Shown: positions 1-64,000 of the stretch, one piece after another | How the letters are laid out: each line of letters opens with the position of its first letter | Position numbering within the stretch: the first letter of the stretch is position 1 | Source of the DNA: Candidatus Micrarchaeota archaeon CG1_02_47_40 | GTDB lineage: Archaea > Micrarchaeota > Micrarchaeia > Anstonellales > CG1-02-47-40 | Direction: 5' to 3' | Assembly: GCA_001871475.1 (NCBI GenBank) | Contig: MNVE01000009.1 | Location: 149,120 to 213,119 of the forward strand | DNA: 64,000 nt | Notes under the pieces: model-generated | What the model was told of the DNA's origin: nothing | Seen by the model: the letters and a program-made list of their open reading frames with translations, nothing else | The model's database searches: none | Translations under genes and position numbers: made by a program

Positions 1-319
1 AAGATGCATCCTGCCCGAACAGCCCGGGTTTTTGCGGGAGAAGAAGGGAAAGCGAAACGATTGCGTAAACGTCAGCCCCCCCTACCTGCCCCATTTTGTA
101 AGCGAAGAAGCCTGCCAGCCCGGCAATGAGTGCGACTGCAAGCGAGTATGCGATTATTTCTATGGAAAAGGAAATGACGCACAAAAGAAATGAAACCGCA
201 AGAAATGCCTGCAGCAGCCTGTCGGGCACATTCCTCCTGTTGAAAATGTCAAAGTAGGAAAGCGCCGCGCAGCCGGCAATTGCAAATGCAGCGCGCAAAA
301 GCTCAAATTCCATCCTCAT
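1..319 (-). CDS. Archaeal prepilin/preflagellin peptidase-like A24 membrane protease (partial, runs off window start)
   Basis: Manual minus-strand translation MRMEFELLRAAFAIAGCAALSYFDIFNRRNVPDRLL...GGADVYAIVSLSLLLPQKPG; YFDIxxRRxPD and GGAD motifs with hydrophobic segments; open at window edge. Confidence 0.7.
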   Translation of the reverse strand, partial: MRMEFELLRAAFAIAGCAALSYFDIFNRRNVPDRLLQAFLAVSFLLCVISFSIEIIAYSLAVALIAGLAGFFAYKMGQVGGADVYAIVSLSLLLPQKPGLFGQDAS

Positions 320-330
320 TCCCTTTGAAA

Positions 331-1515
331 TTACTTTTTACTTACTCTCCTTAAAAACTCGTCGTGTATTTTTACGACATCAAGCTTTTCAACTATCGCC
401 TTGCACCCTAAAATTCCGCTTATGCTTGGTTTTGTGCGCCCCGAATCCGAGCTGACAAGCTCTTTTATGTAAGTGCCTGCCTGCGCACGTATTCGAAGTG
501 TTAGCTTTTTCCCCTTCCCTTTTGCGCTTATAGAAATTATTTTCCTTTTCCTCTGCAAATCGGCGCGCCTGTGCAAAACCCTTGTCGGGGTTTGCTGCCA
601 TATTGTTTTTCCGGAAAGGGAAAGTATTTTTTTAAAGTCAGATTTTGCAATCTCCCTCTCAAGGGAGACTTCCGCCTCGTATTCCTTCTCAAAATGGGAG
701 CTGCACACCACTTTCACAAAATGCTGCGAAACCGTTGAAAGGGAAGGAACTCGGATGCGCACATCCCTATTTATCTCCTTTTGCAGTGCGTGCATATCTG
801 CTTTTCTTTTTCGGGGATTTTTCACCTCTATTGCGAACGGCCTGCCGCTCCCGCGCATTACCGCATCTATATCCTCCCTTCCTGAAGCGTGGAATGCGGT
901 TTCTTCCCCTTCAAACGCCCTGCGGATTGGCGCGCCTATGATTCCTTCTACTGACTCATACATTACTCCCTTTCCGTTGCATTTTTCGCATATGCAAATT
1001 TTTTCATCCCCTCTTCCGCCCAGCCTGCCGTTCCCTGCACATTTTTTGCAATGCCAGATGCTCTGCGAAATATCGCGGGCGTATTTTTTGTAATGGGAAA
1101 AAACAAATATGGGGGAGATTTGCGCGCTTACGGAGTTGCGCTCAAAATCAAGGAGAAAAAGGACATCGCTTGCGCGCGATGAATATTTTTTTGCTGTTTT
1201 TGAGAGAATGTATTCGCGCGCCGCCCCATTTATGGCGTTTTTTATGCTTCTTGAATTTTCAAGCCCGCGCTCCAGCCAAAGCGCCTCCTGTGCAACAAGA
1301 ATTTTTTTAGGAATGATACAGCCAATGGAAAAGGTGCTCCATTCATATCCCTCTGCCTTTCCTATTGCCATGCAAGAGAGAGTTTCCAGATTCCCAAAAA
1401 GCCCACTACAAAGGGAGCACTCTGCGTTGGCAGATTCGTTTTTAATTGTTTGTGCGCAAATGCTGCAAAGCCCCATCGAAGGTATATTTGAAGGGGAATG
1501 CTCAAAAGATGGCAT
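331..1515 (-). CDS. pus10: tRNA pseudouridine(54/55) synthase Pus10
   Basis: N-terminal CxxC pairs (LCSICAQ...CSLCSG, CKKC...CEKC), catalytic-type GREDIDAVMRGSGRPFAIEVKNPRKR; true start may be the internal MGLCSICAQ. Confidence 0.85.
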   Translation of the reverse strand: MPSFEHSPSNIPSMGLCSICAQTIKNESANAECSLCSGLFGNLETLSCMAIGKAEGYEWSTFSIGCIIPKKILVAQEALWLERGLENSRSIKNAINGAAREYILSKTAKKYSSRASDVLFLLDFERNSVSAQISPIFVFSHYKKYARDISQSIWHCKKCAGNGRLGGRGDEKICICEKCNGKGVMYESVEGIIGAPIRRAFEGEETAFHASGREDIDAVMRGSGRPFAIEVKNPRKRKADMHALQKEINRDVRIRVPSLSTVSQHFVKVVCSSHFEKEYEAEVSLEREIAKSDFKKILSLSGKTIWQQTPTRVLHRRADLQRKRKIISISAKGKGKKLTLRIRAQAGTYIKELVSSDSGRTKPSISGILGCKAIVEKLDVVKIHDEFLRRVSKK

Positions 1516-1670
1516 GGGAAAGGGTTAAAAAGATTATTTTAAAAAGAGTGTGGGGGTGCGGTGAATTGTTCGCAGGCGCAATGAGTTTGCGCTTTGGTAT
1601 TAAGTGGGGAAAAAAGGAAAGGTTTATAAATGTGTGTTGATATAAAAATACGTTGAAAAAAGGTGAGAAT

Positions 1671-2408
1671 ATGCCGCGTGGAAAAAGAATAATAATAGAA
1701 AAGAAGGTAAACGACTCCATACTGTACAAGGTAAAGAACATCAAAGTGCCTGAGATGGAGAACAAGAGGGAGAACGTTGAGAAGAACCTCTCAGAGAAAA
1801 TAGACAAGAGCGTCGGGGAAGCAAACCGCCTGTACAAGCAGGGTGTGCTTGACAAGGATAAGCTCCACAGCATGGGCCTTTTGAACCTTGAAGAAGCGTA
1901 TGACGAGCTGAAAAGCAAGGGAGTGAAAATCTCTTTCCGCGCGTTTGGCGGGAGGGTTGAGAGAAGGTCTGTAAAATCAGTAAAGATAGGGAAGAAGAGA
2001 CTCATACCCGCACATGTCATACATGACTGGGCGAACACCGCACAGAATTTCTATTCGGTAAAGCAAGCATTCACCGAGCTTGCAAAAAGCGAGGATGTGA
2101 ATTTCCGCGCATTCATAGGGAGGATTGAAAAGGGCTCAATTCCCTCCATAAAGATAGGCACAGCACGGTGGGTGCCAAGGGATGCTATTGAGGGGCGCAC
2201 GCACATAAACAAGAATTATTTTGAGGTAGGCGCCGCAGTGCGCGAGCTCCAGAGCAAGGGGATTGGCATAAAGAGGAACGCGTTTGAAAGAAGGCTTGAC
2301 AGGAACAGGATTCCGCACGACAAAATCGGCGGGAGGCGCGTTATCGCAAAGGAAGTGCTCTCCGAGCTTATTGAAAAGGAGCTGGCATTGAGGAGCAAGG
2401 GGCTTTAA
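1671..2408 (+). CDS. Protein with three tandem excisionase/MerR-like helix-turn-helix repeats
   Basis: Three related ~50-aa units (NLEEAYDELKSKGVKISFRAFGGRVERRSVKSVKIGKKRLIPAHVI / SVKQAFTELAKSEDVNFRAFIGRIEKGSIPSIKIGTARWVPRDAI / EVGAAVRELQSKGIGIKRNAFERRLDRNRIPHDKIGGRRVIAKEVL); GGTGAG upstream of ATG 1671. Confidence 0.6.
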   Translation: MPRGKRIIIEKKVNDSILYKVKNIKVPEMENKRENVEKNLSEKIDKSVGEANRLYKQGVLDKDKLHSMGLLNLEEAYDELKSKGVKISFRAFGGRVERRSVKSVKIGKKRLIPAHVIHDWANTAQNFYSVKQAFTELAKSEDVNFRAFIGRIEKGSIPSIKIGTARWVPRDAIEGRTHINKNYFEVGAAVRELQSKGIGIKRNAFERRLDRNRIPHDKIGGRRVIAKEVLSELIEKELALRSKGL

Positions 2409-2495
2409 AGTCCCTTTCTTTTTTTCTTATTTTTTCTTTTTTTTAGGTTTTTTCTTTTAGGTAGTTTTATAACCTGCCATAGCCAAAACTAAACT

Positions 2496-2705
2496 ATGGA
2501 AAGGAAACTAAACGGCGTTTTTGACATCGCGGTCAATGAGGAAGAAGTTAATGGGAAGAGGGTTTTCGTTTCGCACTGCCTGAATTTGGGGATTGCAAGC
2601 CAAGGATGCAGCTGTTAGGAAGCCATAGAAAACATAAAGGATGCCATTAAGTTATACCTTGAAGAATGTCCCGAAAATCATGTCAAACCGCCAGCCATAT
2701 TTTGA
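2496..2705 (+). pseudogene. HicB-like protein interrupted by an in-frame TAG at 2616-2618
   Basis: Manual translation MERKLNGVFDIAVNEEEVNGKRVFVSHCLNLGIASQGCSC*EAIENIKDAIKLYLEECPENHVKPPAIF*; matches the HicB/UPF0150 pattern except for TAG. Confidence 0.6.
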
Positions 2706-4012
2706 GGTAAGCCCCCTCCCTTTACCATCCTTTCTATTTTTCTCCTTAATCCGCGGTTTTTCTTAAAACCTGTGAATAATTTTTCAACCTGCTCAAACTG
2801 TTTTAAAAAGTCGCGCACATCAAGCTCGCTTACCCCCGCGCCCTTTGCTATCCTTGCAATCCTTCCCTTTCCCTTGTGGAATAGGGAAGCGTCCTCCCTC
2901 TCCTCCTTTGTCATTGAATTCACCATTGACTCGTATTTTTTCAGCTTCTCCTCGGACTGCTCAAGCATTTGCCTTGGCACGTCAGGCGCGCCAAGCATTG
3001 AAAAAACGTTTTGGAGCGGCCCGAGCTTTTTTGCGGCGCGCAGCTGCTCAAAAAAAGTTTTTATGGTGAATTTTTCCGTAAGTGTGTCCGGGGAGAGCTG
3101 CTCCTCCTCTGCAACCGTTTTCACTTTCTCAAGAAGGGATTCCAAATCCGCAAAGCCAAGCAGTCTTCCAACGAATTTCTTTGAATCGTAGAGCTCAAGG
3201 TCTTCTATTTTCTCCCCCATGCCGCTGAACGCCACCTTTGCGCCTGTCTGCGCTACTGCTGAAAGCGCGCCTCCCCCCTTGCCGCTCCCGTCCAGGCGGG
3301 AGATTATCACCCCGCTTAAGCCCACCGCCTCGTGAAACTGCTGTGCCTGCCTTCCTGCCAACTGCCCTATGTCTGCGGAAATCACCAGGAATTTTTCATC
3401 GGGCTGGAGAACTGCGGTTATCTGCTTGAGTTGCTCCACAAGCCCTTCATCAAAGGCGCTCCTTCCTGCCGAATCTATTATAAGCACGTCCTCTTTTGCG
3501 ATTTTGAGCGCTTCCTTCACTATTTTTGCAGGGTCGGTCTCCCCTTTTTTCCCGTAGAAGGGAACATGGGCTTTTTCTGAAAGCTGCTGCAATTGCTCGT
3601 ACGCAGCAGGGCGGTCGGTGTCAGCGCATATTAGCGCGCAGGAAAGCCCTCTTGCCTTGAAGTAGTGCGCGAGCTTTGCACAGGTAGTTGTTTTTCCACT
3701 GCCATACAATCCCAATAACATTATTTTCTGCTTTTGCAATTTCGGGGCGTAATTCTCCCCGAGTATGGAAGTCAGCTCGTCGTAAACTACCTTCACCACG
3801 TGCTCCTTGTGCGAAACCCCTTTTAGCTTTGAGGTGTCAAGCGCTGCGGCTTCTATCTTTTTTGAAAGCTCAAAAACTAGCCTGACATTCACGTCGTTGG
3901 AGATGAGAACGCGTTGGAGCTCTTTTACCATCTCCTTTACGGTCTTCTCATCCACTATTGCCGCGCCTGTTATTTTTGCAAGCGCCCTGCGCAAGCCTCT
4001 GCCTAAGTCCAT
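2678..4012 (-). CDS. srp54: Signal recognition particle 54 kDa protein
   Basis: GLYGSGKTTTCAKLA, DTDRPAAYEQL, DSAGR, SRLDGSGKGGGALS and a C-terminal M domain. Confidence 0.95.
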   Translation of the reverse strand: MDLGRGLRRALAKITGAAIVDEKTVKEMVKELQRVLISNDVNVRLVFELSKKIEAAALDTSKLKGVSHKEHVVKVVYDELTSILGENYAPKLQKQKIMLLGLYGSGKTTTCAKLAHYFKARGLSCALICADTDRPAAYEQLQQLSEKAHVPFYGKKGETDPAKIVKEALKIAKEDVLIIDSAGRSAFDEGLVEQLKQITAVLQPDEKFLVISADIGQLAGRQAQQFHEAVGLSGVIISRLDGSGKGGGALSAVAQTGAKVAFSGMGEKIEDLELYDSKKFVGRLLGFADLESLLEKVKTVAEEEQLSPDTLTEKFTIKTFFEQLRAAKKLGPLQNVFSMLGAPDVPRQMLEQSEEKLKKYESMVNSMTKEEREDASLFHKGKGRIARIAKGAGVSELDVRDFLKQFEQVEKLFTGFKKNRGLRRKIERMVKGGGLPQNMAGGLT

Positions 4013-4083
4013 AAGGGGTAGTTTGGAGATGGAAACTTTAAAATATGTTTAAATAATGTTTGAGGCTAAATTCCCATTAAGAA

Positions 4084-4227
4084 GGGCCAGTAGCTCAGCC
4101 TGGTTAGAGCGGCAGTCTTATATGACACGTTCTAGTACATTCAGAAAGTGTTTAGGCAAGCTGTAGGTCGAGAGTTCGAACCCATATAGGGACTGCACGT
4201 CCCGGGGGATATATCTCTCCTGGCCCA
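4084..4227 (+). tRNA. tRNA-Ile (anticodon UAU) with two introns: 4123-4158 (37/38) and 4180-4212 (T-loop 58/59)
   Basis: Acceptor GGGCCAG/CTGGCCC-A, D-arm GCTC/GAGC, anticodon stem GCAGT/GCTGT with loop CTTATAA after splicing, T-stem GAGAG/CTCTC with loop TTCGAAT after splicing; both introns fit bulge-helix-bulge geometry; mature tRNA 75 nt. Confidence 0.88.
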
Positions 4228-4402
4228 CTTTTTATTTTTGAGAAGAACTCTCGTTTTTCTTTTTTGGGGTAAACCCTAGCCCTTTTTTCTTTTTGCCAAA
4301 GAAAAAAGGGGTTGGGCTCTCCTGGCCCATTTCTTCTTCTCTTGTTGTTTTTCTTTTTGCGACACGTTAGGGTTTATAACCCTTCTTTTTGTAGATGGCA
4401 CT

Positions 4403-4732
4403 ATGCAAAAGCGCAGGGATTCGAAAATAACAATTGTAGTGCGCGAGAGGGTGGAAATACTCCTGTCTGAAGCGCACAAAATAGCTAAAAGCAACCTTGT
4501 CAGGGCAAAAAGATACATTAAGCTTGCAAGAAGGCTTGCCGAAAAATACCGCGTGCGCTTCACAAGGGTGCAGAAGATGCATTTTTGCAAGAAGTGCAAT
4601 ACTCCTTTCGTGCCAGGGCACAACGTGAAAATAGGGTTTGACCTAAGGGCGCACCAGATAATTTACGAGTGCAAAAACTGCCGGGCAGTAATAAAATTCC
4701 CCTATAAAAAGCGCAAGTTGCATAAACAATAG
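4403..4732 (+). CDS. rnp4: Ribonuclease P protein component 4 (Rpp21/Rpr2)
   Basis: RAKRYIKLARRLAEKYRV...CKKCNTPFVPGHN...YECKNCRAV zinc-ribbon pattern. Confidence 0.9.
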   Translation: MQKRRDSKITIVVRERVEILLSEAHKIAKSNLVRAKRYIKLARRLAEKYRVRFTRVQKMHFCKKCNTPFVPGHNVKIGFDLRAHQIIYECKNCRAVIKFPYKKRKLHKQ

Positions 4733-5400
4733 CTTTTGTCTATTGCAAGCGCGGTTAAGTCCAATTTTGCCGAGAGCTTCTCAAGAAGGGTATTTGCCAC
4801 TACATATGAAACTGCTATTCCTCCTGCAAACAGCCCCCTCTCAAATGCCACTATGGGTATGAGTGTCAGCCAAAGCGCCGGCGTTGAGGGAAGAAGGTAG
4901 AGGAATGCTACCGAACCTGCTGCGTGGGCAGAGAAGGTGGAGCCGAGGCTTCTTGCGATGAGCCTGCCAGGAAATAGAACGAGCATAAGGGCAGGAATTA
5001 GCCAATAGAGGGAGTAATACCAAACCTGCCCGCCGATTGGATGAAGAATGAAAAGCGCCATGCATAAAATCGGGATTGCTGAAAGTGCGAGCGCGCTTTT
5101 GCCTATTGCCTTGCCGCCGTTTCTTGCAAAATACGCCGCAGCTAAAATCATCGGCAAGAAGCGCAGTGCGTTGAAAAGGGAGAATTCATTTCCCGCAAGG
5201 AGAAAGCCGGCTAATTGTGCAATCAGAACTGAAGCCGCGCCTCCAGCAATTCCGAGAAAGCCGCCTGCCATTGGCCCAAAAAACTGAAAGAAGGTGAATG
5301 ACTGGTTTTGCGCCCCTAAAAGAGGGGAGAAATTAACCTGCGAGGCAATAAGCGCCGCAAGAGAAAAAACAAGTATGAAAACTGTCTCTTTCATATTCAT
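4702..5400 (-). CDS. Polytopic membrane protein, ECF/substrate-specific transporter-like
   Basis: Hydrophobic multi-TM ORF of 232 aa; 3' end overlaps rnp4. Confidence 0.55.
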   Translation of the reverse strand: MNMKETVFILVFSLAALIASQVNFSPLLGAQNQSFTFFQFFGPMAGGFLGIAGGAASVLIAQLAGFLLAGNEFSLFNALRFLPMILAAAYFARNGGKAIGKSALALSAIPILCMALFILHPIGGQVWYYSLYWLIPALMLVLFPGRLIARSLGSTFSAHAAGSVAFLYLLPSTPALWLTLIPIVAFERGLFAGGIAVSYVVANTLLEKLSAKLDLTALAIDKSYCLCNLRFL

Positions 5401-5487
5401 GGCTGCACCCCCAAGTCAAAACTGATTAAGAATTGGGTGGAAGGTGCTTTTTAACTTTTTGCAGCCAAATTGTGCCGCTGATTTTTT

Positions 5488-7833
5488 ATGGTGGGAGAAG
5501 TTTTTGCACGGCAAGGAAGCCAAAGCCAAAAGAGCATCGTTAATGGAAAAACCTCCTCATCTTCGCAAACTGCAAAAAATGGGGAGCTTGACATTCGCAT
5601 AGCTGTTGCTGAAAGAAGGATGGAGAATCTGGAAGGAAAAATGATTGAAACAAGAACTGGCAGCGTCAGCAGAGGCGACAATATAATTCAGGCTTTGCAG
5701 AAAATATTCGGCAAGGAAAACGTAATTCTTAGTAAAGCGAAAGATGGGCAGATTTGGATAGTCGGAATTATTGGAAGCGACGGTGCCTTGGTTGATGACC
5801 TGCAGATTTACGTAAATGGATGTTTTGCATGCGAAATACGGGATGGAAAAATAGAATGGAAGACCGCGGAAACGACGATACTCGGGGATTACGCAATTCT
5901 TGATGGCGGAAAACCTATTGAGATAACGATAATGAAAGAAATTCGGGAAAGTGTTCAGCATGATATTAGTATTTCGGACATTAAGATGGTTATGGGGAAA
6001 AATTCAGTTCCTATAAAACTTGAGAAAGTTGAGGTGAAAGCCACTATTGAGCCAGGAGGCATAATATCCTGCCCCTTAGAAAGATTCAAAGGGAGCAAAA
6101 TGCCAAAAGAAAACGGAATTTACCTTGCGATGCTGGATGCGCTGAAAATCAGCTATTCGGTCCCGCCGGATACGCCCTTGGCTTTTGTTCATCACGAATA
6201 CACTGCCCAGCCCATCCTTCTTGAGCGCCTTCCAATACAGGAGATAATGTTGCAACGATGGGGGGCGCAAAGGCATGACGTTTTGCACTCGCCAATGATA
6301 AGCGACGGTATAACTGAATTTGGAAAAATGAGAAGGATGAGGAGTATTTTTGGCGAAGAGGCGGATAGTGCATTTCACGCCCGCCAAAATAATGTGAAAC
6401 CTTTTTTTGATGCGATTATTGAAGAAAACACACCCCTTGCGATTTCCGAAAAGCCATTCATTATGGCTGAAAAGCCGTTTGCATATGAAGAGAAGGAAAA
6501 GGAAGGGCGGAAAGAGAAAAGAAACGAAACAATAAAAGAGATTTGCGAAACGCCCTCTGAAAAAACAAAAGGGGAGGCAAAAGAAAAAAGAGAAATAGAG
6601 GGATGGGCTAAGGAAAAGAGTGAAATCTTCATGTGGGAAAAAGCAAGGGCGCCTGAAACTGCAGAGAAGCAGGCAAAAAACCCAAGAAAAAATGAGTATG
6701 AAATAAAAACTGCTTTCTTAAGCGGAAAAAACGCCGCCTGCGCAATTGGAGAAACATTCGGTGAAAAAAAAGAAGAGAGTAGAACTTCCGGGCGCAGGAA
6801 AGGCGATGAAGTGAAAAATTATTTTGGAAAGAAAGGGGGGGAAGATGAAAAAGGCGGGAGTTCTGGCGGGAAAATGAAAGTGGATGAAAGGAAAAAAGGC
6901 AGAGATTACGGCGAGGAAAAAGATGCCGGCAAAAGGATGAAGCCGAAAAACGGGATGATAGAGAGAAACGCCGCTAAAGAAAGGAAAAAGGAAAATGAAA
7001 AGAAGGAACGCAAAGAGAATGGAAAGAAAGTGCGGAAAGATAAAGAAAATGAGGGGAAAGCCGCTAAAGAACGGCGGAAAAAAGCCGAAAAGAAAAACAG
7101 TAGGGAAAAAGAAGAAAAGAAAGACAGAAAATCCGCAAATGCAGCATCCCAAAAAAACAAATTCAAGGCGATTCTCCTCGACATGGACGGAGTGGTCGCC
7201 CTAAGCGAGAATTTTCACCGCAAAACATTCAACGACGTGCTGAAGTCGCTTGGCATATTCGTGAATAAGAAGGAGTGGATGAAAAAATACGCGGGAATCG
7301 GCTCTCCTAAAATAATGAAGCGTTTGTTCAGACAGCATGGAATAGATGAGGATGCGGCTGAATGGGTGAAGAAAAGGGCGGAGCATTTCAAGAAGGCTCT
7401 GCAAAGGGAAAAGATGCCCTCCGTACCGGGAGTGAAAAAATTCCTAAAATGGGCAAAGCAAAACAGAGTAAAGGTGATGGTAGTGAGTGGCGGGCACTCA
7501 AAAAGCGTCTCAAACATGCTAAAAAATATGGGAATTTCCGGGTTGAAAGTTGTTGGGAGGGATAATGTGAAAAAGCCAAAACCCTCCCCTGATGAATATC
7601 TTCTGGCTGCCAAAAAATTGGGAGTTTCCCCTTCTGAATGCCTTGTGTTTGAGGATTCGCCAACCGGTGTTAGGTCAGCGCGGGGAGCGGGAATGAAATG
7701 CGTCGCGCTTCTTACGACCAACAGAAAAAAAAGGCTTCAAAAGGCTGGTTTTTTCATACGCGATTTCCGTGATGGAAGGCTTGTAAAAATAATTTCACTT
7801 CTTTTTGGAAAGAATTATCAGCCGTATTCCTGA
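5488..7833 (+). CDS. Unknown N-terminal domain + K/E-rich linker + C-terminal HAD-family phosphatase
   Basis: C-terminal KAILLDMDGVVALSENFH...VMVVSGGHSKS...KKPKPSPDEYLLAAKKLG...LVFEDSPTGVRSARGAGM = HAD motifs; ~200-aa charged linker; N-terminal ~330 aa not recognised. Confidence 0.75.
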   Translation: MVGEVFARQGSQSQKSIVNGKTSSSSQTAKNGELDIRIAVAERRMENLEGKMIETRTGSVSRGDNIIQALQKIFGKENVILSKAKDGQIWIVGIIGSDGALVDDLQIYVNGCFACEIRDGKIEWKTAETTILGDYAILDGGKPIEITIMKEIRESVQHDISISDIKMVMGKNSVPIKLEKVEVKATIEPGGIISCPLERFKGSKMPKENGIYLAMLDALKISYSVPPDTPLAFVHHEYTAQPILLERLPIQEIMLQRWGAQRHDVLHSPMISDGITEFGKMRRMRSIFGEEADSAFHARQNNVKPFFDAIIEENTPLAISEKPFIMAEKPFAYEEKEKEGRKEKRNETIKEICETPSEKTKGEAKEKREIEGWAKEKSEIFMWEKARAPETAEKQAKNPRKNEYEIKTAFLSGKNAACAIGETFGEKKEESRTSGRRKGDEVKNYFGKKGGEDEKGGSSGGKMKVDERKKGRDYGEEKDAGKRMKPKNGMIERNAAKERKKENEKKERKENGKKVRKDKENEGKAAKERRKKAEKKNSREKEEKKDRKSANAASQKNKFKAILLDMDGVVALSENFHRKTFNDVLKSLGIFVNKKEWMKKYAGIGSPKIMKRLFRQHGIDEDAAEWVKKRAEHFKKALQREKMPSVPGVKKFLKWAKQNRVKVMVVSGGHSKSVSNMLKNMGISGLKVVGRDNVKKPKPSPDEYLLAAKKLGVSPSECLVFEDSPTGVRSARGAGMKCVALLTTNRKKRLQKAGFFIRDFRDGRLVKIISLLFGKNYQPYS

Positions 7834-7858
7834 AATACAAAAAAAGCAGTGCAAAACC

Positions 7859-7866
7859 TATATAAA
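7859..7866 (+). promoter_or_regulatory. Putative archaeal TATA box upstream of nrdJ
   Basis: TATATAAA in acctatataaagcc, ~115 nt before ATG 7980 and ~25 nt before the palindrome at 7892. Confidence 0.5.
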
Positions 7867-7891
7867 GCCTATTCTTGAATATACTCTGCAA

Positions 7892-7907
7892 ACACAATAT
7901 ATTGTGT
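7892..7907 (+). promoter_or_regulatory. NrdR-box-like palindrome 1
   Basis: ACACAATATATTGTGT, a perfect 16-nt palindrome matching the known NrdR consensus acaCwAtATaTwGtgt. Confidence 0.7.
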
Positions 7908-7923
7908 CTTTGAGTCCTCAAAT

Positions 7924-7939
7924 ATGCCATATATTGTGG
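7924..7939 (+). promoter_or_regulatory. NrdR-box-like site 2
   Basis: atgCCATATATTGtgg, starts 32 bp after box 1. Confidence 0.65.
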
Positions 7940-7979
7940 TTTGCACTGTCGAACGATATTCGCATTGTGGGGCGATTCT

Positions 7980-10900
7980 ATGAAGGAAGAAACGGTGCAA
8001 AAGGAGAAGGGAACCGGCATTAGCGTTGCACGTCTTTTTACCCAAAAAGGGGAAAACCCGTTTGAGAAAATTGAATACGAAAAGAGAAATGCTAAAATAA
8101 GCGAGCCTGACGGCAGGGTGGTTTTTGAACTAAAGGATGTTAGCGTGCCAAGAGGATGGTCGCAGCTTGCCACCGACATCGCAGTTTCAAAATATTTCAG
8201 GAAAACAGGCGTGCCGAACACCGGGCACGAAACCTCCGTGAAGGAAGTGATATATAGGATTGCCCATACCTTGCGAGTGGCAGGGGAGAGCAGGGGTTAT
8301 TTTGCCTCGGAAGGGGATGCGGATGCTTTTGAGGCGGAGCTTTCCTACTTGATGCTGACGCAAAGGGGCGCATTCAACTCCCCGGTGTGGTTCAACTGCG
8401 GATTGTACAGTACTTATGGAATAGTTGGAGGGGGAGGGTGCTGGTATTTTGACGAAAAGGACTCCTCTTTCAAATCCCTTGAGAACAATTACGAGCGCCC
8501 GCAGTGCTCCGCCTGCTTCATACAAGCTGTTGACGACGACCTGATGTCCATATTTGAGCTTGCAAAAAACGAGGCGCGCCTTTTCAAGTACGGCTCGGGG
8601 ACTGGAACTAATTTCTCAAAATTGAGGGCGAAGAATGAGAAGCTCTCCGGCGGAGGCACCTCGTCAGGATTGATGAGCTTTCTGGAGGTGCTTGACAGGG
8701 GGGCTGGCGCCACAAAATCCGGGGGCACCACAAGAAGGGCTGCGAAAATGGTGTGCCTTGACATAGATCACCCGGAGATAGTGGATTTCATCAACTGGAA
8801 AGTCAGGGAGGAAAAGAAGGTGCATGCACTTATTTCTGCGGGCTATTCCTCGGATTTCAACGGTGATGCGTACCATACGATTTCGGGGCAGAATTCTAAC
8901 AACTCCGTGCGCATAACGGATGAGTTTATGCAGGCATACTTAAACGGGCTTAAATGGAGCACGAAAGGGAGGATGGATGGGAAGCCCGTAGATGAGTATG
9001 ATGCAAAGGACCTCATGAAAATGATTGCTGCGGCTGCATGGGAGTGTGCCGACCCCGGGGTGCAGTTTGACACAACAATTAATGCATGGCATACCTGCCC
9101 GAATTCAGGGAGGATAAATGCATCTAACCCGTGCAGCGAGTACATGTTTCTTGACAATTCAGCATGTAATCTTTCTTCTCTCAATATAACAAAGTTTGCA
9201 GATGATGCGGGAAGGATTGATTTGCAGAAATTCAGGCATGCAGTGAAAATATTCACTACCGCAATGGAGATAATAGTTGATTTTTCCTCTTACCCTACAA
9301 AGGAGATTGCACAGAACAGCCATATTTTCCGCCCGCTTGGCTTGGGGTATGCAAATCTTGGGACGTGGCTTACGATAAGCGGATTGCCTTATGATAGCGA
9401 AAAAGGAAGGGCTGCCGCAGCTGCAATCACTGCCATACTCACAGGTGAGGCATACGCGGTTTCTGCGGAACTTGCGGGAAGAATGGGCCCTTTTGAAGCA
9501 TATGAAAAAAACCGTGATGCGATGCTTGCAGTGATAAAAAAACACCGCAATTGCGCTGCAAAAATAAGCGAGAAGGATTGCCCCGAGTATCTTCTAAAAG
9601 GGGCAAGGGAGTGCTGGGATATTGCGCTTGAGGAGGGGGAGCGGCACGGATATAGAAATGCACAGGTCAGCGTGCTTGCGCCAACCGGCACCATCGGATT
9701 ACTCATGGACTGCGACACCACCGGGGTGGAGCCGGAATTTGCGCTTGTGAAATGGAAAAAATTGGCAGGCGGGGGCTATTTCAAAATAGTTAACCATTCC
9801 ATGGAGCAGTCGCTTTTGAATTTGGGATATGCTGTGCCACAGGTTGAGGAGATAAAAAAATATGTCATAGGGCACGGCACGCTTGATGATGCACCGTATA
9901 TGAATCCGGATGCGCTTCGCGCGCTTGGGTATTCTGATGAGCAGATAAAGGAGGCTGCCGCGTATGTAAAAAGGATGGGCAGCATTGATGAATGGACTCC
10001 GCATGTGAACATGGCGGAGCTTAAGAAGAAGGGGCTTTCCGAAGAGCAGATTGGGGAGGCAAGGATTTATGTCGGCGGGGCGGAAATGCTTGAGGGCGCG
10101 CCCTACATCTCCGCAGAGCAGTTAGCAGTGTTTGACTGCGCAAACCGCTGCGGGGCGGGAAAGCGCTTCATAGAGCCGATGGGGCATGTGCGCATGATGG
10201 CTGCGGTGCAGCCCTTCATTTCAGGCGCGATTTCAAAAACGATAAACATGCCAAAGGAAAGCACCATTGAGGAAGTGGAGAGGCTGTACTTAGAGTCGTG
10301 GAAGATGGGGCTGAAAGCGGTTGCGATTTACCGCGACGGCTCAAAGATGTCGCAGCCGCTCTCGGCAAAAAGCGGGGAGAATGGGTGCTGCAAGGAGAAA
10401 GACGATGAAAAGGAAGAGAAAATAGAAAGGGGAAAGAAAGAGGCGCTTCCCAAAAAAAGGTACGGCTTCACTGTTGAGTCGCTGGTTGGAGGGCATAAGG
10501 TGTTTTTGAGGACAGGGGAGTATGCGGACGGGCGGCTCGGGGAGATTTTCATTGACATGCACAAGGAGGGGGCGGCTTACCGCAGTTTGCTGAATTGCTT
10601 TGCGATTTCAATTTCAATCGGCTTGCAGTACGGGGTGCCCCTGCAAAAATACGTTGATTCGTTCACTTTCACGCGCTTTGAGCCGAACGGGATGGTGGAC
10701 CACCCGAACATAAAGAGCGCTACCAGCATACTTGATTTCATCTTCAGGGTGGTGGGGATGGAGTATTTGGGAAGGACTGATTTCCTGCATGTGAAGCCCA
10801 AGGTGGTGGATGAGATACAGGGGATGCACGGCGGGAATGGGAATGGCTTGCACCACATCCCAAGCAGCGAACTGATTTCCGGGGGACGCACAAGCATAAA

Positions 10901-11054
10901 GGAATGGCTGCCAAAAGATGATGCCGGGCCGGATAAGCAGCTTTCCGAGCTTATGGGAGACGCGCCTGCCTGCGACGTGTGCGGGCATATTACAGTCAGG
11001 AACGGCTCGTGCTACAAATGCTTAAACTGCGGCAATTCGATGGGATGCTCTTGA
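7980..11054 (+). CDS. nrdJ: Adenosylcobalamin-dependent (class II) ribonucleoside-diphosphate reductase
   Basis: [54 protein letters not shown]-terminal CxxC zinc ribbon; start taken at [11 protein letters not shown]. Confidence 0.92.
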
Positions 11055-11428
11055 AAATACTCGTATTTGGCAACCCCCTTGTGAAGGAGGATTCACTTCC
11101 TTTAAGGGTAATGGGAAAATTGCAGGGGAAATTTCCGAAAATAGAGTTTGTGCTTCTTGATGCGGCTGAAAACATTCCGGAGAAAGAGGATTTGATTATA
11201 CTGGATACTGTTTTTGGCATAAAGACGGTGAAAATGATAGAAGAGCTGGAGATTTTCGTGCAAAACAAGAAATTGACGATGCACGACTGTGATTTGGGGT
11301 TTCAGCTTCTTGTGATGAAGAAGATGGGCTTGCTTGGAAAAGTGAAAATAATAGGGGTGCCGCCGGAGTATGGAGAGGAAAAGGCGCGAAATGCGGTTGA
11401 GAGGGCGATAAGAAAACTTTGCAAATAA
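11045..11428 (+). CDS. Hydrogenase maturation protease (HycI/HyaD-like)
   Basis: [24 protein letters not shown]...[20 protein letters not shown]...[12 protein letters not shown]; adjacent to hydrogenase genes. Confidence 0.65.
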
Positions 11429-11431
11429 TCC

Positions 11432-11953
11432 TTATCTTCTTCGCGGCTTCTCACCTTCAAGAAGCTGATTTATCGTGCTTATCACTTTTTCCCGCTCAAG
11501 CATGTCCAGGATGCCGCCAAAGAGGACCGGCAGGCTTATGCAAAGCTCGCCAGCCGCGTAATAAGAGTGGAAGCCGGAAAAATCGCGGGAGTATGTTTCG
11601 CTGGGCGGCAGGTAAAAAAAGAGTTCGTGCTTTTTGGAGTATAGCTTGCGTGCATTGTTTGCTATCTCGCCTGCTATTTTCTCGTCCGGTATCTTTAGTG
11701 AAATGTAATATACCATCTGCCCGTGCTTTGTAGAGATGGAGCCGTCTTGAGCTTTCTCCACCTTCAAATCATAGACCGCAAGCTTGACGCTGCCCTCGTA
11801 TTGTTGTATGCATTCATCCAGGTGTTTTTGCAGTCCGTTTTTCCCTTTCCAGGGGATGGAAACGCCTTCCAGCTCCCTGTACAGGATAAACGTTTCTCTC
11901 TTTTCTTCCTCTTTCTTTGGCGCTTGCACCATCAGTTGCATTATCGGCAGCAT
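11432..11953 (-). CDS. Hypothetical protein in the hydrogenase cluster
   Basis: 173-aa ORF between the protease and the large-subunit gene. Confidence 0.6.
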   Translation of the reverse strand: MLPIMQLMVQAPKKEEEKRETFILYRELEGVSIPWKGKNGLQKHLDECIQQYEGSVKLAVYDLKVEKAQDGSISTKHGQMVYYISLKIPDEKIAGEIANNARKLYSKKHELFFYLPPSETYSRDFSGFHSYYAAGELCISLPVLFGGILDMLEREKVISTINQLLEGEKPRRR

Positions 11954-11968
11954 TTTTGCACCTTCAAT

Positions 11969-13255
11969 TTATTTCCTGTTCCACTTCACCTTCAAAAAAT
12001 GCGTGGCACAGCTCATGCAGGGGTCGTATGCGCGTATGAGCTTCTCTATATCGTGCTCTATCGTGTGCTCATCCAGGTGGATGTGCGACTGCACAAGGCG
12101 GGCAATATCATGCTCTATCTGTATCTGGTTCTGCGCGGTTGGTATCACTAGGTTGGCATCAATAACTTTTCCCTCCTTGCCGAGCTTAACCTCGTAATAG
12201 AGCACCCCCCTTGGCGCCTCTATCGCGCCGACTCCCACTCCCTCCTTTGGCAGAATGGGCTTTTTCTCCTCATCAGTGAATTCCATTCCTTCAAGAAGCT
12301 CGCAGGAATAATCTATTGAGTGCAGAATTTCAATTGCCTGCGCAAGGTTTGAAAGAAAAACATCATGCGAGGGAAAGCGGGTTAGGTATTTTTTGCAATC
12401 TTTTTTCGTTTCCCTGTGAAGGTGCTCCTTGTTGGTATTCGTCCTTGCAAGCGCGCCTACGCTATAGCCTTTCAAATCAAGCACGAAGCCGGTCGCCTGT
12501 GAATAGGGCATCACCACCCTGTGAAGATGGTTGAAGAAATTTGACTCTGGTATGCAAAGCCCGTTTGAATCGCAGAGCTTGTTCCCAGTATAAGTATAAT
12601 CCTCGCTCATAAGAGAGACGAAATTCGAATCGGTTTCAAAGGAAAACGGCTGTTTTGAGAAGAGTTCTATCAGTTCAAGCACCTTTGGGCGCACCGTATT
12701 CAACTGCACAACAAGCGCGCGCGCATCCTCCTTTTTCGGGGTGTTTGAAAAATACCCCACATTCTGGAAGGTGGAGTGTATCGCCCTGCCTGCGATTTTG
12801 GTGCACAGTTCGTTGCCTGCCTTCTTCACCTCAAAGCAGTCTTTCACCCATTTCTCCTCTTCCCCCTTAAACTCAAATACCGAATCCTTGCCGAAAATAT
12901 CCGGCATGCAAAAGAGATAGAGGTGCATCGCATGGTCGCGTATCCAAAGCCCCATATTGTTTAGTTTGCGCAAAGCGGCTGTTTGCGCGCTTGGGGCAAA
13001 TCCAACTGCATTCTCAACCGCCTCCATGCAGCAGGTTAAATGCGCTATGCTGCATGTGCCGCATATCCTGCTTACAAGTTGAGGGACTGTATTGAAGGGC
13101 TTTCCGCGCACCGCCTGCGTGTAAAATCGCTTATTCTCATTTATCACAAGCTTTGCGGACTGCACAATGTTGTCGCGCACTGAAACTGTAAGGGCGGCAT
13201 GCCCCTCAATTTTGCTTATCCCCTCAATGTTTATGTCAAAATCCCTTCCATGCAT
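11969..13255 (-). CDS. [NiFe] hydrogenase large (alpha) subunit, group 3-like
   Basis: N-terminal RICGTCSIAH and C-terminal DPCMSCATHFLKVKWNRK nickel-ligand motifs. Confidence 0.9.
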   Translation of the reverse strand: MHGRDFDINIEGISKIEGHAALTVSVRDNIVQSAKLVINENKRFYTQAVRGKPFNTVPQLVSRICGTCSIAHLTCCMEAVENAVGFAPSAQTAALRKLNNMGLWIRDHAMHLYLFCMPDIFGKDSVFEFKGEEEKWVKDCFEVKKAGNELCTKIAGRAIHSTFQNVGYFSNTPKKEDARALVVQLNTVRPKVLELIELFSKQPFSFETDSNFVSLMSEDYTYTGNKLCDSNGLCIPESNFFNHLHRVVMPYSQATGFVLDLKGYSVGALARTNTNKEHLHRETKKDCKKYLTRFPSHDVFLSNLAQAIEILHSIDYSCELLEGMEFTDEEKKPILPKEGVGVGAIEAPRGVLYYEVKLGKEGKVIDANLVIPTAQNQIQIEHDIARLVQSHIHLDEHTIEHDIEKLIRAYDPCMSCATHFLKVKWNRK

Positions 13256-13261
13256 ATGGCA

Positions 13262-13765
13262 TCAAACCTCTGATTTTTTTCTTATGCCGAATTCCAAAAG
13301 CGCATCCTCAACGGCTTTCACGAAAGCCGCCTCATCCATGGGGCAGCCATTCACCACCCCGTCAACTTTCACGTGCTCGCCTATGGGAGTCACCTTCTCT
13401 TTGTGCCCGAACCTCTCCATTATTGGTTTTATTTCAGCAAGCGTCTTTTCATCGAAATTATTTCTCTGTGAGGAGGGGGCGCCGTTTGCCGCGCACGAAC
13501 CGATTGCTATCACTTTTTTTGCATTCTTTCTTATCCTGCGGAGCAGGTTTTCCTCCTTGAAAGTGGAAATCGCGCCTTCTATGAACGCCACGTCAAGCCC
13601 GCCATCCCCGTCCAGTTCATTCTTCTTTTTCAGCGCGCGCGCATATTTTATTTCCAAAAGGCTTCCCCATTCTGCATACTTGTAATTCAGCGATTCTATC
13701 ATTACCATTATGCAGCCCTCGCAGCCCGTGAATGAGAAAAAGCCCACCTTTAGTTTGTTTTGCAT
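13262..13765 (-). CDS. [NiFe] hydrogenase small (delta) subunit
   Basis: GFFSFTGCEGC, IGSCAANG, VNGCPMDE proximal cluster ligands. Confidence 0.85.
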   Translation of the reverse strand: MQNKLKVGFFSFTGCEGCIMVMIESLNYKYAEWGSLLEIKYARALKKKNELDGDGGLDVAFIEGAISTFKEENLLRRIRKNAKKVIAIGSCAANGAPSSQRNNFDEKTLAEIKPIMERFGHKEKVTPIGEHVKVDGVVNGCPMDEAAFVKAVEDALLEFGIRKKSEV

Positions 13766-13787
13766 AACGATGCAGCTCGGTAAAAAA

Positions 13788-14300
13788 TCAAACAAATGCG
13801 TTCATTATTCCGGTGAATGCGTTTGCAACCGACCAGAAAAAGCCCCGCAGGAAATCCCCTGGGAATTCCACTTTTATTTCCCCGTTTCCTATCGCAAGCC
13901 GCATTTCCTTTGCCTCATCCTTTGAGTTATATATTTTCTCCGCAGTTTCCTCGCTCGTGCTTATCGTTATTGTGGGGTTGGGGTAGGCGCCAAGCAAAAC
14001 CGAGTCAAGCTGAAGAATTCCTGCTGTGTTTTTGTGCGCCGATGCCTTTATCCGCACTTCTTCCCCCTCATTTGTTTTTATTAGTGTGTTTATTCTCTCG
14101 TTGGAACTGATGAATGGAGAGAGGGTGCTTGGGAGTTTTTCCGCCGCCTTTTCATTCAAGAGAGTTAGCTTTTCCTGCTGTATCTGCCCACCAACGAAAT
14201 AAGACTGCATCATGCGCTCGGAGAATGCGCCTGCGAAAAGCGCGCCTGCAAGAAGAAACGAGAATAAAAGAAAAATGAATGCTCCCCTCATCAAAACCAC
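13788..14300 (-). CDS. Secreted/membrane-anchored hypothetical protein
   Basis: N-terminal signal/TM segment MRGAFIFLLFSFLLAGALFAGAF. Confidence 0.55.
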   Translation of the reverse strand: MVLMRGAFIFLLFSFLLAGALFAGAFSERMMQSYFVGGQIQQEKLTLLNEKAAEKLPSTLSPFISSNERINTLIKTNEGEEVRIKASAHKNTAGILQLDSVLLGAYPNPTITISTSEETAEKIYNSKDEAKEMRLAIGNGEIKVEFPGDFLRGFFWSVANAFTGIMNAFV

Positions 14301-14345
14301 CCGAAGAAGGATGGGGAGGGGAGGTTAAAAAGAGTTTCTTAGTTT

Positions 14346-15359
14346 TCAATCCGTCAGCCCGTTTGCCCCAACACGGAAAACGCATTCCCCATCAGGCAGG
14401 GATGGCGAATCCACCAACCTTGCAATCCTCTTATCCTCTTTTCCCTTCCTTAAGTATATCCTGTAGGTGGAGGAGTGAGCCAATACGTGCCCTCCAATAG
14501 GGGTGGTCGGGTCCCCGAACATTATTCCCGGATTGTCCATAACCTGGTTGGTGATGTAAACTGCCAGGTTGAACTGGTCTGCCAATTTTTGGAGCATGTG
14601 CACGTGCTTGTTCAGCTTCTGCTGGCGCTCCCCAAGCGCGGCCCTTCCCACGTAATCAGCCCTAAAATGCGCTGTCATTGAATCCACGACTATCAGTTTT
14701 ATGTTGTTCTTCTTTATCATCTCATCCGCTTTCTCTATTAGCACTATCTGGTGGTCGGAGTTGAGCGCCTTTGCCACGTGTATGTTCTTTAGCACTTCCA
14801 GCGCATCCATCCCCTGCACTTCAGCAAGCTGTTTTACCCTCTCCGGGCGGAAGGTGCTTTCCGTATCCACTATGAGCACTCCCCCTCCAAGCCCGCCTTT
14901 CTCTTTGGGCTTTTGCACATTTACGGCGAGTTGGAAACCGAGCTGCGTTTTTCCTGAACTAAATTTCCCGTAACACTCGGTAATTGACTGCGTTTCCACC
15001 CCTCCACCTAAAAGGGCATCCAACTCGCTTGAGCCGGTTGTGACTCTTCCTACTGCTTTCCTTCTCTCAAGCAAATCATCTGCCCGTTCATAGCCCATCT
15101 CCAAACTATCCCGCGCGGCGGCGATTACTTTTTTTGCCGTTTCCACGCCTATTTCCGCAACTTCCGCCAGCTCGTGCTGTGAAGAGGCGGCTATTTTCTG
15201 CAAATCGCCGTAGCCGGCTTTTCTTAATTTATCAGCAGTAGCTGGCCCTATTCCCGGCAAATCCTCTAAGGAATGCGCAAGGTTTTTTGCCCTCGGCTCT
15301 TCTATCTCATCTTCTTCCATAATCGTCACTTCTTCTGCTTTTTCACTTCCCCTTGTCAT
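14346..15359 (-). CDS. radA: DNA repair and recombination protein RadA
   Basis: HhH LEDLPGIGPATADKLRKAGY; YGKFSSGKTQLGFQLAVNVQ; LNKHVHMLQKLADQFNLAVYITNQV. Confidence 0.95.
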   Translation of the reverse strand: MTRGSEKAEEVTIMEEDEIEEPRAKNLAHSLEDLPGIGPATADKLRKAGYGDLQKIAASSQHELAEVAEIGVETAKKVIAAARDSLEMGYERADDLLERRKAVGRVTTGSSELDALLGGGVETQSITECYGKFSSGKTQLGFQLAVNVQKPKEKGGLGGGVLIVDTESTFRPERVKQLAEVQGMDALEVLKNIHVAKALNSDHQIVLIEKADEMIKKNNIKLIVVDSMTAHFRADYVGRAALGERQQKLNKHVHMLQKLADQFNLAVYITNQVMDNPGIMFGDPTTPIGGHVLAHSSTYRIYLRKGKEDKRIARLVDSPSLPDGECVFRVGANGLTD

Positions 15360-15383
15360 GTTATTACCTCCAAATTATTATAC

Positions 15384-15755
15384 TTATTCTCTCTTTGCAT
15401 TTGGAAAAACCAAAAGCTTCAGATTCCCTATTTTAAGGGAGTAGAAATCCGCGCCTGCCTTCGAAACGTTGTGCCACATCGCACCCACATTCTCGTAATT
15501 TGCCCGCCCATCCAGCCCTACTCCCGGCTGGACTATGCGGAAATCCGGGGTTTTTCCCTTCTTTTCACTGCTTTCCGGCTGTTCCCGTTTTCCTGCCGCC
15601 TCGCCTTCAGATTCGTTTAGAGTGGGGGGAGAGATGGGAGGGGCGACGCCATCTTGCCAGGCTCTTGAATGACTTTCATTTTTATTCTGGCAGGATGGCG
15701 TTGAGGGCATTTCATTTCCATATTTCATGCAAACCACCTTCGCTAAGGTTGGCAT
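15384..15755 (-). CDS. Hypothetical protein
   Basis: 123-aa ORF; contains a 15-bp inverted repeat within the coding frame. Confidence 0.35.
   Translation of the reverse strand: MPTLAKVVCMKYGNEMPSTPSCQNKNESHSRAWQDGVAPPISPPTLNESEGEAAGKREQPESSEKKGKTPDFRIVQPGVGLDGRANYENVGAMWHNVSKAGADFYSLKIGNLKLLVFPNAKRE
15646..15701. repeat. 15-bp inverted repeat hairpin
   Basis: ACGCCATCTTGCCAG (15646-15660) / CTGGCAGGATGGCGT (15687-15701), one G:T position, 26-nt loop. Confidence 0.75.
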
Positions 15756-15798
15756 TGAAGCGCTTTATAAAGAAAGGCAGGGGGTAGAAGTCCGACCC

Positions 15799-16040
15799 CT
15801 CCCATACCCCTTTTTCTTTGGCAGAAAGAAAAAGGGCTAAGGGTTTCACCCAACACCGTGCGAGCAGGCAGAATGAGAATCGTATTTACTCTGCTCTCAC
15901 GGTGTTCCCCAAAAAGAAAAATTCTAGCTCTTCCCCCCCGCCAAAGAAAAACTCTAGTTCTTCACCCGCCAAAAGAAAGGGCCTGCACTTCACTCCCAAA
16001 AGAAAAACTCCGGCTCTTCACTCTAGAGAAAAAGAGAAAC
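15799..16040. repeat. Intergenic hairpin and CCAAAAGAAAAACTC(T)xGCTCTTCACTC-type repeat cluster
   Basis: CCCTTTTTCTTTggcagAAAGAAAAAGGG hairpin; AACACCGTGCGAGCAG/CTGCTCTCACGGTGTT inverted repeat (15852-15867/15891-15906); repeated AAAGAAAAACTC(T/C)xG(C/T)TCTTC units. Confidence 0.65.
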
Positions 16041-16988
16041 GTCCTTCCCTATTATCTCTTTTCCTTTCAATTCAACCAAGGTTTTGAGCGAAACGTCATC
16101 CGGAAGGGAGGAGATGCCTAAGATTGCACATGCTGTCTGCACAGAGATGGCATACTCCCTGCCTGAAATCCTCGCCTTCGCGCCTTCTTTTCCTTCTCCC
16201 TGCACCTCAATGCCTTCCAGAATTCCTTTTATTTCTCCTTCCTTTTCCCTTTCAATAAGCACTATCCTTGAATTCGCATTCATGTTAAGCGTGCGGTTTC
16301 TGAACCTTGCCCTCTCCACCCTTACCTTATCCTTGAATTTGAAATCATGCACCTGCTCCGGCTTGTCCCAAAGGCATACTGTAAATGTATTCTCTCCGTC
16401 TGTAAGAGAGAATGAGCCCATCATCTCTTCTGCCTCGCTGCCCTTTCTCTTGTAAAAGTAGTCGGGAAGTATTTCATCTATTGAACCTTCCGCATTTACA
16501 AGCGCGTTTTCCTCTTTTAGCTTTCCAAGCGGGATGCTTTCATTTCCTTCCAACAACTCTGCTTTCCCCCCGTATCCCAGATGCACTTCCCCTCCCCTTG
16601 AGTATGCGCCTGTAACTTTTATCTTTCCGCCAATTGCTATTTTTCCGCTTGCCAGTTTCGTATCTTCGTTCCAAAGCACTAAGGTAAATTCCCCCTTCTC
16701 GTCAAAAAGCCATAATCTCTGCGTTTTTATCTTTTTCCCGTTTCCCTCGTATTCCCTTTCCGGGAAGATTTTTGAGACGGTTCCGCTTATGGAGAATCTG
16801 CCCTTAGTGCTTTCGGCTGTGGATGAATCTGCTGTCTGCTCGCGTATGAGGTTCTGCTCCTTTGCAAGGAGGAAAAGGGCAGTTTCTTTTGTGATGAGAT
16901 TGGAATATTCTTTCAGTTTGGCTTCTACTTTTGATTCTATCTCTTCACCTGAAAAGAGAGAGTTTAATTTTTCCAAGTAGTCGGGCAT
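16023..16988 (-). CDS. rpa: Replication protein A (OB-fold ssDNA-binding protein)
   Basis: Two OB-fold segments: FSISGTVSKIFPEREYEGNGKKIKTQRLWLFDEKGEFTLVLWNED and GSIDEILPDYFYKRKGSEAEEMMGSFSLTDGENTFTVCLWDK. Confidence 0.8.
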   Translation of the reverse strand: MPDYLEKLNSLFSGEEIESKVEAKLKEYSNLITKETALFLLAKEQNLIREQTADSSTAESTKGRFSISGTVSKIFPEREYEGNGKKIKTQRLWLFDEKGEFTLVLWNEDTKLASGKIAIGGKIKVTGAYSRGGEVHLGYGGKAELLEGNESIPLGKLKEENALVNAEGSIDEILPDYFYKRKGSEAEEMMGSFSLTDGENTFTVCLWDKPEQVHDFKFKDKVRVERARFRNRTLNMNANSRIVLIEREKEGEIKGILEGIEVQGEGKEGAKARISGREYAISVQTACAILGISSLPDDVSLKTLVELKGKEIIGKDVSLFL

Positions 16989-17011
16989 GATAAGTAATTA
17001 GGGAAGGAAAT

Positions 17012-17584
17012 TTAAGAGGGTTTGGGGGAGTTCATTGTTTTCCCAATTTTAGCAGTTAGCTTGCCCGCCGTTTCTCTATCGGATTTGGCATTTGCAAGCA
17101 ATTCTTCCGCTTCCTCAGTTTGCCCTGCTTTTTGTGCAAATTCCGCCAGCTTTTTATAGACGTGCCCGCGGTTTGAGTAGAAACCCGGATTTTTTGGGTC
17201 AGACTTGATTGCCTTTGAGTAATCCGAAACTGCCTTTCCGTAATCTTCTTTTGCGCGCTCCAGCCAGCCGTTTTTTTCGTTTGATTCTCCTCTATGATGC
17301 AGGCATATGCCGGAAATGTTGAATGCTTTTGGGTTTTCAGGCTCGCGCCTCTTTGCCTCTTTTGCCTTCTCAATCGCTTCATTATGCCTTCCTTTTCTTA
17401 GAAGTTCAAGCGCCTCTTCGCATAATTGTGTTGCGGTTTTGCCCACTGGAAGTCTGTCTGTTTGGGGGGGGAGATTGGGAAAACACCTTGCGCCATCTGC
17501 CTGCTTCTTGCCATTTCTTTTGGCAGGAACTGGATTATCTCCGTTTTCTTTTTCCTTTGTAATTTGATTTGGAATTGGCACCAT
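17012..17584 (-). CDS. TPR-repeat protein
   Basis: Repeats such as ALELLRKGRHNEAIEKAKEAKRREPENPKAFNISG and AVSDYSKAIKSDPKNPGFYSNRGHVYKKL. Confidence 0.7.
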   Translation of the reverse strand: MVPIPNQITKEKENGDNPVPAKRNGKKQADGARCFPNLPPQTDRLPVGKTATQLCEEALELLRKGRHNEAIEKAKEAKRREPENPKAFNISGICLHHRGESNEKNGWLERAKEDYGKAVSDYSKAIKSDPKNPGFYSNRGHVYKKLAEFAQKAGQTEEAEELLANAKSDRETAGKLTAKIGKTMNSPKPS

Positions 17585-17650
17585 AGGTAAACTCCCGGCA
17601 TATATTGTGTGAGCTAATGAATATAAACATTCATATAAGTAGGGAAAGGA

Positions 17651-18109
17651 TTACTTTACTCCTTTCAGCGCCCGTCTTATGTTCAGAAAAGCGGATTTCA
17701 CCCTCTCAATATAAAGGGATTCCAGCGCCTCCCCCAAATCGCCTGACTGGTTTTGGGGGTTTAGGGAGAAAGAGTATTTTCCCTTTTTGCGGGAGATTAT
17801 GCCTTTATTTTTTAGCTGTAAAAGATGGTAGCGCACGGCTTTGGGATTTACTCCTTCGTTTTTGCGTATTTCCCCTAACTTCTCAAATATGTCGTGTATT
17901 GACGGCTCTTCTTTTTTTGCGTGAAAGAAAAGGAGCGCCTCCAGTACATCAAGCATCAGTGTCCTGCTCTCATTCGGAGAAATCAAGCCCAAAGAAAGCG
18001 CAAGCCAGCGAACGAGGGATTTTTTAGTAAGCTCTACTTCGTGGGGAAGCTGGAGCTCGCGCAAAACCATTTCATGTCTTATGAGGGAGGATTCAGGAAG
18101 ATTTCCCAT
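17651..18109 (-). CDS. Winged-helix transcriptional regulator
   Basis: DIFEKLGEIRKNEGVNPKAVRYHLLQLKNKGIISRKKGKYSF. Confidence 0.65.
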   Translation of the reverse strand: MGNLPESSLIRHEMVLRELQLPHEVELTKKSLVRWLALSLGLISPNESRTLMLDVLEALLFFHAKKEEPSIHDIFEKLGEIRKNEGVNPKAVRYHLLQLKNKGIISRKKGKYSFSLNPQNQSGDLGEALESLYIERVKSAFLNIRRALKGVK

Positions 18110-18178
18110 ATAAATCTAAAAGAGTTTTGGAAGAAAGGTATATAAGCATTATAATTCTCTCCTGCGAAATCGATTGAT

Positions 18179-19591
18179 ATGTCATTCCTTCTCAAATACG
18201 CCCCGAAAACCCTTTCTGAAGTTGCGGGAAACCCGTCTGCAATGGAGGAGATAAGAAAATGGTCCCTTGAGTGGGGGAGGGGAAAGCTGCAAAAGCCTCT
18301 TCTCATATGGGGTCCGACAGGAGTAGGAAAGACTGCAATTGTGCGCGCAGTTGCGGAGGAATTTGATTTTGAACTGGTGGAATTCGGAGGGGATGAAGAA
18401 AGGAATAAAGAGAGGATGGGAAAGGTTTTGGGGGCGGCAGGAAGCTCTGGGAGTATGTTTGGAAAAAGAAGGCTTGTGCTTGTTGATGACGTTGATTCTT
18501 TTTCAAAGGAGGATGCGGGCTTTGTGGGGGTGCTTGGAAAGTTCATAAGCGATGCAAAGCAGCCGGTAATTCTGACTGCGATTGATTTGTATGAGAGAAA
18601 AATAGCGCCCATAAGGAATTCGTGCATGAATGTGCAGCTAAAGAGGATAAATTCAAGTACTGTTGAGAAGGTATTGAAAAGAATAAATGAGGGGGAAGCG
18701 CTTGGGGTTGGGGTAGAAGAGATAAGCGGGATTGCAAGAAATGCCGACGGGGATTTGAGGGGCGCGATAAATGATTTGATGGCGGCAAACCCAAAAAGCG
18801 GGGGAAGGAACCGCAAAAAGGGCATTTTTGAAACTGTGAGGCGAATTTTGCGTGGAAAGAGCTATGAAGAGGGAAGAAGGGCTGTTTTTGAGGCGGATGA
18901 GGAGAGGGATACGCTAAAGTTATGGGTGGAGGAGAATATCCCCCTTGAGTTTGAGAGTGCAGAAGGAAGGGCAGGAGCATTTGGGGCGCTCTCGCGCGCT
19001 GATGTTTTTGACGGAAGGGTCAGGAATAGGCAATATTGGGGCTTTTTGAGATATTCGTCTGATTTGATTGGGGCAGGGGTTTCTCTTTGCGCGCATGAGG
19101 AGAACAGGGGGTTTGTGAATTATGCCTTTCCAAGTTATTTGAGGAAGATGTCTGCAAGCAAGGGAGGGAGGGCTTCAAGGAAAAAAACAGGGCTGAAGGT
19201 TGGGGGAAAACTGCACTGCTCGTGGAGGGATGCAGAGGTGTTTTTCCCGCTTTTGAAAATGCAGATGAAAGAAGAGATGGATGGGGTTTGCGCGCTTTAT
19301 TGTTTTGAGGAGGAGGAGATTGCTTTCTTGAGCGGGAAGACGAAAGCGGAAGTGGAGAAGGAGAGGAAGAAGAAAGAAAAGAAGGAAAATGGAGACACGG
19401 AAAAAGAGAATGGAAAAACTGCTTCGGGAAAAAAAGCGCGCGGGAGAAAAAAGAAAGAGGGAGAAACTGCGGTGAGTAAAAAGGAAGGCGGGAAGGAGAT
19501 TGGGAAAGATAGCGGAAAGGAAAACCGAAAGGAAAGCGGAAAGGAAGCGGACGCTTCAAAGAAGAACGGGAGTCTGGCGGATTTTGTTTAG
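18179..19591 (+). CDS. rfcL: Replication factor C large subunit
   Basis: KYAPKTLSEVAGN, LLIWGPTGVGKTAIVRAVAEE, DDVDSF, NADGDLRGAINDL; K/E-rich tail. Confidence 0.92.
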   Translation: MSFLLKYAPKTLSEVAGNPSAMEEIRKWSLEWGRGKLQKPLLIWGPTGVGKTAIVRAVAEEFDFELVEFGGDEERNKERMGKVLGAAGSSGSMFGKRRLVLVDDVDSFSKEDAGFVGVLGKFISDAKQPVILTAIDLYERKIAPIRNSCMNVQLKRINSSTVEKVLKRINEGEALGVGVEEISGIARNADGDLRGAINDLMAANPKSGGRNRKKGIFETVRRILRGKSYEEGRRAVFEADEERDTLKLWVEENIPLEFESAEGRAGAFGALSRADVFDGRVRNRQYWGFLRYSSDLIGAGVSLCAHEENRGFVNYAFPSYLRKMSASKGGRASRKKTGLKVGGKLHCSWRDAEVFFPLLKMQMKEEMDGVCALYCFEEEEIAFLSGKTKAEVEKERKKKEKKENGDTEKENGKTASGKKARGRKKKEGETAVSKKEGGKEIGKDSGKENRKESGKEADASKKNGSLADFV

Positions 19592-19663
19592 CGCTGGCTT
19601 TCCAAATAGTGTTCATTGGCAGTGCACAACGGTGTTCATTGGCAATGAAAGGCTTTTTGGCGG

Positions 19664-19697
19664 TTTAGTTTTCGTGGCATTATCCACTAAAACTAAA
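19664..19697. promoter_or_regulatory. Inverted repeat upstream of fic gene (candidate operator)
   Basis: TTTAGTTTTCGTGG / CCACTAAAACTAAA, 14 bp with one G:T, 6-nt loop. Confidence 0.5.
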
Positions 19698-19720
19698 GAT
19701 TTGTTTAGATTTGATGGATA

Positions 19721-21007
19721 ATGGTAAGATTTATAAATGCTTTTTGGCATAAAAAAGGTATGAGAACTAAATGGGATGCGCTCTTTGCGCTGTTTAAATT
19801 AAGGAAGGCGAAACTTGGCGTCATTGCAAAAAGAGCCGGCTCTTCCTCCTCTTCAACAAGGCAGAAGCTTCTTGCACTGATGGGGGAGGGACTTGTTGGA
19901 GAAAACTCCCTTGGGGAATATTCGCCGAACAGGAAAAATCCGAAAACATGGAATGCCTTCAATATAATGAAATTCTGCAAAAACAGGGGGGTAAATTACA
20001 ATTTTTTCTTTTCAGGGGAGTTTGCGGAATTGGTGAGAGTAGGCATTGGGAAGGAGGAGGTTTATCTTTCAGATTTTGAAGGGATGAACTGCAAGACGGC
20101 AAGGAAGTATCTGGCATATCTGAACAGAATTAATCTCGTATTTGTAATCTCAAAAAAGCCGCTGAAGGTAAAGTTTGTACGGGAGCCTGTGTTTGAGGAG
20201 GTAATTTCATTTTTTGGGATGGAGATAAAGAAAAAGGCGATGGAGGGAAAGGCTGAAGGGAGCGATGCGTATTCGGAAATAGGGGCGCTGTTGAAAGAGG
20301 TGCGGGAATTACAGAAAAACGCTTCCTTTACGGGTTTGGAGGAGGAGGCAAAGATAGAATTCACTTCCGCCTCAACGCAATTGGAAGGCAATACATTTAC
20401 CTTGGAAGAATCAAAACAGCTGATATTGAATGATGTAATTCCGCAGGATAAAAAACTAAAGGAGGCAAACGAAGTCAAGAATTATTTTGGCGCGCTGGAT
20501 TATATGATTAGGCACATCAAGGAGCCCCTTTCAATTGATTTTATCGTTGATTTGCACAGGGTAGTCGTGTATAATTTGGGGGTGAAGGAGGGGATTAGGA
20601 GCGCGAACGTTTCAATAAAGGGGAATCCCTTTTACAAAATAGCGCATTTTTCGCAGATTCTGCCAATGCTTAATGAGCTGTGCAGAAAAATAAATGAGTT
20701 TAATGGGAGAAAAAGAAGCATACGGAAAACCATTGAGTTTGCGGTTTTTGCGCACAATGAATTCCAGCACATCCATCCATTTGAAGACGGAAACAGCCGG
20801 ATGACGAGGCTCGTTTGGAACTACGTTTTGATGAGGAATGGCTTTCCTCTCATTAACATATACGCAAATGCGAAGGAGGAATATCTCTCATTGACGAAAC
20901 TTGCGCGAGAAAGGGATGATGGGAAGCTGAATTCTTTTTTTACCGGAATGATAAAGGATAATTTGTATAAGAGGGTTAGAGGAGGGAAGGCGGATGGCGC
21001 GGGTTAG
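19721..21007 (+). CDS. Fic-family protein with N-terminal HTH-like region
   Basis: Fic motif HIHPFEDGNSRMTR and upstream inhibitory-type STQLEGNTFTLEE. Confidence 0.9.
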   Translation: MVRFINAFWHKKGMRTKWDALFALFKLRKAKLGVIAKRAGSSSSSTRQKLLALMGEGLVGENSLGEYSPNRKNPKTWNAFNIMKFCKNRGVNYNFFFSGEFAELVRVGIGKEEVYLSDFEGMNCKTARKYLAYLNRINLVFVISKKPLKVKFVREPVFEEVISFFGMEIKKKAMEGKAEGSDAYSEIGALLKEVRELQKNASFTGLEEEAKIEFTSASTQLEGNTFTLEESKQLILNDVIPQDKKLKEANEVKNYFGALDYMIRHIKEPLSIDFIVDLHRVVVYNLGVKEGIRSANVSIKGNPFYKIAHFSQILPMLNELCRKINEFNGRKRSIRKTIEFAVFAHNEFQHIHPFEDGNSRMTRLVWNYVLMRNGFPLINIYANAKEEYLSLTKLARERDDGKLNSFFTGMIKDNLYKRVRGGKADGAG

Positions 21008-21041
21008 TTTTTATATATCTTAGGAGTGTGGATAAGAACAA

Positions 21042-24000
21042 ATGGCAATCAGGGATTTCATAAACTCCCTCAAAAAGGAGCTTCAGGAGGAGGGGGATGC
21101 GCCCAGCGGCGAGGAAGAAGTGCCCAGCGGGCAGAAGGAAAAGGAAGAGGAAACTGAAAAGGAAATGCAGGAGAAGGAAAGGGAAGCCGTAAAAAAGGGA
21201 GTGGAAGCAAGGAAAGCGCCTCCTTCTGGAACGGCAAAAACAAACGCTCCTGTACAAACTGCAAAAACTGATTCTGCAATAGGGCAAACTGGTGCTGGAG
21301 GGGCGCAAGGAGAAGTGAGGGCACCCCAAATTCCGCAGGGGGCGGCACCTCAAGCAACACGGCATCCGGCGCAAAAAGAACCGCAAAAAAAGGAGACGCG
21401 CCTTGGCACGCCTGCGGACGGGACTATTTTGCAGTCGGGAGAGGTAAGGGAGGCAAAGGAAGATGCAAAATTAATGACTAGCGAGGAGAAGTACGCAAAA
21501 TACATTGAAAGTGAGGGAGAAGAGGATGAAGGGAAAGGAGGCGGAGCGGGAAGCGGAGGAGGGTTTGAAGGGGATGCCATTTCTTCCGTGCGCATGGGAA
21601 TAGAGATTGACAAATTAAAGGCGCAAATCACAGCACTGCGGGAAATGAGGAGCATTTCGGAGGAGAGGTTTTACAAAATCAATGAGGAGATTGGACAGCT
21701 CAAGAACACTATTTATGAAATTGACAAAAATACCATTGATTTGAAGAAGAGGGCAGAGATTGCCGCATCCCTTGTGGAGTCGGTGCAGCCGCAAACACTG
21801 CTAAAGGAAGTAAAGAGAGGGGAAATTGAGGTAGAAAAAATAAAGGCGATACAGGAGAAGACGGGCGCTCTGCAGGACAATATGAACGCGGAATTAAAGG
21901 ATATCCGTGCGCGCGTGGCAGTTTTTAGGGGCGCGGATGCGATACGCGAGCTGAATGAGGAGATGCAGCACGAGCTTGTGGAGCTCAAAAAAACCGAGGC
22001 ATCCATTGAACAGCACGCGGACAAGGTGGAGTATATTTACGTAATGTTCCAGAAGAAATTCTCAAAGTTTGAGCCGGTATTCCAGCAGGTAACTGATTTG
22101 TCAGCCTCAATAAACCGCATGAGGATGGAGAATGACAAGGTAAAGATGGGCATTGCGGACTTGGCTACGAAAAACGAGCTTGCGGAAGTGACAAACGAGC
22201 TTCGCACGAAAACAAAGGCGATTGAAAAGTTCTCAAGCGGGGTTGAACGGATAAAGGCGGATATTGAGGCGGGATTCAAAGAAAGAGAGGATGCCCTGCA
22301 GAAAATGCTTGAAGGGAACATGGCGTATATGAAGCGCTACATGGAAAGCGCAAAGGAGGAGCAGGATAATGCAAGCAGGAGCTTCTTTGAGGAGTCCGAA
22401 GCGATACTTGCACAGCTAAAAGAGTATCAGAAAACCTCGCAGAAAGCGATGATGGATATTGTTGGCGGGGTGCGGGGCTCGCTTGAGGAAGTGGAAACCG
22501 ACATGGGAAAGAAGATAAAGAGGATTGAGGAGGGGCTGCGCGGCGCCATTGAGGATGTTGCACGGGAAAACGAAGGGAGAGTTAGGAGGGGCGAGCTTGA
22601 GAACTCAAAGCTGAAGGAGGAAATGCTTGATATTGAGAACCGACTGCGCGCGAAAATGGATGTGCTTGAAGGAGAGGTTACGAAGGTGAGGGAGTATCTT
22701 CTGCTTGCCACAAGGCTGGAAAAGCAGGAGATGGAAGAGCGGCGCATGGTAAGGGAAAAGGAAACGCTTGCAAAAAAGATGAAGGACATTGTGCATGGGA
22801 TAGATTCGGAGGGGGATGCGGGGAAAACGCACGCCCCCCAAGAAAGTGAGGTTAGGCGCAGAGGTTATGAGGAAGGGGAAGCGCGGGAAGGCGAATATTC
22901 GCATGGCGGGAAGGAAGAGGAGCTGGGGCGCGTGAAGGACAGTAGGTATGGGGAAGCGAGAAGAGAGCGGTATGGCAATTATGAAAGTGGTGTGAAGCAG
23001 GATGAGTATGCAAGAAGAGATAATGATTATGGACATGGGAGAAGAGAAGAGGATGAAAAGGCGCGAAGAGTTGATTATGCGCGCAGCGGCGGTTTTGAAA
23101 GCGAGGAAGTTGAGGGTCCCCCCTGGAGCAGGCAGGGTGCAAAGGAGAGGATGGCAAAAAAGCTCTTGAGTGATGAATGGGAAAAACCTTCAGCAGGAGG
23201 AGATTCCGAAGGTGAGAAGGTTCCTGCAAAAAAGAAATTGGATGATTTGGAGAAGGAGCTGGTGGCGCTTGGAAGGGAAAGCCAGAGCGCGAAAAAAGCG
23301 GAAGATGATGCACTGCTTGAGAAGGAGATTGCAAGGAGAAGGGAGATGGCAGGAGAAAAGGAAGAAGGGGAAGTGGAAAGGAGGGAGCGCGAGCGGACGA
23401 TGCCAAAAGAGAAAGAAGTGAAGATGGAAGAAGTTGATATTGCATTACAGGAGGAAAGACAAAAACTGGAAGCGAAAAAGACAGCACCTGCTGCAGCTTC
23501 CAATGTGCTGATGGAACCGGAGGAGATGGCGGCTATACAGGAGAAGGAAGAAGCGGCAAGGAAGGCGGCGGAAGAAGCAAAGAATGCCAAAATTGCAGAG
23601 GCAAGAGCTGAAGCGGCAAGAAGAAGCGGAATGGGGAGGGGAGTTGGGGGGGCGGCAAATAAGGAAGCAGATATAAAAGATGCAAGAAAGGCAGGGGGAG
23701 ATGCAGGAAAGATGGAGGAGAGGGATGATAATAATAGTGTAAAAGGAGCAGGAGAAATTGAAGGCAACGCTGGGAAGGATGAAGGAAAGGCAGAAGAAGA
23801 TGCAAAAAAAGTTGAAGATGAAAAAGAAGAGGCATTACAAGGAAAAGACAAGGAAAGGCCCCCGAAAAAGGAAGAGCTTATGCCAAAGCAATACCCGAAA
23901 ATAGATGAAAAAAAACCCGCTGGAAGCGCGGACTGGGAAACTTACCCGAAAAAAGCGGAATGGCAGCCCGAGGCAAAGCACGTTGAGTCTTTTAAGATAG

Positions 24001-24092
24001 CAGAGGGATGGGGCAGCTTCCTGGGAAAGCTTGCAAAGGCATTTCCTGCCAAAAAGGATGGGGGAGCGGCACCGGCGGCTGCGTCTGGCTGA
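21042..24092 (+). CDS. Long coiled-coil protein (1016 aa)
   Basis: Heptad-rich charged sequence throughout, no TM segment seen. Confidence 0.7.
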   Translation: MAIRDFINSLKKELQEEGDAPSGEEEVPSGQKEKEEETEKEMQEKEREAVKKGVEARKAPPSGTAKTNAPVQTAKTDSAIGQTGAGGAQGEVRAPQIPQGAAPQATRHPAQKEPQKKETRLGTPADGTILQSGEVREAKEDAKLMTSEEKYAKYIESEGEEDEGKGGGAGSGGGFEGDAISSVRMGIEIDKLKAQITALREMRSISEERFYKINEEIGQLKNTIYEIDKNTIDLKKRAEIAASLVESVQPQTLLKEVKRGEIEVEKIKAIQEKTGALQDNMNAELKDIRARVAVFRGADAIRELNEEMQHELVELKKTEASIEQHADKVEYIYVMFQKKFSKFEPVFQQVTDLSASINRMRMENDKVKMGIADLATKNELAEVTNELRTKTKAIEKFSSGVERIKADIEAGFKEREDALQKMLEGNMAYMKRYMESAKEEQDNASRSFFEESEAILAQLKEYQKTSQKAMMDIVGGVRGSLEEVETDMGKKIKRIEEGLRGAIEDVARENEGRVRRGELENSKLKEEMLDIENRLRAKMDVLEGEVTKVREYLLLATRLEKQEMEERRMVREKETLAKKMKDIVHGIDSEGDAGKTHAPQESEVRRRGYEEGEAREGEYSHGGKEEELGRVKDSRYGEARRERYGNYESGVKQDEYARRDNDYGHGRREEDEKARRVDYARSGGFESEEVEGPPWSRQGAKERMAKKLLSDEWEKPSAGGDSEGEKVPAKKKLDDLEKELVALGRESQSAKKAEDDALLEKEIARRREMAGEKEEGEVERRERERTMPKEKEVKMEEVDIALQEERQKLEAKKTAPAAASNVLMEPEEMAAIQEKEEAARKAAEEAKNAKIAEARAEAARRSGMGRGVGGAANKEADIKDARKAGGDAGKMEERDDNNSVKGAGEIEGNAGKDEGKAEEDAKKVEDEKEEALQGKDKERPPKKEELMPKQYPKIDEKKPAGSADWETYPKKAEWQPEAKHVESFKIAEGWGSFLGKLAKAFPAKKDGGAAPAAASG

Positions 24093-24108
24093 ATTAGAGT
24101 TTGCTGCT

Positions 24109-24133
24109 TAAAACCGTCCTTTTAAGCAGTTTT
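24109..24133. terminator. Hairpin after coiled-coil gene
   Basis: CTGCTTAAAA ccgtcc TTTTAAGCAG inverted repeat followed by TTTTAG. Confidence 0.45.
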
Positions 24134-24197
24134 AGAGGCAGGTTCATCTCGATTAGTTACAAAAATACTTACAGATACCGTGGAAGGGAATCCGTGA

Positions 24198-25343
24198 TTA
24201 TGTTTGTTCTTCTATTTCTTCATCATCGTCTTCGATTATATTAAACTCGACTTTACTTTGTAATATAATTTCGCGGATTATAGATTTCAAATATCCTTTT
24301 TTGATTGCGATATTGAGATATGCAACCAATTTAGGGATATTGATAATTTCCTCGATACATTCCATGTATTTTTTAACAATAGTCTTAATCGTATAAATGT
24401 CTTCAGCGTTTTCTTTCATCTTTTGGATTAATTCTTCTATAGTATTATCGGATTTGACGACAAAGGTTATTGGGTATCTCTCTATTTTATCGATATCTAA
24501 AAAGAATTTGTGCACGTCTGTTGTTTCAGTTACCTGAAAAAATCTACCAAGCGGTTTCATTACAAAATCAATACCCCCATCATTAGCGTTAGTTCTTCCC
24601 GTCTTATATAAAATCAAATTATGTTTATTGATATTCGCCATGTTAAAACCAAAATATAATATTTGACCATGGTAAAAATATTTTAGGATGCTATAACTTA
24701 CAATTTCAAAAATTCTTGCATCGACATTAGGGGCGAGTAATTTTTTTATGAACTGACCCGCTTTATCGGTATTGGCACGTTCAAGTTTTGTAATTTCCTC
24801 GCAAGATTTGATAAATGACTTAAAAGAAGACTGTTTCACTTCAACATAAGCATCAATTATTTTGATGATTGTATCGGAAAGATTAATTTTTTCTTTTTCG
24901 ATAGAAATAACAAGCAAATTTTCGCTAAACCAATACTTGTTAGTTGAAACGTCCCTTATTATTGGAATGTGTTTTGAAGTTGGAAAGTACTTTTTAAATT
25001 CCTCGTTTAATCTGTGGTTTAAGGCATGATTCTGTAATTTTTGGCCAAATGGCAATTCTCTCTGTCTTGTAAATAAATCTACAAACTTTGCACCGGAGTA
25101 TGAGTTATAATTTCCTTTTTTGTAAAAACCATTTTTTATGTAATCTTCAACTAAAACATAAATGGCATAGATATTGGCAAAACTTCCCCTTGATTTTGAG
25201 CCACTGTCTGCTGAACGAGTTTTGATATTCAGATACTGAATAATCAATGATTTATCAAAAATATCTTGATACTTTTCTCCAAAATCCTGTTTTAAAATCT
25301 CGATTATTTTATTGGAGAATGAGTAATTCTTCTGTTTGGACAT
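24198..25343 (-). CDS. Putative type II restriction endonuclease
   Basis: Overlaps the methyltransferase gene by 35 nt; GGIDFVMKPLGRFFQVTET resembles the PD-(D/E)XK-like core of restriction enzymes. Confidence 0.65.
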   Translation of the reverse strand: MSKQKNYSFSNKIIEILKQDFGEKYQDIFDKSLIIQYLNIKTRSADSGSKSRGSFANIYAIYVLVEDYIKNGFYKKGNYNSYSGAKFVDLFTRQRELPFGQKLQNHALNHRLNEEFKKYFPTSKHIPIIRDVSTNKYWFSENLLVISIEKEKINLSDTIIKIIDAYVEVKQSSFKSFIKSCEEITKLERANTDKAGQFIKKLLAPNVDARIFEIVSYSILKYFYHGQILYFGFNMANINKHNLILYKTGRTNANDGGIDFVMKPLGRFFQVTETTDVHKFFLDIDKIERYPITFVVKSDNTIEELIQKMKENAEDIYTIKTIVKKYMECIEEIINIPKLVAYLNIAIKKGYLKSIIREIILQSKVEFNIIEDDDEEIEEQT

Positions 25344-26157
25344 TATGAAAAACCTCCAATTTTATCTGCGATTTTGAGTTCATCAACTCTTGGTTGACAT
25401 CTATTAGTCTTCTTTTTCCATTGTTGAAATAATCGTCATCTAATTCTATACCTATTGATTTACGATTAAGCTTCCTAGCAACAACGGAGGTTGTAAATGT
25501 GCCCGAGAATGGATCAAGGATTACATCTCCCGGGTTACTACTTGCTAAGATAATCCTATTTAATAGTGCTTCTGGCTTTTGTGACGGATGTTCTTCATAT
25601 TCGGGCATTCTAAATCTAACTCGTGGGATATACCACACATTTCCTGGCACTTTAAGACTATTATATACGCTTGGAACTGCTTTTCTATAATCAATCAACT
25701 TTCTTTTTGCGCCTGTTTTTGCTTCAATGAGTATATCTTGAGCATTAAAAACATAGTCATTTTTATCTTTTACGGCAAAGAGAATTGGTTCATAAAGCGA
25801 ACCGTAATAATTTTTTGCCTGAACTCCGGAACTATCATAATACCATATTATTCTCGCTAAAACATGCATTTTTTTCCTTAAAAAAATATCAAAAAAAGGA
25901 GCATATTGGGTTGCGCCCATTAAATATATTGAACCGTTATTCTTTAATTTATTTATACATAACTCAATCCACTCGTAACACCATTCAAGATATTTTTCAT
26001 CACTTTCCCATTTATCTTTATATCCATTGAAGTTTTTTCCAATGTTGTAAGGCGGATCAGCAAAAATTAAATCAACTGACTTATCCGGGAGATTTTTTAA
26101 TATTTTAACTGCATCCCCTTTTAGCAGGATGTGTCCATTTAACTCAAATGTATCCAT
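25309..26157 (-). CDS. DNA (adenine-N6-type) methyltransferase
   Basis: DLIFADPPYNIGKNFNG and HPSQKPEALLNRIILASSNPGDVILDPFSGTFTTSVVARKLNRKSIGIELDDDY. Confidence 0.92.
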   Translation of the reverse strand: MDTFELNGHILLKGDAVKILKNLPDKSVDLIFADPPYNIGKNFNGYKDKWESDEKYLEWCYEWIELCINKLKNNGSIYLMGATQYAPFFDIFLRKKMHVLARIIWYYDSSGVQAKNYYGSLYEPILFAVKDKNDYVFNAQDILIEAKTGAKRKLIDYRKAVPSVYNSLKVPGNVWYIPRVRFRMPEYEEHPSQKPEALLNRIILASSNPGDVILDPFSGTFTTSVVARKLNRKSIGIELDDDYFNNGKRRLIDVNQELMNSKSQIKLEVFHNVQTEELLILQ

Positions 26158-26371
26158 AATATAGTTAAGTCGGAGCTTTTGTTTAAATATCTTGCGTGGT
26201 TAGTAGCGTTGCAACATCTGAGTTTTAAGCGTCTTTCTGAATCTCCCTCCGACTTCTTGAGCAAAACCATCCGTTTTTAGCAATGCCGGTTTAACCTATT
26301 TATTTAAAAACAGGCGCAAGCAAAATAATCTCCCTGAACATAGATGACACTATAGGAAAAAAGGTGTATGA

Positions 26372-26797
26372 ATGGTTACTGTTTATGACGCTGAAGTGAA
26401 TGCATTGATAAAGGAGGCTGCACGCAAGCTTGAGGAGATGGGAATAAAGAGGCCCGATTACCTTGAGTTTGTAAAAAGCGGCGCGCACGCGGAAAGAAGG
26501 CCGACACAGCAGAATTTCTGGCACCTTCGCTGCGCCTCCCTCTTGAGAAAAGTATATCTCTCGCAGGGAACCGCAATAGGCGTGAACCGCTTGAGAAGGC
26601 ATTATGGGGGAAGGAAAAACAGGGGAGTTGCGCCTGAAAAGGCAAAGCGCGCCTCCGGCTCAATAATAAGAAGGGCATTTATGGCGCTTGAGAAGGTCGG
26701 GTTTGTTGAGAAGGGAAAGAAGGGAAGGAGAATAAGCCCGGCAGGAGTGAAATTCCTTGATTCGGTTGCGCGCTCCGTAACGAAAAAGGAAAGTTAG
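26372..26797 (+). CDS. rps19e: 30S ribosomal protein S19e
   Basis: WHLRCASLLRKVYLSQGTAIGVNRLRRHYGGRKNRGVAPEKAKRASGSIIRRAFMALEKVGFVEK. Confidence 0.95.
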   Translation: MVTVYDAEVNALIKEAARKLEEMGIKRPDYLEFVKSGAHAERRPTQQNFWHLRCASLLRKVYLSQGTAIGVNRLRRHYGGRKNRGVAPEKAKRASGSIIRRAFMALEKVGFVEKGKKGRRISPAGVKFLDSVARSVTKKES

Positions 26798-26806
26798 GGA
26801 GTTTAT

Positions 26807-27118
26807 ATGGTAGAAGAGGAAATGGGCTCTTTGCGCGAGAAGAAATTAAGAGAGCGGCTTTCCCAGATGCAAAAGCAGGAAGAGTATGAAGCGCAGGTGC
26901 GCATGGTATTGAGGAAATTCCTCACGGATGATGCGTACGAGCGGATGATGAACGTGCGCATCTCAAACAAGCAGTTGTATTTTGGAGCCGCTGCCGCGAT
27001 TGCGCAGGCTGCTTCCGCAGGGCAGGTGCAGGGAAAAATAAGCGGGGAAAAACTCAAAAGCCTGCTTGCAGGCATGACGGAGCGGCGCGAGACGACATTG
27101 GAGATAAAGAAGAAGTGA
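26807..27118 (+). CDS. PDCD5/TFAR19-family DNA-binding protein
   Basis: REKKLRERLSQMQKQEEYEAQVRMVLRKFLTDDAYERMMNVRISNKQLY. Confidence 0.85.
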   Translation: MVEEEMGSLREKKLRERLSQMQKQEEYEAQVRMVLRKFLTDDAYERMMNVRISNKQLYFGAAAAIAQAASAGQVQGKISGEKLKSLLAGMTERRETTLEIKKK

Positions 27119-27278
27119 AAGGAGCAAAAGCGAGCATTGAAGATAAAGAAGAAATGAATGAAACAAAAATGCGCACTGAAGATAAAAAAGAAGTGAAAAG
27201 GAAACTCCGCTGAAAAAGCAAAAAGGAACGAATGAAGCAGAAACGAACGCTGAAAAAGCAAAAAAAAGCGAATGTGAT
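27095..27278 (+). repeat. ~39-nt degenerate tandem repeat starting in the 3' end of the PDCD5 gene
   Basis: CATTGGAGATAAAGAAGAAGTGA / CATTGAAGATAAAGAAGAAATGA / CACTGAAGATAAAAAAGAAGTGA / CGCTGAAAAAGC / CGCTGAAAAAGC at offsets 39, 39, 34, 40. Confidence 0.8.
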
Positions 27279-27282
27279 ATTT

Positions 27283-27447
27283 ATGGTGAAAAAAACTGCG
27301 CATAGGAAGGCGCGCCTCGTGCGCGCACAGGCAAGAAACAGGCGCATGCCAGTTTTTGTGATTGCAAAAACGAACAGGAGAATCGCAAGCAACCGCGAGA
27401 AGCGCGACTGGAGAAGGCAGAAGCTCAAAAGCACGGAAAAAGACTAG
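27283..27447 (+). CDS. rpl39e: 50S ribosomal protein L39e
   Basis: MVKKTAHRKARLVRAQARNRRMPVFVIAKTNRRIASNREKRDWRRQKLK. Confidence 0.88.
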   Translation: MVKKTAHRKARLVRAQARNRRMPVFVIAKTNRRIASNREKRDWRRQKLKSTEKD

Positions 27448-27458
27448 GTGAATGAATT

Positions 27459-27968
27459 ATGGCTGAAAAACTTGAACGAGTTTACAATGTGAACCTGCGC
27501 AGCGCTTACAATTACCCGCGAACGGTGCGTGCAAGAAAGGCGCTTATTATGCTTCGTGCATTCGTAGAAAGGCACATGAAAAGTGCAGAGGTAACTATTT
27601 CAAACGCGCTGAACCACGAGATATGGAGGAACGGGATGCAGAAACCGCCGATAAGGATGAGAATAAAGGCAGTGCGGGAAGATGGGAAGGTAAGCGCGCT
27701 TCTTTTTGGCGAGGATGAAATAAAAGCAGCCGGGGAAAAGAGAAGAGGGGAAAAGAAAAAGAAGGCGGCGGATAAGAGGGGAAAGAGGGAGCGGGAGAAA
27801 AAGGAGAGGGAAGCGAAAAAAACTTCCGCGCCGGCAAAAGAAGCCCCTAAAAAAGAGCAGCCGGCAGCCGCACCTGTAAGCAAGGCAGTAAAGGAAGCCC
27901 CTGCAAAAGTTCCTACTTTTGCAGACGTGCCCGCAGGGCACGCGGATGCAAAGGGAAATGCCCCATAA
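27459..27968 (+). CDS. rpl31e: 50S ribosomal protein L31e with K/E/A-rich C-terminal extension
   Basis: RVYNVNLRSAYNYPRTVRARKALIMLRAFVERHMKSAEVTISNALNHEIWRNGMQKPPIRMRIKAVRED. Confidence 0.92.
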   Translation: MAEKLERVYNVNLRSAYNYPRTVRARKALIMLRAFVERHMKSAEVTISNALNHEIWRNGMQKPPIRMRIKAVREDGKVSALLFGEDEIKAAGEKRRGEKKKKAADKRGKREREKKEREAKKTSAPAKEAPKKEQPAAAPVSKAVKEAPAKVPTFADVPAGHADAKGNAP

Positions 27969-28029
27969 GTATATCTTCACCCCGCAAACGGCTGCAAATT
28001 ATTAAAAGTTGAAGGAGAGAGATTAACTC

Positions 28030-28689
28030 ATGCATTATGGCAAGACCGCATTTTTGGGAAACACCCATATAGGGCTTTTTTCCCTTGCGACTGAAAACTT
28101 CGTTTTTTACCCTCCCACTTCTTCCGAGAAGTTCATAAAACAGCTTGAAATTCTTGGCGGGGAGATGGTGCGCGCGAGCATATGTGACAGCGAGCTTTTG
28201 GGATTGTATGTTTGCGCAAACTCAAACGGAGTAATATTGCCAAAGGATTCTGATGAATGGGAGAGAAAAGCGTTTGAGAAGCTCGGGCTTTGCGTGCACG
28301 TTCTGCGGGACAGGAGGAACGCGGTCGGGAATAATATGTGCGCAAATGACTACGGCATGATAATAAACCGCAACCTGTCTGAGGCGGAAGTGAGGAAGAT
28401 AGAGGAGTGCCTTAAAGTGAAGGCGGTGCGCTGCACGCTTGCGGGATATGAGGCAGTTGGAAGCGTTTGCGTTGCGACGAACAAAGGTTTTTTAGCCTGC
28501 CCGGACATAAGTGAAAAGGAGTTTGAGCTTGTTGAGGCGGCGCTGTGTGTGAAGGGGGGAAGCGGCACCGTGAACATGGGTGTCGGATTTCCAAGGCTTG
28601 GAGTTATAGCAAACTCGCGCGGCTGTGTGTTAGGGGAGAAAACAAGCGGATATGAAACATCAGGGGTGCAGCAGTCCCTTGAAGGGTAA
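28030..28689 (+). CDS. eif6: Translation initiation factor 6
   Basis: NTHIGLFSLATENF, LLGLYVCANSNGVILP, RRNAVGNNMCANDYG, GSGTVNMGVGFPRLGVIANSRGCVLG. Confidence 0.95.
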   Translation: MHYGKTAFLGNTHIGLFSLATENFVFYPPTSSEKFIKQLEILGGEMVRASICDSELLGLYVCANSNGVILPKDSDEWERKAFEKLGLCVHVLRDRRNAVGNNMCANDYGMIINRNLSEAEVRKIEECLKVKAVRCTLAGYEAVGSVCVATNKGFLACPDISEKEFELVEAALCVKGGSGTVNMGVGFPRLGVIANSRGCVLGEKTSGYETSGVQQSLEG

Positions 28690-28739
28690 ATGATTGTTTG
28701 GGGTTCGTGGCATGGGAAGAGTATTGTTTGGTGTTATGT

Positions 28740-29066
28740 ATGGAAAGAGTTGATTATGGCGCTTTTGACAGGCTGCACATTGTTTCCGGCGAAGTGCTCT
28801 CTGCAGAGCCGGTTGCAGGCTCGCAGAAGATGCTGAAACTTGTAGTTGATATAGGAGAAGAAAAAAGAACCGTGCTTGCAGGGATTGCAAAAACGCACAA
28901 ATGCGAGGAATTGGTTGGGAAGAAAGTGGTGTTTTTGGCAAACCTTGCGCCGAAAAGGATATTGGGAGTGGACTCGGACGGAATGGTATTGGCGGTTGAT
29001 GATGGAACCGATTGCATGCTGCTGGCATTTGAAAAGAACGTGAAAAACGGATTGAGGGTGAGGTGA
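28740..29066 (+). CDS. tRNA-binding (EMAPII/MetRS C-terminal-like) OB-fold protein
   Basis: LHIVSGEVLSAEPVAGSQKMLKLVVDIGEEKRTVLAGIAKTHKCEELVGKKVVFLANLAPKRILGVDSDGMVLA. Confidence 0.85.
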   Translation: MERVDYGAFDRLHIVSGEVLSAEPVAGSQKMLKLVVDIGEEKRTVLAGIAKTHKCEELVGKKVVFLANLAPKRILGVDSDGMVLAVDDGTDCMLLAFEKNVKNGLRVR

Positions 29067-29070
29067 AGAA

Positions 29071-29247
29071 ATGAAATTCGCTTTTGAGGGAACCGTTTCA
29101 AAGGGAATGGAGAAAAGGAAATTCCAGATGGAAATAGATGCAAAAAGCAAAAATGACGCGGTGCAGACGCTTTACGCGAAGCTGGGTGCAGAGCTTGGAG
29201 CTTGCAGGAACCAGGTAAATGTAAGCGGTTGCGAGGAGATAAAGTAA
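29071..29247 (+). CDS. 50S ribosomal protein LX/L18Ae (58 aa, absent from supplied ORF track)
   Basis: Manual translation MKFAFEGTVSKGMEKRKFQMEIDAKSKNDAVQTLYAKLGAELGACRNQVNVSGCEEIK*. Confidence 0.8.
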   Translation: MKFAFEGTVSKGMEKRKFQMEIDAKSKNDAVQTLYAKLGAELGACRNQVNVSGCEEIK

Positions 29248-29264
29248 GTTTTGGAGGGGTATTT

Positions 29265-29705
29265 ATGGCAAAGGAAAGGGGGGCGAATGCTGACAGGCTT
29301 GCGTACGAATCAAGGCTTTACCAGGAGCAGCTGCGCTCGCTTGTGGAGCAGGCGACCAGCCTTGACATGATGGAAGTGGAGCTGACAAGCGCAAAGGTCA
29401 CACTGCAGAATGTTGGGAAGGGGGACGACTCGCTTCTCGTGCCGATTGGAAGCGGGATTTTCGTGAAAAGCAAAAGGGAGCCGAAAGAGAAGGTGCTTGT
29501 CAGTATCGGCGCTGGAATGATAGTTGAAAAGGAGATTGACGGCGCGATAACGCTCATTGACGAGAAAATAAAGGAGAACCATTCGCTAAAGGAAACGGTG
29601 CAGAAGAACATGGAAGCGGTTTCTAAGAAGCTTGAGAGCATAGAAGGGGAAACAAACCGCATTCTCGAAGAGATGAATAAGAATGTTCGGACTTCTCAAG
29701 AGTAA
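29265..29705 (+). CDS. pfdA: Prefoldin subunit alpha
   Basis: Coiled coil-beta-coiled coil with VPIGSGIFVKSKREPKEKVLVSIGAGMIVEK. Confidence 0.85.
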   Translation: MAKERGANADRLAYESRLYQEQLRSLVEQATSLDMMEVELTSAKVTLQNVGKGDDSLLVPIGSGIFVKSKREPKEKVLVSIGAGMIVEKEIDGAITLIDEKIKENHSLKETVQKNMEAVSKKLESIEGETNRILEEMNKNVRTSQE

Positions 29706-31236
29706 GCTCTCCGGCTTCATAAACTCCGTAATAAAGAAGGGCGGGGAGAAGAAAGAGCCGCCTGCGGGAGAGACTGCCGGAAGTGGGAAAAAAGATGTTT
29801 GGATTAGGGAAGGGGCTGAAAAAGAGGAACGGAAAACGGAAGTTGAGAAAGGGGCGGAAAAACAGGAGAGGGAAGAGAATGCTGAAAAAAAGGGGATGTG
29901 GGAAGTAAAAAAAATTACAGAGAAAGAGATTGAGAAAAAGAAGGAACAAGTTACAGAGAAAGAAAAAAAGATAGGGGAAATTGAAGTAAAAAAAGATGAA
30001 AGAATAACGGAAAAAGAAATCGAGGTAAAAAAAGAAAAAGGGATGGAAGAGCTGGAAAGAAAAAAGGAAGAAAAAATAATTGAAGAGAGAATCGGCAGAC
30101 GAGAAATTGCAGAAAAAAAGATAGTGGGAATAGAAAAAAGAAAAGAAGAAAAACCCATAGAAAAAGAGATTGAAGGGAAAAAAGAAAAATACAGTGAGAA
30201 AGAAAAGAAAGTAGGAGAAATAGAAAAAAGAAAGGAAAGCGAAAAGCCCGATGGAAGGGGAATGCTGGCTGAAGAAGGAAGCTCCCGCGCACCTGTTGTT
30301 GACCTGTCCGCGATTGAGAGGGCTGTGCGCGGAGGGGCAAAAAAGGAAGTGAAAGTTTCAATTGCAAGCAGGATAACCTCTATTTTTTCAGATGAAATAG
30401 CGCTTTCAGAGGCGGATGTCGCTCCGCTTTTTGACTCGCTTGAACTGTCCCTGCTTGAGGCGGATGTTGCTTATGATGTTTGCGTTGAGATGGTCAGCGA
30501 GCTTAAGAAAAGCCTCATCGGAAGGAGAGTAAGCAAAAAAAGGATAGGTGAGGAAGTGAAGAAGGCGGTTGGGGAAGTGCTTGCAAAAACCATGACTACG
30601 GGAAAGGAGTTTGACCTGGTGCAGAGAATTAAGGGGACGCAAAAGCCAGCCAAAATACTTTTTGTCGGGCCCAATGGGGCGGGAAAAACAACTACGATTG
30701 CAAAAATGGCTGATTTATTGAAAAGAAACTCGCTCTCGGTGCTCTTTTCCGCCTCCGATACCTTCCGCGCTGCGGCAATTGAACAGATGCAGGTGCATGC
30801 GGATAAGCTTGATGTGAAAATGGTGAAGAGCGATTACGGCTCCGACCCTGCCGCAGTGGCATTTGATGCCGTGAATTACGCAAGGGCGCATAATTTTGAT
30901 GTTGTGCTCATAGATTCCGCCGGAAGGCAGGAAACGAACAAAAATCTCATTGATGAGCTCAAGAAGATTGTGAGAGTGGTGAAGCCGGATTTGAAAATTT
31001 ATGTTGGGGAGAGTTTTGGCGGAAATCCGATAATAGGGCAGATAGGAGAGTTTGACAAGGCGGTTGGCTTGGACGGGGTAATACTGACAAAGCTCGACTG
31101 CGACGCAAAGGGAGGAAGCGCCATTTCAGTTGCACGCGCCACGCACGTGCCCGTGCTTTACGTCGGTGTGGGGCAGGAGTATGCGGATTTGAAGCGCTTT
31201 GAGCCGCTTGAGGTTGCAAGGGGCATTTTGGAATAG
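29683..31236 (+). CDS. ftsY: Signal recognition particle receptor FtsY with long K/E linker
   Basis: ILFVGPNGAGKTTTIAKMA, DTFRAAAIEQM, DSAGRQETNKNLIDEL, LTKLDCDAKGGSAISVARAT. Confidence 0.95.
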   Translation: MFGLLKSKLSGFINSVIKKGGEKKEPPAGETAGSGKKDVWIREGAEKEERKTEVEKGAEKQEREENAEKKGMWEVKKITEKEIEKKKEQVTEKEKKIGEIEVKKDERITEKEIEVKKEKGMEELERKKEEKIIEERIGRREIAEKKIVGIEKRKEEKPIEKEIEGKKEKYSEKEKKVGEIEKRKESEKPDGRGMLAEEGSSRAPVVDLSAIERAVRGGAKKEVKVSIASRITSIFSDEIALSEADVAPLFDSLELSLLEADVAYDVCVEMVSELKKSLIGRRVSKKRIGEEVKKAVGEVLAKTMTTGKEFDLVQRIKGTQKPAKILFVGPNGAGKTTTIAKMADLLKRNSLSVLFSASDTFRAAAIEQMQVHADKLDVKMVKSDYGSDPAAVAFDAVNYARAHNFDVVLIDSAGRQETNKNLIDELKKIVRVVKPDLKIYVGESFGGNPIIGQIGEFDKAVGLDGVILTKLDCDAKGGSAISVARATHVPVLYVGVGQEYADLKRFEPLEVARGILE

Positions 31237-31278
31237 TATTTATAAAGGTTGCTTTCTCATTCTTATTTGCGACCAAAA

Positions 31279-31343
31279 AGAGTTGAGTGAGCAAACCGAG
31301 GGGTTTGCGAACGACTTGACACCCAAGTGTCAAGAGTTGAGTG
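31279..31343 (+). promoter_or_regulatory. Two hairpins bracketed by an 11-nt direct repeat, just upstream of a start codon
   Basis: AGAGTTGAGTG at 31279-31289 and 31333-31343; stems GCAAACC/GGTTTGC and CTTGACAC-ccaa-GTGTCAAG. Confidence 0.5.
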
Positions 31344-31349
31344 CTTAGT

Positions 31350-31922
31350 ATGCGCACCCTAAAGAAGGAGAGAATTGCAAGGCAAAAAGAGGGAGTAGTG
31401 ATAACTCCGGATTTTGCGGCAGCGCGGCACATGATGGAATCAAAGGGGACGTATGAGTCGCAGATTTCCGAGATGACCGCTTTTGTTGAACTTGCAAAGC
31501 TGAATGGGGAGCTTGTGCGGGGGCTGAAAAAGGAAGAAAAAGCAGAGTTGCAGGATGTTCTGAAAAAAGCTGCAACCGAAGGGGAATCGGCAGTTTCAAG
31601 AAAGAGCCTGATTATGCATGCGCGTGAGAAGCTGTCTGCGCTTATTTTGGCGGTTGTTTCATTCTTTACAAAAAACAGAAAGGCGAGGCTCACGAAAAAG
31701 GGAAAGGAAGCGCTGGGGCAGCTGAAGGATTTGGCGGCAATTCTTTCAATTGATGCGAATGATGGGGAGGGTTTCATTGGGTTTGAAACCGCTTTCGGGA
31801 AGGCGTATTATGATATTTTGTCAGCCTCGCACGCGGTTTCAAGATACGGAATTCGGGAGGACGGTTCTTATGTTGAGGGGTATAGACGAGCTATAGAAGG
31901 GTTTGTGGAAAGTGTGACGTAA
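31350..31922 (+). CDS. Hypothetical protein
   Basis: 190-aa ORF downstream of ftsY. Confidence 0.6.
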   Translation: MRTLKKERIARQKEGVVITPDFAAARHMMESKGTYESQISEMTAFVELAKLNGELVRGLKKEEKAELQDVLKKAATEGESAVSRKSLIMHAREKLSALILAVVSFFTKNRKARLTKKGKEALGQLKDLAAILSIDANDGEGFIGFETAFGKAYYDILSASHAVSRYGIREDGSYVEGYRRAIEGFVESVT

Positions 31923-31930
31923 AATCAGGC

Positions 31931-33373
31931 TTATTTGTATGTTGTTTTTCCCCCTTCATCCTCTAATGTTATTCCCTCTTTTGCAAGCATTGCGCGTATC
32001 TTGTCAGAGGCAGCGTAATCCTTTTTCTTTCTTGCAGTATCGCGCATTTGAATTATTTTTTTCATGCAGTCTTCTGCGCTGGAAGGGGGTTTTTTCTCTC
32101 CAAGCTCCACAAGAATTTTCTGCAATTTTCCAAGAGGAAGCTCCTTTTTTTCCTCGCTTATGGCAAATATTTCAAGTATTGTTTCCAGCTTCCTTACTGC
32201 GTGCGAAAGGGTTGGGGAGGAGGGGCGCGGGGAGGAAAGATGCGAGTTCGTAAGGGAAATCATCTCAAAAAAGGAAGCAAGCGCATTGGGAGTGTCAAAA
32301 TCATCATCCATGCGCAAAAGGAGGGAGGAGAACGTCTTTTCTATTTTCTCCTCAAATTCAGAATCCTCTTCCTTGTTAGCGGAGGTTTGTGCGGTTTCCC
32401 TTGCCCTCTGCAAAGTTCCGAATACCCCGTCAAGCGTGCGTCCTGCCGAGAGTATTGCTTCCTCTGAAAAGTCTATCGGGCTGCGGTAATGGGTTTGTAT
32501 GAAAAAAAAGCGTATTGCATTTGCGTCAAATTTTTTGAGTGCAACCCTTATCGTGATGAAATTCCCGAGAGATTTTGCCATCTTTTCCCCATTTACCGTA
32601 AGGAAGCCCGTATGCACCCAGTAATTCACGAATTTCTTTCCTGTTGCTGACTCTGACTGCGCAATTTCATTCTCGTGGTGCGGAAAAATCAAATCCCGCG
32701 CCCCTCCGTGCATGTCAAGGGTTTCTCCTGCGTAATTTAATGCCATTGCGGAGCATTCTATGTGCCAGCCCGGCCTGCCCCTTCCAAATGGGGAGGGAAA
32801 GCCAAGCTCATCAGGTGGAACGAGTTTCCAGAGTGCGAAATCGGCGGGGTTTTTCTTCTTCTCATCAACCTCAATGCGCGCGCCTGATTTTATTTTCTGC
32901 ATATTCTGGTGTGAGAGCTTTCCGTAGGAGGGAAATTTTGCAACGTCAAAGTAGATGCCTGTTTTTGTTTCGTAAGCAAAGCCTTTTTGCAGGAGTTTCT
33001 GCACAAGGGAGATTATTTTCGGGATGTTTTCAGTTACTTTCGGGTAAAGGGAGGCTGGAAGGATGGAAAGTGAGGCAAAATCCTCGCGGGAGAGCATATC
33101 AAATTTGGTGGAAAGGGAGAGAGGCTCCTGTTTTGCCTCTTTTGCGCGGTTTATTATCTTGTCATCAACATCCGTTACGTTTTGTATGAATTTTACATCA
33201 TAGCCGCTGTAGAGGAGGTATCTCCTTATCACATCAAAAGAAACGTAGGTGCGCGCATGCCCTAGATGGGAGTAGTCATAAGTGGTGACGCCGCACACAT
33301 ACATTGAAACCTGCCCTTCCCGTAATGGCTTGAACTCCTCTTTTTTGCCGGTCAGGGTGTTGTGAATCCTCAT
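31931..33373 (-). CDS. cysS: Cysteinyl-tRNA synthetase
   Basis: MYVCGVTTYDYSHLGHARTYVSFDVIRRYL, GRPGWHIECSAMA, KMAKSLGNFITI. Confidence 0.95.
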   Translation of the reverse strand: MRIHNTLTGKKEEFKPLREGQVSMYVCGVTTYDYSHLGHARTYVSFDVIRRYLLYSGYDVKFIQNVTDVDDKIINRAKEAKQEPLSLSTKFDMLSREDFASLSILPASLYPKVTENIPKIISLVQKLLQKGFAYETKTGIYFDVAKFPSYGKLSHQNMQKIKSGARIEVDEKKKNPADFALWKLVPPDELGFPSPFGRGRPGWHIECSAMALNYAGETLDMHGGARDLIFPHHENEIAQSESATGKKFVNYWVHTGFLTVNGEKMAKSLGNFITIRVALKKFDANAIRFFFIQTHYRSPIDFSEEAILSAGRTLDGVFGTLQRARETAQTSANKEEDSEFEEKIEKTFSSLLLRMDDDFDTPNALASFFEMISLTNSHLSSPRPSSPTLSHAVRKLETILEIFAISEEKKELPLGKLQKILVELGEKKPPSSAEDCMKKIIQMRDTARKKKDYAASDKIRAMLAKEGITLEDEGGKTTYK

Positions 33374-33468
33374 AGGTATGCTATGGAGGGGATAGAATAA
33401 AAAGAATCTGATTTGGGCTATCCATAAGAAAAAAAGAAAAATAAAAAGAAAAAAGAAGGGGGAACCCC

Positions 33469-33810
33469 CTAAAAGGGTTCAACTGGCTCCATGTCGGCTT
33501 CTCCTTGCGTTATGTCTGGCTCGGTGTAGTTGCCTGACTCAAGCCCAAGGTCTGAAGCTGAAAGCGCGTCTGCTGCTGTGCCTGCGCTTGCGTCCCCTGC
33601 CACTTCATCTGCGCTTGCAGTCCCTACCCCTTCATCTGTGAGTGGCGGAAGTTCATCTACGCCACCGGAATCAAGGCCAACATCCCCGGTGCCAAGCGAG
33701 GTGCCTGAAGTTGTGCCTGTTCCTGCGCCAGTTTCCGCATTGCCGCCTGCGCACCCCAAAAGAAGGAGCGCGGCTGCAACTGCCATTCCGAATAGGTATA
33801 TTTTATCCAT
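33469..33810 (-). CDS. Small secreted lipoprotein-like protein (G/T/D-rich)
   Basis: Signal MDKIYLFGMAVAAALLLLGCAGG then acidic low-complexity sequence. Confidence 0.55.
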   Translation of the reverse strand: MDKIYLFGMAVAAALLLLGCAGGNAETGAGTGTTSGTSLGTGDVGLDSGGVDELPPLTDEGVGTASADEVAGDASAGTAADALSASDLGLESGNYTEPDITQGEADMEPVEPF

Positions 33811-33811
33811 C

Positions 33812-34792
33812 CTAACCAGACCCTCCAAGTGCGGCAATTATCTGTTTTGCAAGCCCGCTTGCCTGCTCAAGATAGCTCATTACCGCCTTCTTCTGCTCGG
33901 AAGTCAATTCCAGATTCCCTGCTGAATCAACGGCATTTTTTGCGTTGTCAATGTGTTCTGCCATGAGTGCAAGGTTGTCGCGCACGTTCTTTCCCTTGTC
34001 CGTGCCAAGGTTTGCGGCATTTACCTTCAACTGGAGTTCCTGCATTACTGCACCCATCTTCTCTATGTTGTACTTCTCCTCAAGGTGGAAGTTCACGCCC
34101 GTGGTCGCTCCCCCCTGGCATCCGTCCATGAGGCAGTAGCTGCCGACAGCTTCCCTTATTCCGTGTGGAGTTGCGCTCGTGCTTGAAACCAGCGCCTTGA
34201 GGGGCTCAATTATTTCCTGCTTTGCGTTTGCGAGCAGGGCTTCGAGTCCGGTCGTGTCAATCTTGTTTTTGAGCTGTTGGATTTTCTCTTCATAGTTAGA
34301 CACGACGTATTCATACCTGCTGATTTTTGCCGTTGCGAAGCCGCCTATTGCCCCGGCATTGCACGTATTGTAGGTTTCCAGTGCGGCATTGTACTCGCTG
34401 CGGAGAGTTTCCTTCTCTTCAGCAGTCTGGTTCCTGTTTGCCTTTGCCTCCCTTACGGCATTCCACGCATCCTTCATGTGGTCCACGTATGTGCTGCCCC
34501 TGTAGCCGTTGAACGCACGCAGGTCGTTTGCCTGCGCATATTCCTCAAGATGCGTTATGTCGCCTGTCAGAGTCGCCATGTGCTGCGCATAAATTTCTTC
34601 TGCGGCAGCCGCATCCAGGACAGCCAGCACGAAATCCACGCGGCACTTTGCCTCAGCCAGCGCCGAACCTGTCAGACTCCCTGTCGGGTCCGTCAGCTGG
34701 GCGGTTGAGGCGTCTTCTGCGGCGAAAACCGCAGTCGCCAGAATCGCAAACATTGCAATTCCAAATATCATTTTCATATCCATCTTGCTCAC
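33812..34792 (-). CDS. Secreted coiled-coil protein
   Basis: Signal peptide MKMIFGIAMFAILATAVFAAEDA and a helical body. Confidence 0.55.
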   Translation of the reverse strand: MSKMDMKMIFGIAMFAILATAVFAAEDASTAQLTDPTGSLTGSALAEAKCRVDFVLAVLDAAAAEEIYAQHMATLTGDITHLEEYAQANDLRAFNGYRGSTYVDHMKDAWNAVREAKANRNQTAEEKETLRSEYNAALETYNTCNAGAIGGFATAKISRYEYVVSNYEEKIQQLKNKIDTTGLEALLANAKQEIIEPLKALVSSTSATPHGIREAVGSYCLMDGCQGGATTGVNFHLEEKYNIEKMGAVMQELQLKVNAANLGTDKGKNVRDNLALMAEHIDNAKNAVDSAGNLELTSEQKKAVMSYLEQASGLAKQIIAALGGSG

Positions 34793-34836
34793 CCGCTACT
34801 CTTTGAAATCTGCCCATATAAAAGGGTTGTGTTTTT

Positions 34837-35076
34837 GTTAGGCGGGAGCCGAACCGCCCGAGGGGGGTATTGGAAAAGGAATTTGGCACGGAGGTGCGGA
34901 ATGAATCAAAAGAAGCAGAAGGTTGTTGGGTGAAATGCCTAACAAAGCTGATGAAGCGGCTGGTGGGAAAGTTGTAAGGCGGGATGCCGAACCAAGGAAA
35001 CTGTTAAGGAAGGGTTTGTTAGGCGGAATACCGAACGAAGCGGAAAGATTGAGGGCAGTTAGGCAGGCTGCCGAAC
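34837..35076. repeat. Array of six degenerate GTTAGGC...GCCGAAC hairpins, spacing ~44 nt
   Basis: Units at 34837, 34884, 34925, 34974, 35018, 35058: gttaggcgggagccgaac, ttggcacggaggtgcggaa, gttgggtgaaatgcctaac, gtaaggcgggatgccgaac, gttaggcggaataccgaac, gttaggcaggctgccgaac. Confidence 0.8.
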
Positions 35077-35082
35077 AAACAG

Positions 35083-35943
35083 TTAGAGAAGACCCCTGAT
35101 CGAGTCCATCAGGTTTATTTTTGAGTATTCGCTTGGAATGGAGTTTGAGCTTATGACTTCCTGCGCCCCTGCCCCGATTATCTTCTTTGCGCAGTCTTTT
35201 AGGAAAAGCCCGTGCGTTGCCCCGCAGAATATTCTTTTTGCGCCCTTTTTCCTGCAAAGCTCAACCGCTTTTATCATCGTGCCTCCGCCGGCTATCATAT
35301 CGTCTATTATTATCACGTCCCTTCCTTTCATGTCCGCATCTGTTTTCATCATGCTTACTCTTCTTATTGCAAGCTCGCTTTGCGCGTATGCTTTTCGTTT
35401 CTTTTCCATTGCAATGCCCCCCTTATCCGATACCATGTAGGAGGCGCCTTTGTCCGGGGAAATGATTAGAGGGTTGATGCATTTCTTGGAAAAGTATTTT
35501 ACAAGCCCCTCATCAAGGGAGATGTTTTTTATGCGCAAATTTCCGTAGCGGTAGGTGCCCTTCTGCTTCAGAAAATGCACGTCAAAGGAGATTAGCTCGC
35601 AGAGGCCGCATTCTGCCAAAAGGTTGCATACGTATTCGGAGCTTTTTGCCTCTCCCTCCAGCACCATCTTGTCCTGGCGCGCGTAGGGGAGATAGGGAAT
35701 CACCGCGCTTATGTTGTCCGTTTGCCGCTTGAGGGTTTTCAGCATCAGAAAAAGCTGTATCAATGAGGAATCCTGCTCCGGGTATGCGCGGTGGAAAAGA
35801 GTCACTTCCTGCTCTGTAGCGATTTGCGGCAGGGCGGGAATGCGCACGTAGCTCTCGCCGTCAAGGAATTTCTTCATCTCAACATTCGGCGCGCCCAGAT
35901 CCAAACAGTTCTTGCTAAAGAAAATCACTCTTTTCTCCTCCAA
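35083..35943 (-). CDS. prs: Ribose-phosphate pyrophosphokinase
   Basis: DGESYVRIPALPQ, VIPYLPYARQDKMVLEGEAKSSEYVCNLLAECG, RDVIIIDDMIAGGGTMIKAVEL. Confidence 0.95.
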   Translation of the reverse strand: MEEKRVIFFSKNCLDLGAPNVEMKKFLDGESYVRIPALPQIATEQEVTLFHRAYPEQDSSLIQLFLMLKTLKRQTDNISAVIPYLPYARQDKMVLEGEAKSSEYVCNLLAECGLCELISFDVHFLKQKGTYRYGNLRIKNISLDEGLVKYFSKKCINPLIISPDKGASYMVSDKGGIAMEKKRKAYAQSELAIRRVSMMKTDADMKGRDVIIIDDMIAGGGTMIKAVELCRKKGAKRIFCGATHGLFLKDCAKKIIGAGAQEVISSNSIPSEYSKINLMDSIRGLL

Positions 35944-36018
35944 AGACTGCCCACTCTCCCTTAATTAGTGTATTTGCCCTGCGAGGCTTAAAAATATGCC
36001 CCTTATCGCGCGCGCCAG

Positions 36019-36765
36019 TTAAAGTATCCTGATTTGCGCGTAGAAAAGAAACATGGAAATTACACAAACTGGAAGGGCGAAAAGCAGGAGGATGATGGGT
36101 CCGAAAAAGGGCACGAACGACACCGCAGAGGAAATCACTAAAAGGATGAGTATTACGAGTGAAAAGCGCAAAATGTTTTCGCGTATGCTTGAAATTGAGC
36201 GGCGCACGGAGGCGATTGCATTCGTGCCGTCCATCACTATTGAGGGAAGGGAAAATGCGAAAATCAGGTTGGCGGCGCATGAGAGAAGGATGAAGAAGGA
36301 GTAGAGCATTAGAGGCAGGATTTTGCCTTCAACCACGAGAGAGAAGGAAAAGGCAAGGAAAATCCCGATTGCAAGAATCAGGTATTGCACTGCTTCTATG
36401 AAGAATGCCGTTTTCGCCTTGCGCGAGGAATATTCAATAAAGCCCAATATGGAGCCGGCTCCTCCCCTGCTTGCGGCATGGCACATCTGGTAATAAGCGG
36501 CTTTGAGGCCTGCTGAAATGAATATGAAACCAAGCATTACGCCCACACATATTATTGACATTACCGGAAAGAAAAATATTGGTTCCATCTCAAATGCTGA
36601 AAAGAGAAGGAAAAAAATAAGAGCAAGCGCTATTCCCGCGCCAAGCGCCACCGTAAAGGAAACGAGATAGAGCATGGTTGCCCACACTACTGCCGGCATG
36701 TTGTTTACGTAAAGGCGGATGGCATTCTTCACTATGCTTGCTGCGCGCATTGCCATATAGGGCAT
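36019..36765 (-). CDS. Multi-pass membrane protein
   Basis: Six or so hydrophobic segments in 248 aa. Confidence 0.55.
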   Translation of the reverse strand: MPYMAMRAASIVKNAIRLYVNNMPAVVWATMLYLVSFTVALGAGIALALIFFLLFSAFEMEPIFFFPVMSIICVGVMLGFIFISAGLKAAYYQMCHAASRGGAGSILGFIEYSSRKAKTAFFIEAVQYLILAIGIFLAFSFSLVVEGKILPLMLYSFFILLSCAANLIFAFSLPSIVMDGTNAIASVRRSISSIRENILRFSLVILILLVISSAVSFVPFFGPIILLLFALPVCVISMFLFYAQIRIL

Positions 36766-36780
36766 CTTCGCCTCTTACTC

Positions 36781-38088
36781 TTATAAAAGTTTATTCAGTT
36801 CGCAGAGGAAGCAGTCAAGCTGCCCTTTTGGGATGGTTGCACCTGCCGCTATGCGGTGCCCTCCCCCTGCTCCGCCGCATTTTTCGCAGGCGGCTTTTAG
36901 CACCATTCCGAGGTTTAAGCCTGCCTTTACAAGGGAAGCGTTTGCGCGCGAAGAAACCTTTATCGCCCCGTTCTCATCTGTTGCGATTGCAAAAATGGGC
37001 TTTTTTGCCGCGGAGGTAAGCCCCATTCCTGCAACCACCCCGACTATTCCGTCTGCAATTGCCCCCCGTGCATCAAGAAAGTAGAATTTCCCGAAGTCTT
37101 GACGGTTTTGGGAGAGAAACTTCATGCCTTCGCGGAGGTTTTTGCGGTGAGTTGCAAGAAGGGAGGAAGCTTGTGCGTATGCGCCGAATTCGCCTGTGCA
37201 AACTGAAATTCCCAATTCCGCTTTTGCATTTCTTCCGCATGCGTTTAGAAGGGTGGAGAATTCGCTTGCATCGTACATTTCGGTCTTTATGTCGTTTTTG
37301 GGGAAGGTATAGACTTCACCTATGAGTGATTTGGCGGTCTTCTCGTGCCCTCTTTCAGCCATATGGGAAACAAGAAAGTTTATGAGGGATAATTGTTTCG
37401 CCTGTGAAAGTTCGTAGAAAGAGGTAGAGGCAGGAGCGCCCCCTAATCCCGATTGCTCCAAGAAGCTTTTGCACGCCTCGCTATTGCCCGTCAAACCAGG
37501 TAAAAATGGCTCGTCTGCATATTCAAGCATCTGTTGCAGGGGGCGGCTTCCTCTTCCATAAAGGCGCAGATTCTGCTCGCACTTTACGTCGCCAGAGGCA
37601 ATCCCTTCCTCAAGCATCTCCCTATTCAAACCAATTAGAGGGTATTGCATGTCCCCTACAGCACCCACTACTCCTAAATCAACCCGCATTTTGAAAGTGA
37701 AATATGCAACGCCTGAAGAGCTTATCTCATCTCCTCCGTCAAATCCGAAAAGATGCGGGTTTATCTGCAGGGTTTTGCCTCCCTCTGTCTGGTGGTGGTC
37801 AAGTATTATCACATCTTTTATTTCATCTACTTCTTTGCAGGCGCCTGCCAAATCAACGAAAATTACTTCCCCTTTGTGCGCTTTTGCCTCTGCAAGCACA
37901 TTCCCGTCAAGCTTTTTCACGGTGAGCATCTTTGCATTCTTTCCCGCTTCGCTTAGCGCTATTTTCACTATTGCCCCGCTTGTAAGCCCGTCGCAGTCAA
38001 AATGATTTATTATTAATGGGTTGGAGTAGGAGAGGGCAGTTCCCCTAACCTCGCTGCAGCGTGAAAAAAAAGCATCCCTTTCCCCCAT
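36781..38088 (-). CDS. DHH-family phosphoesterase (RecJ/GAN-like)
   Basis: NHFDCDGLTSGAIVKIAL, VDLAGACKEVDEIKDVIILDHHQTEG, C-terminal CGGAGGGHRIAAGATIP DHHA1 motif. Confidence 0.85.
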   Translation of the reverse strand: MGERDAFFSRCSEVRGTALSYSNPLIINHFDCDGLTSGAIVKIALSEAGKNAKMLTVKKLDGNVLAEAKAHKGEVIFVDLAGACKEVDEIKDVIILDHHQTEGGKTLQINPHLFGFDGGDEISSSGVAYFTFKMRVDLGVVGAVGDMQYPLIGLNREMLEEGIASGDVKCEQNLRLYGRGSRPLQQMLEYADEPFLPGLTGNSEACKSFLEQSGLGGAPASTSFYELSQAKQLSLINFLVSHMAERGHEKTAKSLIGEVYTFPKNDIKTEMYDASEFSTLLNACGRNAKAELGISVCTGEFGAYAQASSLLATHRKNLREGMKFLSQNRQDFGKFYFLDARGAIADGIVGVVAGMGLTSAAKKPIFAIATDENGAIKVSSRANASLVKAGLNLGMVLKAACEKCGGAGGGHRIAAGATIPKGQLDCFLCELNKLL

Positions 38089-38142
38089 AAAAAATGTTTC
38101 TCATGTAAGGGTTTTAAAGAGGAAAGGGCAAAGTATAGGAAT

Positions 38143-38346
38143 ATGGTATCGGTAACAAAAGAAAAGGAAGGGGCAATAAAATTCAGGGAGATTGCGCCTC
38201 TTGAGGAAAGGGGAGTCGGGCAGCTTCCGCTCACCAAAGAAATGGTAAAGACTGTTTGCGAGCTTCTTGCCCCGATTGGCGAGAAATCGCCTGCAATTAT
38301 GGATATTTTAAAGCATCCTGAAAAATATAATTTTAGAACGGTGTAG
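38143..38346 (+). CDS. Hypothetical protein
   Basis: 67-aa ORF in a short co-oriented cluster. Confidence 0.4.
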   Translation: MVSVTKEKEGAIKFREIAPLEERGVGQLPLTKEMVKTVCELLAPIGEKSPAIMDILKHPEKYNFRTV

Positions 38347-38350
38347 AACG

Positions 38351-38566
38351 ATGCCAGAACCGGAAAAACCATTCACACTGCAAATCACCCCGAAAGACGG
38401 GCAGGCGCCAATCGTTACGATGGTGCTGGGGGAGGGATTTACTACGGTGCTTCTTTCGGATGGAAAGGGAAAGATACTTGAACAGTGGAAGGTGGAAGGG
38501 GAGAAGCTGATTGTGGAGAATTTGAAATACGGGGTTGAGGAAGGGGAGGATGGCGGAGAGGATTAG
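38351..38566 (+). CDS. Hypothetical protein
   Basis: 71-aa ORF with beta-rich sequence. Confidence 0.4.
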   Translation: MPEPEKPFTLQITPKDGQAPIVTMVLGEGFTTVLLSDGKGKILEQWKVEGEKLIVENLKYGVEEGEDGGED

Positions 38567-38645
38567 GCAGAAGTTTGCTAATTTTTTGAGAGAGTGGTAT
38601 TGAGAAAGTGTTAAGTTGCACGGGCTTTGAAAAGGAGCGTATTCA

Positions 38646-39188
38646 ATGAGTGACGTATTTGAGCCTTGCGCCTCCTGCGGCGCGAAATGCTGCATAAATT
38701 ACCGTGTTGTGCTGACTGATTTTGATGTGAAGAGGATTGTAAAGAGCGAAAGCATTGCGCCTGAAGTATTCTGCGAGCTGGTGCGGGAGGAGGAGGTGAA
38801 GCACGAGGAGAAGGCAGTGATATTTCTGTCTGATGGAAAAGATAAAATAAATTCATATGTGCTCTGCTTAAAGAGAAGAAGGAATGGGCATTGTGTGTTT
38901 TTGGGAAAGGAAGGGAAATGTTTGTTATATGGGGCGCGCCCGACGGTTTGCAGATGCTATCCATTCGAAGTTGGGGAGAAAGGAGAATTGACGAAGGTAA
39001 AGAATTACTCCTGCCCAAGGGAATGGAAAGAGGAAGAGATGGGAACGGGGGAATATTTGGAAGTATGGAAAAGAAGGGAAAAGGAAACCGATGAATTTGC
39101 AAAGAAAGTGCGGGAGTGGAATGCGAAATACGGAAGGAAGGAAAGGAGGTGGGGGAAGGCGCTTGAGTTCTTATGTGAGGGGTGTTAG
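38646..39188 (+). CDS. YkgJ-family Zn/Fe-chelating cysteine cluster protein
   Basis: CASCGAKCC...GHCVFLGKEGKCLLYGARPTVCRCYPFE. Confidence 0.8.
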   Translation: MSDVFEPCASCGAKCCINYRVVLTDFDVKRIVKSESIAPEVFCELVREEEVKHEEKAVIFLSDGKDKINSYVLCLKRRRNGHCVFLGKEGKCLLYGARPTVCRCYPFEVGEKGELTKVKNYSCPREWKEEEMGTGEYLEVWKRREKETDEFAKKVREWNAKYGRKERRWGKALEFLCEGC

Positions 39189-39445
39189 TATTTGCTTTCC
39201 GCTATTTCCACCCATCTTGCATCAACAAAACGAAAGAGCTTATCCGAAGAAGAATCGTAAACCAGCGACTGCTTGTTGCAGAAGAAGGGAGGCTTGTCTA
39301 TTTCTATGAAAATGCAGTTTCGCGCAAAGGGAATCTCAAGGGAAAATGGATTTTGTTTTATTAGATAGGTACGCCCCATCTCTTCCTTCTTTGTCTTTTT
39401 GCACCAGTCCTTTATTTTGCTTATCTCTTCCTCGGTGATTTTCAT
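39185..39445 (-). CDS. Hypothetical protein
   Basis: Start taken at MKITEEEISKIKDWCKK. Confidence 0.45.
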   Translation of the reverse strand: MKITEEEISKIKDWCKKTKKEEMGRTYLIKQNPFSLEIPFARNCIFIEIDKPPFFCNKQSLVYDSSSDKLFRFVDARWVEIAESKY

Positions 39446-39456
39446 TTTTATCACCG

Positions 39457-41745
39457 CTAATCCGAATCCTGCTTTTTCCTTCTTACGACTTCCGCTTTGA
39501 GCAGTTTCTTGAAATTCTCCTCCCACTCCGGCTGCAATGAAGCGTAATCAACCTCTCCGTTCTCATCCTCTTTTTCCTTGAGAAGCCCGTCAAGGGCGCT
39601 TGTGCAGGAGAGGGTGAAATCAAGCTCCATGAGCTCTTTTATCTTAAGCTCGCTTGCGTTTTCATAAATGTCGGAATAGAGCTTTCCGAAAAGGAAGGAG
39701 AGCATTATGTATTGCTCCGGTGCGGTAGAGTTCTCGCCTGCCATGCGCTTCATGACAGGGGGCATTTCCTCAATAGAGAGGTCTTTCTCAATTTTTGCCA
39801 AATCAAGCCCGCGCAAGGAGGGAAGCGATGCTTCCTTATTTTTCAGGAAGGTGCATCTTTGGCGCGAGGCGGTTATGTTCTGCCCTTTCTCGTATTCAAA
39901 CACCTTGAAGAAGGTTTTTTTCTGCGCATCTGTTTCAAATCCTTGAGAAAGCACCCTGTAAAATCTGTCCTTTCTCCCAAAGCGGAATTTTTTTAAGAAA
40001 GAATACCGGTCAGTAGAGAACATGGAGGCTGCGGGAATGCCGAATACCATCTCCAGCCGGTCGCGTATCTCCTCCAGAGAGCGGGCGTGCAGGTTGTATA
40101 GGAGGAATACGCCCGGCTGCGTATTTAGAAGATTGATTACCCCCTGCAATGCAACACGCGAGCGCACTTCATTGATAATGAGGCATGCCTCTCCCATGCG
40201 CAAAGAAGCGTTTGCCATTGAAACAAGGTCAAGCTCGGATGTTTCAGATTGATGCAGCGAGTATTCCCGGTCCGATGATTGCACGCGCAGTGCGCCTATG
40301 TGAAACCCTCTCTTTCTGTAAGCGTGAACCGGTATCTCCTCAATATCCTGTATGGGCAGTATTCTTTTTTTCGTGCCTATTGCGGAGATTTTTGATGCAG
40401 TGAATGCGGTTTTTCCCACTGCCTTTAGCCCAAGCACCGCTTCGGAGCAGCCCAATGACACCATAACATGGTCATAGCCTGTGAAGAAAGGAGAAAAGGA
40501 ATTGTAGTAAAGGTATTGGGGGTATGTGAAGGGAGTGGGCTTGGAAAGGCGCAGGGCGGCTTGCAGCTCGCGGAAGGTAGCAGGAGGCCTCTGCAGGTGG
40601 CAGCGCATATTCACCCTTTGCAAAAATACGTCTAATACGGGGTTATGAAAATCGAATTTGCGGGTTTCGCGCGTAAGGGAAACTATGTTGCGAAAGGCAG
40701 CTTCAAGCATTTCTGAATTATAACGCCAGAGGGTGTGGCAGAGCCCGAATTTCACGTGCTCAATGTAAATTGGAGAGTTTTGCGCGTCTATGAATATGTC
40801 GTTTATGTTTTCCCTGTCCAATGCCATGTTCTCAAGAGGCGAGCCTACCCCCACAACCCAGGAAGCCGCTTCCCTGCCCATGGCAATCGCCTGCCTGCTT
40901 GAAAGCTCAATCCCCTTTATGGAGGTGGTTGTAAGGAAAAAATCAGCATAGTCGCGCGCTTTTGTCTCAAATGCGGTTTCCCATATTACCTGCTGGTCTT
41001 TGATTGAGTTGAGCTCCTCAGTTATTTTTGCTTTCAGAAGCTGTAAAAGCTCCGGCTTGAGATTCTCAATGTTGGGGTTTTGTATGGTGTAGAGGTATGC
41101 CTCCCCTCCTGTATCGTATAACTGCACTTTCAAATCCTCCCCTATTTCATAAGAGGCGTCCTCGCTTTGCACCGGCTTTGCCCCTGCAGGAATGGAGATT
41201 TGCAGGTTTGAGGAGTATTCCATGCTGCGCATGCCTGCAAAGGAGAGAATGGTGCTGCGCACGTCTCCCTGCTTTTCGCAGAGCTTGTAGAAGCCGTTTG
41301 TTTTGAGTGCTTTTATTATGCCGTTTATCCAGGCAATGAAAGTCTGCTGCCCCTGGGCAAAGAGCGCGCGCGAGGGGCGCTCTTCCTTGTATTCGGAAAG
41401 CGTCTGCATGGCAAGAAGCGGGTTCATGAACATCTGCTCGTAGAAATCGGCAAGGAGCTTTTTCCTTGCGCCAATCCGCTCATCCTGCGGATGCCCGTAA
41501 GTGCCCGGCTTTAGCTTTATCTCCTCGACCTGCTTTGCAATCCTGACATAATCCAAAAGTGTTGCTGTTTTTTCATAGTCAAATTCTACAATCAGCTCCT
41601 CTTCAAAGCGGAGCTTTTTTGGCTCAAATGTCAGCACCGAGAGGGTGTGCAAAAAATCGTTTATGAAAGGAGGGGAAAAAAGCTCGTAGGGGATGTTTGA
41701 GCAGTCAAAAACAGCCTTATCGCCATCGCGTGTTACGCTTACCAT
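39457..41745 (-). CDS. GspE/VirB11/FlaI-family secretion ATPase
   Basis: P-loop GLKAVGKTAFT, Asp-box-like RILPIQDIEEIP, LIINEVRSRVALQGVINLLNTQPGVFLLYNLHARS; start at MVSVTRDG. Confidence 0.8.
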   Translation of the reverse strand: MVSVTRDGDKAVFDCSNIPYELFSPPFINDFLHTLSVLTFEPKKLRFEEELIVEFDYEKTATLLDYVRIAKQVEEIKLKPGTYGHPQDERIGARKKLLADFYEQMFMNPLLAMQTLSEYKEERPSRALFAQGQQTFIAWINGIIKALKTNGFYKLCEKQGDVRSTILSFAGMRSMEYSSNLQISIPAGAKPVQSEDASYEIGEDLKVQLYDTGGEAYLYTIQNPNIENLKPELLQLLKAKITEELNSIKDQQVIWETAFETKARDYADFFLTTTSIKGIELSSRQAIAMGREAASWVVGVGSPLENMALDRENINDIFIDAQNSPIYIEHVKFGLCHTLWRYNSEMLEAAFRNIVSLTRETRKFDFHNPVLDVFLQRVNMRCHLQRPPATFRELQAALRLSKPTPFTYPQYLYYNSFSPFFTGYDHVMVSLGCSEAVLGLKAVGKTAFTASKISAIGTKKRILPIQDIEEIPVHAYRKRGFHIGALRVQSSDREYSLHQSETSELDLVSMANASLRMGEACLIINEVRSRVALQGVINLLNTQPGVFLLYNLHARSLEEIRDRLEMVFGIPAASMFSTDRYSFLKKFRFGRKDRFYRVLSQGFETDAQKKTFFKVFEYEKGQNITASRQRCTFLKNKEASLPSLRGLDLAKIEKDLSIEEMPPVMKRMAGENSTAPEQYIMLSFLFGKLYSDIYENASELKIKELMELDFTLSCTSALDGLLKEKEDENGEVDYASLQPEWEENFKKLLKAEVVRRKKQDSD

Positions 41746-41805
41746 ACAAACCAAATAGAATAAGCTTGAGGTTTTTAATACTTGAGATGAGGAAGAAAGA
41801 GCACT

Positions 41806-43311
41806 ATGGAGGAGGAAACTAAAAAACACCTGTTTGCGCTTTTGCTGATTCTCATACTTGCGCGGGGGGTTTTCCTGCTTTGGGACAGGCCGCTGCTGAA
41901 GGATGAGAATTTGTATGCAGAGATGGCGGATGAGTTTTTACAGAAGCCTTCGCTGTTGCCAACTTATTTGGGGCAGGAGGTGGCATGGAGGCCGGCAGTT
42001 TATTTTTTAGTGTCTGCGCCGTTTGTGATTGCGGGAAATTTGCTGGCCGGGCTGTTTGGTATTGATGCCGGCTTGCCTTACAGGCTTGCGCCACTTTTTT
42101 TCGGTGCAGCGGCGGTTGCGATAATGTATCTTCTTGTGCGACGTGAATTCGGCTCTGATGCCGCATTTGCCTCCTGTGCGCTGTTTGCGGTTTCCTTCTG
42201 CTCTGTTTATACTGATACGAGCGGGCTTGTAGATAGTGTGCTGTTATTTTTCATTCTTTCTTCTTTGTATTTCTACTTTGGCGGGGCGCTGAAGGGAAGC
42301 GGAAAATATTATCTGGCAGGCGGGGTTTTGATGGCGCTTGCATACTGGACGAAGACGGTTGTGGCATTCTTGATTCCGGTTGTGGTGATTGCGTATGTAT
42401 TCTGCAAGAGAAAAGAGGATTTGAGAAGTAGATGGTTTATTGCATCATTGCTCATACTGCCCTTGTCTATGCTCCTCTATGACTCCCTTTTTTCAGACAG
42501 GACGGCAATTACAGGAGAGTATCTCTACAATATACCCGCAAAATTAATCGGAGGGGAAGGGACAGAGTGGAACAGACCTTTCCTTGAGAAGTTCTCAACT
42601 GCATTGCGCGAGATATTTGCGTTCAATTTTCTCATATTCGGTGCATTTTTATTTTCCTTGAGGAAGAATTGGCGCGAGCATTTGTGGCTTTCTGTCTGGG
42701 CTTTGCTTATTCTGCTTACACTTTTTGTGGGGGCGGGGTATTTCTGGTATCCTCTGCCGGTGATGCCTGCAATATGCGTGTTTGTTTCCTTTTTGCTGTT
42801 TGAGAAGAGAGATGATAGGAAGATGAAAGCGGATAGGTTTTCCAATTTCGTGCTTGCGCTTCTTTGTTTGCTCATTTTCACTTCTTCTGTTTTTTTCCTC
42901 CTTCTTGGGTTTGAGGGGAATTATTTTGAGGAGCGGGAAGCGGGAAAGTATTTACAAGGGAAGGAGAATGTGCTTTATATTGGGGGTTATATGCCTACTG
43001 CCGTGTTTTATAAAATGAGGGATGGAATGCCTGCGCCCTGCATTGTTTATGCATTTAATGAAACGCATCTGAATGAGAGTGATTTCTTTTTGAGCAATAT
43101 ATATAATTTTGGCAAGGAAACTAATTATTCCTACAGCTTCCGCATTTCGCAAATGTTCTGGAACGGAACTGATTTGAAAGTGAAATGCGGAAGGGAAGAG
43201 TTTGACTATGTGCTGACGTGCGCGATGAAGAAAGGGATGCTTGATGGGAATGCGAATTATTCGCTTATGAAGAGTTTTGGGAATTTGAGCGTTTATGCGA
43301 ACCGCAAATAG
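41806..43311 (+). CDS. PMT/ArnT-like membrane glycosyltransferase
   Basis: RDxxLxxDExxY-type start (WDRPLLKDENLYAEMADEFL), many TM helices. Confidence 0.7.
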   Translation: MEEETKKHLFALLLILILARGVFLLWDRPLLKDENLYAEMADEFLQKPSLLPTYLGQEVAWRPAVYFLVSAPFVIAGNLLAGLFGIDAGLPYRLAPLFFGAAAVAIMYLLVRREFGSDAAFASCALFAVSFCSVYTDTSGLVDSVLLFFILSSLYFYFGGALKGSGKYYLAGGVLMALAYWTKTVVAFLIPVVVIAYVFCKRKEDLRSRWFIASLLILPLSMLLYDSLFSDRTAITGEYLYNIPAKLIGGEGTEWNRPFLEKFSTALREIFAFNFLIFGAFLFSLRKNWREHLWLSVWALLILLTLFVGAGYFWYPLPVMPAICVFVSFLLFEKRDDRKMKADRFSNFVLALLCLLIFTSSVFFLLLGFEGNYFEEREAGKYLQGKENVLYIGGYMPTAVFYKMRDGMPAPCIVYAFNETHLNESDFFLSNIYNFGKETNYSYSFRISQMFWNGTDLKVKCGREEFDYVLTCAMKKGMLDGNANYSLMKSFGNLSVYANRK

Positions 43312-43315
43312 CGGC

Positions 43316-44806
43316 TTACGTTCTTTTGTATAGGTATAATGTGCTTTTGAGTTCTATGTCTATCCTGCGGCTGGGAGTGGAGAATTCTTTTTTGTAAATC
43401 AGGGAATACCCGCCGCGTTGGATGGAGGTATTGATTGCCTGCGGCACGAACTGATAGTTGAGAAAATCTTCGTGTATTAGCAGGTAATCAAATGGTTTTG
43501 CCGCTTGTTTTTCGGCATATGTTTTTTGTATGTCCGCGTTGATTGCCGCCTGTCCCTTGAATTTGGAAATTAAGTAATAATACTTTGTCGGATTCACTGC
43601 GTTGAGATAGATGTACGGGGAAACGTCGTAACCGAATACTGCCAGTTCCTTGCCGTTTATCTCTTTGCCGAATTTTGAGTAAAGTTCTTCGTGGGCGGAG
43701 ATTGAACCTTGCGCGTAGGCATCTATATCGTAATTATAGACGGCATGACTGCCTTCTGAAACGAAAAAACTGTTTAAATAACAAAGCACAAAAAGAATGA
43801 AGAAGGCGCAGTTCAGATGTTCGTTTCTTGTCTTGAGTTTTTCAGAGAAATTTGAGAGTAGAAGGCAGAAAAAAGGCAGGAAAAGCGCGCTGCGATGATA
43901 TAAGAAATCCCATGAGGTGAACCCGCTGGCGCCCGGAATAACAAGCAGATAGAACAGAGTGATGCCGAAGCATGCAAGAACTTTTCGGTCTTTTCCAAGC
44001 AGGGGGAGCCCGATTATTCCGATTGTCAGAAAGGCAGCTGCATTTGGAACTGGAAGGGCGGGCATTGAATTGCTTATGCAAACAAACCAGTAATCGGAAA
44101 GCGAATTTGCATAAAGAAGATACGCAAAAAAAAGCAGAAATGGAAGGAGGAAAGGAATTGCAAAAAGAAGAAGCTCCCTTGAGAAACGCAGAGGATTTGG
44201 CAGGATGAACTCATAAACGAGCCAGAAAATGAAAAAAGATGCTGGAATCGCTATCGGATTGGTATGAATTGCAAATGAAGTAAAAATGCCCGCAAGAACG
44301 AGAAATGCCGCCTTCCTGCAGGATGCGTATTTTACTGCGCAGACTCCTGCAAGAAGGAGAAAAAAATTCACTATCGGCTCGGACATGCCAAAGGAGATTA
44401 CGCTGGGGATGCTCATCAGAAGAAGATAGGAAATTTCCGCTATGCGGGGATTTTTTTCAGGAAAAAGGAATTTTGAAAGCCTGTTTATCAGCACTCCGCT
44501 GGCAAGAAGTATGATGAAGAAAACGAGCCTGTATCCAAGAGAGTTTGTGCCAAAGAGAAACCATAGAATTGAATAAAAAAGATACAGAACCGGCCCCTTA
44601 TTGTCAAACATATCTGAATAGGGTTGCTTTCCTTCGGTTATGCCCTTCCCCACGTTGAGAAAAACAGATTCGTCATGCGAGAAGGGAAGGGAGAAATAGG
44701 GAAGCCAGAGAATGAGGATGATTAGATAGACTGCAAGAATGTGGTGCTTATGCACGAAAGCGGCGAATTTGTCTGCTGTCGCCTGTTCGTTTTGCTTGGA
44801 AGGCAT
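43316..44806 (-). CDS. Membrane glycosyltransferase (GT39/83-like)
   Basis: LPFSHDESVFLNVGKGITEGKQPYSDMFDNKGPVLYLFYSI pattern, many TM helices. Confidence 0.7.
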   Translation of the reverse strand: MPSKQNEQATADKFAAFVHKHHILAVYLIILILWLPYFSLPFSHDESVFLNVGKGITEGKQPYSDMFDNKGPVLYLFYSILWFLFGTNSLGYRLVFFIILLASGVLINRLSKFLFPEKNPRIAEISYLLLMSIPSVISFGMSEPIVNFFLLLAGVCAVKYASCRKAAFLVLAGIFTSFAIHTNPIAIPASFFIFWLVYEFILPNPLRFSRELLLFAIPFLLPFLLFFAYLLYANSLSDYWFVCISNSMPALPVPNAAAFLTIGIIGLPLLGKDRKVLACFGITLFYLLVIPGASGFTSWDFLYHRSALFLPFFCLLLSNFSEKLKTRNEHLNCAFFILFVLCYLNSFFVSEGSHAVYNYDIDAYAQGSISAHEELYSKFGKEINGKELAVFGYDVSPYIYLNAVNPTKYYYLISKFKGQAAINADIQKTYAEKQAAKPFDYLLIHEDFLNYQFVPQAINTSIQRGGYSLIYKKEFSTPSRRIDIELKSTLYLYKRT

Positions 44807-44819
44807 TTTGACTACATCC

Positions 44820-45512
44820 TTAAGCGAGCGACCTCAAGAAGTAAAGCATGTGCCTTGCATTGAATTTTGAGGCGCCCCTGCCCCTTGGGGAGAATTTGTA
44901 GGGCACGCAGGCGATTTCCGCATCACTAGGCATGTGCTTTAGGAGCTCGAACATTATCTTGTACCCTTCAAGCTGGAAAGAGTGCCTTAAAATAAGGGCT
45001 TTTGCAAGGGAGGTTCTCATGCCAAAAAAGCCGCTCATCAAATCAGGGGGAGTGCTTTTTCCCGCAAGTGTTAAGCGTGCGCTTGCAAGAAGGTGCGCGC
45101 CTTGGGAGAATAATTCACGGTGGGGGGGTAATGCTTCCTTAACTTTTTCCGCCCTGCATGCAACTGCCATATCCGCACCTGCTTCTAAATAAGCAAGAAG
45201 CTCATTTATTGTCTTTACCGGATGCTGAAAGTCCGCATCCATCACTATAAAGTAGGGAGTTTTCGTGTGCAGAATGGCATCTATCACGGAAGCAGTAAGC
45301 CCGTGTATTTTTTTATTTTTGCGGTCAAGGAAAAGCACTTGCTTGGAAGAGAGGGAAAGCACTGCTTTTTTAGTTCTGTCCTTTGAGCCGTCGTCTGAAA
45401 CGATTATATGCAGGTTTTTGCGTATTTGCAGTATTTTCCTTATGAGCAGAGGTACATTTTTCGCCTCATTCAGAGTTGGAAGAATTATGGTTAAGTTGCG
45501 CAAATGGCACAC
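44820..45512 (-). CDS. Family 2 glycosyltransferase (dolichyl-phosphate mannose synthase-like)
   Basis: NLTIILPTLNEAKNVPLLI...HIIVSDDGSKDRTKKAV...YFIVMDADFQHP; start set at GTG 45512 because the longer frame overlaps the next gene. Confidence 0.85.
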   Translation of the reverse strand: MCHLRNLTIILPTLNEAKNVPLLIRKILQIRKNLHIIVSDDGSKDRTKKAVLSLSSKQVLFLDRKNKKIHGLTASVIDAILHTKTPYFIVMDADFQHPVKTINELLAYLEAGADMAVACRAEKVKEALPPHRELFSQGAHLLASARLTLAGKSTPPDLMSGFFGMRTSLAKALILRHSFQLEGYKIMFELLKHMPSDAEIACVPYKFSPRGRGASKFNARHMLYFLRSLA

Positions 45513-45517
45513 CTTTC

Positions 45518-45847
45518 CTAACTGCAGTCTATCGGCTGTCCAAGCATTATTTCGAGCACCCAGGGAACGAGCACTACTATGAGGATGCCTATTACCGCGC
45601 CTGTTAGCATGCTTGTAGCCCATACGTTGGCTCTTGCCCGTGTTTCCGCACCCATGAACTGCCCGCCCGCATATACCGCGCCTGACGCGGTTATCATGAG
45701 CATTGCCGTAATAGGTATCAAATCCTTTATGAAAACGCATAAATCGTTGAGCGCGTTTGAGAGTTCTGTTTGCGCAAAAAGGGAAAGGGATAGAGATAGG
45801 AGAATGAAAAGGAATTTGTTTTTGAGGCTGTTGCTATCGGTGAACAT
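45518..45847 (-). CDS. VirB2/TrbC-like two-TM pilin-type protein, paralog 1
   Basis: Signal peptide, two TM segments, loop YAGGQFMGAETRARANVWATSMLTGA. Confidence 0.7.
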   Translation of the reverse strand: MFTDSNSLKNKFLFILLSLSLSLFAQTELSNALNDLCVFIKDLIPITAMLMITASGAVYAGGQFMGAETRARANVWATSMLTGAVIGILIVVLVPWVLEIMLGQPIDCS

Positions 45848-45940
45848 TTAAATCTAACCTTAATTTAGCTGGGAAATGTTTAAAAAGAAATAGAAAAAGA
45901 AAAAGGAGAAAAAAGAAGAACGTGTGCCGGGTTTGTGTCT

Positions 45941-46036
45941 GTCCATGCGGTTGTACCGCCGCTATACATTGTCGTTAGGATGCGCTCGTGCATGTCCATG
46001 CGGTTGTACCGCCGCTATACATTGTCGTTAGGATGC
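45941..46036. repeat. 43-bp perfect direct repeat at the 3' end of pilin paralog 2
   Basis: GTCCATGCGGTTGTACCGCCGCTATACATTGTCGTTAGGATGC at 45941-45983 and 45994-46036. Confidence 0.9.
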
Positions 46037-46319
46037 CAGGTGCGACTGCCACTATCACTATTCCTATCAATGCGCCTGTAAGCATTGAGGTTGCCCATAC
46101 ATTTGCTCTTGCACGCGTCTCTGCACCCATCATCTGCCCTCCTGCATATACTGCACCTGCTCCTACGAGCATGAGCATTACGATTATGGGAATGACGCCG
46201 TTGATGAAAGTGCACAGAGAGCTAAGTCCTGAAGTCAAGTCTGCGGTTGTAGCAGAAAAGACTGCGCCTGCAAAAAGCACAAGCGTTAATCCGAAGAACT
46301 GCAGTTTTTTTATATCCAT
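45975..46319 (-). CDS. VirB2/TrbC-like two-TM pilin-type protein, paralog 2
   Basis: YAGGQMMGAETRARANVWATSMLTGALIGIVIVAVAPGIL. Confidence 0.72.
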   Translation of the reverse strand: MDIKKLQFFGLTLVLFAGAVFSATTADLTSGLSSLCTFINGVIPIIVMLMLVGAGAVYAGGQMMGAETRARANVWATSMLTGALIGIVIVAVAPGILTTMYSGGTTAWTCTSAS

Positions 46320-46348
46320 CCAAAACCACCCCATAATTTAAATTGCGT

Positions 46349-46684
46349 CTAGCCGCACATTGTTGACCAGCTGGATCCGCCATACATTGTTTCTAATATC
46401 CCGGGTGCGACTGCCACTATGACTATCCCTATCAATGCTCCAACGAGCATGCTTGTAGCCCAAACATTTGCCCTTGCACGTGTCTCTGCGCCCATCATCT
46501 GCCCTCCTGCGTATACTGCTCCCGCCCCTACGAGCATAAGCATTACGACGATTGGAATGATGCTGTTGATGAATGTGCAAAGTGCCGTCAAGCCTGACAT
46601 GAGTGTTTGCGTGGTTTGCGCAAATGCCATTCCTGTCAGCAATATTGCAAACAGACCGATAAACTGCAGTTTCCTAATATTCAT
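46349..46684 (-). CDS. VirB2/TrbC-like two-TM pilin-type protein, paralog 3
   Basis: YAGGQMMGAETRARANVWATSMLVGALIGIVIVAVAPGIL. Confidence 0.72.
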   Translation of the reverse strand: MNIRKLQFIGLFAILLTGMAFAQTTQTLMSGLTALCTFINSIIPIVVMLMLVGAGAVYAGGQMMGAETRARANVWATSMLVGALIGIVIVAVAPGILETMYGGSSWSTMCG

Positions 46685-46708
46685 TTAAACCACCATTTAA
46701 GTTTTTAT

Positions 46709-47044
46709 TTAAGATATGCCGCACGGAGTGCCCCATCCTGTTCCATACATCTGGCCGAGTATGCCTGGCGCGACTGCCACTATAACTATTCCTATCAATG
46801 CGCCTGTAAGCATTGAGGTAGCCCAGACGTTTGCCCTTGCACGCGTCTCTGCACCCATCATCTGTCCGCCAGCGTATACTGCGCCTGCCCCGACAAGCAT
46901 GAGCATTACTATGATTGGGATTACGCTGTTGATGAAAGTGCACAGGCTGGACAGCCCAGTAGTTATGGCAGAAGTATCTGCAAATGCCATTCCCGCAAGC
47001 AGGACCGCAAACATTCCAATAAACTGCAGTTTCCTAATATTCAT
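46709..47044 (-). CDS. VirB2/TrbC-like two-TM pilin-type protein, paralog 4
   Basis: YAGGQMMGAETRARANVWATSMLTGALIGIVIVAVAPGIL. Confidence 0.72.
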   Translation of the reverse strand: MNIRKLQFIGMFAVLLAGMAFADTSAITTGLSSLCTFINSVIPIIVMLMLVGAGAVYAGGQMMGAETRARANVWATSMLTGALIGIVIVAVAPGILGQMYGTGWGTPCGIS

Positions 47045-47086
47045 TTAACCACCTTTTGAACGTTGTGTAAAAGACAAATACGAGAT

Positions 47087-50000
47087 TTATAAACCTATTT
47101 CTTGGGGTTCCTTTGTTTTCTGCCTTGTGGGCGAGTCGTTTTTTTCCTCTTCTGGTTTTAACTTGTGTGCGGGAGTGGGCTTTTTCCCTCCCCTGAAAAG
47201 AAGGAAAAATGCAAGAAGGCAGAGCAAAAGAACGGTGGCAAGCGCGAGAAGAAGGGCATTGTTGTCGGATGGCTTTGCAGGAGAGAGGGAGGCAAGAATG
47301 AGGGAAACTTCCTTTGGTATGTTTTGAGTTAGGGAAAGGGAGCGGCAGAAGTCGGAATTTTTTAGAGCGGAGGAGCTTTCTGAAAGCTTGGAGGAGAATT
47401 CGGAGAGTTTTTGTTGGAGCTCGGGGATGGAGGAATTCTGGGATTGGAGGCGGGAGATTGATGCTTGGGCAAGCTGATGGGAGGAGTGCGCTGTCTTTTC
47501 AAGCAGGGCGAGGGTTGAGAGGGTTTTGTTTTGGAGGGAATGAAAGGAGGAAAGGGAGGAGTCAAGCTCGCTGTTTTCGGACACTGTTGGGCTTGAGCCA
47601 GCTTGCAGTTTGGTTTTCGATTTCAATATTTTTTTGTCTATTGCTTCAAGTTCGCTTTCCAACTGCTTTGGGGTTTTGAAGAAGGAGAAGGAGAGTTTGT
47701 AATCTGTTGCTTTGGAGTAGTGGAGGGAATAGTTCTGCAGGAGAAGGGAGAAGGACTGCTTTTGGATTTCGTATTCGGCTATTCTGGAGAGGGAGAGGGA
47801 AGCCGCGGAGGAAGAGAAGGAATCCAGCATGGTTTTTGCAGAGGAGATTTGCAGAGCGGTTTGCTCAAGCGAAAGAGAAGCGCTTATGTAATCTTCGGAA
47901 AGGAGGGAGGAATAGGAGGAGTCGAGGGAAGAGGAGATGTTTTTGAGGAGGAAATTGATATTTGAACGTTCGGTAGTGTTGAGCGAAAGGTAGAATGCTT
48001 TGTCTTCAAGAAGTAATTTTTCAGAGGTGAGATTTTCATAAATGGAATTCAGGAATGAGGAAATTTCTCCCCCCTCCAGCTTTTCGTTTGCCGCCAAAAG
48101 AAGGGAAAGCGCTTCTTTTGTATTTCCCTCTTCAAATTTCCTCTGCGCGTCTGAAAGGAGTTTTTGCGAAGCGAGTATGCCTAGTTGGAGGCGGGTGGTT
48201 TCAAGCGTGCTTCTGTTTGCAAAGTATGAGAGGGTGTTGTTTGCTTCCGCAAGTTTTTCTTCTGTTTTGTTTTTTTGCAGAAGGTATTCGTTTTCAAGAA
48301 GGGTGCTTTCCTGCCAGGAGGAGGAGAGGAGGCTTTCCAATTCTATAAGAGATTTTATGGCATCGGCATATTTTCCTGCGCTTATCAGGCTCTGCGCCTC
48401 TGCGTAAAGGGAAAGCGCCTTTGTATTTGAGGGGAAATCGGAAGGGGAATAAAGGGAGAAAAGGTAATTTGCATAATTCTCGGAATCATCTATGGTGTAG
48501 GAAACCGAAAAGGAAGCTGAATCGCCTTGGGAAATTGAGTTGAGGATGAAGGAGTAGAAAAGCGCACCCCCGCTGAATTGGTGCGAAACGGAGCGTATTT
48601 CATTTGCAGAAAGAGGGATAAGCGCAAAGTTTTTCGGGGAAGCGTTTGCAAAATCATTCGTGGAGATGCGCAAATTCTCAAAATCGGCAGAGAAATCGGA
48701 AAGGGAAAGCGTGTAGGAGATTGAAAGCGTTTGCGCGTTTTGAGTGGTTTGCACATTGGTTTTTGAGAGGGAGTAGGGGGAAGGGAGCGAATAGGAGAAA
48801 ATGAAAGAGTCTTTTCCCTTTTTCACGTTTTCAAGGGTGATTTTTGCGTAAGCGGGATAGCGCTCAATTGAGGGGTTTTGGTATGCGTAGGAGGCGGAGA
48901 GGCTGGCAGAAGTAATTGGAATGGGAATTTTTGCGCACAGTAAGGGGTAATCGGAGTAGGATTCGAAGGAGAGTTCGTTTTCTACAAGCGCCTCTTCCTG
49001 CGTGGAATCCGCCTCCTGCTTTATGGAGGATGTTTTTGCCGGAAGGGATGTCTTCTCAAACAGGAGGGAGTGCTGCGAGTATGCTGGAAGTGAGGAGAAG
49101 CGCAAGAGAAGGGAATTTTTTGAGGAAGAGTATGCGGCATCTTTTAGAATTTGCGGGGGGGAGATGGCATCCTCAATGCCGAATTCGGCAGAGAGTGGAA
49201 TTTGCACGGTTATTTCCGAGGGAGAGGAGAGGGGGGAGGGGTTTGAAATTGTTATTTGAGCGCTTTGCAGCAACGGCTCGTCAATGCACGCAAGTGAAGG
49301 AGAGTAGAATGAAACTTGAGAGTTGTCTGAAAGAATCTGTGAGAGCGCTTGCGAGGCCTTCTGCTCAAAGAAAATGCGCACCTTTTCGTATTCAGAATCT
49401 ATTTTCACGAAATTTCCTGCTGCCGTGCGTATGTTGAGAATTCCTCCGGGAAAGTAAGTGGACTCTATTGAGTTGAGTGAAGAGATTTGCTGGGGAAGAA
49501 GTGAGGCAAAATAGGGCGCCTGCAAAAGAAGCGAGTTTCGCGTTTCATCCAATGTATCAAAGAGATTCTGCTCGCGCAAGAAAAGAGAGTCTATCCGTGA
49601 GGAGATGGAAGAGGAGAGGGAAGCATAAGTTTCCTCTGAAAGTGCGCTTTCTTTGCTTATCGCAAGATATTGCTCGTAGAACTGCCTGTCTTCTGCTGCA
49701 TCAATTCCATCCTTCTCTGCCGATGAGATGAAACGGGAGTATTCGGAAAGAAGCCTTTGCAGTTCCATTTGCGTAAGTGTGCCGGCGAAACTGCTTGTTT
49801 GTGAAAGCTCCCTTTGTGAGCGCATTGAAAGGGAGATGGAATTGACAAAAAGGCGGAATTTTTCCCCTACCGGTTGCGCGGAATCCGCCAGGGTGAAGTT
49901 TGCCTGTGCGCGTTCAAGCAATGATTGGGAAACGTGCCTTTGCACTTCGGATGAGCCGGAGGTGGAGGGAAATGCGGAAAGAGCGTCTTGCGCCTGCAGA

Positions 50001-51259
50001 ATTTCCTGGTTTGCTTTTTCCCTTGCAGTTGAAACGAGCGACTGCGCCTCTCCCTCAAGCGAGCCAAGAAGCGTGCGCGCTTCTTTTGAGTTTGCGATGC
50101 ATTCCCCTGATTGGGAAATGGAAAGTGAGGCATACTCCCTGTTTTTTGCATTAAGCGTGCTGCGTGCGTTCTTGGAGTATCCTTGCGCATTTGCAAGCTT
50201 GGTTTGCGCATGGAAAAACTTATCTGAAAGTGTGCCGGCAAAGGGAACGGCAGTTATTTCTTTTCCATTTATGAATGCAATGCTTGCCTCGTCAAATTCC
50301 TCAAAATTATGGCGGCGGTTCTGTGAAATGGCACCATCAAGCAAAAGTATTTCCTGTTCGCATTCCTGATTGGCAAAATCCGCCTCATTTTCCATTTTTA
50401 TGAGCGTATTTTTGGCGGTTTTATCGTATGCGAGGATTGTTTCAAGAAGGTTTGGAGTGGGGCTTGCGCCGAGAAGGGAAAAAAGAAGGTAAGATGAAGA
50501 GTTGTCGGGCGGCAGTTTCTGGATAAGGCGCAAGGAAAGTGAGGAGGAAAGGTTTTGGAGCAGGTAGTATTGCGAGTTGCCTGCGAAAATTTCGTTTTTT
50601 ATCTGAAGGTAATCGGCTTTTGCAATGCCGGCGTATGTGTTTGAATCTGCTCCTGCAAAATCAAGTGCCTGCATGTTTTTTGAAAGGGAGGAGAGGGCAA
50701 GATTGATTGCCGCGGACGCGTGCCCATGTGAGGAAATGTAATCGGACATTGCACCCTTCCAGAAATTTCCAAAATCCATAGTATAGGCGTAAACGTCTGC
50801 AATTTTGAGAGTTAAATAAAAGGGCTGGCCGAAAAAGAGCGCGGGATTTTCAAAAAAGACGCTGAAATCCTTCACCTTTTTTGCATTTGTGTAAAGGGTT
50901 TTTGCGAGTGCGGCTTTTTCATTTGCGCTTGCAAGCTTTAGGTTCGATTCATCTATGTGCGAAGAGATGGATTTGGGATTGGGATTTTCTGAAAGGAAGG
51001 GAGAGTAATATGCGGAATCGTGCAGGGAAATTTCTTCCATTCTAACAGACTCCAGCTCGGACTCAAACCCGCCGGTCCACAGATTCACGCCCGGCAATTT
51101 GATTATGCCAGGATGCTGCGCCTCAAAGGACGGGGAGAGCCAGTATTGTTGATAAGACTCAATGAAAGGCGGAGAGGAATAAACATCCTGGGCAAAAAGA
51201 GGGGAGAAGAATGAAAGTAGGAAAAGAAGCGCAAAAAGAAGGAAGGGGAAAATGCGCAT
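47087..51259 (-). CDS. Giant S-rich secreted protein with C-terminal TM anchor (~1390 aa)
   Basis: Signal MRIFPFLLFALLFLLSFFSPLFAQD; C-terminal NNALLLALATVLLLCLLAFFLLFRGGKK; helical repeats between. Confidence 0.7.
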   Translation of the reverse strand: MRIFPFLLFALLFLLSFFSPLFAQDVYSSPPFIESYQQYWLSPSFEAQHPGIIKLPGVNLWTGGFESELESVRMEEISLHDSAYYSPFLSENPNPKSISSHIDESNLKLASANEKAALAKTLYTNAKKVKDFSVFFENPALFFGQPFYLTLKIADVYAYTMDFGNFWKGAMSDYISSHGHASAAINLALSSLSKNMQALDFAGADSNTYAGIAKADYLQIKNEIFAGNSQYYLLQNLSSSLSLRLIQKLPPDNSSSYLLFSLLGASPTPNLLETILAYDKTAKNTLIKMENEADFANQECEQEILLLDGAISQNRRHNFEEFDEASIAFINGKEITAVPFAGTLSDKFFHAQTKLANAQGYSKNARSTLNAKNREYASLSISQSGECIANSKEARTLLGSLEGEAQSLVSTAREKANQEILQAQDALSAFPSTSGSSEVQRHVSQSLLERAQANFTLADSAQPVGEKFRLFVNSISLSMRSQRELSQTSSFAGTLTQMELQRLLSEYSRFISSAEKDGIDAAEDRQFYEQYLAISKESALSEETYASLSSSISSRIDSLFLREQNLFDTLDETRNSLLLQAPYFASLLPQQISSLNSIESTYFPGGILNIRTAAGNFVKIDSEYEKVRIFFEQKASQALSQILSDNSQVSFYSPSLACIDEPLLQSAQITISNPSPLSSPSEITVQIPLSAEFGIEDAISPPQILKDAAYSSSKNSLLLRFSSLPAYSQHSLLFEKTSLPAKTSSIKQEADSTQEEALVENELSFESYSDYPLLCAKIPIPITSASLSASYAYQNPSIERYPAYAKITLENVKKGKDSFIFSYSLPSPYSLSKTNVQTTQNAQTLSISYTLSLSDFSADFENLRISTNDFANASPKNFALIPLSANEIRSVSHQFSGGALFYSFILNSISQGDSASFSVSYTIDDSENYANYLFSLYSPSDFPSNTKALSLYAEAQSLISAGKYADAIKSLIELESLLSSSWQESTLLENEYLLQKNKTEEKLAEANNTLSYFANRSTLETTRLQLGILASQKLLSDAQRKFEEGNTKEALSLLLAANEKLEGGEISSFLNSIYENLTSEKLLLEDKAFYLSLNTTERSNINFLLKNISSSLDSSYSSLLSEDYISASLSLEQTALQISSAKTMLDSFSSSAASLSLSRIAEYEIQKQSFSLLLQNYSLHYSKATDYKLSFSFFKTPKQLESELEAIDKKILKSKTKLQAGSSPTVSENSELDSSLSSFHSLQNKTLSTLALLEKTAHSSHQLAQASISRLQSQNSSIPELQQKLSEFSSKLSESSSALKNSDFCRSLSLTQNIPKEVSLILASLSPAKPSDNNALLLALATVLLLCLLAFFLLFRGGKKPTPAHKLKPEEEKNDSPTRQKTKEPQEIGL

Positions 51260-51283
51260 GTATAGTAAATGGAGATAAATCAT

Positions 51284-52441
51284 TTAAACTTTTACAAGCG
51301 GCCTTGCCCCGTCATGCTCTACTACTATAGTGGTTTCAGCCTGCGAAACCAGCGAGCCCTTCTCATCGGAAAGCACCGGATAGGGGTAAAGTATCCCTAA
51401 ATTCATCATCTCTTTCAGAGAAGCGGAAAGAAGGAGCTTTGAGGTGAATTTCTTCACCAGCCAGCGCTGTGCAAACGGAAGTGTCAGGAAATTCTCGGCT
51501 GCAAAGGAAAGCACCTGCCTTGAGGTGCGGAGGCGCGTGTTGCCCGCCTGGAGTATCTGGAAAATTTCCACCTGGTCGGTTTCGTGCACCTGCCCCTTTC
51601 CGGTTGAGGCAAATGGCTCTATCGCAAAAAAATCCCCTTCCCTTATCTCATAGCCGCCATCATGCGCGATGTTGGGTATTTCGGGCCCTGCGTGAAGCAC
51701 GTATGGCTGAAGCATGTGCCCGGTAAGATTTTCTATTGGCTTAAAGCCTAGTTTGCGGATTTCGTCTTCTATGGCTTTTCCTATTTCCCCTGTTTTTTTT
51801 CCCGGGCGGATTGAGCTTATTGCCGCGGAAAGTGCATTTTGAGCTGCGTCTATCTGCTTTCCATTCTCTTCGGACAGGTCTATGGTGTATGCGACATCCG
51901 CAATGCAGCCGTTTATGTGCACACCAAAGTCCACCTTCACCATATCGCGCTCCCCAAGCAAAAGAGGGCAGTCCGCCTCTGGCGTCAGGTGAGCGGCAAT
52001 TTCATTCACCGATACATTCACTGGAAAGGCGGGTTTGCCTGCCGCGTCGCTAATCATTTTTTCTATCGTTTCTGCTATGTCAAGATAGGATGCTCCGGGC
52101 ATTATGAGCTTTTTTGATTCCTCGCGTATTGAGAATGCGATTTTGCCTGCCTGCTCGTAAAAGGAGAGGATTTCTTCCTGTGAATAGTACTCGCTGTGTT
52201 CTTTTTCGTGTTTGCTATCGTCGGTAGGCGTGCCCTCGCTTTCGCCGTGTGTGTGTTTGTTTTCGTGCGTGTGCCCGCTTTCAGTGCCCTGCATATGCCC
52301 GATTTCACTGTGTGCGCGTTCGCTTTCGGTGCCTTGCGCGTGCCCATGTTCATGGGCGTGTGTGTGCTCGCCGCCATCATGTTCGTGCGCATTTTCAGGC
52401 GAATCGGCAGAGCTTTCCTGTTTTTTTTCTTCTTTTGGCAT
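51284..52441 (-). CDS. map: Methionine aminopeptidase (type II) with His-rich N-terminal extension
   Basis: VKVDFGVHINGCIADVAYTIDL, LTGHMLQPYVLHAGPEIPN, FFAIEPFASTGKGQV; N-terminal HTHAHEHGHAQGTESERAH... Confidence 0.92.
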   Translation of the reverse strand: MPKEEKKQESSADSPENAHEHDGGEHTHAHEHGHAQGTESERAHSEIGHMQGTESGHTHENKHTHGESEGTPTDDSKHEKEHSEYYSQEEILSFYEQAGKIAFSIREESKKLIMPGASYLDIAETIEKMISDAAGKPAFPVNVSVNEIAAHLTPEADCPLLLGERDMVKVDFGVHINGCIADVAYTIDLSEENGKQIDAAQNALSAAISSIRPGKKTGEIGKAIEDEIRKLGFKPIENLTGHMLQPYVLHAGPEIPNIAHDGGYEIREGDFFAIEPFASTGKGQVHETDQVEIFQILQAGNTRLRTSRQVLSFAAENFLTLPFAQRWLVKKFTSKLLLSASLKEMMNLGILYPYPVLSDEKGSLVSQAETTIVVEHDGARPLVKV

Positions 52442-52446
52442 AAAAA

Positions 52447-53136
52447 TCACTTAAGAATGGGAAGTTTCCCTACCTCGGAAATGTTCCGGACGGCAAAATC
52501 GGAATTGCACTTTTCCTTTTGATGTTTTCCCTTTAAAACCCTGATTGCGACCATCCCTGCTTTGCGCGAAGAGAGCACATCAAGGACGGGGTGGTTCCCT
52601 ATCATTGCACACGTGGAGGGTTTTGCACCAAGCGCCCGGCAGATGCGCAAATAAAAATTTGGGGATTTGTTCAATCCGAGCTCTTCTGAAATGAACACAG
52701 AATCAAAGGAATCCTGCAAGCCGAGGCGGATTAGCTTGTCCCACTGCTTCTTTGCGATTCCCTCTGTCGCAACGCAAAGAACGAATCCTCGTTTGCGCAA
52801 TTTTGCAAGCAGGGAGGATACTCTGGGGTAGGGCGCTATCTGCCTTTTCGTGTCGTGGTATGCGCGGATGGCTGAAGCGATTATTTTTGCCGGATTTTTG
52901 CATTTTAGCTTTTTGCAGAGAAGGTCAAAGTGCTCCTGGTTGTTTGCCCCTTTTTTGCAGATTATTTCCCGCAGTGCGGCAGATACTGAATTTGCATCTG
53001 CGGGAAGACCTGCTGAAAGCATTGCGGCTATTGCGTTTTTGCGCGCTTTTTTTGCAAACTCGCTTGAGGGAAAGAGAGTGTCATCAATGTCAAAGAGGAG
53101 GAAGCGTACCCCTCTAAACTCGCGTTTTGCTGGCAT
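52447..53136 (-). CDS. HAD-family hydrolase
   Basis: LLFDIDDTLFPSSEFAKKAR...LCVATEGIAKKQWDK...GNHPVLDVLSSRKAGM. Confidence 0.85.
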   Translation of the reverse strand: MPAKREFRGVRFLLFDIDDTLFPSSEFAKKARKNAIAAMLSAGLPADANSVSAALREIICKKGANNQEHFDLLCKKLKCKNPAKIIASAIRAYHDTKRQIAPYPRVSSLLAKLRKRGFVLCVATEGIAKKQWDKLIRLGLQDSFDSVFISEELGLNKSPNFYLRICRALGAKPSTCAMIGNHPVLDVLSSRKAGMVAIRVLKGKHQKEKCNSDFAVRNISEVGKLPILK

Positions 53137-53695
53137 ATCCTGCGAGCACCTTTGTCAGGTGAATAAGAGTTTTCTGCACGTCCCCTTCTGACTGGCAACC
53201 GGTGCAGATTATCTTCCCGTTTTTAAAAAGAAGGAGGGAGGATTTTGGCAGTTTGAATTTGAGTATTGCGCCGGGAAATTGCTCCGGCTCGTATTCCACG
53301 TTTTCCACTTCGGAAGCTATTGCATACAAATCAAGGTCAACGCCAAGCGCGGCGCTTGCGACGATGTTTTCCACCTTGAACTTCGGCTTCATCCTGGTTT
53401 CGGAAGTTAATTCCGCATATGGTTTGAGAAGCGACATTGTCTTGTTCACGGCAGCCTGCACCTGCAATTCCGACTGGCAGCCGGTGCAGATTATCTTCCC
53501 GTTTTTAAAAAGAAGCAATGAGGATTTGGGAACTGTGAGCTTTAGGATTGCGCCGGGAAATTGCTCCGGCTCGTATTCCACGTGCTCCAGCTTGAACGCT
53601 ATCTGGTATAAGTCAAGCTGTATGTGAAGGTTCGCACTCGCAACGATGTTCTCTATCTTGAACTTTGGCCGTGGGATGCGGACTGATTTGGCCAT
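53114..53695 (-). CDS. tbp: TATA-box-binding protein
   Basis: Two direct repeats with EPEQFPGAIL and SSLLLFKNGKIICTGCQSE. Confidence 0.95.
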   Translation of the reverse strand: MAKSVRIPRPKFKIENIVASANLHIQLDLYQIAFKLEHVEYEPEQFPGAILKLTVPKSSLLLFKNGKIICTGCQSELQVQAAVNKTMSLLKPYAELTSETRMKPKFKVENIVASAALGVDLDLYAIASEVENVEYEPEQFPGAILKFKLPKSSLLLFKNGKIICTGCQSEGDVQKTLIHLTKVLAGYASKTRV

Positions 53696-53883
53696 GTTTA
53701 AAAGACCCCCTTAAGAATGTTTTCCCTTTTTTAGGGAAGAAACAAGTTTGCCTTTGCTTTTTAAATGAACAAGAGGTATTGCGGAGAGGGGGTTTAAAAA
53801 GGTGATTACACATAAAAACAAGAGAAATGCACTTCGTTTGGGGCTAGTGATAGCTAAAATATAGTGATTGTAGAGGTAATATT

Positions 53884-54165
53884 ATGGCAACAATGTCGCA
53901 CGGAACGTTGAGAAGGAAAACAAGGTCCCTTGGAAGGGAATGCGGCAGGCTTACGGTTAGCAAGCTGACTACTTCTCCCTCTCTCGGAGACAGGGTAGTA
54001 GTAAAGATAAATGCACGCTATGGCGGCGCGCCTCATCCGCGCTATAGGGGAAAAAGCGGAAAAATCATTGCCATCCGCGGCAAGGGATGCATCATCAAAA
54101 TAATGGACGGGGGTATGGAAAAGGAATTGAGCGTCCTGCCTTACCACCTGAAAAAGGGGGAATGA
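53884..54165 (+). CDS. rpl21e: 50S ribosomal protein L21e
   Basis: GTLRRKTRSLGRECGRLTVSKLTTSPSLGDRVVVKINARYGGAPHPRYRGKSGKI. Confidence 0.93.
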   Translation: MATMSHGTLRRKTRSLGRECGRLTVSKLTTSPSLGDRVVVKINARYGGAPHPRYRGKSGKIIAIRGKGCIIKIMDGGMEKELSVLPYHLKKGE

Positions 54166-54170
54166 GTCAT

Positions 54171-54521
54171 ATGATTGGAAAAAACGTTCTCTCAAAAAAG
54201 CCGCTTTGCCTTGCAGAGGTAGGGGAGATACTGGAGGAAAGGAAAAAGGACGGCGAGCTTGGGTTTGAGCAAAAGGCAAGCCTTGATTATTGCGCGAAAT
54301 TCTCAAAGCTTTCTTTTGAGGATGCGAAAGGAGTTGTGGAGGATTTGGAAAAATTTGCTGCGATTGACGAGGAGACAAGAATAAAGATAGTGGATGTGCT
54401 TCCTGTGCATGCATCACAGGTGCGCGCGCTTCTCCAAAAATCAAAAATTGCGCTTTCGGAAGGAGAGATTTTGGAAGTGCTGAAAATTGCAAAGAAATAC
54501 CGGGAAGCCGGCAAGGGATGA
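54171..54521 (+). CDS. rpoF: DNA-directed RNA polymerase subunit F (Rpb4)
   Basis: Position between L21e and DUF655, TLDYxxKFSK-like LDYCAKFSKLSFEDAKGVVEDL; start may be 54162. Confidence 0.85.
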   Translation: MIGKNVLSKKPLCLAEVGEILEERKKDGELGFEQKASLDYCAKFSKLSFEDAKGVVEDLEKFAAIDEETRIKIVDVLPVHASQVRALLQKSKIALSEGEILEVLKIAKKYREAGKG

Positions 54522-54525
54522 GGGT

Positions 54526-55086
54526 ATGACTGAAATGGAAGAGTACGCGTGGGTGTTGGATTTCATGCCGCAGGGAAGGGCTAGCGGCAGGGAGCCCGAA
54601 CCGCTTGCGCAGATAATAGGGGAGAAGTATTTCACGCTTTTGGAGGTAATACCCAAAGCCGGGGCGGCAATGCCCATTGAATCAAAGGTGTATGTTGGGA
54701 AGGATGGGCGGGTTGAAATAGACCATATTAAAAGGAGAATGGAGCTTGGAGACCTTACAAATACCGCGCGAAGCGAGCTGAATCCGGTGCTCAAGAAGAT
54801 AATAAATGCACGCGAGGCTGATTTTGTGCGCTTTTTCAACAAGTGCGGGCCTGTTTCCATAAGATTGCACCAGCTTGAGCTTCTTCCCGGGGTTGGGAAA
54901 AAGCACATGGAGCAGATTCTGGAAGAGAGGGAGAGCAAGGAATTTGCGAATTTCAAGGAGATACAGGAAAGGGTTACCTTGCTTTCAGACCCGGTGAATA
55001 TTGTTGTGACGCGCATTGAGAAGGAGCTGGCGGGAACGGAGAAGCACTATTTGTTTGCGAAACCTCCGGCTATGAAGAGAGAGTAG
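54526..55086 (+). CDS. DUF655 RNA-binding protein
   Basis: EYAWVLDFMPQGRASG...LHQLELLPGVGKKHMEQILEER... Confidence 0.9.
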   Translation: MTEMEEYAWVLDFMPQGRASGREPEPLAQIIGEKYFTLLEVIPKAGAAMPIESKVYVGKDGRVEIDHIKRRMELGDLTNTARSELNPVLKKIINAREADFVRFFNKCGPVSIRLHQLELLPGVGKKHMEQILEERESKEFANFKEIQERVTLLSDPVNIVVTRIEKELAGTEKHYLFAKPPAMKRE

Positions 55087-55192
55087 AGTTGGTTTATTCG
55101 ATCCCAAGCCGCTTAATCAACTCCTGCATCGTAAAAACTTCCACTTTTTAAACCTCCCAAAACGGTTTTAAACAAAGGGCAGTAAATAGAGT

Positions 55193-55453
55193 ATGGTGCT
55201 GTTGATGCTGGAAACGGAGATTGAAACATACGAAGCAAATAAAGAGGACCTTCTGCGCGAGCATGAGGGCGAATTCGTCTTAATTCACAATGAAAAGGTT
55301 ATCGACACTTTCAAATCGCAGGAGGACGCTATCCGCCTAGGGATTAAGAGGTTTGGAAATGTCCCGTTTTTAGTCAAGAAAATAGAGCTGCACGAACAGC
55401 CCCAAAATTTCACTTCCAATCTTATTGCTTGTGATTGTTCATGCCATCGATAA
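55193..55453 (+). CDS. DUF5678-like small protein paired with retropepsin
   Basis: YEANKEDLLREHEGEFVLIHNEKVIDTFKSQEDAIRLGIKRFGNVPFLVKKI. Confidence 0.6.
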   Translation: MVLLMLETEIETYEANKEDLLREHEGEFVLIHNEKVIDTFKSQEDAIRLGIKRFGNVPFLVKKIELHEQPQNFTSNLIACDCSCHR

Positions 55454-55878
55454 CAAGAGTGTTTTCGAACATCGCCCTTGACGGCCCTACGGTGGGCATC
55501 CGGTTCCATATTCCTATTGAACTTGAGAAGAAGATGCAGGAAGAAGGCATGGTGCAGATTCCGGCTCCGGTGGAAGGAGATGCACTGATAGACACCGGAG
55601 CAAGCAATTGCGTCATACAGGAGGATATTCCAAAAAAGCTTGGGCTCCAGCCGATGGATGTCGTAAAAATAAATACTCCCTCGTGCGAAGGCCGTGAATG
55701 CTATCGCTATTTTATCAGGTTGATTATCCCCGACCAAAAAATCATATACCAGGGCGTTTTTACCGCCGCACCGCTCAAAGGTCAAAAAATAGCATGCCTG
55801 CTTGGGAGAGACTTATTGCAGCATGGAGTTTTCATCTACATAGGATACGCAAATGAGTTTACATTGTCATTGGGATAG
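55435..55878 (+). CDS. Retropepsin-like aspartyl protease
   Basis: GDALIDTGASNCVIQEDIPKKLGL and CLLGRDLLQHGVFIYIG. Confidence 0.8.
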   Translation: MFMPSITRVFSNIALDGPTVGIRFHIPIELEKKMQEEGMVQIPAPVEGDALIDTGASNCVIQEDIPKKLGLQPMDVVKINTPSCEGRECYRYFIRLIIPDQKIIYQGVFTAAPLKGQKIACLLGRDLLQHGVFIYIGYANEFTLSLG

Positions 55879-56006
55879 TTTTTTTGCAAGGGATTTTCGC
55901 AGTTTCCTTCCGAACCTTAACGCGCCTTCTTCCATCGGCAACCGCACGCAGGTTTATTTCCGGAGGCTGCTCACCATTTTAAAGAGGCTTGCGCCAAATC
56001 TAAATC

Positions 56007-56250
56007 GGGCCCGTGGCGCAATGGATAGCGCGCTTGGCTTCGGTCCCATATAACCCTTTTCTTTTAGAAAAAGAAAAGGTTCTCCGCTTGACGCTTCGCG
56101 TCAAGTCTCCACAGCTAACACTGTGGATATGGGCTTCGCCCCCAAAAGAAAAGGGGATGGGGTTTCACTCCCAACACCGTGAGTGTTCCAAAAGAAAATG
56201 AGTGAAATGAAGATACCAAGAGGTTGCGGGTTCGAATCCCGTCGGGCCCG
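56007..56250 (+). tRNA. tRNA-Arg (anticodon UCG) with a 171-nt intron at 37/38 (56044-56214)
   Basis: GGGCCCG/CGGGCCC-G, GCGC/GCGC D-stem, CTTGG/CCAAG anticodon stem with loop CTTCGG^A, GCGGG-TTCGAAT-CCCGT; central BHB helix CTTC/GAAG with bulges GG^T and AT^A. Confidence 0.9.
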
Positions 56251-56277
56251 AATTTGTTTTTTAGGAGGAAAGGAAGT

Positions 56278-56754
56278 ATGAAAGCACTTGCCGCACTCTT
56301 GTTTCTTTTCCTTTCCTGCGCCGTTTTCCCCCTGCAGCTTTTGGTTTCGGATTCACAGATTGGAGGGGAGATTTACGTGCTTGCTTATTATGAAAACGGG
56401 ACGCTTTTTGAGGGGAATGGGAATGTTGTGAATCCGTCGGGGGAAGCGGCTGTTTTTGCCATACGAGCAGGGCAGGCAAAACTGAATGCAAGCGAGGTTG
56501 GCGAATGGAGAGTAGAGGTGGAAGGGATTGCAAGAGAAGCGCAGGTTGCGGATGAGGAGGCAAAAGCTGGAAGGGGCGGGAAGGAAGGAGATGGAGGGAT
56601 TTTTATTTTTCTGTTTGTGCTGCTTGCTGTGCTTGGCGCGGGGGGAATTGTTTTTATTTTGAGAAGGGCGCTTTTGGGAGAATTTGAAGGAGCGCAAACA
56701 AAAGAAAAGGCGGCTGAAAAAAAGAGAAAATTGAAACGGAGCGAAGAAGAATGA
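56278..56754 (+). CDS. Secreted membrane-anchored protein
   Basis: Signal MKALAALLFLFLSCAVFPLQL and C-terminal TM followed by a K/E tail. Confidence 0.55.
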   Translation: MKALAALLFLFLSCAVFPLQLLVSDSQIGGEIYVLAYYENGTLFEGNGNVVNPSGEAAVFAIRAGQAKLNASEVGEWRVEVEGIAREAQVADEEAKAGRGGKEGDGGIFIFLFVLLAVLGAGGIVFILRRALLGEFEGAQTKEKAAEKKRKLKRSEEE

Positions 56755-57509
56755 AAAAATTTTTGGGGCAGAATTTCCTGAAAAGTGCGAGCGTGCTTAG
56801 GTATGAGGCATCTTTAGTAAATGTTGAGGAAAAAAACGTGCTTGAGATTGGCGCGGGAGACGGAAGGCTTTCGGAAAAAATAATTGAGGGAAAGCCTGCG
56901 AAACTCGTGCTTGTGGAAAAAGACAGGGAGTTTGCAAAAATGCTAAAGGAGAGGTTTGCGGGCGAAAAGTGTGTTGAAGTGAGAGGGGAGGATGTGCTGG
57001 AAACGGATTTGAAGGGAATTGATGCCGTTTTCGGAAATATTCCCTATTATTTGAGCTCCCCCATTCTTTTCCTGCTTGCAAAATCACAAGTAAAAGAATG
57101 CGTGCTGTGCGTGCAGAAGGAGTTTGCACAAAGGCTTGTTGCAAAGGCGGGAAGCGCCGAGTATGGGAGGCTTTCCGTTTCCTCGGGCGCGTATTTTGAC
57201 ATTGCACTCAAGCGGGTTGTCCCTGCAGGACTTTTTTTTCCAAAACCGAAAGTGGATTCTGCAATAGTGGCGCTCAAAAGAAAGGAAGGGGGAGAAATGG
57301 ATGTGTTTGAGGAAGAGTTTGTTATGAAAATATTTTCTCACAGGCGCCAGAAGCTCAAAAAGGCAATCCAGCATTCCTACGGGAAGAAGAATGCGGCGAA
57401 AAAAGAAGCAATAGATAAGAGTGAGTTTGCGGACAGGAAGGTTTATACGCTTTCGGAAGGAGAGATAAAACGGGCAGCAAGGGAGTTGCGGGGCATTTTA
57501 CATGGGTAG
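56751..57509 (+). CDS. ksgA: 16S rRNA dimethyladenosine transferase
   Basis: KKFLGQNFL, VLEIGAGDGRLSEKI, FGNIPYYLSSPI. Confidence 0.93.
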   Translation: MKKFLGQNFLKSASVLRYEASLVNVEEKNVLEIGAGDGRLSEKIIEGKPAKLVLVEKDREFAKMLKERFAGEKCVEVRGEDVLETDLKGIDAVFGNIPYYLSSPILFLLAKSQVKECVLCVQKEFAQRLVAKAGSAEYGRLSVSSGAYFDIALKRVVPAGLFFPKPKVDSAIVALKRKEGGEMDVFEEEFVMKIFSHRRQKLKKAIQHSYGKKNAAKKEAIDKSEFADRKVYTLSEGEIKRAARELRGILHG

Positions 57510-57837
57510 AAAGAAGGAGATGAAAAAGAGATTTCACCATAAGCACAAGCGGAAGCTGCGCCTGCGGCTTGGCGCGTTCGTGCTTTTTGTCGCCGGAATG
57601 CTGGCAGTGTTTGCAAAATTCGGGCAGGGAGATTTGTTTCTTGCTTCCTCTTTTTCAATAGCAGGAATTTTGGGCGGGTTCGTGGTTTGCGCGTATATCC
57701 ATGATGGGGCGAAACTTGCCGCAGCACTCGGGGTTGCGATGCTTGGATTGCCGCTTCTTTTGGAGAATGTGCAGTATTGGTATTTGTTCGCGCTGTTTGG
57801 TGTGGCTGCATTGTATTATATTGCAAAGCACGATTAA
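57502..57837 (+). CDS. Small membrane protein
   Basis: 111 aa, 3-4 TM segments, overlaps ksgA end. Confidence 0.5.
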   Translation: MGRKKEMKKRFHHKHKRKLRLRLGAFVLFVAGMLAVFAKFGQGDLFLASSFSIAGILGGFVVCAYIHDGAKLAAALGVAMLGLPLLLENVQYWYLFALFGVAALYYIAKHD

Positions 57838-57845
57838 GAAGAATT

Positions 57846-58952
57846 CTATTTTTTCTTCCTGAGAAGGCTGTTTATCTCCCTTGATTTTTCCTCAAACTCA
57901 AGTCGCATGCGTTCTATTGAGCGCTTCTGCCGCTCTCCTTCCCCGGAATGTGAAGATGGGCGGACATCCGGTTGCTCCGGCTGTTCCGTTTCCACTTGCG
58001 TTTCCTTTGCACTTTCCTTCCCGGAAGAATGCAGCAGCTGCTGGAGTGCTTGGAGGTTTTGCATAACCCCTTTTTTCTTTGCGGGGTTGATTTTGAAATA
58101 TTCCTCAGTGTGTTGAAGGAGGGCGTGCCCGGACAGGTGCGCATCAGCTTCTGATTCGTTGTTTTTTGCCGCCTTTATTCGCGCAATCTCGCGCATCAGC
58201 TTGCGGCCGTATTCGTCTTCTAGCTCTTTTTTGCGCATCTCCAGCTCCTGCGACATTCTTTGCGATTCCTTTTTCCTCTCTGCCTCCTGCACTTGGGAAA
58301 TGTTTTGCGCCTTCTTCTCCGCCTCGGCGTTCTTTGCCCCATCAATCTCTTCAAGCCGGAGTTTGAGCCTTTCTATCTCATCCTCCGCCTGCGCAAGTTT
58401 CATCTCCTTTCGCGCCAGTATGACATCTCCGACTATTTCAGTGGGGGAGGAATCGGTTTCTTCGCGGGGCTTTGAAAGGGGGGCGGGGGGTTGGAATGGA
58501 ATGGCTGTTTTTTCAGTTTTTGAGGATTGTTTGCTCGCAGAAACAAGGGACTCTTTTGCCGATTCAATCCGCTTTGAGAGGGCTTCCGGCTTTGGAAGGG
58601 ATGAGTATATCCTGTCTGACGGGACGGCGGAAAACGGCTCTTTAACCGGAGTGTGGAGTTTTTTCGGTAGGTTTGCGGAAATTGCAGATTGGAATTTTGA
58701 AATCTGGCTTTCAACTTCGTTGCTTGTTACGGAAGCGTTCTTTTTTCCGGATATGATTGATTCGAGCGTTGCGACCCTTGCCGCAACCTCCTCGTATGTT
58801 AATCTGTCGTAGGCGCGGGTTTTGCAGCTTTCAAACTGCTGGAAACTGCCGCTCTGCTTTGGCTGGCTGCCTTTTTTCGCCTTCCCCTCCATTTTTGCAA
58901 CTGATGAGGAAAGGGATTCGAAATCCTCAAGAGGGGTTGTTTTTGCAGGCAT
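57846..58952 (-). CDS. Coiled-coil protein
   Basis: Charged heptad-rich central region. Confidence 0.55.
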   Translation of the reverse strand: MPAKTTPLEDFESLSSSVAKMEGKAKKGSQPKQSGSFQQFESCKTRAYDRLTYEEVAARVATLESIISGKKNASVTSNEVESQISKFQSAISANLPKKLHTPVKEPFSAVPSDRIYSSLPKPEALSKRIESAKESLVSASKQSSKTEKTAIPFQPPAPLSKPREETDSSPTEIVGDVILARKEMKLAQAEDEIERLKLRLEEIDGAKNAEAEKKAQNISQVQEAERKKESQRMSQELEMRKKELEDEYGRKLMREIARIKAAKNNESEADAHLSGHALLQHTEEYFKINPAKKKGVMQNLQALQQLLHSSGKESAKETQVETEQPEQPDVRPSSHSGEGERQKRSIERMRLEFEEKSREINSLLRKKK

Positions 58953-59006
58953 GGATAAGTGAAATCAACCGTAAATTAATAAGTTTGCGGTGCAAATGAT
59001 GTAATT

Positions 59007-59504
59007 ATGGCGGCAGCGTGCACGTATCCGAGGCAAGTGGTTCTTGTGACTTCTTCTTATAAGGGAAAGTGCAATGTTTGCACGACTGAATGTTATATGA
59101 GCATTGATTCCAAGCCGCCTTTTGTTTCAATTGCACTGCCTGCAAAATCGTTCACGCTTGAAATAATCACACGCTCCGGAGAATTCGTTGTGGCTGCTGT
59201 CGGCGAGAACCTTACTGAAGCGACAAGGCTTGCAAAGAGCGTTTCAGGGAAGATTGTTGACAAATTTTCAGAGGGAAAAATAGAAACCGTGCCCGCCTCC
59301 CTTGTTGCCGCCCCTCTTGTGCGGGATGCGGTTGCGAACATAGAGTGCCGGGTCATAAGCATCTTAAACTGCGGCAACTGGGCGCTTGTAACCGGGGAAA
59401 ATCTGAAAACGGATGCAAATGAAAAAATGAATGGGATGCCGCTTCTTTTTTGTGATGCGGAAGGAAAATTTTTTACGGTTGGGAAAAAGGAGGGTGCGGA
59501 GTAA
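59007..59504 (+). CDS. Flavin reductase-like FMN-binding protein
   Basis: PRQVVLVTSSYKGKCNVCTTECYMSIDSKPPFVSIAL... flavin reductase pattern. Confidence 0.75.
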   Translation: MAAACTYPRQVVLVTSSYKGKCNVCTTECYMSIDSKPPFVSIALPAKSFTLEIITRSGEFVVAAVGENLTEATRLAKSVSGKIVDKFSEGKIETVPASLVAAPLVRDAVANIECRVISILNCGNWALVTGENLKTDANEKMNGMPLLFCDAEGKFFTVGKKEGAE

Positions 59505-60568
59505 TGGAAAAATTTGATTGCTTCCGCGGGCTTTATGCGTCAAAGGTAAAGAAAGAGGCGAAATTCCGCCAGCAGGACGAGGAGTGGATAGGAAAGGCGA
59601 TTGGCGCAAGCGGGCTTTTGGTATATCGCGCGGTTGAGGAGAGAAGACGGCTTGACGAACTTGAGCAGGACCTGTTTCTGCCGGAAGAGGAGTTTTACCC
59701 CGTGGTTTCCAAACTGCAGGAAAAGGGAGTATTTAAGATAACCGATGAGCAGGGAGCGGAAAGGAAAATTGAAGGAGGGGCAATTTCGGTGGAAAGTTTG
59801 AAGTATGGGAAAGCGGGATTGGACGCCGCCATCTGTTCAGACGGAATTGAGAATGTTGATGAGACAAGAAAGAGGGTTTTTGGGATATGGGGGGAGGAGG
59901 GAGTAAAGATTTATAGTGCAATTGACGGGGAGATGAGTGTTGCGGAGATTGCGCGCAAGGCAGGCGTGAGCGAGGCAGAGGCGATGCGTTTTGTTGATTG
60001 TATGGAAAAGGAAGGGGTTGTCGGCTTTGAAAGAGAGAGAAAACACCCTGATAGGATTGTGCCACGAAAATATTTGTACGCAATTGAAATGCCCGTTATC
60101 TGGGCAAGAGGGAAGGGCGGAGTGTTTGGGTATCCGCTTGTGTTTTTTGGGGTTGCGCGGTTTGGCGTATTGGCATGGCACTTGTTTCGTGAGCTTACCT
60201 CTGAAGGGCGAGACAGCGCTGCAATTGCCGCAAAGAGAAGTGTGTCAATTGAAAAAGTTGAAGAGATTTTGGATTTTTTCGCCGCGAAGGGGATTGCAGA
60301 TGTTGAGAGGGTGAATGCAAAGAAGGCAGTAAAATTGTTTGGCGGGAAGGCGGCAGGAGTGTATATGCGATTCGGAAGGGAGGGAATTTTGGTTCACCGC
60401 CTTGTGGAGATGGGAAAGACAACTGGAGAAGTAATTAAGGAAAGCGGGCTTGCGCCGGCACGGGCTGCGGAAATAATCGCATTCATAAATAAGGTGTATG
60501 GGGCGGTGGGAAAGGAGGGAATGGAAAAATACGATAAGTTTGGCTTGGAACTTGAGGAGAGGGGTTGA
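59504..60568 (+). CDS. Multi-winged-helix protein
   Basis: Four related wHTH-like segments across 354 aa. Confidence 0.5.
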   Translation: MEKFDCFRGLYASKVKKEAKFRQQDEEWIGKAIGASGLLVYRAVEERRRLDELEQDLFLPEEEFYPVVSKLQEKGVFKITDEQGAERKIEGGAISVESLKYGKAGLDAAICSDGIENVDETRKRVFGIWGEEGVKIYSAIDGEMSVAEIARKAGVSEAEAMRFVDCMEKEGVVGFERERKHPDRIVPRKYLYAIEMPVIWARGKGGVFGYPLVFFGVARFGVLAWHLFRELTSEGRDSAAIAAKRSVSIEKVEEILDFFAAKGIADVERVNAKKAVKLFGGKAAGVYMRFGREGILVHRLVEMGKTTGEVIKESGLAPARAAEIIAFINKVYGAVGKEGMEKYDKFGLELEERG

Positions 60569-60671
60569 ATTGGAGCTTGAAGGGTGAAGTTAGGCTGGAG
60601 ATTGAAGAATGGAGTTAAGATGGAACTTGAAGAGTGGGGTTGTGCCGGAGCTTGAAGAACGGAGTTATTGT
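60547..60671 (+). repeat. Five 25-bp tandem repeats beginning in the 3' end of the preceding gene
   Basis: ggaacttgaggagaggggttgaatt / ggagcttgaagggtgaagttaggct / ggagattgaagaatggagttaagat / ggaacttgaagagtggggttgtgcc / ggagcttgaagaacggagttattgt. Confidence 0.9.
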
Positions 60672-60678
60672 GCCTTGT

Positions 60679-61770
60679 TTAGGCGTTCGCAAACTGCAGC
60701 GTAAGTACATCCCCATCTGCCAGTATGTGCTCTCCCCCTAATTTCTGCCCTGGGAATCTTGCGGATTTGCCCCAGACTTGCGCGCCTTTTAGAATCTGCT
60801 CCTTTCGTATTCCAAGGCGCTTTGCAACGTCGGATATTGTTGAGTTTGAAAGCATCATGAGCGGCCTTTTCATGTCTGCCTCTCCCCCTTTTGGCTTTGT
60901 GTATATGCGTATCAGGTTGAGCTTTTTGTATATCTGCTCTTTCAATTCCTCAATGTTCTCTTTTTTATCTGCGGAAACCGGAACGAAGGGAAAGCGCAAG
61001 CTTTTGAGGTAATCGCGGCTCACTAAATCCGTTTTATTAAGCACGGTTATGCTTGGGATGTATTTCCTGTTTTTTACGAGTGCGTCAATAAGCTGGTCTG
61101 CGTCTATGTCTTCGCGCAGCACCACGCTTGCGTTGTGTATTCCATATTCATTGAGTATGCCCATTATGATGCGCTCATCCAGTTTGGTGCGGGAAACCGT
61201 GGAGTTTATCTCAACCCCTCCCCTTGCGCGCTTACCTATTGAAATGTTCGGGGGTTTTCGGTCAAGGCGGATTCCGATTGCCTCCAATTCAGTCATTATG
61301 GGAGTTGGGTCAGGGCGGAAAACATCCAAAAGTATGAGCACCAAATCCGCATTCCTTGCAACGGAGAGCACTTCCCTTCCTTTTCCCCTTCCTTCATGCG
61401 CGCCTTCCAGAATGCCGGGAAGGTCAAGAAGCTGAATCTGCGCCCCGTTGTATTCCATTATTCCGGGGATGCATGTAAGGGTAGTGAATTGGTAGGCGGC
61501 GATTTTGCTTTCCGCATTTGTAAGCGCATTGAGAAGGGTTGATTTTCCGACTGAAGGCCAGCCGATGAATACTACCGTGGCATCGCCTGATTTTTTGGCT
61601 GCAAACCCTCCGCCCCCTCCTCCGCCTCCGGAAGAAGTGCGCTCAAACTGCTCTCTCTTTAATTTTGCTATTTTTGCTTTTAGTAATCCAAGATGGTATT
61701 CGGTAGCCTTGTTCTTTTGGGTTCTGTGGATTTCGTCGTCTATTTCCTTTATTTTATCTGCGATTCCCAT
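60679..61770 (-). CDS. DRG/Obg-family GTPase with TGS domain
   Basis: VVFIGWPSVGKSTLLNALTNAESKIAAYQFTTLTCIPGIMEYNGAQIQLLDLPGILEGAHEGRGKGREVL. Confidence 0.95.
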   Translation of the reverse strand: MGIADKIKEIDDEIHRTQKNKATEYHLGLLKAKIAKLKREQFERTSSGGGGGGGGFAAKKSGDATVVFIGWPSVGKSTLLNALTNAESKIAAYQFTTLTCIPGIMEYNGAQIQLLDLPGILEGAHEGRGKGREVLSVARNADLVLILLDVFRPDPTPIMTELEAIGIRLDRKPPNISIGKRARGGVEINSTVSRTKLDERIIMGILNEYGIHNASVVLREDIDADQLIDALVKNRKYIPSITVLNKTDLVSRDYLKSLRFPFVPVSADKKENIEELKEQIYKKLNLIRIYTKPKGGEADMKRPLMMLSNSTISDVAKRLGIRKEQILKGAQVWGKSARFPGQKLGGEHILADGDVLTLQFANA

Positions 61771-61814
61771 AACATCAGTAGGATTATAATGCAGAGGATG
61801 GCTATTAAACGGTT

Positions 61815-62201
61815 ATGAAAGTTGAGAAAGCCCCTGACGTGCAGGCGGATGTTGAAGAGATTGTTTCCATTCTGCAGCCGGGGCACATAAACCAGTTCAG
61901 GCTCATCTGCATGAGGAGCTTCGGAGCGAAAGCGAATGCTTATGCGCGCATTTGGAGCATGCCAAAAATCTGGCAGGCGGCTCTTGACATAAGCACTTTT
62001 TACGTGATTGAGGTGTTGAGCGAGAATTTTGACAAATTGAGCCAAGAGGAGAAGACGAGAACGCTGATTCATGAATTGATGCATATACCTAAAACATTTT
62101 CAGGGGCGCTGCTTCCGCATAAATATAGAGGCGGGAGGATTGGAAGGAGAGAGGTTGAGGAGATTTATAGGGAGTATTTGAAGAGGAAGAGAGTAGATTA
62201 G
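61815..62201 (+). CDS. Putative metallopeptidase
   Basis: TLIHELMHIPKTFSGALLPHKYR HExxH motif. Confidence 0.7.
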   Translation: MKVEKAPDVQADVEEIVSILQPGHINQFRLICMRSFGAKANAYARIWSMPKIWQAALDISTFYVIEVLSENFDKLSQEEKTRTLIHELMHIPKTFSGALLPHKYRGGRIGRREVEEIYREYLKRKRVD

Positions 62202-62725
62202 ACGCCGCCACATGGATAGGCATATGTCCCGCAAGAAAGTGACTGTGAACAGCACCACGCATTTGGGGCACTGCCGCAACATTTTTGACCTGATGTGCAA
62301 CATGCAGCCGTACCGCCGTAGTGGCAGCAGGTAGTTGCGCAGTAGATTTGTGGATTTGCTGCAGGGCAGTTTGATGTCTGTCCGCCTCCTCCCCCGCTTC
62401 CCTGGCAGGCAGTAGTCCAAGTTCCTCCATACATTGTCTGCATTACGAAAGGACCTAGCACAGAAATGAGTATTCCAATCAGCGCACCCATAAGCAGTGA
62501 GGTTGCCCAGACGTTTGCCCTTGCGCGGGTTTCTGCACCCATCAACTGCCCGCCCGCATAAATGGCGCCGCCTGCCACTATCACGAGCATTGAGAGAATT
62601 GGAAGGAGAGTTACAAAAAAATCGCACAAGGAAGCGAGGGCGGCGCTTATGTTTGACATCTGTGCGAAGGAAATTGAGATAAGGAGCAGGAAGATGGAAA
62701 ATGCCATTGCTTGTTTGCCCTTCAT
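62198..62725 (-). CDS. VirB2/TrbC-like protein with cysteine-rich C-terminal domain, paralog 5
   Basis: YAGGQLMGAETRARANVWATSLLMGA plus ~65-aa tail with 13 Cys. Confidence 0.7.
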   Translation of the reverse strand: MKGKQAMAFSIFLLLISISFAQMSNISAALASLCDFFVTLLPILSMLVIVAGGAIYAGGQLMGAETRARANVWATSLLMGALIGILISVLGPFVMQTMYGGTWTTACQGSGGGGGQTSNCPAANPQIYCATTCCHYGGTAACCTSGQKCCGSAPNAWCCSQSLSCGTYAYPCGGV

Positions 62726-62729
62726 AATC

Positions 62730-64000
62730 TCACATCTTTGCATCTATTTCAAATAAAGCTACTGGCTGTTCAAGGGAGAAGTTTTCAAGCACTTGCGGGT
62801 GTATCTCGCCTATAACCCCTATGTGCTTCCCATCTATATTCACCACGGCGCACCTTCCCTTTATGAAGGAGGGATTTGCCTCGCGCTCAAGAGAGCAGAT
62901 TTTCCCAGTTTCTTTCATGAGCATTTCAAGCACGGATTTTATTTTTGAGAAGGAGGCGTCGGGGGAGTATATTGCCGCGCATAATTTTTCCTTTTCTTGC
63001 GGAAGGGAAACCGCGCCTATTTCGTAAATTTTCTGCGGCAGCTTCTCATTTCTGCTTTCGGAAAAGATGCGCAGAATGGAGGGCGTGAGGGAGGTGCGGA
63101 ATTGAGTGAAATCTTCAGTAAGGGGATTTTTTATTTTCACTCCGGCAGGGAGGATGTTTGCACGTTTTTGCTCCTCTTCGTTTGTCAGAAGCCAGCCGCT
63201 CGCCTCAAGAAAACCGCTGCCAACAAGAATTTCGTGCGCCGGATGGGAGGGAGTTGAATCGCCGATGGTTGGAAGGTTCGGAAGAGATGGAATGATGTTG
63301 CCGTAGCCGTATGCTATTGCCGCATCCTCGTATAAATCTACTTCGTGCATTATGTCCGCGCGGTAAGGAGGGATGAGAACGGAGGAAGGGCTTTCAACTT
63401 CAAAACCCATTTTTTCAAGGCAGGTTTTTGCTTGTGAATCGGAGAGGGCTATGCCAAGCAGTTTTTCGCATTTCTTTTTGCTGAATTTCATTTTTTTGAG
63501 GGAGAGGTCGGGGTATTCCGTTCCGCCAATGCGCATTCCTCTTATTTTTGCCTCCCTGTCCGAAAGCATGCAGCAGAGGATGTTCAGCGTGATTTCAACC
63601 GCTTCCTTTGAGGTGCCGGTAACATCTATGAGGAGATTGGAAGTGTCTTCGGTCACCCTTGTAAGCTCGCCATTTATTATTGGCGGAAATGAGAGCACGT
63701 TATTGTTTTTGTCAGATATTATGGGGCATTTGCCTTTCACCAAGTGTGCGTAGTCTATTCCTTTTGGATGGGAACGGAGGATTTCACTGCACGTCATTTG
63801 CACCTGCATGTCTAAAGGAACGAAGGAAATTTCTTCTGGTGAGTAGGCAGAGTATTTGAAAGGCAACGCAACAACATCCGCATTGTGTATTCCTATTGCT
63901 ACTTTTTTTCTTTTTCTTCCTAATGTGTCATGGAGTTTTTCCTGTATCTGCATTATGGATTTTATTGAATAATCGTCAAGAGTGATGCCATCGGCGCGCG
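62730..64000 (-). CDS. pheT: Phenylalanyl-tRNA synthetase beta subunit (partial, extends past window end)
   Basis: MQVQMTCSEILRSHPKGIDYAHLVKG, PPYRADIMHEVDLYEDAAIAYGYGNI; frame stays open to 64000 (ADGITLDDYSIKS...). Confidence 0.92.
   Translation of the reverse strand, partial: RADGITLDDYSIKSIMQIQEKLHDTLGRKRKKVAIGIHNADVVALPFKYSAYSPEEISFVPLDMQVQMTCSEILRSHPKGIDYAHLVKGKCPIISDKNNNVLSFPPIINGELTRVTEDTSNLLIDVTGTSKEAVEITLNILCCMLSDREAKIRGMRIGGTEYPDLSLKKMKFSKKKCEKLLGIALSDSQAKTCLEKMGFEVESPSSVLIPPYRADIMHEVDLYEDAAIAYGYGNIIPSLPNLPTIGDSTPSHPAHEILVGSGFLEASGWLLTNEEEQKRANILPAGVKIKNPLTEDFTQFRTSLTPSILRIFSESRNEKLPQKIYEIGAVSLPQEKEKLCAAIYSPDASFSKIKSVLEMLMKETGKICSLEREANPSFIKGRCAVVNIDGKHIGVIGEIHPQVLENFSLEQPVALFEIDAKM

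Follow-up and report, generated by a model that had tools for sequence, protein, structure and literature searches.

Positions 4084–4227 of the window (the whole stretch of 64,000 nucleotides that was analysed) hold a real tRNA-Ile(UAU) gene with two removable introns. The source is a MAG of Micrarchaeota (DPANN), 1.15 Mb long and 93% complete. We put a probability of roughly 0.92 on the reading that the gene is functional, that its UAU anticodon reads AUA, that both introns are spliced out, and that the precursor forms a hairpin before splicing. Genes of this kind are already known, and this one is typical of its phylum. What seems new lies in the first intron: it carries an element that pairs and co-varies with the D arm of the same tRNA, and which appears to be undescribed in the literature searched, a search that was limited in scope.

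Table 1. Coordinates of the tRNA-Ile(UAU) gene, its parts, and neighbouring genes in the window.
Feature	Position	Strand	Remarks
tRNA-Ile(UAU) gene, two introns	4084..4227	+	discriminator A73; CCA not encoded
Exon 1 (tRNA positions 1-37)	4084..4122	+	acceptor GGGCCAG, D arm, anticodon 5' stem, CUUAUA
Anticodon UAU (34-36)	4119..4121	+	ARAGORN on joined exons
Intron 1, 36 nt, position 37/38	4123..4158	+	canonical BHB: CTTA/TAGG, bulges TA^T and CA^A, inner GACAC/GTGTT
Exon 2 (positions 38-58)	4159..4179	+	A38, anticodon 3' stem GCUGU, variable AGGUC, T stem GAGAG, T loop UUCGA
Intron 2, 33 nt, T loop 58/59	4180..4212	+	BHB: outer GAGA/TCTC, central GTTC/GGAT, bulges GA^A and AT^A, inner CCC/GGG
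Exon 3 (positions 59-73)	4213..4227	+	
D-arm strand GTTAGAGCG, positions 19-26	4103..4111	+	pairs with 4128-4136 in proposed precursor hairpin
Upper stem GUC/GAC, hexaloop UUAUAU	4115..4126	+	loop holds anticodon and 5' splice site
Intron 1 strand CGTTCTAGT	4128..4136	+	D-arm complement; core UCUAGU 4131-4136 conserved, co-varying
ACA	4137..4139	+	directly 3' of helix, conserved; AYA in most relatives
Pus10	331-1515	-	~2.6 kb from tRNA-Ile(UAU) gene
SRP54	2678-4012	-	
RNase P subunit Rpp21	4403-4732	+	

The joined exons (Table 1) form a product of 75 nt, which ARAGORN calls as tRNA-Ile(tat) with all four stems paired. The conserved tRNA residues are present and the stems are perfect, and the isoleucine-type body (GGGCC.G acceptor, A73) is common to this tRNA and the tRNA-Ile(GAU) of the same genome. 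ARAGORN found no tRNA in the unspliced window, and the Rfam tRNA model gives the unspliced gene 15.6 bits, which is below its cut-off. By eye, there is a TATA-like TTTAAATAA about 27–35 nt upstream, and a T-rich stretch 3' of the gene. The structure is not a product of chance, because 5' halves of the same kind occur in most genomes of the phylum, and in one relative (G188) the 39-nt 5' half is identical to exon 1. We infer that the gene is expressed and that its product is spliced in vivo and charged.

In a list of BHB-like motifs covering the gene and its flanks, the best-paired entries are exactly these two introns. Both have two 3-nt bulges around a 4-bp helix, with 4, 5 and 5 pairs in the central, inner and outer helices of intron 1, and 4, 3 and 4 in those of intron 2. 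The second intron was placed at 58/59, since a position at 59/60 would break its 4-bp central helix. The EndA of this genome is a single chain of 395 amino acids (start TTG) that aligns with the epsilon2 EndA of ARMAN-2 (PDB 4fz2/9w2k) over 390 amino acids, with E=6.1e-136. As judged from this alignment, the splicing endonuclease belongs to the epsilon2 three-unit class, which has a broad specificity (PMC4033280). The precursor would be spliced at 37/38 and 58/59 by this enzyme, and we assume that the exons are ligated by RtcB. ARMAN-2 (Micrarchaeum acidiphilum) offers a close comparison. In the excerpt of PMC12397907 used here, its enzyme is reported to cleave its own pre-tRNA-Ile(UAU), a BHB-type epsilon2 substrate that shares phylum, anticodon, BHB intron and endonuclease class with the present gene; the same excerpt mentions neither a T-loop intron nor pairing between the D arm and the intron.

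The T-loop intron has many counterparts. At least 12 of the 22 tRNA genes parsed in this genome, on a list that is partial, carry a T-arm intron after splicing in silico (Ser-GCU, Pro-UGG, Thr-CGU, Ala-CGC, Arg-CCG, Leu-GAG, Cys-GCA, Val-GAC, Gly-CCC, Lys-UUU, His-GUG and Ile-UAU), with sites accurate to 1–2 nt and a few parses of poor quality. Several T-loop introns have, by eye, similar starts (ACCCATATGGGGGG, ACCATATGGGGG and ATCCCATATGGGGG, with ACCCATATAGGG in Ile-UAU), and many T-arm introns among the loci L004–L024 of this genome start alike (CCCATATGGGGGG...). These similar starts suggest that one intron type has spread, and the T-loop intron of tRNA-Ile(UAU) would be one of a set scattered over many tRNA genes of the genome. 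In the nearest relative (G003) the UAU gene has kept intron 1 and lacks the T-loop intron, which is found in 25 of the 51 UAU loci at order and class level.

T-arm intron positions have long been known in archaea (PMC4090602). In the Thermoproteales, T-arm sites are likewise used, with several introns per gene and similar introns among different tRNAs, but this is another phylum, with an endonuclease of type (alpha-beta)2 (PMC4090602). The tRNA-Ile(UAU) of the red alga Cyanidioschyzon merolae, a eukaryote, also has introns in the anticodon and the T arm, together with an extra one in the D arm (PMC9602550). The first-pass annotation had considered the combination of UAU decoding with a T-loop intron to be unusual, which these counts and precedents contradict. 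The abundance of T-arm introns hides a large part of the tRNA complement of such genomes from standard finders; only 10 tRNAs of this genome score over the cut-off of the Rfam tRNA model. Apparent D-loop introns were also seen, in the tRNA-Val(GAC) of this genome (L019) and as an extra intron in the tRNA-Ile(UAU) of a relative (L136, G005).

No TiaS (family PF08489) was detected in this genome, nor in any of the 197 genomes of the phylum that were searched with this single domain family; 94 of the 197 are at least 90% complete, and all four archaeal controls were detected. Because this genome is 93% complete, it is the phylum as a whole that carries the argument for the absence of TiaS. No detectable TiaS means no agmatidine route. 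AUA is in heavy use, making up 548 of the 1174 isoleucine codons (47%) in the ORFs of the window. AUA would be read by the genomic UAU anticodon in this lineage. A plain UAU anticodon is expected to misread AUG. It should be added that intron-bearing tRNAs evade tRNA models, and that a CAU tRNA-Ile2 could escape in the same way.

UAU tRNA 5' halves were found, at one mismatch or fewer, in 245 of 303 Micrarchaeota genomes, a tally into which some Arg or GAU tRNAs came through the permitted mismatch, and from which tRNAs with other D loops, found later, were missing. They also occur in records named Diapherotrites, Aenigmatarchaeota, Woesearchaeota, Pacearchaeota and Nanoarchaeota. On these matches the UAU anticodon is the rule in Micrarchaeota, and its presence here is therefore no surprise. 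A survey in 2018 had found a genomic UAU in tRNA-Ile in only two of 167 archaeal genomes, those of Nanoarchaeum equitans and Korarchaeum cryptofilum, which belong to other phyla (PMC6000648). The UAU gene of Korarchaeum has one intron and its GAU tRNA has none (PMC6000648); the tRNA-Ile(GAU) of the present genome (L122, G000:C1:5950-6310, minus strand) has an apparent intron at 37/38 and another in the T loop. Thus the earlier interpretation stands as to the identity of the tRNA, its introns, the broad-specificity endonuclease and the lack of a TiaS match, which it had proposed as a check, whereas the rarity that it claimed for the UAU anticodon does not. A phylum without detectable TiaS, and with a UAU tRNA bearing a conserved, co-varying intron element, is a concrete place to look for discrimination between AUA (Ile) and AUG (Met) without agmatidine.

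This element, absent from the first-pass annotation, lies at the start of intron 1. In the UAU genes of relatives, the first 17 nt of the intron (YGRCNCGYTCTRRYACA) are conserved and the remainder has diverged. The 5' part, TCTRRYACA, complements the tRNA's own D arm, with TCTRRY opposite D-arm positions 19–23. The predicted hairpin has a 9-bp lower stem, a 3-bp GUC/GAC upper stem and a UUAUAU loop, and, bar one end pair, is contained in the predicted minimum-free-energy fold of the full precursor. In the predicted folds of 5' fragments, a D-arm/intron helix of at least 6 pairs occurs in 50 of 55 loci, compared with 12.7 expected from shuffled introns. The pairs 25:7 and 24:8 are often broken, so that only the six pairs at 19–23 are claimed to be conserved. 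In the unspliced precursor, the 3' strand of the D arm and the 5' part of intron 1 would form a hairpin whose loop contains the anticodon and whose base is followed by ACA.

The pairing was analysed across relatives. In 43 distinct sequences, restricted to rows starting [TC]G[AG]C and having the common D-loop length, 91.7% of cells pair, as against 34–52% when the helix is slid, and there are 12 double-change cells; 0 of 500 shuffles scored as high. When all rows are used, the start of an intron matches the D arm from its own genome better than swapped ones (0 of 5000 permutations); for L137, another D type gives a slightly better pairing than the native one. The introns of elongator tRNA-Met served as the contrast for D-arm pairing. 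With one row per genus, a D-loop T goes with an intron A in 21 cases (G in 2, T in 1) and a D-loop C with an intron G in 10 (T in 1), giving p ~9e-7 for a table that is hand-made and uncorrected for relatedness. Both states are found within a single family, f6 (GGCAGAG with CTCTGYC, and GGTTAGAG with CTCTAG), and C-G is carried by f10 and by f13/f14/f26, so that several independent switches are likely. Seven genomes have a mismatch-free copy of the motif of the element, in each case a single one, which lies in this gene. We are therefore fairly sure that the pairing between the D arm and intron 1 is real.

The element has a limited range. Intron 1 is not universal in UAU tRNAs, as 36 intronless cases show, and within Micrarchaeota it is lost in most of family f11 and some of f12; it is therefore not required for AUA decoding everywhere. 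Outside the phylum the pairing is weak, and in two large families the introns are short or absent. A DPANN-wide pairing was considered and set aside as poorly supported (21 of 63 loci from named records as against 10.3 expected, some of the loci being Micrarchaeota); the resemblance seen in Diapherotrites stems from the 3' BHB strand. In several other DPANN records (L173, L193, L194, L203, L216, L265) the UAU introns share another hairpin close to their start, with a sequence of roughly ATTCRYTAGAAT.

As for function, the hairpin is, in the predicted fold, mutually exclusive with the D stem and the BHB, and must therefore open before splicing. This would suit a device for folding or timing: it is quite possible, if well short of probable, that the hairpin keeps the D arm and the 5' splice site from the mature fold until transcription ends, and splicing and D-arm modification may, just as tentatively, be put in order by this. 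Its presence in the predicted folds both of the full precursor and of most 5' fragments points the same way. However, such a device leaves unexplained why ACA is conserved and why the element is restricted to one tRNA.

Both features have a place in a second proposal, which we regard as unlikely but not negligible: that in Micrarchaeota the anticodon intron and the tRNA's own D arm make up an H/ACA-like cis element directing modification of U34, probably to pseudouridine, before splicing. While the hairpin still exists, ahead of its loss by splicing, a pseudouridine synthase (Cbf5 or another) would gain access to U34, and the product PsiAU would read AUA and not AUG. The hairpin is conserved, co-varying and specific to the UAU tRNA, it is followed by ACA in the manner of the H/ACA type, and its loop has U34 in second place. 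A hairpin with ACA resembles the T-arm/acceptor/CCA substrate of Cbf5, and also an H/ACA hairpin; a TruB/Cbf5-family gene is present in the genome, and Pus10 is nearby. Against this, the stems are short and interrupted relative to H/ACA guides. By eye, there is neither a long upper stem nor a K-turn, and so neither a K-turn/K-loop nor a two-sided pseudouridylation pocket was recognised. The intron 1 hairpin has no match to an Rfam H/ACA family, and some families keep UAU without the intron. In C. merolae, where a link between introns and pseudouridylation has been studied, little Psi34/36 was found, Psi34 being weak or absent in vivo (PMC9602550).

There is a precedent in yeast, in which Pus1 modifies U34 of tRNA-Ile(UAU) in the intron-containing form only, and needs the intron structure around the anticodon before splicing (PMC11408192). 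There, the dependence on the intron has been demonstrated; here it is proposed, with a different structure and enzyme. If true, archaea of the phylum Micrarchaeota would have evolved, independently of yeast, their own form of intron-dependent Psi34 in this tRNA, and the discrimination of AUA from AUG would have been solved without agmatidine.

Other archaeal introns direct, or may direct, modification as box C/D guides, namely those of tRNA-Trp, including its wobble base, and of N. equitans tRNA-Met (PMC11408192, PMC3491384). Unlike these, intron 1 has no C (RUGAUGA) or D (CUGA) boxes in 4123-4158, and a box C/D guide was rejected for it. The elongator tRNA-Met introns of relatives in the same order (L332, L334, L335, L337, L340-L349) are of a different type. 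Their sequence TATGAGTNNTGA is the reverse complement of the tRNA's own anticodon loop, ACTCATA, in which C34 is opposite the fifth base upstream of a D-like box, as in the spacing of C/D guides. An ATGAT box comes next, followed by GGCGCTCTGRG, complementary to the D stem/anticodon stem. It is likely from these sequences that the elongator introns encode a C/D guide for Cm34. Since they carry a C/D-like guide against their own anticodon loop, it is plausible that introns act on the wobble base here too, which favours the modification of U34 proposed above.

A third explanation, that the complementarity is inherited sequence similarity with no function, is improbable. Related sequences do inflate the covariation counts, and the D-stem bases GAGC are invariant, so that several pairs are unable to vary. 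However, inheritance does not account for the switches between C-G and T-A within f6, and in f10 and f13/f14/f26, nor for the advantage of own over swapped D arms in every permutation, and the rest of the intron has diverged. Finally, that the locus is a decayed or unexpressed copy, as its two interruptions and its poor showing with ARAGORN and Rfam when unspliced might suggest, is hardly credible given the perfect stems and conserved residues of the spliced form, the heavy use of AUA, the matching of only this one UAU gene in the genome, and the position of the same tRNA in G003, where it likewise adjoins (by eye) the start of an SRP54-like gene.

One further point concerns the neighbourhood. 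Pus10, the tRNA Psi54/55 synthase, is encoded ~2.6 kb away from this tRNA, which has intron 2 within its T loop.

Follow-up and report, generated by a model that had tools for sequence, protein, structure and literature searches.

The nrdJ promoter and its paired palindromes

The window analysed here, a continuous 64-kb stretch of DNA, carries the gene nrdJ preceded by a TATA box and by two palindromes that resemble the binding sites of the repressor NrdR (Table 1). The initial annotation had taken the gene for nrdJ, an assignment supported by the domains of a class II ribonucleotide reductase (RNR) and by a score of 1279.8 bits against NF005122 (cut-off 859). The nrdJ product lacks an ATP-cone. 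A search of the genome for RNR genes returned one nrdJ match and our searches for a class III NrdD found none, and a second RNR is therefore rejected. Two neighbouring frames were also noted. One, upstream, encodes a long lysine/glutamate-rich low-complexity middle region and a C-terminal HAD phosphatase domain; the other, which resembles hydrogenase maturation protease genes, overlaps the end of nrdJ and is adjoined by minus-strand genes for NiFe sulfhydrogenase-like alpha and delta subunits.

Table 1. Coordinates of the features discussed (positions refer to the window unless a contig or locus is given)
Feature	Position	Strand	Description
Frame upstream of nrdJ	5488-7833		781 aa
nrdJ promoter TATA box	7859..7866	+	TATATAAA
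TGCAA	7887..7891	+	immediately 5' to box 1, at about the predicted start of transcription
NrdR box 1 (distal)	7892..7907	.	perfect palindrome ACACAATATATTGTGT, 16/16 to consensus
Inter-box spacer	7908..7923	.	16 bp
NrdR box 2 (proximal)	7924..7939	.	ATGCCATATATTGTGG, 12/16 to consensus
nrdJ	7980..11054	+	class II (adenosylcobalamin-dependent) RNR, 1024 aa; PF08471, PF02867, TSCPD
Maturation protease-like gene and adjoining NiFe sulfhydrogenase-like genes	10979-13795		the protease-like gene overlaps the nrdJ end
nrdR	contig C11, 152751-153209	minus	153 aa; TIGR00244, ATP-cone
NrdR-NrdD fusion	L274:1046-3673
NrdR-NrdD fusion	L280:1017-3662
NrdR-NrdD fusion	L275:981-3428	-
NrdR-NrdD fusion	L276:1122-3596	-
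NrdR-NrdD fusion	L279:1064-3670	-
Haloarchaeal nrdR-nrdBA promoter	L315:3424-3470		weak pair
Haloarchaeal nrdR-nrdBA promoter	L316:3425-3471		weak pair

The NrdR-box consensus is the 16-bp palindrome acaCwAtATaTwGtgt. Box 1, a perfect ACACWATATATWGTGT palindrome, agrees with it throughout, as the initial annotation had stated; it is the sole match with three or fewer mismatches in the window, where 0.18 would be expected, and the exact box occurs once in the whole 1.15-Mb genome. The second site that had been proposed is likewise present, starting 32 bp after the first, although it is the weaker of the two. The core ATATATTGTG of box 1 is found again, identical, at this distance in box 2, and the length of the spacer lies inside the 14–17 bp required of an operator whose boxes are separated by integral helical turns. 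The pair also fits the 'short' class of the regular expression from a 2025 survey of boxes and spacings that was confined to bacterial genomes. Both boxes lie between the TATA box, which is found where it had been claimed, and the nrdJ ATG, and box 2 ends 40 bp from the latter.

The DNA upstream of nrdJ is intergenic, low in G+C and contains TATA-like runs, and such a promoter might look palindromic by chance. However, no other pair with a summed score of at least 28/32 at 31–33 bp occurs in the window, and none was obtained in 30 × 64 kb of Markov sequence. The arrangement is moreover conserved across genera, families, and phyla, and because of this conservation we consider the probability of a chance resemblance to be negligible.

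The NrdR protein encoded in the same genome

A search for a protein combining a zinc ribbon with an ATP-cone, which had been suggested as a check, identified a gene for NrdR on another contig. Its product scores 190 bits against TIGR00244, above the curated cut-off of 124.65, and thus belongs to the NrdR family. The zinc ribbon is formed by cysteines 3, 6, 31, and 34 (two CxxC motifs, the N-terminus being MRCPYC), and the ATP-cone (PF03477, 81.8 bits) is the only match to this domain in the genome. The protein aligns over nearly its whole length with an E. coli NrdR whose structure has been solved (9fxk, E 9e-38). It is unlikely that the contig is a contaminant, since nrdR is also present in the nearest relative (66% identity) and since about 9 kb from nrdR the contig encodes what we take, from its translation, to be an archaeal Cdc48-type ATPase. 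No box pair was found upstream of nrdR in this genome, and autoregulation of the gene here is rejected on that ground.

The best explanation of the two boxes, in which we place high confidence, is that they form the operator of this NrdR, which is encoded elsewhere in the same genome.

Box pairs and promoter geometry in related archaea

In the archaeal order of the host, which is very probably a micrarchaeon, we searched the 500 bp ahead of each RNR gene or nrdR-RNR operon for a pair of boxes 31–33 bp apart, requiring a sum of at least 24/32. Such a pair is present in 23 of the 30 RNR promoters from genomes that encode NrdR, versus none of 17 from genomes that do not (Fisher p about 4e-7, with kinship ignored). 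Palindromes with a permuted half-site, used as a control, were found at 0.2 promoters on average and at a maximum of 6. The start-to-start spacing of the boxes peaks at 32 bp. In seven of the 30 promoters no clear pair can be recognized with this consensus, and some of these seem to use ATACTACTAATAGTAT variants. Most of the genomes without nrdR carry another RNR type; an orthologous nrdJ without nrdR is found only in G033 and G036, both of which are 84% complete. Taken literally, the regular expression of the bacterial survey matches 9/30 of the nrdR-containing relatives and 1/17 of those lacking nrdR, and we rejected it as a classifier because it is too strict for many archaeal boxes. Four genomes (G024, G048, G054, and G058) have nrdJ matches that are interrupted inside long open frames, reaching 1920 aa, in an intein-like manner.

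AT-rich dyads are common archaeal operators, and the palindromes might therefore bind another archaeal regulator, with NrdR acting elsewhere. Binding of NrdR at these sites is itself deduced, and 59 genomes contain 13 boxes with no more than one mismatch, of which two are not followed by RNR genes. However, the remaining 11 precede RNR or nrdR genes. A different regulator would also have to account for a match to the full 16-bp NrdR consensus, for two boxes about three turns apart, and for sites that occur at class II and class III RNR genes and at nrdR itself and are absent from genomes without nrdR. We thus judge another regulator to be very improbable and retain NrdR as the protein that probably recognizes the boxes.

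The position of the pair relative to the TATA box is fixed, in two ways. Among the ten nrdJ promoters with a pair, the distance from the start of the TATAAA/TTTAAA element to box 1 is 31 bp in nine and 33 bp in the tenth, and in the one nrdR-nrdJ promoter with a pair the TATA box is again 31 bp before box 1. The corresponding distance is 5–7 bp in all 11 promoters of the second kind, which comprise nrdR-nrdD operons and two ATP-cone RNR promoters. The TATA columns are invariant in our alignment (A1), and the TGCAA directly 5' of box 1 is largely kept across the nrdJ promoters of the relatives. The scan of related promoters that had been recommended thus yielded a pair that recurs with constant spacing and in a constant position relative to the TATA box. 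The initial annotation was to be given up if the genome and its close relatives had no NrdR homolog and the sites were not conserved upstream of orthologous nrdJ genes; a homolog was found, and the sites are conserved. In six of nine nrdR-nrdD operon promoters (loci L044, L045, L049, L061, L064, and L066 of genomes G002, G010, G034, G008, G028, and G004) we also observed a conserved TTGCAC element 33–35 bp upstream of box 1.

Archaeal transcripts begin some 25 bp beyond the TATA box, and this distance places the predicted start of nrdJ around the TGCAA, near 7888-7890. The operator of class II promoters would accordingly stretch from around the start site as far as +50, and that of class III promoters would straddle the start. 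Either arrangement would be expected to impede the initiation complex, though not at the same step. Since the boxes of the nrdJ promoter in the window lie downstream of the TATA box, beginning at about the predicted start, it is more probable here that initiation or promoter escape is blocked than that NrdR competes directly with TBP.

The larger inverted repeat in which the initial annotation had placed the boxes (7887-7902 and 7929-7945) exists, but its arms, GTGTTTGCA versus GTGGTTTGCA, are not continuous and include a one-base bulge; when searched without gaps, it has 25-nt arms that are 80% complementary. Such a repeat could instead act in the RNA, as a leader hairpin or as a riboswitch that controls nrdJ. 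A cobalamin riboswitch would suit a B12-dependent enzyme, and the leader in the window can fold into a strong hairpin in which the two boxes pair with each other (7887–7945, z -4.8). However, a search of Rfam returned no credible match to a cobalamin or other riboswitch, only unrelated ones below threshold. In addition, the hairpin is gone in relatives (z about 0 in G039, G052, G012, G054, and G058) while the boxes stay. In the nrdR-nrdD promoters, where the TATA box begins only 5–7 bp before box 1, this box precedes the expected start and would be left out of the transcript. Pairing between the boxes in RNA is a by-product of the largely palindromic sequence of each box. On these grounds we reject control by an RNA structure, which we regard as very improbable, in favour of a DNA operator.

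Predicted regulation and relation to known NrdR systems

We infer binding, nucleotide control, and repression by analogy with bacterial NrdR, and the start site from its distance to the TATA box. An increase of dATP relative to ATP would lead the ATP-cone of NrdR to load both nucleotides, and the loaded protein would form a tetramer whose zinc ribbons contact the two boxes from the same face of the helix, shutting the promoter. Bound NrdR would then stop the complex of TBP, TFB, and RNA polymerase from opening or leaving the nrdJ promoter. Because nrdJ, without an ATP-cone, is the sole RNR found and NrdR the sole ATP-cone protein found, feedback of dATP on dNTP synthesis in this cell probably operates via transcription.

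Outside the order of the host we applied a looser threshold of at least 22/32 for the pair, which is present at 22 of 29 nrdR loci in Thermoplasmatota and at 20 of 30 in the phylum that contains Woesearchaeota. In AT-rich Thermoplasmatota some permuted controls equal the score of the real motif, so that the argument there rests on the conservation of position and spacing. In some archaeal phyla NrdR is frequent rather than rare: proteins above the curated cut-off are encoded by 133/295 genomes of the host's phylum, 168/236 of the Woesearchaeota-containing phylum, and 32/194 of Thermoplasmatota. A tree of 193 NrdR sequences, built by a quick method with narrow bacterial sampling, requires few changes between bacteria and archaea, with weak support. 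One record titled Arcobacter sp. (L103, DYJN01000001.1) carries an NrdR that resembles those of Acidobacteria and may be misnamed.

Five archaeal open frames of 816–882 aa, from two phyla, encode a full NrdR in frame with a class III NrdD. Several of these fusion genes have a box pair upstream, with scores of up to 28/32 (L280), and four further long frames (L273, L277, L278, and L281) are candidate fusions. Our broader proposal, for and against which we see about equal odds, is that control of RNR by NrdR is a widespread native system of DPANN archaea and Thermoplasmatota, acting on TATA promoters with the operator in one of at least two set arrangements (in class II box 1 coincides with the start site, in class III it abuts the TATA box). 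In some lineages it would have been compressed into an NrdR-NrdD fusion, a reductase carrying its own dATP-sensing repressor. With this system, a dNTP-sensing repressor of bacterial type can be tested on the eukaryote-like transcription machinery of archaea. It also offers, for uncultured DPANN archaea, a predicted regulon whose signal is known, which is rare.

The kind of system is already known, and the archaeal operators seem undescribed. NrdR has been known from some archaea, chiefly haloarchaea (PMC3019208), according to a 2014 review archaea have no NrdR boxes (PMC4009431), and later papers called NrdR rare in this domain. Our literature search, which mostly covered papers available without subscription, found no description of archaeal NrdR boxes.

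The closest counterpart is the NrdR regulon of bacteria such as E. coli, Streptomyces coelicolor, Listeria, and Streptococcus (PMC9110341, PMC12051234, PMC12176259), which has the same type of repressor, with zinc ribbon and ATP-cone, and paired 16-bp palindromes of the same consensus at RNR promoters. In bacteria, a tetramer of NrdR loaded with ATP and dATP occupies the two boxes, and binding is tightest when the spacer is 15–16 bp (PMC9110341, PMC12051234); this is also the common spacer in bacteria, placing the boxes three turns apart centre to centre (PMC12051234). The spacer in the window falls in this range, and the archaeal protein and operator contain the elements that such a mechanism requires. 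In contrast to the bacterial regulon, in which nrdR is often part of the RNR operon, nrdR here lies far from nrdJ without a box pair of its own, and a constant distance separates the operator from the TATA box of an archaeal TBP/TFB promoter. Archaeal NrdR is tied to RNR genes in the nrdR-nrdBA operons of haloarchaea (Natronomonas, Halomicrobium) as well. However, these encode a class I RNR, are often located on plasmids, and have been ascribed to transfer from bacteria (PMC3019208). The two haloarchaeal NrdRs that we sampled form their own group in the quick tree. Haloarchaeal nrdR-nrdBA promoters (L315 and L316) carry a weak pair of NrdR-box-like sites about 30–31 bp apart that scores 20–21/32.
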